From: Cochliopodium minus | Taxonomy: Eukaryota > Discosea > Himatismenida > Cochliopodiidae | Direction of reading: 5' to 3' | DNA length: 42,096 bases | Assembly: GCA_024220525.1 (NCBI GenBank) | Contig: JAMYWO010000211.1 | Location: 1-42,096, forward strand | In this document: one piece after another, positions 1 to 42,096 of the stretch | How the letters are laid out: each line of letters starts with the position of its first letter | Position numbering within the stretch: the stretch's first letter is position 1 | Translations under genes and position numbers: made by a program | Notes under the pieces: generated by a model | Told to the model about the DNA's origin: nothing | What the model saw: the letters and a program-made list of their open reading frames with translations, nothing else | Databases searched by the model: none

Positions 1-75
1 ATAAAATAAATAAAATAAATAAAATAAATAAAATAAATAAAATAAATAAAATAAATAAAATAAATAAAATAAAAT
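1..75. repeat. AT microsatellite, 9-bp unit
   Basis: Tandem copies of a 9-bp unit (AAATAAAAT) fill the left edge. The same unit recurs at 10321-10378 just before an unresolved base. It lies downstream of, or within an intron of, the PX gene. Confidence 0.9.
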
Positions 76-138
76 AACAAAAAAAAATAAAAAATAAAAG
101 AATGAAATAAATTATAGTATATAAAAAGAAAAGGGGAC

Positions 139-785
139 CAAGGAGAGAAATTTGAAGGAGATCATTGAGATAATTTTCCAACTCTTTTCTTCTTTCGACT
201 ACCACTTCCTTTCCTAATGACTTTGAAATCCCCTTTTTTCCTGGCAAATTTGGTGTAATCACTTTGTTTCCATATTTTTTAACTATCTATAATATTATTT
301 AATAAAAAAAAATAAAAAATAAAAAATAATAAAAATAAAAAAATATTATTTAATGATAATTGGAAAAATAAAAAAATAAAAAAAATATTAATTTTATTAT
401 TTAAATAATTTAAATTATTTATTTATAAAATCTATTTTTTTATATTAATTTAAATATTTATATTTTATAATTATTTAAATAATTAATTAAAAAATAAATT
501 AAATTACCAAATTGTGTAAACCATAAAATTCGGAATATCTTCTGCTTATAGTCCAAGAAGTATTTGCAGAAAAATCTTTGACTTGTATGACATATCCCTA
601 AAAATTGGATGAGATTCTTTTTTCTTTTTTTTTTGTTTTTTTCTTTTTTTTTTTTTTGTTTTTTTTTTTAAAAAATAGTTTTTTACGGTGTAGGCTCTTT
701 TTCTTTGAAAATCTTGCTTAACCTCATTACCTATTACTCTCACTTTTAATTGAAGTACATCAATTGCTATCAAATCATTCTTTAC
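139..785 (-). CDS. PX-domain protein (partial, spliced)
   Basis: Three minus-strand exons, 687-785, 508-597 and about 139-286, join in phase 0 across GT-AG introns and rebuild most of a PX (phox homology) domain. In order they give a first strand reading LKVRVIGNEV then KRAYT, a second strand YVIQVKDF with the hallmark RRYSEF, then LPGKKG followed by ERRKELENYLNDLL. PX domains bind phosphoinositides, chiefly PtdIns3P, on endosomes; the Arg-Tyr of RRYSEF is the usual lipid-contact pair. The first exon follows an acceptor at 786-787, so the true start lies upstream and was not located. The 3' end near 139 (donor GTCCCC) is uncertain and the gene probably continues left. It could be a sorting nexin or a larger PX protein; the rest is needed to tell. 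Confidence 0.75.
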
Positions 786-790
786 CTAGA

Positions 791-1555
791 ATTTTAATAT
801 ATTAATTAAAACCTATTTGATAATATTGAAAAAAAGAATACGTATCATTATATTGATATTTAATGAATTTTATTTTGCATTTAATAATTTTATAAAACAT
901 TGAATTATTAATTTTATGAATAAAAAAAATATACATAATGAAATTTTTTTTATAAACGAGCAAACAGTAAAAACCAAGAATCGCATCGAAATTAAAACAA
1001 AAAATAAAATATTTATCTTTCTAATTAAGATATNTCTGGAATAATTTAATACTTTTTTGTTTGATTATGTTTAATATTTTAAATAAAGATATCCCACTTT
1101 GTGGGTGTTTTAGATCAAAAAAAAAACATAAAGCTATTTTTGATGAGCTCCCTTCAAAGATACTTTTTCTTAGAAAAGAGAAGTGAAAAACTTCAAACAT
1201 CGAAAATCCAAGTGACCTTTGTACTCAGGGAGTATTTAATTGATTTAAAGGAAATCAATTATTTAAGTTTTTAGTATCAAATTTAAAACAAGAATCTTGG
1301 GAAGATTTAAATTTTATTTATTTGATTTTTATATTACATTTGAGGATTATTTTTTTTTTTTTTGATTTTTTTTGGTATCTTTTGTTTTGGTTTCTTCTCC
1401 TTTTTTTCCCCAAATGGACAAGTCAATACGAGAAACAAAATTTATTTTGTTTGAATTGTTTGATACCATTGATAAAGAGAAATCATTTTCAATCTTTTCA
1501 TTTTTTTGATCTATTCCAAAATTGATAAGTTTGTTTTTTTTACAAGAATTTAATA
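791..1555. other. AT-rich stretch with possible RGS-like remnant
   Basis: This interval has no confident gene. It carries an unresolved base at 1034 and a small perfect hairpin near 1091-1106 (CCCAC-TTT-GTGGG). On the plus strand, short blocks look protein-like: about 1121-1180 reads FDELPSKILFLRKEK; about 1249-1345 reads GNQLFKFLVSNLKQESWEDL, resembling the core of an RGS domain (F..FL....E.L.F); about 1420-1510 reads KFILFELFDTIDKEKSF in another frame. Plausible introns could link them, but I could not build one consistent gene. It may be a decayed RGS gene or an undetected multi-exon gene. Confidence 0.25.
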
Positions 1556-2468
1556 TTAAAATGTAATATTACCAAGTTTCTGGATTGAATCAAACATTTC
1601 TGAACAAATTCCGTTTTTATCAACACCTATTTCTCTCAATCTTTCCTCATCAAAAGTAATAAGAGAATTATAAGAAACTTTATGCTTTGAAAAATTCTCC
1701 ATATAATCGAGCCATTCTGGTTTTCCATTCTCAAGCCATTTTTTAACTGAAAAATCTTATTTGAACTCAAAAAAAAAGATTTATCAAGTCGTATTTACCT
1801 TTTATATCTAATTCTCTTTCTTCTTTGATGATATCCAGTAAATCAGCATCAATCAAAGCTTGTTTGATTTTATTCTTGATGAAATCTTTTTGATTGGTAG
1901 ATAAACAAGATAATTTTTGATTTATTTGTTTTTTATCCTTTTCTAAAGCAAATGAGAAGAGATCCAGGATAGTTTTGTTTTCTATTTTCCCATTTTGATT
2001 TGTGTTATTTTCTAATTTTTGTGGATTGTTTACTCTTGGTGAATTATTATGGTGAATTTCATTAGAATTTTTAATTTCTTCCTGATCTTCCTTTTTATTT
2101 CCATTAATCTTTAAATTATTGTCATTCATTAATTTTTTATTTGGATTGTCTATCATATTTTCTTTGCTATCATTTCTTTTTAAGGCAACCAAATCAATTT
2201 CATTGTTGTTGGCCAATTTATTCAATTCTTCATCGAGATTTTTTGAAGAAAGATTGGAATTGTTGTTAAAATTCTCTATATCTTGATCTTTTTCTTTATT
2301 ATTCTCGCTATTTGAATTTGCTACAAGAAGTTGTCTCACTTTGACAAGTAAAAATCTTTTCCTTTCTTCGGGCAATGTCCTTAAATACTCCCATACTTCG
2401 GTTTGTTTTCCAGATACTGCCTTTGAAGCAAGTTCTCTTATTAAATTATCAGTATTTTCATCGCTCAT
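1556..2468 (-). CDS. SAM-domain protein
   Basis: Two exons, 1799-2468 and 1556-1746, flank a 52-bp GT-AG intron in phase 1 and give about 286 residues. The intron hides the best domain: the short second exon encodes a SAM domain, starting KKWLENGKPEWLDYMENF and continuing with LITFDEERLREIGVDKNG and IQKLG, the classic five-helix pattern. SAM domains mediate protein-protein (sometimes RNA) contacts by polymerising. The N-terminal 50 residues are helical (LRTLPEERKRFLLVKVRQLL). A similar block recurs before the SAM domain (LSCLSTNQKDFIKNKIKQAL), suggesting an internal duplication with an Asn/Lys-rich disordered linker between. The ATG at 2468 is the first in frame and shares a 252-bp divergent upstream region with the next gene. 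Partner unknown. Confidence 0.8.
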
Positions 2469-2720
2469 TTTTATTATTTATAATTATAAAAAAAGGGGAA
2501 AAAACAAAATATATTTTCATATTATTCATATATAATATTCATTGTATTATTCAAATTCTTTTGATAATCTGATTATTTTTGTCAATTCAATCTATTGAAT
2601 AAAGCTTTATAATGAAGATAGCTAATAAGAATAAAAGAATACTTCAATTTTTTTTAATTTTGAAAAGACAAAAAAATAAAAAAAAAAATCTTTGTTCAAA
2701 CCCAAAATCAAGCAAAGAAA

Positions 2721-5700
2721 ATGTTGAAATATTTGTTTGGATTGTTATTTATTTTGGTGATTTTAACAAAAGAGGCTGAGGCATGTAGTTTGAATGCTGC
2801 TGGAGTAATAACAAATCAGGTTTTATGTGTATTTGTTGTTGGTGCAAAAGTACAAGTATCAGTGACAAGTGGTAGAACAGCGACCTTTGGTCTAGAAGTG
2901 ATTGCAAATTTTTCATCTTTGGCACCTCCTTTTAATCCAAGTGCAACACTATCCAATTTTTTAATAGAAACAGGAGATGCAACATCACCAAATATCACCG
3001 TTCCAGGAACGAATTATAACTGTGTTAGCATTGGTTCATATTCCAGATGCACAGCTTCTGTTACTCACACATATTCTGCTTCCAGATCGATATTTGGTTA
3101 TACTTGGCATGTTTTATCAACAAGAGCTTCCCCTTTCATTTCTTATTCCAATATTAATACAACTACTTTTGATTTCAATATGAAAGGAAATGTCACTGTT
3201 GATAATTTGTCTGGTACTTCTCCTTTACTTGCTTCCACATCATATATTGGAACCACTCCTGAAAATCCTTTATCAATAGGGACTGGTACAAATTGTATTT
3301 TGGCACCTGGGTTTTCAAATGATTTATTCACCCAAGTTACAACAAATGGGGGGGTAACTTTTTGTACTGTTGATTCTGTGTTGGATAGATATCCTTCATC
3401 TTTTGTAAAGCTTATAATTTCTTTGGGAAGTGTGAGAGATGCTCAATCTGTTGTTTCTTTTGCGTTTGTACCACCATGTTGTAGAGATCAAAACACAAGA
3501 TTAGTTTTCAGCACTTTATTTACTAACACCACTTTTATTAATTGTTTTACTCCTGCTGTTGATCCTTTTACTAATGTTACTTTTACAGGAGGATGTGGAA
3601 ATGTTTCTGTTTCTTCCATCAACAACACATTGGAAGCATACACTTGTGGTACATTGAATAAAACCACCACTATTTCGGACACTTGTATTAATAATTTGCA
3701 GACTCAGACCCAAACTATAGTTGTGGTTGGTACAACACCAGATATAAAAGTGATTGAGACAGGTTTATCACTTTTTGGCCCAAATCCTACTGTATCATAT
3801 AATTATAAGTGTAGAGAACAAGTAACCCCAAGTATTGTGGATACGCTCTATGCTTCAGACCAGTGTATCCCATATAACCTCACCATTAATGTCTCTGAAG
3901 TTTTTAGTAATCAGTCTCTTTCAAATTCTCTTTGTAAAAATGAATTTGTACAAGTAAGAACTTACACTGCAAGTGATTTGTGTCAGCATTCTAGAACAAA
4001 AAGTGAAATTTTCCAAGTTTTTGATAATATAGCTCCTGTTTTCACTTATATACCTCCTCCAACCCAAAGTGCTACTTGCAGATCAGAGCTAATTACCTAC
4101 AATGTCAATGGTACCGATAACTGTCTAGATCCAATCCAGGTTCTCTATTCTCAAAGAGTGGTAGGTGGATTCTCGGATGGGTGTGATAACTTGGGTGTTT
4201 TCAATCAAACTTGGGTAATTTCTGATAATTGTGGTAACATGGTCTCCACCACTCAATATGTTTATCTAAATGATACTGTTGTTCCAACATATACGGGACT
4301 ACCAACCAATTTGGATGATCAAGCTTTATCATGTCAAAATGATATTCCCACCAATTTTGTTTATGTTCAAGATAATTGTGATCCTACAATCCAAACAATT
4401 ATACCTCAAACCACCTATGTTGGAGGAGGATGTAATATAAACATTACTCAAATATGGAATATTTCTGATGCTTGTGGTAACAGTGCTGGAAATTTTTCAA
4501 AGAAATACATCATCAAAGATGTCATTCCTCCTTCTTACTCTGTTTTGGGAGATAATCAAACACTTCCCTATAGCTTCAATGTCAGCTATCAATGCGTTTC
4601 CCAACCTCCACTCTATAATCCTCCTACTCTTATTGCTACTGATGAATGTACTGGATCCCAAGTCCCTGTCATTTATACATTCACAGAAACAAAATATAAT
4701 GAGAATATAAGCAATCCTCTATGCTTGGGAAATCTTGTCAGAACTTATAAATGGACCACCAATGATGGATGCCCAAATTATAATAATATCACTGAAATCA
4801 TCACCATAGCAGATACCACCCCTCCTCAGTTTTATAATTATCCTTCCAATGATACTTTTTATCAATGTTTTGCTGATCTTCCTCCTCCTGGTACTGTAAT
4901 TGCATCAGACAATTGCGATTCCACAAATGTGACCACCTTTTTCCAAGGAGAAACCTATTCTACTTGTGGTAATGTAACCTCTTGTAACAACAAGAAAATT
5001 GTTTACAGAACTTGGAATTCCACTGATAATTGTGGAAATACTGGTTTTTTAACTCAAAGATTGGTAAACAATAATAATTTTTAAATTAATTTAATAGTAA
5101 TATTTCAATACTAAATTAAAGATGGTAATGGATGATACTGCACCTATATTTAATGAGGATTGGGAGAATATTAAACCTGGTATAATTCCATGTGATCAGG
5201 TTCCATTTTTTAGAGCTCCATGTCGTACAGCATCAGATAATTGTGGGGGATCAGTTAATGTAACAACAAAATTTTACGGAAGTTTATCTTCTCCCAGTGG
5301 ATTGATCATTGATTATATTGCAACAGATGAATGTGGAAATACTAATTTGGATAGACACATTGTTAAATCAGATTGTCCATCTGCAATTGATGGATTGTAT
5401 CAACCAATTTTGGCTAGCTATGAAATAAATCCTCCAAAGTGTAGACCTTTGTTACAAATCCCTGATTCTAATTCTCTTACTCCAACCATCACTGTCAAAC
5501 CAGAAGATCCTTCTCTTAGAAATTGTACTCTCATCAATGGAGTATACAATTGCCAAAATAGAACTTCTTTTAGCACAGATACAAACGGAAATGTAATTGT
5601 ATTGCCTTATCCTGTTGACAATACTCCTCCTCCCCCTTATCCTTTTTGCACAGGAAGAAGAAAAAGAGATTTGGTGTATGAATCATTATATCATCAGTTG

Positions 5701-6609
5701 GTTCGTGATGCTCCTGTAGATTGTTCTCCTATCATAAACCAAGATTATTCTTTTTTTTATTGCCCAAATGAAATTCTTCAATGCTATCTTCCTGCTGTTT
5801 ACGGTAATGAAACATTGGACCCATTTAGGCAATGTCCTGATTATCTCTATACCACATTAAACACAACTACCAAAAAAAGAGCTCTTGATCCCAATCTTAA
5901 TATAAGTGAAGCTTGTTTGAATTATTTGCAAATTCCAGTTTGTCCTCCTGACGAGAGAACTGCAGCAGGACAATTTTTTTACAAATTATTTCTTATCAAT
6001 GGTGTTCCAAACTCTAGTATTGGTGATCGTAATTTCTATGCAAGGTCTTATACATCTTTTGCTTGTGAATCCTACAACGTATTCAATGGCACAAATAATA
6101 TTGAAATAATTGATAAAGATGGTTTTTGCGAAGGACCTTTGTGTACAAGACTTTTCATAAAATCTTTTACTGAAGCAGACAACAGTACTATTTTGGATTC
6201 TCCTTGTGATAAACTTTGTATTTCAACCGATGAAGATGCCTCAAGTATCAGTGATAATTGTATCACCTATCAAAACACAACAAATGTGGATTGTTATCCA
6301 AACACCATTCAATCTATTGATGGATTTGGTAACGTTATTTGTGGATCATATTGCTTTAGAGAAGATCAAATTGCAAATTGTACTTATGGATTGAGAGAAG
6401 TGACAGTAGAACAGGATTCGAACTCTTGTGCTACAAAAGAAACAATAAATTCATGTGATGCTGATAATTCTCAACAAATAAGAATCAAAATTACATCAAA
6501 TGATGATGATGGAATAGTTAATCCAAACTTAATTATTTCTCCAGGAACTGTTGTTCAGTGTATTTGTGATATAACAAATACAAATTGTGCTTGGACCACC
6601 AATTTTTAA
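2721..6609 (+). CDS. Secreted HYR-repeat-like cysteine-rich protein
   Basis: Exons 2721-5063 and 5122-6609 are joined by a 58-bp GT-AG intron in phase 0, giving about 1276 residues. Residues 1-21 form a signal peptide ending EAEA just before Cys. From about residue 270 to 870, six or seven modules repeat the hyalin-repeat (HYR) rhythm: D.T.P near the start, a Cys, then DNC or DEC and W..SD.CGN. The splice falls inside a module (...TQRL/MVMDDTAPIF), which confirms one gene rather than two. Many N-glycosylation sequons are visible. The C-terminal third is Cys-rich without HYR pattern and has basic clusters RRKRD (about 960-964) and KKRA (about 1032-1035) that look like proprotein-convertase sites. 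There is no C-terminal hydrophobic segment, so it is probably secreted or cell-surface-associated through others. HYR modules are associated with adhesion; the exact role here is unknown. Confidence 0.8.
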
Positions 6610-6682
6610 TTAAAATTTAATCTATTAATAAATTCTAATTTTTAAATCCATCAACATACTCAAAAATCAATTTAAAAAGTAT

Positions 6683-10069
<3,387 letters not shown>

Positions 10070-10500
10070 CTAATCATATTACATTTTTAATTAAAACAAA
10101 AATAAATAAAATAAAATAAAATAATATAATAAAATAAAATAAAGTTAAAAGAGTAAAATAATATAATAAAATTATAAAAATAAAATAAAAAATGAAAAAT
10201 AAAAAAATAAAAAATAAAATAATAATAATTAAAAAATCAAGTAATAAAAAATTGAAGAAAAATGAAAATAAAAAACAAAAATAAAATAAACAATAAAATA
10301 AAAAATAAATAAAATAAATTTGATAAATTTGATAAATAAAATAAATAAAATAAATAAAATAAATAAAATAAATAAAATNATTGAGTCCAAAAAATCAAAA
10401 AATTAAAAGAATCAGTTGATTATGGAAGATTTGTTTCTTTTTCACTTTTAATAATCTATTCATTCAATGAATTCGTTCAAAAAAAAAAAAAAAAAAAAAA
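10070..10500. other. AT-repeat interval with unresolved base
   Basis: No gene is visible. The left part is A/T simple sequence; 10321-10378 is the 9-bp AAATAAAAT array, followed directly by an N at 10379. The last 120 bp regain complexity and end in a 20-A run touching the ATG of the next gene, so they probably hold its promoter. The missing 5' exons of VPS34 would be expected here, so the N may mark a collapsed or wrongly joined stretch of assembly. Confidence 0.7.
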
Positions 10501-12318
10501 ATGAGAAAAAGTCTTTTCAAATTTTTTATAATCTTTTTTGTTTTAATTTTCCTTACAGCGTGCTTAATTATTTTCCAAACAAGCAATGTTGATTTGATGA
10601 TTGAAGAAAATCTTCCTATGGGAAGATCGAAATTGAAAATCCCATCCAATTGGAGCAACCCCCACAATGAAAATTACTCGAAAATTTCTTGTATTGGGTT
10701 TGATCCCGATGACGATATAATTGCAATGGAGTCCAGGAGCTGTATATTTGAAAACATTTGTTTAAATTTGTAAATTCTTAAATCTTTTCCCAAAATCTTT
10801 TTTTAATAAATCTTTTCTCAAAAAATCTTTTTCAAAAAAATCTTATATTAATCTTAGGGCAAATTTGAATGAAATAATGTATTTTGAAAACGAAAAATTT
10901 CTTTCTTTTTTAAGATACAACAATACAGGGATAAGAAGAGGAGATAAAGATGGAAACTATGTTTCTTTTTCAAAAACTAGAACAAATACTGAAAATAAAA
11001 TTCCTGATATAAGGTACCATGCTTCGATTAAAGTAATAAATGGAGAAATGTTGAGAGAGAATTCAAGCAAAGATTTTTTTTTTTTTTTTGTTGAATTTTT
11101 TAAAAATAAATTTAAAAATTTAAAAGGTGTCGCTTTTCACAACAATTTTTCGGTCATGTTGCAAACGTACCTTTGGAATAATTTTGGACACGTGATTTTT
11201 GATACGATGTTGTAAAACAAATTTTTCATTTTTTTTTTTTTTTTAAATGAATAATTTTTTTTTGATAATGAATGATTGAACTAGCCCAATATTTCATGCA
11301 ATGAAAGAGCACAATAAAGATGGTTTGATCTATGAAGCAGATATATTTTTCTTCGAAGATTTTGACACTTTAAAAAAAAATTTTTGGGGAATTTGTGAAA
11401 TTTTCAATGGAGGAAAATTTTTTGATAGAAATAACCTTGAATCTCTTTTTATTGGAAAATCTCATGTTTGTTTTAAACAACTTCTAGTAAAAAAAAAAAA
11501 ACATTTTTTTATAAAATTATTGTTTAAATATTTTTAAATTTTTTTTAAAAAAAGATTGGCACCCCATATACAATATTTACAAGAAGATCACCCAATAAAC
11601 GTTTTACCAGAAACAGGTCGAAGATTGGAGATGAGGAGAGTGGCATTGCAAAGTATAACAAATTGGTATTTTAAAATGTTGAAAAGTTTTTAACCTTATG
11701 AATTAGTGGTATAGGAAAATACTTGTGGGATTTCAGGAATTACTTGATCAGCAATATTTTTGGAAAAAATTTCACAGAAACGCTCCCGAAAAAGCACAAA
11801 ATTACTGTACTCAATAAATTAAATAAAAGAAGAATCAAGAATCTTGACAAGGTAGTAGATTTCATTAAAGGTAAATATAAAGGAGTAGAAATCATTGTGG
11901 TGGATCCCTCAAAATTATCTTTTAAAAAACAAATCGAATTAATGTTGGAAACAACAATACTGGTTTCCCCTTGTGGTAAAACGTTAAAATTATCTTTTAT
12001 TTTTTTTTATTAATCTTTCCCAAAGGAGGAATTTCAATGATTGGATTTTTTCTTCCAAATGGGGCTTCTTTAATTGTGACTGACTTTTTGGGTATAAATC
12101 AAAATGATGTTACTAATGACCATATGGAAGCCTACTTATGGAATGCATGTTTTTGGGTCAATGACTATTATCTCCCTCCTCAAATGTTAGACAAAGAGGA
12201 TATAGAGAATAGGAGGAAGAAACCTTTTTTTTACAGAGAAGCAAGAGACATTGATATAACTGTTAATTTGGATGATGTTGATCATATTTTGAAGGTTGCT
12301 TTCAACAAAATGGGATAA
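10501..12318 (+). CDS. GT61-family glycosyltransferase (EOGT/POMGNT2-like fold)
   Basis: Six exons, 10501-10769, 10858-11211, 11285-11486, 11555-11665, 11707-11975 and 12026-12318, give about 498 codons. Residues 1-10 are basic, followed by a hydrophobic segment to about 28: a type II membrane anchor typical of Golgi or ER glycosyltransferases. The family marks are WNNFGHVIFDTM, a SHVCFKQLL block, ITVLNKLNKRRIKNLD, and the C-terminal LVSPCG/GGISMIGFFLPNGASL, which needs splicing in phase 1. GT61 enzymes transfer GlcNAc, xylose or similar sugars to proteins or glycans; the acceptor here cannot be told. The junction between exons 3 and 4 does not keep phase with canonical sites (donor CTA/GTAAAA is phase 0, exon 4 needs phase 2), although both sides look authentic. 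It lies in long A runs, so a homopolymer error is likely. Confidence 0.8.
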
Positions 12319-12385
12319 AAATAATAAATTAATTTATTTTAAAAGAATTTATAAAAGATTTTTATTGAAACTATTTATCAAATAA

Positions 12386-15300
12386 TTATCCAATTAATTT
12401 TGAAATGGAAGGAGGGATTTTTAAGACAGATATAATGTGAGAAAGGGATTCTTGAAGTGGAGTGTTCTTGATTTTGTTTTGTATTTGTTTTCTGTAGAGC
12501 AAAATAGTTTTATAGATTGTATCAAGAGGTCTATCATTGAATTGACCAGCGATGATAGTTGTGGATTTAGATAATGAGTTGTTTTGGGATATTAGATCAA
12601 GTTGATGTTTCAATAGAGGAAGATTTAAGGAAATCCATTCATTCAAGGGAGATAAGTGAGGTTCTTTTTCATGGTAATGAATATTGTTCGATAAATTTTG
12701 GAGGGTTCTTGCGATCATTGTGAGAGTTTTTCTTACATTTTTATCCAAGGGAGAATTAATAGATATGATATGGTATGTTTCAGGTGATACAATAGCAGGG
12801 CAAAAAAATCTCAAAAAGAGAAAGCCACCAAGAGAAATTTCTTTGTTTTTTGGATATTTTTTTCCAACTTCCCTTCCAAGAACGTAGCAAATGTTTTTCA
12901 TCTCATCAGGCAAATGAGAAAAACCCTCAAAGATTTTTAAAAGGAACATTTGGCAAACTTCTTTTAAACGAGAAACGTTATGTGAAAGAACAGAAACATC
13001 AGTGATCAATTTGGGATCTGCTAAAAAAGAAAGAGGATCGTTTAAAATGAAATTTATGCAAGGTTTGAGAACATTTCTCAAGAAATTTCCACCAACCATA
13101 TTGGAGTATATTCCCAATACTTTGGAGGCGAGTCCATTGCTCCTGAACAAAGTTGTTTCAGTTGAATTTACGACTTCTTCTACAATAAAATATTCCCATA
13201 AAACACTCATTCTATTATTTCTGTGGAAAATAGTGACCAAGGAAGTCAAAAAAGAATCAGCTTCTCCTGAAGGGATCACTTCGCAAATACTTTTAGTCAA
13301 ATCAATTTGGTTTAGATCTCCTACGATCATGTTTTCCAACTTGTTTCGAGCTTCCAACTTTTGAGGAGAGTTTAAGTGGGAAACATCTTCTATGACTTGA
13401 ATCCATTTCCCTTTCCCTGTTTTTTTAAGTTTTTGTTTTTGATAGAAAACAACTCGAATTTCTTTTCTCTCCCTTTCTTTTTTCACTTCATCTTTCTTTT
13501 TATCTTGGTGTGTAAAAGAGTTTTTTAAAAAAGAAGAAGTATCCGTATTGGGTGCAACATTTAAAGGATCATTCAAAGTATCTTTATTAAAATTTTTGAT
13601 TGGAGAAGAAGAGAAGATTTGAAGAGAATGTCGAGAATTCAGATTGGGAAGAGTATGATTCCTCGTATTGTTTGGATCTTGTTTGATCATTTTTTTAAAA
13701 ACTTTTTTGGGAGGGAATTTTTTGGGAAAAGAATTTTTACGAGGGGCTAGTTTTTTAATAATTTTTGGATTAGAGTTTGTAGAAAAAGTTCTATTCATCT
13801 CACTCATTTCACCTAAAGCATGCTTGCTGTTTGAAAAAGTATCCACGTTCATATCGGAAATCTTACTTGAACTCCTCATAGTATTACTTTTGAAATTGGG
13901 AACAAGTTGGGGTTTTTGGGGAAGAGGTCTATTTACATTTTTGGGAATATTGTTACCAGTAAAGTTGTATTGGTTATCTCTTTCATTCTTACAAAATGTT
14001 GGGTTAATCACATTTAAATTATCATTATTTCTATTAATGTTATTATCTGTTATATTTTCATTTCTATCGTTAATTTTATTATCTATTGTATCATTAAATT
14101 CATTTCTATGATTAAATTTATTATCATTGATTATATCGTTATTAATTTTATCGTCATTAATATTACCATCAGTTTTATCATCCTTTCTATCGTTATTAAT
14201 TTTATCGTCATTAGGATGAGAATTATCGAAAGGTTGATCGAAAATAGAAGGTCTGGAGGGGGGAGAAAGAGAATTGGAGATGGAGAGAGTGTTGTAGATA
14301 GAAGATCTCTCAAGAAACCTGTTATTAGAAAGATTAAATTCACTTCCATGCGTAAAGGATCTCGTTTTTCTGAATATATTCTCACTTTGAATGAGAACAT
14401 AATTTATTGATTCAACATCTTCTCCTACATATCTGAATTCAAAATTGTCTGTTTTAAATTCTTCCACTCTATCTATCTTTATATTCACCACTATTTTTCA
14501 ATATAATTTTAAATTTATATTTTTACATTTTACATTTTACATTTTATATTTTACATTTTATTAATTTTTTTTGAGTGTTTATTTTCAAACAAAATTATAA
14601 TGATTTTTAATTATTCTATTGATATTTTTATATTTTAATTTCGTAAAAAAAAAGTTTACAAAGATTATCATCAACGAGAGTATCAGTAGAAAGAATGGGA
14701 GAAGAAGAAGATTGAAATAGAGAAGAAAAAGAGGGGAGAGTTTCGATGAAAACACGAGTTTGAGGATTAGAATCGAGAAACATGGCCTGCAAGTAAATGG
14801 GGATCATGCCTTCTTCATCAATGGCAGTAGTATAACTGAAATAAGGAATTCCTTTGAAATTTCCTCCCATTCCTAATTGGTTTTGAGAAATGGTGTTTTC
14901 TAATGATTCTACCCAGTCGGTATACTCACTTTCCTCTTTGGTAGAAAAAAGAAAGGTGTCCAATGATTGCGTTTCATTTTTTTCGTTGTATTTTTTACAA
15001 GTGATGATGAAATGAAAGTTGGATAAAGGAGCCACTGTACAGTTTTCCAATTTCAGTGTGATCAAAGCTTGAGATTTGTTCACATTGCTTAGTGATTGGG
15101 CTTTGTTAAATATATAGAGATGCTTGGGAAATAAAATCATCCATTTTTTCACTTTATCATGTGTAACCCATCCATATTTCTCCATCCCTTCCTCTTTGTT
15201 TGCTTTTTCTATCCCTTTTTTTTAAAAAAAATAAAAAAAAAAAAATTTAATGTAAATAACTGTAATGATGTATACAAGAATAGCAAACCTTGTTGTAGTA

Positions 15301-17822
15301 AATAAGTCCAAGAAATCCTATCTTCAATAGTTTTACAGGTTAATGTGGCAACATGTTTTTCTTCCAAAGAAAGAATAGTAAAACTATTTTCATTGAACGA
15401 AATAGTGCACCCACACAAATCTTTGTTGAACAAGAAATATAGGAGCTGGTCAATAATCAAAGAATAATGAATACTTTTATAAAAAAAAAAAGAAGGAAAA
15501 AAAAGGGTACAGAATCATCTTTGTAACATAATAAACGATCATTCCTTATTAAATAAAAAAGGGAGAGGTCTTCTTTATTTAAGAGATAGCCATTTTTAAG
15601 ATTGTCCGTTATTTCAAATTCACCTTGATTTTTCAAGGAATTCAACTCATGCGATGCCCTCATGATCGATTTATGAATAGAATACACCCAATCTTCTTTT
15701 TCTGTTTTCTTGCTATCTCCTTTCGTTTCGCTCACTTCAAAGTTTAATACATTTCCTATTTTAAAAATGAAATGATATAAAATAAAATAATTTAAAAATA
15801 TAATCATTTTATAATGATTATAAAAATTCTTTAAAATTAAAAATTCTCAATTTTTTTCTCTATAACATATGGAAAAATAATTACATGTATGTATATCAAT
15901 TGTATATTAGAAGAGATATCTCCAATTAAAAAGATGAATGATTTTTTTATCGTGTTAAAAATATGTGTCAGACACATATTAAAAAGATAAAATTTCCCCT
16001 TATGTTTAAATAAAAAAATAGTATTTCTTAATTTTATAATGAAAATTTGTTAGTAAAAATGATTGTTAATTGGGATATAAAAATTGATCCAAATTATATG
16101 GAGCAGATTAAATTCTCACAAAAAAATTTTCAATATTGAATTTATAAAGAAATGATAGATAAATTTCGAAGTTAAGAATGAATGAACTAAAAGAAGGAGA
16201 AAAATACCGTCAGTGGGATATAAGGTAAAAGAAGAATCAGAGAGATCCCTCACAGAAGATCCTACAAGCGAAAGAATGCCCTGGTGGCCAAAAGGAGGTT
16301 CATGTTTGTCAAGGTGAGATTTGTCGTACCATCTAAGAACATTGTCTCTCAACCAAAACCACTTTTCTTTTTTATTTTTGAACAGAAATCCTTTTTTTTC
16401 CAAACTTTCGTACTCTCTCTCCTCTGTTTTCTTTTCTATACTGTTGTCAAAGGTAGTTAGCGGATGGACAAGAGGACCATAAGTGATAGATTTCCTTTTG
16501 GATAAATTAGAGAGAAGTGTGAGGGTTTTTTGAATGGAATCAACCCATTTTGTTTTTGATACTTCGGTAGTGCATTGTAATTCATATTCTCCAAAAGAAG
16601 TTTTTATTTTGAAATCATGTTTGTTTATCCCTTTCACTGCGCTCCCTGAGTATAGTACTATGTGCTTTTTCACTTTACTTGGATGTATCTTCTCCTCTCC
16701 CTCTTCTTTTTCTTTTACAAATAATATCACTTCCCTATCTAATTTTTTTTTATTTTTTTTATTTTTTTTTCAAATTATTTATTTGTTACCTAACACTGTC
16801 CAATATTTTTTTTTATCGAAAAACAAAAAACCTTCACATTCAATCTTTGTTGTTTTCATATCCTCTGATAAGACTTTTTGTATACTGCGTTTCTGATATA
16901 GATCATCTAAAATCTTTTTAAAAGAAGAATTATAAAGATCATTTTAAAATGATAAATAAATTCTAGCAAAAAAAAAAAAAAAGAAAGTATCAATTTTACA
17001 ATATCCTTAGTTTCAATTTTAGAAGAGGAAATAGACTTTTGGATCATGGAAATCCATTCAAATTTTTCTGTATCATTTTTTGCAATAAAAGTTAATTTTT
17101 GTTGTATAGTCTTTACAATGAAAGAACTTTCATCGGAAGGATCTTCTCCCACAGAGGAATTCAGCAAAGAAATTGCTTCCAAAACTTTGGTATCATTATC
17201 TTTTTGTAGACAAATCAGTGAATCATTTTTCAAGATGCAAATAATCTCTTTTTTCCTTTCTTTGTTTAACAATATCCCCTTTTTTTCAATATGCTACAAA
17301 AATATATTCAAATTAGTTATTAAATTAGGTGAATGTAATTTGAATACCATTGATATATTAATTTCTTCAAATTCTTTTTTGTTTTGAACATCACAATATT
17401 TTTGCAAATCTAAAAACCATTCAACCAGGAGAGGATTATCATCAAAGATCACCTCATAATTCCGACCCAAAGGATTTATAATAATTATTTTATTTGATCT
17501 CCTTGAGATATTGCTTGATTTTAAAGAGATATGATCAATAGACCTTGCCAAAAAATCAAATCCTTGAATATCCTTTTTGGATCAAAATATAGGATAATAA
17601 ATGAAAAAATAAAAATTATTTAATTTACCATTGAAATATTTGATCCCTTTTCAAAGATATATAGCTCTCCATTATTCAATAATACAAAAATTAATATTTT
17701 ATTCCCATTAATCTTCAAATTGGAACATCTCAAAATCTATAAGAGGAATATATGATAACATATATTTCTAGATTGGTGTTTTTTGAAAAAAATAAATTTA
17801 CTTTTCTGATTTGAGAATCCAT
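12386..17822 (-). CDS. Multi-PH RasGAP
   Basis: Ten phase-consistent exons (17802-17822, 17629-17736, 17348-17572, 17000-17293, 16790-16913, 16208-16738, 15511-15755, 15289-15445, 14660-15214, 12386-14490) encode about 1454 residues. The first ~750 hold a chain of about six PH-like domains; most show the late Trp helix (VEWFLDLQ, FEWISMIQ, TKWVDSIQ, EDWVYSIH, RISWTYLLQQ, TDWVESLE). An Asn/Asp-rich linker follows, then the RasGAP domain: arginine finger LFRSNGLASK (Arg about 1203) and signature FLFLRFFCPAIVSP. It should switch Ras off at membranes, the PH array giving lipid targeting. The apparent start at 14491 is only an internal GTG; the exon is entered by splicing. The start chosen at 17822 encodes a 7-residue first exon (MDSQIRK). 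It diverges from PABP, 141 bp away. Confidence 0.88.
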
Positions 17823-17963
17823 TTTTTTTTAAAGAATGCAAAATATAAAAAATAAAAAAAAATCGATCAAAAAAAACCAAAAAAAAATATAGTACCCATT
17901 TTTTCATTTTTATAGAGATCTAATCATTTATTTATTTGCAGAAAAATTAAAAAAAAAAAAAAG

Positions 17964-19634
17964 ATGCAAATTCCTGAAAATAATCCAATTCCCCAAAATA
18001 ACCCTCAAACATTCCAAACAGGATCATTATATGTTGGAGATCTTGAACCAAATGTCACAGAATCAGTTCTTTTTGATACATTTAGAAAGGTTGGTCCTGT
18101 TGCATCTATCAGAGTATGCAGAGATTCCAGCACAAGAAGATCTTTGGGATATTCCTATGTCAATTATCATAGAGTGGAAGATGCAGAAAGAGCATTGGAT
18201 ACCTTGAATTATACTTCTATTGGAGAAGGGAAACCATGCCGTATCATGTGGTCACAAAGAGATCCTTCCTTAAGAAGAAGTGGACAAGGAAATATTTACA
18301 TCAAAGATTTGCACCCAAGTATCCAAAGTCAAGACCTTTACGATAATTTTTCCCAATTTGGAACCATTTTATCTTGCAAGGTAGAAACAGAACTCGATGG
18401 ACGCAGCAAAGGATTTGGCTATGTTCATTTTGAGAATGTGGAAGCAGCAAAGAAAGCAATAGAAGGAATTAACGGGATGGAGATAGAAGGGAAAGTTGTA
18501 CACGTGTTCGAATTTCAAACCAAAAAACAAAGATTGGGTGGTTCTCAAAATATTCCCAGATTTACCAACATCTTTGTCAAAAATTTGAACCCAAAAGTAA
18601 CAGAAAAAGAATTGACCGAAAAATTCTCAGAATATGGGAAAATTACTTCTTTGGTGATTATGTACGACAACAACAACGTCACCAAGGGATTTGGTTTCAT
18701 CAATTATTCCTCCTCTGAAGAAGCACAAAGATCCGTAGAAAAAGCACATGATACCGAATTTTTAGGACAAAAAATCTACGTGGCAAAGGCCCAGAAAAGA
18801 TCTGAACGCTTGAATGAACTACGCAAACAATTTGAGCAAAGAAAATTGAAATTTCAAGAATCCAATCTCTACGTCAAGAACTTGGATGATCAAATCGATG
18901 ACAACAAGTTTTTCGAATTATTTTCCAAATATGGAAAAATCATTTCTGCCAAAGTGATGAAAGATGAAAACCATTACAGCAAGGGTTTCGGCTTTGTTTG
19001 TTTCTCTAATCCTGAAGAGGCCCAAAAAGCATTCAATGAAAATGGAAAGATGCATTTTTCAAAACCCTTGTATGTCGCTCTTGCCCAAAGAAAAGAGATT
19101 CGTACTGCTCAACTCCAAGCTCAATATTCTCACAGGCAAATGCAAAAGACTCTCCCCTTCAACAACCACTCTTTCAACAACCAAAGAAATCCTTCCAATC
19201 AATCCAACAACTTCTACAACAACAACAACACCAACAACAACAACAATTTCTCCAATAATCGCCACTATCAAAAGACGAACAAGAACCAACAATACAACAA
19301 CAACTTTGGTGGACGCAAAAAACAAATCAACAGAAACAACAACAATCAATTCAACAATCAGGAAACCCAAAAGTCCAAACTTTTTGATGATGTCCACAAT
19401 GCTCCCGAAGGTTCCAAAAAGACAATCATCGGAGACTTTCTTTACGTCAAGATTGAAGAGTTTTTCAGAAATGGGCAGTCAAACTTTAGTGATTCTGGAA
19501 AGATTACTGGTATGCTTCTCGATTCCCTTGATGAACAGGAACTCCTCAATCTCGCTGAAGATAACAATGAGTTGATCAACAAGATTGAAGAAGCTATTCA
19601 AGTCTTGCAAGAACATCAAGAAAATCAAAATTAA
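17964..19634 (+). CDS. PABPC1: Poly(A)-binding protein
   Basis: An intronless 556-residue protein has the full PABP plan. There are four RRMs (about residues 20-100, 108-185, 201-278 and 303-379), with RNP1 cores SLGYSYVNY, SKGFGYVHF, TKGFGFINY and SKGFGFVCF. An Asn/Gln-rich linker (about 390-470) replaces the usual Pro-rich one. A C-terminal MLLE domain carries the diagnostic KITGMLL. It coats mRNA poly(A) tails in the cytoplasm, bridges to eIF4G through RRM1-2, and binds PAM2 peptides through MLLE. The ATG follows a run of fourteen A and a G. In animals an A-rich 5' UTR lets PABP repress its own mRNA, but many genes here have A runs before the start, so that reading is uncertain. The 3' end faces mtHsp70 across 230 bp. 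Confidence 0.95.
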   Translation: MQIPENNPIPQNNPQTFQTGSLYVGDLEPNVTESVLFDTFRKVGPVASIRVCRDSSTRRSLGYSYVNYHRVEDAERALDTLNYTSIGEGKPCRIMWSQRDPSLRRSGQGNIYIKDLHPSIQSQDLYDNFSQFGTILSCKVETELDGRSKGFGYVHFENVEAAKKAIEGINGMEIEGKVVHVFEFQTKKQRLGGSQNIPRFTNIFVKNLNPKVTEKELTEKFSEYGKITSLVIMYDNNNVTKGFGFINYSSSEEAQRSVEKAHDTEFLGQKIYVAKAQKRSERLNELRKQFEQRKLKFQESNLYVKNLDDQIDDNKFFELFSKYGKIISAKVMKDENHYSKGFGFVCFSNPEEAQKAFNENGKMHFSKPLYVALAQRKEIRTAQLQAQYSHRQMQKTLPFNNHSFNNQRNPSNQSNNFYNNNNTNNNNNFSNNRHYQKTNKNQQYNNNFGGRKKQINRNNNNQFNNQETQKSKLFDDVHNAPEGSKKTIIGDFLYVKIEEFFRNGQSNFSDSGKITGMLLDSLDEQELLNLAEDNNELINKIEEAIQVLQEHQENQN

Positions 19635-19864
19635 AAATAATCCTATCAATTAAAATTTCACATTCCTATGAACCCAAAAACAGTGTTTTATTTTTTTTAT
19701 ATTGCTTTTCTTGTCAAATTACAAATTTTATCTTTAAGAAAATGGAAAATTTATCAAAATCATCAATTTATTTTGATAAAAATTTTTTTATTTTTGGTTT
19801 CAACTTGAACATGACAAGCGAGAGAATACAAAATTTACTTTTAAAAAAAATTTAATATAAATAT

Positions 19865-22062
19865 TTATTTTTGTTCTTGTTGATTGTTTTGTTGGTTTCC
19901 TTGTTGATAGATTTGTTCGAAAAGTTTGTAAGATTCCCTTTTGAGAGAATCAGTGCGGTTACGAAGATCATCAATAGATAATTTGTCTTGTTTGATCTCT
20001 TCTTTCAAAGAAGAAATTTTATCTAATAATTGATTGACGTCATTAGAATTGAGTTTGTCAGAATATTTGGCGATATCTGATTCAATTGTATTCAAAGCAG
20101 ATTCAGCTTCATTGATTGATGATTTTTTTTCTTTCAATTTTTTGTCATTCTCTGAATTCATTTCTGCTTCTTTGATCATTCTTTCAATTTCTGATTCTGA
20201 TAAACCTCCACTTGATTGCACTTTGCAACTTTGTTCTTTACCAGTGTTCACATCTTTTGCTGTTGCAGTGACGATACCATTTGCATCTATTCCAAAAGTC
20301 ATTTCTATTTTTGGTACTCCCTTGGGTGCTGGAATCTTTTTAAAAAGAATTTTAATGCAAAATTTTTGAAGGAAATTTGGGTTTTACGATTCCATCTAAA
20401 ACAAATTGACCGAGTACTTTATTAAGTTTGGCAATTGGTCTTTCTCCTTGTAAAATTTCTACAGTGATACTGGTTTGTCCATCCACTGCAGTCTTTTTGA
20501 TTTCAAAGTTAATTGGATAATAAAGAAAAAAAAAAAAAAAGGTTACAGTGAATTGTTTAGTTGAAGAACAAGGAATGGCAGTATTTCTGTTAATCATAAC
20601 TGCATAGGATCCATCATGTAAAGAAGTACCAAGACTCAATGGAGTGACATCAATCAAAACAATTTGAGAATCTGTTGCTGCAACCAACTCACCACTTTTT
20701 ATAAAAATTAAATTGTTTTAAAAAAAAAAAGGATTCTGAATTGTTTTTTTTTTTTTTTACCTCAAAACAGAAGCTTGAAGAGCAGCCCCCATGGAAACAG
20801 CTTCATCAGGATTGACACCTTTGTTTGGTTCTTTTCCAAAAAATTTGGAAATGGTTCTTTGAACAAGAGGGGTTCTGATCATTCCTCCAACAAGAAGAAC
20901 CTCGTTGATATCTCCCTTGCTGAGTTTAGAATCTTTCAAACATTTTTCAACAGGAGTGATGGTTCTTTGAACCAAAGGAGTGATCATGTTTTCATAGTCT
21001 TTACGTGACAATTTGACTTGAAGATGTTTAGGTTCTCCTTTAACGTTAAGCAAATAAGGGAGATTGATTTCTGTTGTTTCAACGTTGGAGAGTTCACATT
21101 TTGCTTTCTCTGCAGCTTCTCTTAATCTTTGAAGAGCAATGGTTTCACCAGTAAGATCTACGCTGTGTGCTTTTTTAAATTGATCGATCAAGTAGTTCAT
21201 AATAGTGATGTCGAAATCTTCTCCTCCCAAAAAAGTATCTCCATTGGTGGCCAAAACCTCAAAAACACCATCTTGAATTTCCAAAATGGAAATATCAAAA
21301 GTTCCTCCACCTAAATCATAAACAGCTATGGTTTGTCCTTTTTTGGATTCGGATTTGAATCCAAATGCCAAAGCAGCAGCTGTTGGTTCATTTATAATTC
21401 TTGCGACATTCAATCCAGCGATCAAACCTGCATCTTTTGTTGCCTTTCTTTGAGAATCCTAAATAAATTTTGAGATAATTCAAAAACAAGTAGTTATATT
21501 TTATCTTTACATTAAAGTAAGCAGGAACTGTGATAACTGCAGCAGAAACTGAAGAACTGAGTGAAGTTTCAGCTTGATTTTTCAATTTTCTGAGAATCAT
21601 GGCACCAATTTGAGAAGGAGAATATTTCTTTCCACGAATCTCTATCCAAGCATCTCCATTATCCGAAGGAACAATTTTGAATGGCACGTGTTTCTTATCT
21701 TCTTCAGTCAGAGGATCATCATATCTTCTTCCAATCAATCTTTTTGCAGCATAAATTGTATTCAAAGGGTTGGTAACTGCTTGTCTCTTTGCTGTAACTC
21801 CAACAAGTGATTCTCCATCTGTTGTAAATGCGACAATAGAAGGGGTAGTATTGTGCCCTTCTTCATTGGGAATTACTTTTGGTACTCCATTATCTACATA
21901 AGAAACACAACTATTGGTGGTACCTAAGTCTATTCCAATATTTATCGCATAATTTCTTGATACTATGAGGGAATTCTTGAGATATTTGGGGGATTTTCTG
22001 AATAATTTTCCTTTGATTAAAGAATTATTTTTTAAAATCAATTTAGAAGTTTTCTTGAACAT
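19865..22062 (-). CDS. HSPA9: Mitochondrial Hsp70
   Basis: Five exons (21511-22062, 20761-21458, 20547-20694, 20388-20492, 19865-20335) encode about 657 residues, the usual mtHsp70/DnaK length. The first ~39 residues are basic, acid-free and rich in K, R, S and L up to RNYA, a typical matrix-targeting presequence. The ATPase domain follows with [36 protein letters not shown] and [10 protein letters not shown], then the substrate-binding part ([30 protein letters not shown]) and a helical lid ending in an Asn/Gln tail. It should drive protein import and folding in the matrix with GrpE and J-proteins. All four introns are 51-66 bp and three acceptors end in AAAAAG. A heat-shock-element-like site lies about 40 bp upstream of the ATG. 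Confidence 0.95.
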
Positions 22063-22100
22063 TTTGGATTTTTTTTATATTATTTTTTAATTTATTGAGA

Positions 22101-22113
22101 AAATATTCGAGAA
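22101..22113 (-). promoter_or_regulatory. Possible heat-shock element upstream of mtHsp70
   Basis: The plus strand reads AAA-TA-TTC-GA-GAA, three 5-bp-phased heat-shock units with two exact and one imperfect. It lies about 40 bp upstream of the mtHsp70 start at 22062. Position and gene make it plausible for HSF binding, but a match of this size can occur by chance in AT-rich DNA. Confidence 0.4.
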
Positions 22114-22240
22114 AAGAGTTTAAATTTTGCTTATCATGTTCATTTATTGATCAAGGAGGATAAAAACTTTTTTTTTGATCAATTTCATATAATTGATTGG
22201 AATATAATTTAGATATTTTTGTTGAATAATAAAAAAAAAT

Positions 22241-23389
22241 ATGGAAAATTCATTTCAATTAAAGGGAAAAACTGTATTCATAACAGGGGGTTCACGTGGT
22301 ATTGGGTAAAAAAAATATTCAATGAAATTAATTACACTTTATCTAAATTTTTTTATAGATTATCAATTGCTCTGAAACTGTAAGAAATGTGGTCATTAAT
22401 TTTATATATTCACATTTTGATTCAAAATAAAGAGCAAAGGAAGGTGCCAATATTGTGATTGCAGGTATAAACTTTTATGCTATTTTTTTCACTATTTATA
22501 TGAGATATAAATTATAGCTAAAACTGATTCACCACATCCAAAACTTCCTGGAACAATCCACACCGCTTGTAAACAAATAGAGGAAGTTGGTGGAAAGGCT
22601 TTGCCTATTAAATGTAATAATTTAGGTTAAATTGTTTGTTCCAAATTTAAATAAAATCATTTTAGGTGATATCAGAAATGAGGAAGAGGTCAAAGAAGCT
22701 ATCGAAAAAGCAGTCTCAACTTTTGGTGGAATAGATATTTTGATCAATAATGCATCAGCTATTTGGACTCAAGGAACAGAAGATACACCTATGAAAAAAT
22801 ACGATTTAATGAATACCATCAATGCAAGAGCAACCTTTATGACAACTAAATTTGCAATCCCTCATCTATTGATTTCTGCTTCAAAAGGAAGAAATCCCTC
22901 TGTTTTGAATATTTCTCCTCCTTTATCCATGAAAACCAAATGGTTCTCTCCCCATACTGCATACAGCATGAGCAAATATGGAATGTCCATGTGTATTTTG
23001 GGAATGAGTGGTGAATTTGCCGAAAAAGGAATCGCTTTCAATGCTTTATGGCCAAAACACGTAAAAAGAAATCTAAATCGCTCTTTATATCTTTTATTCA
23101 TTTTTTTTTAATAAAGGCTGTTGCAACCGCAGCAATTGAATGGATAGCAGGTAATGAAGCTTTAGAGAAATGCAGAAAACCAGAAATAATGGCAGATTCA
23201 GCTTTTATCATCCTCTCAAAAGATAGTTCGAAATTTACTGGTAATTTTTATATTGATGAAGTTGTCCTTGAAGAATCTGGCTTGTCCAAAAAAGAAATCC
23301 ATTTGAAATATTCAGTCAATCCTTCCATCATTCCTCTTCAAGATTTTTTTGTTGAGGAAGAACATTTCAAAGACCAACCAAAAATCTAA
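22241..23389 (+). CDS. HSDL2: HSDL2-like short-chain dehydrogenase
   Basis: Six exons, 22241-22305, 22359-22379, 22433-22464, 22518-22613, 22666-23060 and 23117-23389, keep phase and give about 293 residues. Exons 2 and 3 are only 21 and 32 nt. The fold marks are the NAD(P) site TGGSRGIG, IVIAAKTDSPHPKLPGTI (strongly HSDL2-like), NNASA, the catalytic Ser in NISPPL, YSMSKYG (Tyr and Lys) and NALWP. Human HSDL2 is a mitochondrial or peroxisomal dehydrogenase of uncertain substrate carrying a C-terminal SCP2 sterol-carrier domain. Here the protein stops shortly after FTGNFYIDE and DFFVEEEHF, so SCP2 is absent. I see no peroxisomal tripeptide at the end (PKI) and no clear presequence. It diverges from mtHsp70, with 178 bp between the starts. 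Confidence 0.9.
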
Positions 23390-23487
23390 TTTAATTTGAA
23401 AAATTGATCAAATAAAATATCGTTAACATTTGCGCAAAAAAAAAATTTATTTAAAAAATAACGATATCAATAAAAAAAAAAAAAAAA

Positions 23488-24414
23488 ATGGAAAAAAGGA
23501 AAAGTATATCTTCTGAGAATCAAAAGAAAGATAATAAGAGAATAAAAACAAAACAATTGACTCTGCTTGGTTTTGTGACAAAAAGAGATAAAAAAGTAGA
23601 AGAAATCAAAGAAACCATCCTAATTAATTCAAACAATTCCATAGAAGAAGAATTGAATAGATGTAAAGATAATCCTATATCGGAAAAAGATTCTTTAAAA
23701 AGATTCAAATCCATCGAAAAAAAGAAAAACAAAAAATTCTGGAAAGAATCTAGATTGAAATTAAAACCAAAGAATCATACTTGCTGCTTTTCAATCTTGA
23801 TGGATAGAAACTTGGATGAAGAAGGAAAGTCTGAATGGTTTTCTTGTGGATCAAAATTAACTTTTCAACAAAAGAATAAAGAAAACTTGCATATCATTGT
23901 AAAAAATCCCTTCAAGAAATTGGATTTCATCAATTATGAAGAAGATGGAGAAGAGGAAGAAGAGGATGATGAAGAAGAGGAAGAGGATGAGGAAGATATC
24001 GAAGAAAATGATGGATTTATAGAAAAGGATGATACAAATGAAATGAATGAAAAAAATCTGGAAAACATCTCCATTTCCATCATTGGCCCATACATCGACT
24101 TGGGAGAAACAATGATCCCTGAAGTGCTGCAAACATATATGATAAACAATCTTTCCAACATTGATTGTAAAGTCAACCTCATCACTCCTCTTCCAAAGAA
24201 AGAAAGAAAAGAAACTGTTGTTGATCCAAAAATGGTTGAACAGTTGAAAGAATTTTTAGAAGGAAATAAGGATTTGACAAACATCACGTCTCTTCTTGAT
24301 AAATTTTCTTCCGCTCCTTACTGTACAGAAAAAAAACTTTCTAAAAACTACCTAAAAAATTTGGTAAAACTTTTCACAAAGAAGGTTCAAGGAAACTATA
24401 TTTTCAAGAATTAA
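23488..24414 (+). CDS. Compact CAF-1 large-subunit-like protein
   Basis: A single exon of 308 residues, starting directly after an A run. Residues 23-30 (QLTLLGFV, within a basic stretch) fit a PCNA-interacting box (Q..L..F). A central block, WFSCGSKLTF...KNPFKKLDFINYEED, runs into a strongly acidic tract (about 152-175) ending in NDGFIEKDD. This order matches the CAF-1 p150/Cac1 region, whose acidic tract follows an FDYE-type motif and precedes DGFFVP. The C-terminal 60 residues (VDPKMVEQLKEFLEGN ... SKNYLKNLVKLFTKKVQGNYIF) resemble the Cac1 winged-helix domain that binds DNA. Such a protein would load H3-H4 behind replication forks. The long KER coiled coil of fungal and animal proteins is missing. 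The assignment rests on motif order, not a firm match. Confidence 0.55.
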   Translation: MEKRKSISSENQKKDNKRIKTKQLTLLGFVTKRDKKVEEIKETILINSNNSIEEELNRCKDNPISEKDSLKRFKSIEKKKNKKFWKESRLKLKPKNHTCCFSILMDRNLDEEGKSEWFSCGSKLTFQQKNKENLHIIVKNPFKKLDFINYEEDGEEEEEDDEEEEEDEEDIEENDGFIEKDDTNEMNEKNLENISISIIGPYIDLGETMIPEVLQTYMINNLSNIDCKVNLITPLPKKERKETVVDPKMVEQLKEFLEGNKDLTNITSLLDKFSSAPYCTEKKLSKNYLKNLVKLFTKKVQGNYIFKN

Positions 24415-24476
24415 TAATTTTATTAAAATAAATTTTTTTTTGAATAAAAATAAAATTGAGATTTTGAATAAAAATA

Positions 24477-25379
24477 ATGGTTTATACAATTTTGATATTG
24501 GGTGAAAAGGGAAGTGGAAAATCAATATTAATTGATACATTCAAAGAAAAAATAAAAAGAAAGGATCGGCCACAAAAAGAGAGTAGCACAGAGAGATATA
24601 AAGATTTTCAAAGAATTCATCTTGATGGAAAAATTTCAAAAATAAGATTAATTGAATCGAATGACCACGATAAAATTATAGAAAAAGTGGATGCTATTCT
24701 TTTATGTTTTGATCCTTTTTCTATAAATTCAATTGAATTTATGTTTGACACTTACAATAAAATATCAGATAGATATAAAGAACTGCTCAATAAAAATATA
24801 ATTGTTATTGTATCCACCAAAATGGAAGGAAAGGAAAAAAGAGAATCATTCCAAAATATACTCAATACCAATGAAAAATTAAAACAAATGATTAAAAATA
24901 ATCAAATAATCATCCAAACCAGCTCAATTGATGATAAAAATATAGCGATTGGTTTTGAAATTGTGATCAGAAAATTAAGAATCCTTTTTCCAAGCAAGAA
25001 AAGAATCAAAGATAACAAAAATTCTTTTCATTTCGAAAAAAGAACTTTATTACAAAACCCCATCATCAAGAAAATCCCAAAATCCAATCCAATCAGAACA
25101 GAATCAGAAATCAAAAATTTATCAATCTCCCAAAATAATTCAGAAATTATTGAAAATCAACAGGAAAATCCCACCAATAACATTAAAGATAACAATAATA
25201 GAACACAAACTGAAAAGAACATTTACTCAAAATATAACATCAATTACTTTCATTTGGATGAAAAAATTAATAAAGTTCTCAAAGAAAATAATTTGATTCA
25301 TGAAAAAAAATTATCAAATGAAGAACCCAAAAGACCAAAGAATTGGTTCAATATCTTTAATAAAGATGTTAAAAAATAA
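24477..25379 (+). CDS. Divergent Ras-like GTPase with long tail
   Basis: A single exon of 300 residues. The first ~170 follow a Ras-type G domain: P-loop GEKGSGKS (residues 9-16), a hydrophobic strand VDAILLCFDPFS where Ras has the ADAvlLvydit strand, IIVIVSTKMEGK in the NKxD position, and QTSSIDDKNI in the ExSA position. The G3 motif DxxG is not visible: the expected place reads RLIESNDHD. The NKxD equivalent is TKME. Nucleotide binding may remain, but ordinary Ras-type hydrolysis and switching look impaired, so this may be a pseudo-GTPase. The remaining ~130 residues are Asn/Lys/Glu-rich with a short conserved-looking end (PKRPKNWFNIF). No C-terminal CaaX is present. It starts 62 bp after the preceding gene on the same strand. 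Confidence 0.6.
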   Translation: MVYTILILGEKGSGKSILIDTFKEKIKRKDRPQKESSTERYKDFQRIHLDGKISKIRLIESNDHDKIIEKVDAILLCFDPFSINSIEFMFDTYNKISDRYKELLNKNIIVIVSTKMEGKEKRESFQNILNTNEKLKQMIKNNQIIIQTSSIDDKNIAIGFEIVIRKLRILFPSKKRIKDNKNSFHFEKRTLLQNPIIKKIPKSNPIRTESEIKNLSISQNNSEIIENQQENPTNNIKDNNNRTQTEKNIYSKYNINYFHLDEKINKVLKENNLIHEKKLSNEEPKRPKNWFNIFNKDVKK

Positions 25380-25428
25380 ATTTTTTGTTGAAAATATACA
25401 TGAAAAATTCATATTTTTCAAAAATAAT

Positions 25429-26822
25429 TTAATCGTCGCTTGTGCTTCCATAACTATCATTTTTATCCGTATTATTGTTTTCTTTGCTATCTTTTTTATC
25501 ATTATTATTATTGTCTTCTTCGTTAGATGGTTTTTTCTTTTGATAGGGAGTGTCCAATCCATTCAATTTTCCTCTGGTAGAATATAAATCATTTTGTTCT
25601 TCTGTGCTATCATCCATTTTGACATTATCCCAACTTTTTATTTCATCCAAAATAGCAGTATAACAAAATTCATATTGGACCTTTTTACGAAAAAAAAAAA
25701 AATCAACAAATGTTTGAAATTAGATAACCTTTGTATACCAGTGTCTGAACCATCCCATATCTAGATTTTCTTAAATCAATTACAACATCAAAAATGCTAA
25801 TTTCAGGATTGACGATTCCTTTTTTTTTTGAATTTTTGATAGTTTCCAAAACCACATGTACTGCACAGAATGTACCTGTCCTTCCTATTCCTGCACTTTT
25901 AATTGAAATTTGCAATATAAGAAAAACATGGTTCAAAAAGTTAATTTAAAAAGGGGAAACCTGCAATGAACCAAAATGGGGGATTTGTTTTTAATCTCAT
26001 CCACACAATGTATTAATTTTCTGAAAATTCTTGTATTAGTAGGGGCGCCATGATCAGGCCATTCCATATAATGAAACTGAATCACAAATCTTTCATCATT
26101 TGAATTTTTTTCTTTTATTATCAACTTTCTTTTAATGAGCCTCTCTTTTGAAATATTTTCTGTTTTTTCAAGGAAAACATCAAAATCTTTGAAATCTAGA
26201 TTTTCTCCATCATTTTTTGGCCAATATCTAAAACATTTTTCCTAAAGAGAAATAATAATTTATACAAAAGAAAATTAAAGGGGTACCTTATCTTTTTCTT
26301 CTAATTTTGTCAACATTATCACTATTTCTACTTTCTCTTGCCAAATCATTTTCCAAAAATCTACAGCCGTGTTTCCTTTTGGTCCTTGTGCAGCAATATA
26401 TTCTATATCACAACCATTTGGCTAAAATAAAATATAAAATTAAAATATTCAAATATTTTTAATTTTTTTATACCTTTATCCAATTCGCATTAATATAATT
26501 TGCCTTTTTATTCTTCCCCAATTTTACTCTTGTTCTATCATCTGTAATAAATGAATTTTATTTTGTATTTCATGTTGTTATAATTTAAATTACAAGCCTG
26601 AACATCATCATATCTGTTTTTATCTCCATTTATTTTAGAATATTTGACTTTCTCTTTCCCAAATAGCGTTTTTGATTCGAAATTGAGCATTTTATATTCA
26701 TAAGAGAGTTCAGTTTCTCCTGGTATTCTTTCTTGTTTTAGCATTTTTATTCTTTCTTCCAATTCGTTTAATGGTATTCCTTCTTTTTTTGGGCCTATTG
26801 GTTTTGTTAAATTATTTCCCAT
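25429..26822 (-). CDS. Classical protein tyrosine phosphatase, myristoylated-type N-terminus
   Basis: Six exons (26594-26822, 26474-26541, 26287-26421, 25961-26241, 25739-25895, 25429-25680) keep phase and give about 373 residues. Conserved blocks in order: KNRYDDVQAYDDRTRVKL, NYINANWI, IAAQGPKGNTAVDFWKMIWQ, FHYMEWPDHGAP (WPD loop, about 205-207) and VHCSAGIGRTGTF (catalytic Cys about 237, Arg about 243), ending RKSRYGMVQTL/VQYEFCYTAI. All catalytic residues are present, so it should remove phosphate from tyrosine. The chosen start gives MGNNLTKP; Gly2 with Asn3 suits N-myristoylation and membrane attachment. An in-frame TTG further upstream was not used. The C-terminal ~70 residues are acidic, Asn-rich and disordered. 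The start is only 73 bp from MON2, read the other way. Confidence 0.92.
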
Positions 26823-26895
26823 CGGGTGGCCGAACAAAATAATGACCAAACAATTTTTTTTTTTATAAATTTAATTTTGTTGCAAAAAAAAAAAA

Positions 26896-29745
26896 ATGCA
26901 ATCAATTGAAAATCAATTGAGAGCAATATCAGTTAATAGTAGAAAAGTTAATACAAATATAAAAGCGTCTGCAGAAAGAGCCATTTTATTTTTGCATAAT
27001 TTTAGGAAAAATCAAGGATCATCAAATGATAATATTTCTTTATTATCTGAAAATTCTCCCATTCTTTTGGAACCAATATTGTTATCATTTAAAACAAATG
27101 ATACTCTTTTGATTACAACTTCAATCACTGCTGTTCAAATTTTATTTTCACATAAAGCAATTTCATTTGTAAAATTTTTCAAATGGATAAATTAATTTAA
27201 CCTTTTCATTATTATCATCAGGATTCCACCCATCTTGTCATTGATTCTTTGAAATTATTAGCATTTAATAATTCAAGTTTTATAAATGAAGTGGTGCAAT
27301 TAAAATTATTGCAAACAATAGTGACCATTTTGACCACATGCGAAATTCATGATAAAACATTATCAAATGCTTTACTAATTTGTTTCAAATTATATCAAAG
27401 GAAAGACCAAAAAAATTTATCAGTAATGAGCACTGCATCTGCATCAATAAGGCAATTGATAACAATGATTTTCGATAATGCTACCCAACAACTCTTTCCT
27501 TCTCTTTCTTTTGAGAATTCAGAAGAGAATGAATTATTTCGTAAATTGGAAAGCGCAGAAACAATGGAAGAAATGCCCCTCATCTTTGCGGATGCCTACC
27601 GTCTTTTAAATGATTTGTGTCAATTATCGATAGGAGATTCATCAAATTGGTTATTAATGGAGAACATAGAAACTTTCTTTTCCTTGGAGTTAATTGAATC
27701 CATCCTTTCCAAAAATAATTCTCTTCTCTTTATTCATTCCAAACATTTTAGAAGGATCATCACCGATAGAATTTGTCCTCTCATTTTTGAGTCTTTAAAA
27801 ACTAAAAGTGATTTCAAAATAATGACCCGTGTTTTAAAAATAGTTTGCAATCTCATTTGTCATTTTCATTCCATCCTTGTACCTTTAATTTATTCTTTAT
27901 AATTCTTTTCATTTATTTTTATTTTTATTATTTTTATTATTTTTTATTTCATTTATTTGATTTTATTATTTATTTTTTATTTTTAAAAACGAAAAGGTGG
28001 CAGAAACAGAAGTGTTGATATCAAAGTTGATAAGATTTTTGGAATCGGACAATTCATTATGGCTTCACACATTAGTATTAGAAATATTTCATTCTATTAT
28101 TCAGTCTCCTTCTCTCTTACTCCTATTTTATATCAAATATGATTTACGTGGTTTGCTTCTTTTTTATTTTTGAATTAATTATATCCATAAATTAATATTA
28201 AATTTTTACATTAATATTTTTTTTACTTAATATTTATTTTTATATTTTACATTTTTTTTTATTTTTATTTTTATTTTGACATTTTATTTATTTTTTAAAA
28301 AAAGAAGATCAAAACAGTGAATCAGGGTTACTGTTTAAAACGATAATACAGGCACTGGGAAGATTTGCGCAGATAGTGTACACATGGACAGAAGAACTTG
28401 GGTTTTCTTCAAAAGAAAAGAAACAAACAAGATTAATTGACATGGCTTATCTCCATGACCCTCCTTTCCTTGAAAAAACTTATGTTTCTTCCCTCACTGT
28501 TGATTCTTTTCTCTCCATTGTTGATTCTTTATCCTCCATCTTTCATTTCAATCTCCTCAAAGATAACAAGCTTGATAACAAGCTTGATAATAAAGATTCC
28601 AATAGTAATATAATTTCCCAAAATGAAAATAAAAGAAAACTCATCCGTACAGAAAATGAAGAAAAGAAAATAGAAAAAGAAATTGAAATTATTAAAAAAA
28701 TAGAAAAAGATGACAAGATCAATAAAGTAGAAAAAGATGATAATATCAAGAAAGTAGGAAAAGATGACAAAGTAGAAAAAGATGACAAGATTAAGAAAGT
28801 AGAAAAAGATGATAATATCAATAAAGTAGAAAAAGATGACAAGATTAAGAAAGTAGGAAAAGATGACAAAGTAGAAAAAGATGACAAGATTAAGAAAGTA
28901 GAAAAAGAAAATAGTAGTAATAAGAAAATAGAAAAACAAGTATTGATAGATAAAGAAAATATGATAGAAAAACAAGTACTGATAGGAATGATACAAACAA
29001 GTTGGCCAAGTTTAATGGCATCCCTATCTATGTTTTTATCAAAAACAAATTATGAACATCAAATTCAAAGTATTTTAAATTCTCATCAGTCCCTCATTCT
29101 TATTTGCGGTTCTCTTCTTCTTTCTACTCCCACCATCGCTTTTCTCACTTCTTTTTCCAATCATTGTCTTCCTTCCTCTTCTTCCTCTTCTCTTCTTCCC
29201 AAACTCAAAAAATCTAAAAAAAAAGAGGGGTACCTTTTTTCTAATTTATTCAATTTCTAATTTATTAATTATTATTCAATTTCTGATTTATTTGTTGAAT
29301 TTGTTTATTTCTTGTTTATTTTTAATTTTATATTTATCTTGTTTATTTTTAATTTTATTAATTTTATTTTAATTTTGTTGAATTTATTTATTCTTTTGTT
29401 TATTTTTAATTTTATATTTATTTTATTTAATTTTATTAATTTTATTTAATTTTATTAATTTTATTAATTTCATTAATTTCTTTATTTGATAAATTATTAT
29501 TTAATTTGTGTTTTTATTAAAAAAAAAACCTTATAGAGAGAGCAAAAAAAAATTAATGAACATAATAGATACAAAAGAAAGTGGGAGCAACAATAATAAT
29601 AATAATAACAAAATGAGTAATAAAAATATTCAATCAATTAAACTATTATTAAATGTGACACATTGTATGGGAGATTTATTAGATGTGGAGTGTTGGTATA
29701 TTTCTTTTCAAGTTTTGCAACAATTTCATCTTCTCCTTCTCCTCA

Positions 29746-29780
<35 letters not shown>

Positions 29781-31187
29781 CTCCTCACTTCTTCTTCAGT
29801 TGTAGATTCCGGTGATGAAAATACTGACAATAATCTCCAAATCAATAATATCAGTAATAATACTATTAGCAATATGAATAATAATAATAATAATAATAAT
29901 AATATGAGCAATAGTAATTTGAGTAGAGAGGAAAATTCATTTCAGGAAACGATGATGACGATGATGGGGGGCACAGAAAAAGAAATGATGAATGTGTCTG
30001 GAAACAATTTGTTAACAATGCTTCAACATTCAGAATTTGTTCAATACGGGAATGAAATAAAAATAATCAAAAGTGGAATAGAAAATACTTTTAAAAGTAC
30101 AAAGTATTTACTTGATTCTTCTCTTCTTTCTCTTGTGAAAGCTCTTACCAAATTATCGTTGGATTCTATCAATTCTGAAAATAAATTGATTTCTTTCAAA
30201 ATTTATCCCATTCAAAAACTCTACCTTCTCATTTCCAACAACATGTCTCGTTTACCCTTTATCTGGAAAGAAGTGGAATCTCATTTTCTTTTTTTATCCA
30301 ACTTGAAAGATTCTGACATTCGTTTCCCTTCTGTTGATCTCCTCACCAAAATCATTTCCAATTACTTTCTCTTTCAATCTTCCTCTTCTTCTTCTTCTTC
30401 TTCTTCTTCTAACAATAACACCATCCTACCTAATGAGGATACCGTTGTCAATCTCAATGAAAAAAAAGGAGAGATAGAAGAAGAAGGAGGAGGAGGAGAA
30501 ATAGAAGAAGGAGAAGAAGAAGAAGAAGAAGAAGAGGGAAAAAGAGGACAAAGTAAATATATAGCAAATTCAAAAAAGAAGAGGATAGAAGTAAAGTTGC
30601 TGGAATGTGTGGATTCTCTTTCAAAATCTACTTTTTCTGACACCAAAGAAAAAGCATTGCACTCTTTGTATGCTTTGTTAGAACAGTGTAATGGACAAAT
30701 ATTGTATGATACATGGCCTCTTATCTTGAGTATACTGGTGACAGTGGCAGTAAATGATGATAAAACTCTAATCAACATTTCTTTTCAAAGTGTTAAATTG
30801 GTTAGTAGTGAATACATGAATTCTCTTCCTGTTGATTGTGTTGCTTTACTTATCACTTGTTTGGGTTGTTTTGTCAAACAACAATCTGATATCAATATTT
30901 CCCTCACTTCTATTGGTCTCCTTTGGAATTTGTCTGATTTCATTGGTAAAAAATACCTCCTTCTCCCTCCCCTCCCTTCTTCTTCTTCTCTCCCTCCTTC
31001 TCGAACAATAATATTAGAAAACTTTGAAAATAAAAGTAATAGTAATACTAATAATAATAATATCAATAGTAATAATAGTAATAATAATAATATCAATAGT
31101 AATACTAATAATAATAATATCAATAATAATAATAGTAATAATAATAATATCAATAGTAATAATAGTAATAATAATAAAAATAATAAC

Positions 31188-31218
<31 letters not shown>

Positions 31219-34200
31219 TCAATAATAATAATGATAATGATGGTAATAATAGTAGTAATAATATAAGTAACAATAGGTTGGTTACTCTTTCTCCTCCCAA
31301 AAAAACACCTTCCCCTTCTCATAAGTTCCCCCCTTCTCACCATTCTTCTGTAGTGATCAAAAAAGAGAAAGAAGAAGAAAGAGGGGGAAGAGGGGGAGAA
31401 GAGATAGAAAGGTTATGGATAGGAGTATTTACAGAAATGAAGCAATTGTGTACTGAAAAAAGACCAGAAGTAAGAAATAGTGCAATAAGAACTTTTTATA
31501 AAGCTCTCCAAACACATGGTCCTTCTCTTTCTGTGGGAGCATGGGAATTGTGCATCAAACAAATTGTCATTTCTCTTTTAGAAGATGTCAATCATTCTTC
31601 TCTCAAATCTTCCCTTCTTTTCAAACCCTCTCTCCCCTCTTCTACTCCCTCCCCTCTTCCTCCTTCCAAGGAAAAAGAAGTAACCAAAACTAGTAATGAT
31701 CTCCCCAATGATAACAATAAAGATTCTATCAACTCTAATACAAACAATAACCCTACTATCTCTACTACCACTACCAACACTACTAACAACATCATTACTA
31801 ACACGAATTCTCTCAATACTAGCTCTCCTTCCCTTTCTCTAGAATCTGAATTCAACAAGAGTACAAATAATAACACAAACACTACTAATAATCCTCATAC
31901 AAATACTAATAACCTTAATTCTAATGCAAATACTAATAACCTTAATTCTAATACAAATACTAATAACCTTAATTCTAATGCAAATACTAATAACCTTAAT
32001 TCTAATACAAATACTAATAACCTTAATTCTAATGCAAATACTAATAACCTTAATTCTAATACAAATACTAATAACCTTAATTCTAATGCAAATACTAATA
32101 ACCTTAATTCTAATACAAATACTAATAACCTTAATTCTAATACAAATACTAATACTAATAACCCTACTACATCTAATATAAATAAACAACAACTACAACA
32201 ATATGAAACACCAGAAAAACAATGGATAGAGACATTTGTTTTATCAGCAAGTGGGACAGCATCCGTGTTGAAAACTTTTTTTGAAAGATTAGGATATTTA
32301 AAGGTATTTCAAGAAGCATTTTTATTTTTATGTGAATATGTCAAACCATGGGGAAACATAAATAATAAAACCATTGCTTGTTCTTCCATCAATTGTCTTT
32401 CTCAACTCTTGTCTATTTTTGATGGAGAAAAAGTGAAAAAGAAAGAACATGAAGATTTATGGGATTCTTTGTGGTCATTGGCTTATTCTCTTTCTCTTTC
32501 CCTCACCTCTACTCTTCATTTCAATTCTATTCAAGGTCAATATCGAGGTGTTGATCATTCTGTTTTAGAATCTTTCGTCTCTTCCCTCATTCTCGCTCAT
32601 CATTCTTTCCTCTCTCCTTCTCCTTCTCCTTTTCATGAAGATCATAAAGTAGATCAAAATAACATCAACGAAATAGAAAGTAAAAGAGAAGTGGAAAGTA
32701 AAAGAGAAATAGAAAGTAAAAGAGAAGTAGAAAGTAATAAAGAAAGTAAGAGAGAAATAGAAAGTAAGAGAGAAGTAGAAAGTAATAAAGAAAGTAAGAG
32801 AGAAGTAGAAAGTAAGAGAGAAGGGGAGAAAGAAAAGATTTTGACAGATAAAGATATAAAAAAGGAAATGGAGATAATGTTCAATTTAACCAAAATTCCA
32901 CCACCATACAAAACAGAAACACTTATTCCTCTTCACAAACAAGTTCTTTCTTTTTATGAAAATGTACTTTTAGAAAATTCTTCCATAGAAACCATTCTTT
33001 TTTGTTTTGAATCTCTCATCAAAATGATTCTTTCCCCCTTTTCTTCTTTTTTCAAATCCTACTCTCTCTTCCTCCTTTCTCCCCTTCTTCTTCTCCCCAT
33101 CAATAAAGAGAAAGGGGAGAATAAAAAGAAAGAGAAAATAAGGATAGGAAAAGAAGAGAAAGAAGATCTTAATTTTATTGGTTTATCAAAAAAAGCATTT
33201 TCAGTTTTATCTCTTTTATTTTCAAAACCTTTCATACCCAATTCTTTTAAAGCAGAATATATTTTTTCTTTAATAAGAATCATTTCTTCTCTCATGATGA
33301 CCAAGTTTTCTCACTTCTCTCTTCTTCTTTGGTCTCATGCTGTTTCCTCTTTCGTTCTCCTTTCTTCTCTTTCCCTTCCACATATCAACTCTCATCGTAT
33401 TCACCTTTTTAAAATTTATTTTTATTTTTAATCTAATTCTTTTATTTTTTAATTTAATCCTTTTATTTTTAATTTAATTCTTTTATTTTTAATTTAATTC
33501 TTTTATTTTTAATTTAATTCTTTTATTTTTTAAAAAGAATATGAAAATGAGATGATAAAAAAAAAGATATGGAAAGAATTGATAAATTGTGCAGAAGAAT
33601 ATTTGATGAAAGGAGGAGAAGAAATAGAAAGGGGGAAAGTAACAGAGGAAATCATGAAAATGGAAGAAAAAAGTGACATAGAAATATTGGATTGTATTTC
33701 CTCTCATTTTTTACCAAATTGTCCTCCCATTCCTTCTCTAAAGAACCGCCTTGTGGAGATTTTAAAAATAGGTTGCCAATCTCAAAATAAAAGGGAACAT
33801 CTCGCTAGTGCTTCTTACAAAAATATGTTTTCTCTTTGTCATGTTCCCTCTTCCACCTCTCTCCCTAAATATGGTTTAACTATTTTTTTTAAAATTATTT
33901 ACTTTTATTTTTATTTGAATTTTTTAAAAGAGAACACCGCAGAATTTCAAGTGGCAAGCACAGTAGTTCCCATACTCCTTCAAATTTGTGAAGAAGTGTT
34001 AAGTAATTTTATAAATGAAGATAGTCAATCATTGGAGATCTCCAACTACAGAATTTCTGAAGTTAGACTCATTTTGTCTCAACTTTTGAAACTAGACCTT
34101 CATCCAAGTAAATTTTGTGTTTTATTTTTCTATAAACAAATAATCTCAATTTCTTAAAAGAATTTTTTAGGGATCCTCCTTCTGGTCCTCCTTTCGGGAA

Positions 34201-34342
34201 AAGTTCTCTCAAAAGGCATTTATTTAGTTTTTTTAATCTTTTTTGCGAATGCATTCCTACCAACCAAAAAGAATTTAAAGAAATTTTGAAAGAGATATTC
34301 ATCACTGTTTCCAAAGAACTCACATTGCAAGGAGAATTCTAA
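26896..34342 (+). CDS. MON2: MON2 endosome/Golgi traffic regulator
   Basis: Eight exons keep phase: 26896-27168, 27222-27878, 27997-28147, 28305-29229, 29537-33396, 33538-33873, 33931-34107, 34161-34342. They encode about 2186 residues against about 1700 in animals. The N-terminus (IENQLRAISVNSRK, KASAERAILFL) is the DCB-type start shared with large Arf-GEFs. Next come LKLLQTIVTILTTCEIHDKT, ASIRQLITMIF, FADAYRLLNDLCQLS and FSLELIESILS, all colinear with MON2, then a long C-terminal helical-repeat region (CAEEYL, VPILLQICEEVL). There is no Sec7 catalytic domain. MON2 acts with Dopey and a P4-ATPase in endosome-to-Golgi retrieval. The extra length is mostly low-complexity insertions (K/D repeats, Asn tracts, N/T/L minisatellite, E/S/K/R repeats). 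The final exon acceptor was placed at AAAAG/AATTTTTTAGG because only that one keeps phase. Confidence 0.9.
28690..28915. repeat. Coding minisatellite in MON2 (KVEKDDKIK units)
   Basis: About eight in-frame units of nine codons (KVEKDDKIN, KVEKDDNIK and similar), some shortened to six codons (KVGKDD), encode a highly charged run in exon 4. A compound block of VEKDD, VGKDD and VEKDD units is itself repeated, showing higher-order duplication. Confidence 0.9.
31020..31270. repeat. AAT/AGT trinucleotide tract in MON2
   Basis: A long interrupted (AAT)n tract with AGT, ATC and AAC variants encodes Asn with scattered Ser, Ile and Thr within exon 5. Such homopolymer-encoding tracts are typical of AT-rich protist genes and are expected to be length-variable. 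Confidence 0.9.
31902..32144. repeat. 27-bp coding minisatellite in MON2, alternating subtypes
   Basis: Nine in-frame 27-bp units encode NTNNLNSNA or NTNNLNSNT. The final codon alternates GCA and ACA in strict order for the first eight units, so the array grew as 54-bp dimers; the ninth unit repeats the ACA form. Near-identity at the DNA level shows recent expansion. Confidence 0.95.
32667..32825. repeat. ESKRE-type coding repeats in MON2
   Basis: In-frame repeats of VESKRE, IESKRE and VESNKESKRE encode a charged, probably helical run in exon 5. They vary in length between 18 and 30 bp per unit. Confidence 0.9.
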
Positions 34343-34462
34343 TGCATAAATAAATATAATTTGATATAAAAAAAAGTTCACACTGAACGGGATAGTAGAT
34401 TGCTATCTTTGACTCAAACAATTTATCTTAATCCAAATATTGAATAATAAAAAAAAATTGAA

Positions 34463-35669
34463 ATGTTTTTTAAAAAATTGGAATTGGGAGAAATAGAAAT
34501 AGGAGATTTGATAAATATCAAAGATTTTCCAAAGAAAGGGATGGTTAAATTTATTGGTAAATATTTGAATAATTTTCGAGATCGAAAAATAAATTTAATG
34601 TTCAAAAGGTGAAACACATTTCAGGTATAAACTTAATTTAATACAAAACAGCATAAAATTATTCGACCAATAGACCAGGAAAATGGATAGGTGTGATATT
34701 GGCGGAAGAAATAGGGAAGAATGATGGATCAGTTGATGGTAAATTTTATTTCAAGAGTAAACAGAAACATGGTTTATTCATTCCCTCCTTTGTTTGCACT
34801 CTCTATAAAAAAAATTCGAACCTTGGTTAACTTTTACAAAGAATTTTCAATTTTTATAAAGATTTTTTTCAGATTCAAAGGAAAAAGAGATGTACGATTC
34901 GATTTGTGAATCAGGAGAAGAGATTCAAAATGAAAAAATAATAAAAGAACGAGAAATAGAGGTGTCAGATAAAGGTGATCAAGAGGAAACAAAAGAAGAA
35001 TACAATAATTACGATGGAGAAAATGGAGAAAACAAAGTGTTAGAAAAAGAAGAAAGCAAAAAAGAAGAAAAACAAAAGAAAATTGAAATTAAAACAAAAG
35101 AAGAATGCTTGGAAGAATTTACAAGGGAATATGCAGGGATGATTTTGAGTGAAATTGAAAAACAAAATATAAACAAACAAAAAGAAACTTTTGAATTGAT
35201 TGAAAACTTGAAAAACAACATTAATCTCATCATTCTCATTCTCTCCAACAAATCTTTTTCTATTGATTCTGTCATTTCTGAACTTTTTAAAGAAATTGAA
35301 AAAATAAACGATTCTTTCTTGTTTATTGAAAAGATTGAGGGTTTAATTTCTTTGGTTCTAAGATCCTTGATTGAAATGGAAAAAATAGTGGAGTCCTCTT
35401 CCAATTCTTTTTCCAACTTTTATTGGAAAAATACTTTTGAATCAATCATGGTTTGTTAAATTTTAAATTTATTTTCTTTAAATTTCAATTTATTTAAAAT
35501 CTAAAAGACAAAAGAAAAAAAAAACACAAAAATGCCAGATCCCCCAAATTTTGATGAAATAGTTTTTTCAAGTGAAGAATTTTGGAATTTATTTCGTGAG
35601 GAAACACCAAACCAAACAATTTCCCAAGATAAATATAAAATTGATTTGGATGAATTATATAAATTTTAA
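34463..35669 (+). CDS. CAP-Gly domain protein
   Basis: Five exons, 34463-34556, 34609-34624, 34674-34825, 34873-35450 and 35508-35669, keep phase and give about 333 residues. The second is a 16-nt micro-exon supplying ETHF and part of an Arg; only with it does the text read VKFIGETHFRPGKWIGVILA, a proper CAP-Gly core. The microtubule-binding motif GKNDG sits at residues 51-55, followed by GSVDGKFYF and HGLFIPSF. CAP-Gly domains bind the C-terminal EEY tails of tubulin or EB1. The remainder is a Glu/Lys-rich stretch and a helical region (about 150-280) with no family I recognise. It is too short for a full dynactin p150. It could be a CLIP-like, TBCB/TBCE-like or lineage-specific protein. Its 3' end lies 31 bp from the kinase gene. 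Confidence 0.85.
34609..34624 (+). other. 16-nt micro-exon of the CAP-Gly gene
   Basis: The 16 bases between acceptor TTCAAAAG and donor GTATAA complete the CAP-Gly strand with Glu-Thr-His-Phe and two bases of the Arg codon. Skipping it would shift the frame and break the domain, so inclusion is expected to be constitutive. Confidence 0.85.
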
Positions 35670-35700
35670 TAAAACTTTTTCTTTATTTCTAATACAAATT

Positions 35701-37320
35701 TCAACTAATAACACAACAACATTTATTCTCTTTTGGAGAAAGGAGGGGTTGTTTTTCACTAGATAAATTTTGAGGAGGGAGAGAGGAAGGAGTGGGAGTA
35801 GTTTTTTCATTTTCACTTTTGAGAAGATCCCCCACCTTTTTTTGAAAAGAAAGATCATAAGTCATACTTTCAAAAGGATCTTTTTTGGTATCAGTGTTGC
35901 TGTAATCGCTAAGTTCACTGAGTGTGTCTGTTTTGTTTTCAATTGAATTGTTGTTGTTTCCATATTTTATAAAATTATTTACCAAATTTTCATTCATAGT
36001 TTTTAAGAAAAGATCAACCATTTGTTCACTATTTTCTTTATTTTTTTCTTTCATTTCTTGTTTTTTTTGTTGATATTTTTTAACCATTTTTTTGTATTCT
36101 TTACTTTCATTTAGAGAGAGTTTTTCAAATTTGAGAATAAATTTGTTTTCTTTGAGAAGAGAAAGAGAAGAGGGGCGGAGAGAAGGATCTTTAACGAGAC
36201 ATTTTGAAACAAATTCTTTTAATTTCTCTGAAAATTTTTTGTCCTGTAACTGAGGTGGTTCCAATCCAATTATTTTCATCACACTTTCTTTCATTGGTAT
36301 TTTAAAATATGGTGGATATGCTGTTGCAAGTTCTATCGCTGTTATTCCCAAACTTTGAAAATTTTTTTTTTTTTTTAATATTATATTCAAAGAAATCAAT
36401 TTTACCTCCAAATATCAACCTTTTCATTATAATTTTTTTTTAATAGTACTTCAGGGCTCATAAACAATCTTGTTCCAACTCTAAAATAAAATAAAATAAT
36501 TGAAAATTATTAAAAAAAAAATAATGTACGTTCCGGTCAAAGTTTTATTTTCATTGAGATTGTTGCTTACACCAAAATCAGTAAGTTTAACTTTTCCATC
36601 AACAGTCATTAAAATATTATTTCCTTTAATATCCCTGTGTACAATCCCATTGGAGTGAAGAAAACACAAACCTTTTAAAGTTTCTCTCAAAATTATGCTT
36701 ATGTGTTTTTCTTTATATTTCTTTAAATCAAAAAGATTAATTTTAATAAAATTTTATTTTATAATGTTGATTAAAATAATAATATTAATATTAATATTAA
36801 TTTTCTTTTCTGAAAAAATTGCCAAATTGAAAGGATCTCTCAGCATGGTGATAGTATTAAAATCACATAATTCCATTATTAACCAAATATATAGACCTTG
36901 AGCAAGACAACCATAATATTGCACCAAATTAAAATCCCTGCATTTCTTCAAGATTTCTATCTCATTTTTAATCAAATTTTTGTTGAAATTATCAACACCC
37001 ATTATCTTTATTGCAAATTTTTGTTTTGTATCATTTTGTATTGATTTAAAGACAACTCCAAATCCTCCTTCTCCAATTTGTTTTTCTAATTGAAATATTT
37101 TTTGAGGATCACCCACCCATTCATATTCACTATCCACACTAAAATTTTTTTTTACAAATGATGGTTGTGAGATGTTTAATCCTTTGGGGATTTGTTGTTT
37201 CTCTATAGGTTTTTTCCCTTTTTTCTTTAAATTTGGGGTGGATTTATTGTTTATCAATATGATTTGATCAAATGATATTTTTTGGGGGCTATTCATATTC
37301 AAATCTGATATTCCATTCAT
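35701..37320 (-). CDS. STE20-family kinase with C-terminal CaaX box
   Basis: Four exons (36823-37320, 36530-36720, 36406-36480, 35701-36352) give about 471 residues. After a 70-residue basic N-terminus comes the kinase: glycine loop GEGGFGVV (83-90), AIK with Lys105, HRDIKGNN (HRD 194-196), DFG 214-216, and GTRLFMSPEVL, the STE20 GT..WMAPE-type signature. LGITAIELATAYPPYF is typical of MST/GCK kinases. Catalytic residues are complete, so it should be an active Ser/Thr kinase. A coiled-coil-like Lys/Gln/Glu stretch follows, then a Ser/Pro tail ending KCCCVIS. CVIS fits a CaaX prenylation box and the two preceding cysteines could be palmitoylated. The first intron appears to be GC-AG (TTG/GCAATT to TTTAAAG/AAA); only that splice gives the family's spacing. 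Confidence 0.9.
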
Positions 37321-37439
37321 TTTTTTTTTTGAAATTGTCTTTTTTTTTTTGTTGAAAAAGTTTTTCTTGCATAAGATTTCTCATCTTTCTTGTTTTTTGA
37401 AATCGATTCAAAACCATTTTAAATGGGTACTCGAAAAGT

Positions 37440-39198
37440 AATTTTTACTTAGATTTCTTTACAACTACCGTCCAAAAGAATCAAGTCTTCAGTTCAAAAA
37501 ATACACTTCTCCTTTTTTGTAACAATCCATATGGTTTTCCAAAGTTTTTAAAAATTTAATAAAAAGAATTTATTACATAGTGAAGTGGAGTTTTATCTTC
37601 TTTGTCCCTAATGTTCAAATTGTTTTCTTTGTTAAGTATTTTATGATTTCATCAGAATAACGCTCATTTTCGCAATATGAAGGGGTGATTAATCAAAGTC
37701 ATTACTTGCTGTTAATGAGCATTGATTATCAAGTGTTTGATCAAAAGAATAGTTTTTATTCAAGGCGAAATAAAGAGAATTATTGTTATTGTTTTTCAAA
37801 TTTAAATCACATTTATTTTCGATAAAGTAATTTATCATTTCGACTAAAACTTTTCTGTTTTCAAATGCAAAATGAAGAGGGAATTGGTTATTTGTATTTT
37901 TAGATTCAAAGTCACACTTTATTTAGAATTCTTTATTGTTTCTAGTGAAAAATTGTCATTTCGACAACATTGGTGAATAAGAGAATCCAAGTTTTTTTTT
38001 TAAAGCTCAACTTACATTTACTATCAACTATATTTGATAATTTCATTTGAATTTAAGCATGCAATGTGGAGAGTAGGAGATTACTGTTCGCTTTTCGGGT
38101 TGACACCATAATTATTTTCAAATTTGATCTTTTTCAATTGAAATATTTTGGTTTTCACAAGCAATGAAGTAGAGTTTTTCCATGGCTTGTATCACTAGCA
38201 GGGGTCAACAAATGAGATGTTATTTTTTTTACAAGCAAAGTGAAGAGGTGAAGAGCCGTCTTTTCCCAAGAAAGATTGCTTATTTGATTATTTATTTTAT
38301 ATTTTTCAAATATATAATTATTTTTTATTTAGTCACTAAACCCTAATTCTTTCAGTATTTTAAAGCCAAATTCAAAAGTCCCTTTTTTTTTGGATCTTTG
38401 CTTTTTCTATTTGGTTGAGACAATCCATCTTTTCGCTAAGAACATTAATGTGTTTATTATTTTCAAATTAACCATTTTGAGATTTTGATTTTTGACTGAA
38501 ATTTTTTTCTTTTCTTTTAGTGCCCTCCATTTCTTCTTTTTTCAATCTATTTCAATATATTTATCTTGCAATCTTTTGAAATTAAAATTTATGTTAAATA
38601 GAGATGGATTGTTCTTGATTGAGAATTACTAATGACAAAGCATCTTTAAAGCCACATAATCCTTCACACTTGCTCTCATGTTCCATTTTGCTTTGTGCAT
38701 GATTGAGAAACTTTTCATTATTCATTTTTCTGTCAAAACAAATTGATGATGTTTTCTGGAAAGAAATTGAAGAATTAAAGTGGAAGAAAAAAATTGATTT
38801 TGAAAANAAAATAAAAAATAAAAAATAAAAAATAAAAAATAAAAAATAAAAAATAAAAAATAAAAAATAAAAAATAAATTATAATTAAAAATAAATTTTT
38901 AGTTTCACCTTTTTTTTTTGATTCTTCCTCTTGCCCTTTCTTGTATTGTATAGCAAGATTGGCATCTCCCAAGTTTCTCTGCTGAACCTGTACACCCCCT
39001 GGAGATAAAAGTGTGTTCATTCTTCATTACAGACTCACAGTTGAATACTTCTTCCAAAATAATATTATATTTTTAGATTATCCCAAAACAATCCTTTGAT
39101 TTTTTATTTTTCTCATACTCTTGTTTTGTGGAAGATATTGTAGTTGTAGGTGTCCTCAATCCGCAATGATTCATGGTTGATGTACTATCTGAGTTCAT
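37440..39198 (-). pseudogene. Decayed zinc-motif / coiled-coil / ankyrin-repeat gene
   Basis: Minus-strand traces follow one plan. An N-terminal piece starting MNSDSTSTMNHCGLRT at 39198 leads into a Cys/His-rich block (FNCESVMKNEHTFISRGC, RCQSCY) near 38915-39050. Splicing over an A/T repeat (AG/GTGAAA to TTGACAG) reaches MNNEKFLNHAQSKMEHESKC near 38720. A coiled-coil-like stretch (INVLSEKMDCLNQIEKAKIQ) follows, then ankyrin motifs: DGSSPLHFACKKNN, PTLHIACLNSNE, NQFPLHFAFENRKV, KCDLNLKNNNNNSLYFAL and NLNIRDKEDKTPLHYV. The repeats lie in different frames with in-frame stops and frameshifts between them (for example near 38050, 38180 and 37690), so the gene looks dead. The N-terminal part could still be expressed. 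Likely a degenerate copy of a family present elsewhere in the genome. Confidence 0.7.
38807..38878. repeat. AAAAAAT microsatellite beside an unresolved base
   Basis: Tandem copies of AAAATAAAAAAT/AAAAAAT units directly follow an N at 38806. It sits in what looks like an intron of the decayed ankyrin gene. An N next to a simple repeat suggests an assembly uncertainty. Confidence 0.85.
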
Positions 39199-41279
39199 CA
39201 GCTAATAAGAACAAAGCTTTGGGGTAAAAACAAATCTTTATTGAAGAATCTATTTGATTATCTCTTTAATTATTTATTTTTAATTAAAAATATTTTTCTT
39301 TAATTTTTAATTTATTTTTAAAACAAAAATTATAAATTGTTTTATTTTTAATTATCTTTTTTTTTTTTTTTCTTTTTTATAATCAAATATATTTTCTTCC
39401 TAAATTTCATTATATTCTTTCAGAGAAGACTATGATCTAAACCCAATATCACTACAATATTGCATTGAGAATGGTGCCATAAAAAGAATGCGAGAGCTTG
39501 AATTTCTCAAGATTGGTACATGCATAAGGTGTCCAAAATAAGTATTTCTCAGAGAATGAAATTTTTTGTAAAGCTTCTTTTGTTGCTGGTTTCTCTTTTT
39601 CAGCTAAGTATTTTTAAAGTTTAATGACTTGTGAAAATACCTATTATCACAAGACTTTCCCAAATATACAGTGAGGTTTTTTAGGAACACAGAAGCAGCA
39701 TGTTGATAATCTTTGATGTTTTCTTCATTGATCTACTTATTGAATTAGATGAAAAATATATAATTCTAATTTTGTTATATATGCTGATATATTTGAATCA
39801 GATTTTAAAAGTAAATATTTTATAATACAAAGATAGGATCTAACCTAGGTAATTGATAGTTTTGAAGATTTTTTGTTTTTTTTATTGGTATATATTTTGG
39901 TATATATATTGAGATTTTGAAGCATTGATGCAATCTATTTTTATTTACCTGATAATTTTGAGAAAATTTCTTTTTTTTATGGTCGTTTGATGATAATCAC
40001 AAAACAAAGGATGAGATATGTTGGGAGAAATATCTTTCTTCTTCTCCATTGTCAAAAATACCTCATATGATGGAATCTTATATGTTTTCCATCAATTCTT
40101 GTGGAAGTTTATGTTTCCCATTCTAATTTTGACAAAAATATTTTCCACATCTCGGAAAATAACAAACAAATACTTCTTTTTCCCTTTATTATGATCTATT
40201 GTGAATTTTCTTGTTCAATACATTGTTCAAAATATGAAATTCTATTCTTTTTTCTTTTAATAATTTTCAAAGATATTCCACATTCAAAGGTTTCTTCCTT
40301 TTTTTTTATTTATATCAAAGGTAAAAAATAAATAAATAATAAAAAAATTTAAACCAAAGTAAAAATATCTCATTGTTATACGAATGATTCATATAATTTC
40401 AAAAGCCATTATTCTATGATTGAGTAAAACTTTCAATTTATGAAATAACATCTTCCCATGAAGTAGATTCAAATATTTTTATAATTAACGTATTTTATTT
40501 TTGATTTATTGAAAAATCAAAATAACAAATATCACTGATATCTATGTGACAACTAAGTATGAAAAATGTAGATAAACTCTATATAAATCTTATCATTTGA
40601 TAAGAAAATTTAATTTCGAAAATCTTATTTCGATTTTTCACATTCAATTTATCTCTGAAATACCGGTGATGAGGGATATTTTATAGATTTTCTATAACAC
40701 AGAGATGTCAATTTGTGGACTTAACAAATAATCCTTTCCATACACGATTTAAAATTTTGAGATATCTTCATTTTTTTAAATTATTTTTCTGTAGAATTTG
40801 ATACAGAAAATAAAATCACGTTGGAACCATATATTGGATAGAAAATACAATATCATTCTTTATTTGGGCCTCAATTTAATTAATTATTGAAAATAAATTT
40901 TGTTAGTGTTTGCTAGCCATGATCTGTATTATTCTTGATTATTTTCAATTAAATTAAATAGTTTTCGATTAAATAATCTATTGATTAAAATTATGGAAAT
41001 AGTCAATTAGTTTGGGAAGCCTGGTTCAAATATTTGAAAAATAATTGAAAAATTGTTTTTCCATTATTTGCTTATCCCTTTTAGAAACAAATTTAAAAAC
41101 TGCAGGTTTGTTTTGAAGCTTTCTTCCTATTTCTGATAGATTAATAGTTTTATGATCAAAAAAGATACAGACCATTTCAATTATCTTCTTTTTTTTTGTT
41201 AAAAAAATAATCACAAATGAATTAATTTTTAAAAAATAAATAATAAATTATAAAAAATAAATTTGAAAAAATTGTTTTA
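39199..41279. other. Gene-poor stretch with decayed coding traces
   Basis: No intact gene is visible. Protein-like fragments in shifting frames occur: minus strand about 39550-39740 (NEENIKDYQHAASVF, KNLTVYLGKSC, AEKEKPATKEALQKI); plus strand 39424-39535 after a good acceptor TTCTTTCAG (EDYDLNPISLQYCIENGAIK); plus strand about 39980-40125 (SFDDNHKTKDEICWEKYL) and 40101-40230 (VSHSNFDKNIFHISENNKQ). None matches a family I can name. They may be remnants of one or two dead genes. The rest (40330-41270) is plain AT-rich sequence with many stops in all frames. Confidence 0.45.
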
Positions 41280-41344
41280 GTTCCGCCCAGTTTCGATCTC
41301 AGTACTCTTGTTAAGCGAACAATCTCCAATTGAGCTAGCGGAAC
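41280..41344 (-). pseudogene. tRNA-Val(AAC)-like sequence, probably broken
   Basis: The minus strand gives a perfect 7-bp acceptor stem (GTTCCGC with GCGGAAC), a D-arm start TAGCTCAATTGG, an anticodon-type loop TTAACAA after TTCGC (AAC, valine) and a T-loop ATCGAAAC. The total is only 65 nt instead of about 73: the D-stem return, the 3' side of the anticodon stem and the T-stem each seem shortened. TTTTTT about ten bases downstream could serve as a pol III terminator. It is most likely a tRNA pseudogene; an oddly folded functional tRNA is less likely. Confidence 0.6.
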
Positions 41345-41926
41345 TTTTTTTTTATTTATATTGTTTAAGAATTTTACTTTTTCAACTTTCTTGAAAGATA
41401 AATCTTTTATTTTAGGTTGATATCTATTTTGATAAGAAAGATGATTTGGATTGTAAATGATAATTATCTTTTATTTATTAATTAATTCAATAGAAAACAA
41501 ATTTTTATTTTGAAGAGCTAATATAAAATAACAATTTATTCACAAAAAAATTGTTCGATTTTGGGAAAGTAATATGTCAAATATTAAAATATATCTTTTA
41601 TGAAATCAAAGAACCATAAATCTTTATCAGTTTAAAATATATTTATATTAAAATTTTTACAGTACAGAAAGAATCTCCCAATGAATGAATACTCATTAGA
41701 TATAACTTGGATTTGACAAAATATATTTTCCAATATACCTATTTTATTTTTATTATTTTTTTTATAAAGTATATTTCACACAAAATTGATCAATTTCTAC
41801 ATTCATTTCTTCTTTTATCTTGAGAAAATCTAAAGATATTAACTAAAAATTTGTTTAAACAAAATTTCATCTTTTGGAAAATAGATTAAAAAAAAAAACT
41901 GTTATTCCAAATCAACTGCAACAATA
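41345..41926. other. AT-rich intergenic stretch
   Basis: No coding stretch, RNA gene or repeat array is apparent. The last part (about 41885-41926), with a run of about eleven A, probably belongs to the leader of the gene starting at 41927. Confidence 0.5.
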
Positions 41927-42096
41927 ATGAAGAGAATACAATTGACAAATAATCCATATTCCAAAAAACCAAAAGCGAATTTCGTAAAGATGTTGAAAAC
42001 AGAATACAATGAATTATCCAAATTCATATGCAACAAAATGAAGCTTAATTCGAAAACTGTGAGAATATTTATAGTTGCAAATTGTCCAAGTGCAAA
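41927..42096 (+). CDS. Partial unknown protein at right edge
   Basis: An ATG at 41927 opens a frame of 56 complete codons that runs off the window. It begins MKRIQLTNNPYSKKPKANFV and continues with KMLKTEYNELSKFI and KTVRIFIVANCPSA. Codon use looks authentic. The text is Lys/Asn-rich with a beta-strand-like KTVRIFIV; a small ubiquitin-like fold is possible but unproven. The frame is also open upstream of the ATG to about 41885, so an earlier start or a splice acceptor (AATAG near 41884) cannot be excluded. Confidence 0.5.
   Translation, partial: MKRIQLTNNPYSKKPKANFVKMLKTEYNELSKFICNKMKLNSKTVRIFIVANCPSA

Follow-up and report, generated by a model that had tools for sequence, protein, structure and literature searches.

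A GCK-like STE20-group kinase of Cochliopodium minus ends in a CaaX box preceded by two cysteines, a putative membrane anchor

A protein kinase gene on the minus strand of a 42,096-nucleotide stretch of Cochliopodium minus DNA (referred to here as the window; it is a complete contig, C211, of the 44.65 Mb in 598 contigs that were searched as the genome, which is AT-rich and, from its intron-bearing genes, eukaryotic) was found to end in the residues CCCVIS. Judging from its sequence, we consider it likely that this GCK-like Ser/Thr kinase attaches itself to membranes via its own lipidated C-terminus. We infer the following lipidation, localization, and activation steps. A cytosolic farnesyltransferase (FTase) would add a farnesyl group to C468 of CVIS, after which VIS would be cleaved off and the cysteine would receive a methyl group, both at the ER/Golgi. 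A DHHC enzyme would then S-acylate C466 and/or C467, a modification expected to keep the protein at the plasma membrane or on endosomal or Golgi-derived membranes. A low-complexity linker of ~140 residues between the kinase domain and the anchor would let the domain reach membrane-bound substrates and let copies of the kinase activate each other in trans.

The kinase gene (35701-37320, minus strand) encodes 471 amino acids in four exons according to a splice model together with Pfam and PDB matches. The exons lie at 37320-36823, 36720-36530, 36480-36406, and 36352-35701, and across all 471 residues there is a single stop, at the very end. An in-frame stop is found upstream of the start ATG at 37320, with 20 codons between them. 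Introns 2 and 3 (49 and 53 nt) are both GT-AG, and intron 1 (102 nt, 36721-36822) was modeled as GC-AG, there being no suitable GT donor; it may be a true GC-AG intron or reflect a base error in the sequence. In either case, the CCCVIS end is untouched because intron 1 is located upstream and the terminal exon joins the kinase domain to CCCVIS unbroken. This exon (652 nt, 35701-36352), which is intronless in the model, carries the end of the kinase domain, including ...SLGITAIELATAYPPY..., followed in the same frame by the linker and the CaaX box. The initial annotation had the reading frame close with CCCVIS, and the corresponding codons (TGT TGT TGT GTT ATT AGT, 35721-35704, then the stop TGA, 35703-35701, minus strand) were indeed located in the same exon as the end of the kinase domain.

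Splicing or stop-codon reassignment could in principle alter the true C-terminus, and the terminal exon does contain some donor- and acceptor-like dinucleotides, both GTAAA-/GTATG-like donors (e.g. GTAAATAA at 35982) and AG sites. We nevertheless give scarcely any credence to such an error in the gene model. The exon is coding-like in composition throughout, with an AT content of 0.70 as opposed to 0.89-0.92 in the three modeled kinase introns, and a poly(A)-signal-like AATAAA (35682-35687, minus strand) comes shortly 3' of the kinase stop, where AATTTGTATTAGAAATAAAG follows the TGA. In addition, TGA serves as a stop here: it ends 3 of 12 GTPase tails from this genome, in two cases directly after the prenyl motifs CSLL and CSIL.

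A convergent plus-strand open frame (35532-35669, MPDPPNFDE...DELYKF, stop TAA at 35667-35669) ends 31 bases from the kinase stop, and AATAAA overlaps its TAA. We infer that this frame belongs, perhaps as the last exon, to a Mon2-like gene running toward the kinase gene on the plus strand (27249-33431), in which DCB, HUS, and Mon2_C domains scored above their cut-offs and HDS just below. The Mon2-like gene contains long asparagine-rich and other simple stretches. Elsewhere in the window, a RasGAP domain was matched on the minus strand (12386-16730), with PH domains upstream of it on that strand, and the plus strand at 2721-5084 encodes a protein that contains cysteines and resembles HYR weakly (20.5 bits, under the cut-off of 27).

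Pfam assigned a Pkinase domain to the spliced product with 214 bits, and the catalytic motifs GEGGFG, AIKI, HRDIKGNN, DFG, and SPE are all present after splicing, in agreement with the earlier description of a complete kinase. The assignment to the STE20 type was also borne out: the best 60 of 2738 PDB matches were to STK24/25/26, STK3/4, TNIK/MINK1/MAP4K, PAK, and TAO2, led by STK24/MST3 at 196.6 bits and followed by MST1/2 (~182), TNIK (~169), and PAK (~160). The STE20 activation-loop signature is GTPxWMAPEV; in the corresponding GTRLFMSPEV of the window kinase, the G, T, M, P, E, and V are kept and the remainder is changed. Pfam returned no match in the kinase to a SARAH or PDCD10-type C-terminal domain, the marks of GCK-II and GCK-III, and for residues 1-81 it returned no family at E up to 10 and thus no PBD/CRIB, the mark of PAK. 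An ISxPxxF...WxGxP string in the N-terminus is visible by eye only, and a CRIB was rejected there since neither a Pfam family nor a PDB match covers it. Because SARAH, PDCD10-type, and CRIB domains are all unmatched and the loop is divergent, the protein is classed by sequence as a GCK-like STE20-group kinase with no subfamily assigned.

The kinase C-terminus reads ...EKQPLLSPKENKCCCVIS. Given the gene model, C468 is four residues from the C-terminus and is followed by aliphatic a1 and a2 residues, and the two cysteines C466 and C467 directly precede it, the close spacing to the prenyl cysteine that is looked for in dual lipidation. A serine at the X position directs a CaaX box to FTase, and CVIS fits a farnesylation CaaX box. 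Genes for the relevant enzymes are encoded in the genome, including the transferase matching CVIS: FTase beta was found on contig C71 (279.7 bits compared with ~101 for GGTase-I), GGTase-I beta on contig C538 (363 bits), and DHHC acyltransferases in 18 exon-level matches, 17 of them above cut-off. The CaaX-type tail with two adjacent cysteines thus stands as first described, and it is accompanied by genes for these enzymes. For the later processing steps, the best Rce1-like match (51 bits) is a candidate only, because the family is broad and also matches 11 of 14 prokaryote controls. A six-frame search of the genome for ICMT (PF04140) returned no match, although an intron-bearing multi-exon gene can escape such a search, and no Rab GGTase beta was found among the PF00432 matches. 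N-myristoylation of the kinase was rejected, residue 2 being Asn.

Three adjacent cysteines could also be read as an S-acylation cluster of the kind present in yeast Yck2 or CK1-gamma, with the match to CaaX being incidental, and the genome does encode DHHC enzymes. There is a precedent for confusing the two: fungal casein kinase I is palmitoylated at its C-terminus, and this had once been postulated to be prenylation (PMC1175975). However, we regard anchoring by palmitoylation only as quite improbable. CVIS forms the very C-terminus, its a1 and a2 residues are aliphatic and its X is S, and an FTase beta is encoded. That soluble proteins often receive a first lipid ahead of S-acylation also counts against it.

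How often such a tail would arise by chance depends on whether DNA or protein ends are counted. As raw DNA, CCC-a-a-X followed by a TRA stop occurs 23 times compared with 20 in a reversed control, and followed by TAG 3 times compared with 8. The DNA count therefore proves nothing, because the pattern is no commoner than in the reversed control. As a protein end, CCC-a-a-X is expected only ~2.4e-7 times per protein from residue composition (30,453 residues of open frames, among them the window kinase and some frames that are not genes), which is far under one per proteome at any plausible gene number. One of the 22 TRA-stop matches besides the kinase is the end of a recognizable gene, a calponin-homology (CH) protein described below. 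The remaining 21 are not evident gene ends as judged by eye; 7 were judged from the short open frame only, 11 from ~960 bases, and 2 from ~500 bases, and the last one is L082. The more specific CCCVI-x-stop is found in 2 of all 26 matches (TRA plus TAG), and both sit at recognizable gene ends, those of the kinase and the CH protein. Among 101 ORFs with 150 codons or more, a set that includes non-gene frames and is enriched for kinase loci, 3 end in the less specific pattern C[VILMFAT][VILMFAT]X; the three are the window kinase, an intron read-through (L021), and an AT-rich frame (L057). The end of a PAK discussed below falls outside this background set, being too short for the cut-off and having S at a1. 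The low complexity of the linker and the control-level frequency of the DNA pattern would suit a CaaX box that is an unused, neutral chance terminus, but the composition-based expectation and the position of both CCCVI-x matches at gene ends make this very unlikely.

The initial annotation further proposed that a Ras-style lipid anchor would place the kinase permanently at the plasma membrane, and this part is not supported. Farnesyl-palmitoyl anchors are usually dynamic. Permanent residence at the plasma membrane does not follow from the tail because H-Ras, with an anchor of this type, moves back and forth between the Golgi and the plasma membrane (PMC10435254). Another destination could be indicated by EKQPLL (residues 454-459, 35740-35757, minus strand), a putative sorting signal that matches the acidic dileucine pattern [DE]xxxL[LI]. 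This motif may bind adaptors and thereby sort the lipidated kinase to endosomes or lysosomes, a reading that is compatible with self-anchoring and differs from it in destination only.

In the CH protein with the tail CCCVIL, ESQQLI lies about as far from the end as EKQPLL does in the kinase, in keeping with such endomembrane sorting. PI4KII-alpha likewise carries a dileucine and is sorted to endosomes or lysosomes. Its recruitment to membranes is by palmitoylation of CCPCC, and it is found at the TGN, endosomes, and granules (PMC3743005). On the other hand, dileucine motifs are short and degenerate, the PAK tail lacks one, and the idea that the kinase tail is homologous to that of the CH protein was rejected, as 629 of 5000 shuffles scored at least as high; among 921 real segments, 4 and 5 reach the score, and these may include the tails themselves. 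Endosomal sorting via EKQPLL remains a lead since the shuffling test gives no significant similarity between the two tails, and on balance we think it rather unlikely to set the destination of the self-anchored kinase.

The tail of the window kinase is not the only one of its type in this genome. An own-genome search with the kinase gave 41 matches, of which 3 are its own exons and the other 38 are fragments with 22-55% identity (best-scoring candidates); a family of close paralogues sharing the CCCVIS tail was rejected on this basis. A second STE20-type kinase (L037) was modeled on the minus strand at C31:85001-83432, with a partial PH domain (26.5 bits), a PBD (46 bits), and a Pkinase domain (229 bits), and its best PDB relatives are PAK2 and PAK1. 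This PAK ends in ...VVEIMIENSSCSIL (ENSSCSIL), 26 residues past the Pfam kinase match, and by sequence its CSIL is a GGTase-I-type CaaX. When the ends of five STE20-like paralogues were read by eye, window kinase aside (L043, L044, L055, L058, and L059), a CaaX was found in one, the PAK; L044 was counted as STE20-like solely from a 39% fragment match. L043, L044, L055, and L058 end without one. The MST3-like L043 (PDCD10_N match of 29 bits, the join being approximate) ends in ...DILKK, and L055 and L058, both PAK-like by eye, end in ...KLERGY and ...LRSQNY. Three further loci (L104-L106) showed no clear C-terminus. A CaaX scan at 57 kinase loci, many of them overlapping, with 1.5-kb flanks yielded 9 matches in open frames that span 30 codons or more. 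Two of these correspond to the one PAK gene, and the other 7 (6 distinct) are intron read-through or off-gene as judged by eye. The census of kinase tails covers terminal exons up to the limits of the 1.5-kb flanks.

Two other kinase loci are of note for their domain content. In L038 (C32, minus strand), LIM-domain sequence (69 bits for LIM when the translation was joined by hand) comes after the C-lobe of a STE20-like kinase, and the two may form a single gene. L034 (C158:62902 onward) has a kinase in one 1008-residue open frame and then F-box- and WD40-like sequence, as seen by eye, and the arrangement in Dictyostelium MEKK-alpha resembles it.

For comparison with GTPases, 14 regions were hand-picked from at least 164 Ras-family matches and 12 of them were counted, two of which (L098 and L099) share one tail sequence, with L098 having an in-frame stop upstream. 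The two left uncounted end without a prenyl motif (L101) or have no clear end (L103). Eight of the 12 tails are CaaL (CSIL five times, CSLL, CNLL, and CNIL), four have Rab-like cysteine ends, and X = S was found in none of the 12. The PAK tail is thus identical to 5 of the 12 GTPase tails. One Ras-family match (C1:633782-634150) lies within a frame reported open over 14,711 residues. The CH protein mentioned above (L080, C118:107002-109802; CH, 33.6 bits on a hand-joined translation) ends in ...ESQQLIPKEENGSCCCVIL and is a candidate for a prenyl tail on a protein other than a GTPase.

The window kinase probably acquired its CaaX tail within this lineage, as did the one PAK, and the two ends together suggest that the addition of a prenyl tail happened here in more than a single STE20 kinase. 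A broader possibility, which we put forward tentatively and hold as somewhat less probable than not, is that two STE20 subfamilies (GCK-like with CCCVIS and PAK with CSIL) and the CH protein with CCCVIL independently took up GTPase-style prenyl tails, such that effector kinases carry a lipid address of the same type as the GTPases by which they are normally recruited, and recruitment is no longer needed. If this is true, the difference between X = S and X = L would send the GCK-like kinase and the PAK via different transferases to different membranes.

STE20 kinases normally depend on GTPases, adaptors, or lipid-binding domains for membrane recruitment, and MST3 and MST1/2 reach membranes through partners. 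Among kinases with lipid anchors of their own, GRK1 and LKB1 are outside the STE20 kinases, CaMKI-gamma belongs to the CAMK group, and Yck2 and CK1-gamma belong to the CK1 group. Natural kinases with a CaaX are therefore already known, and the window kinase is a STE20 variant of that theme. What is new here is the second STE20 kinase (the PAK with CSIL) and the CH protein (CCCVIL) with such tails in the same genome. In the titles and abstract openings of the best literature matches, no naturally occurring STE20 kinase is shown to carry a CaaX of its own, and the main text of the Dictyostelium kinome paper, which reports 23 STE20 kinases, is without the words "CaaX", "prenyl...", or "isopren..." (PMC1420674). 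Scans of viral and of prokaryote sequences, with six exact peptide patterns each, retrieved no relative, which is not a fair test.

GRK1 (rhodopsin kinase) is a natural prenylated kinase (PMC11254824), as is LKB1/STK11 with the CaaX sequence CKQQ (PMC1175975). CaMKI-gamma (CLICK-III) is, like the window kinase, a kinase with its own C-terminal CaaX and further cysteines; it is prenylated at the CaaX first and then palmitoylated on other cysteines, and a mutant defective in prenylation spreads diffusely through the cytosol (PMC10435254). Its C474 is ~50 residues from the acylated cysteines 417-423, whereas the cysteines of the window kinase are contiguous. CK1-gamma and Yck2 are membrane-bound via S-acylation in the C-terminal region (PMC11417247). 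Unlike the window kinase, these two lack a CaaX. MST3/STK24 and MST1/2 (GCK-III and GCK-II) have the nearest solved kinase domains among the best 60 of 2738 matches (196.6 and ~182 bits), but the window kinase differs from them in having no match to their PDCD10-type dimerization or SARAH domains and in its activation loop. Another counterpart is artificial: PAK1-CAAX laboratory fusions join a STE20 kinase to a Ras CaaX box so that it acts at membranes (PMC8776968), and here this layout is found in natural genes, for a GCK-like kinase and a PAK. If these kinases are indeed self-anchored, evolution took the same shortcut as the PAK1-CAAX constructs, which opens the testable question of what a kinase loses and gains once membrane recruitment is built in.
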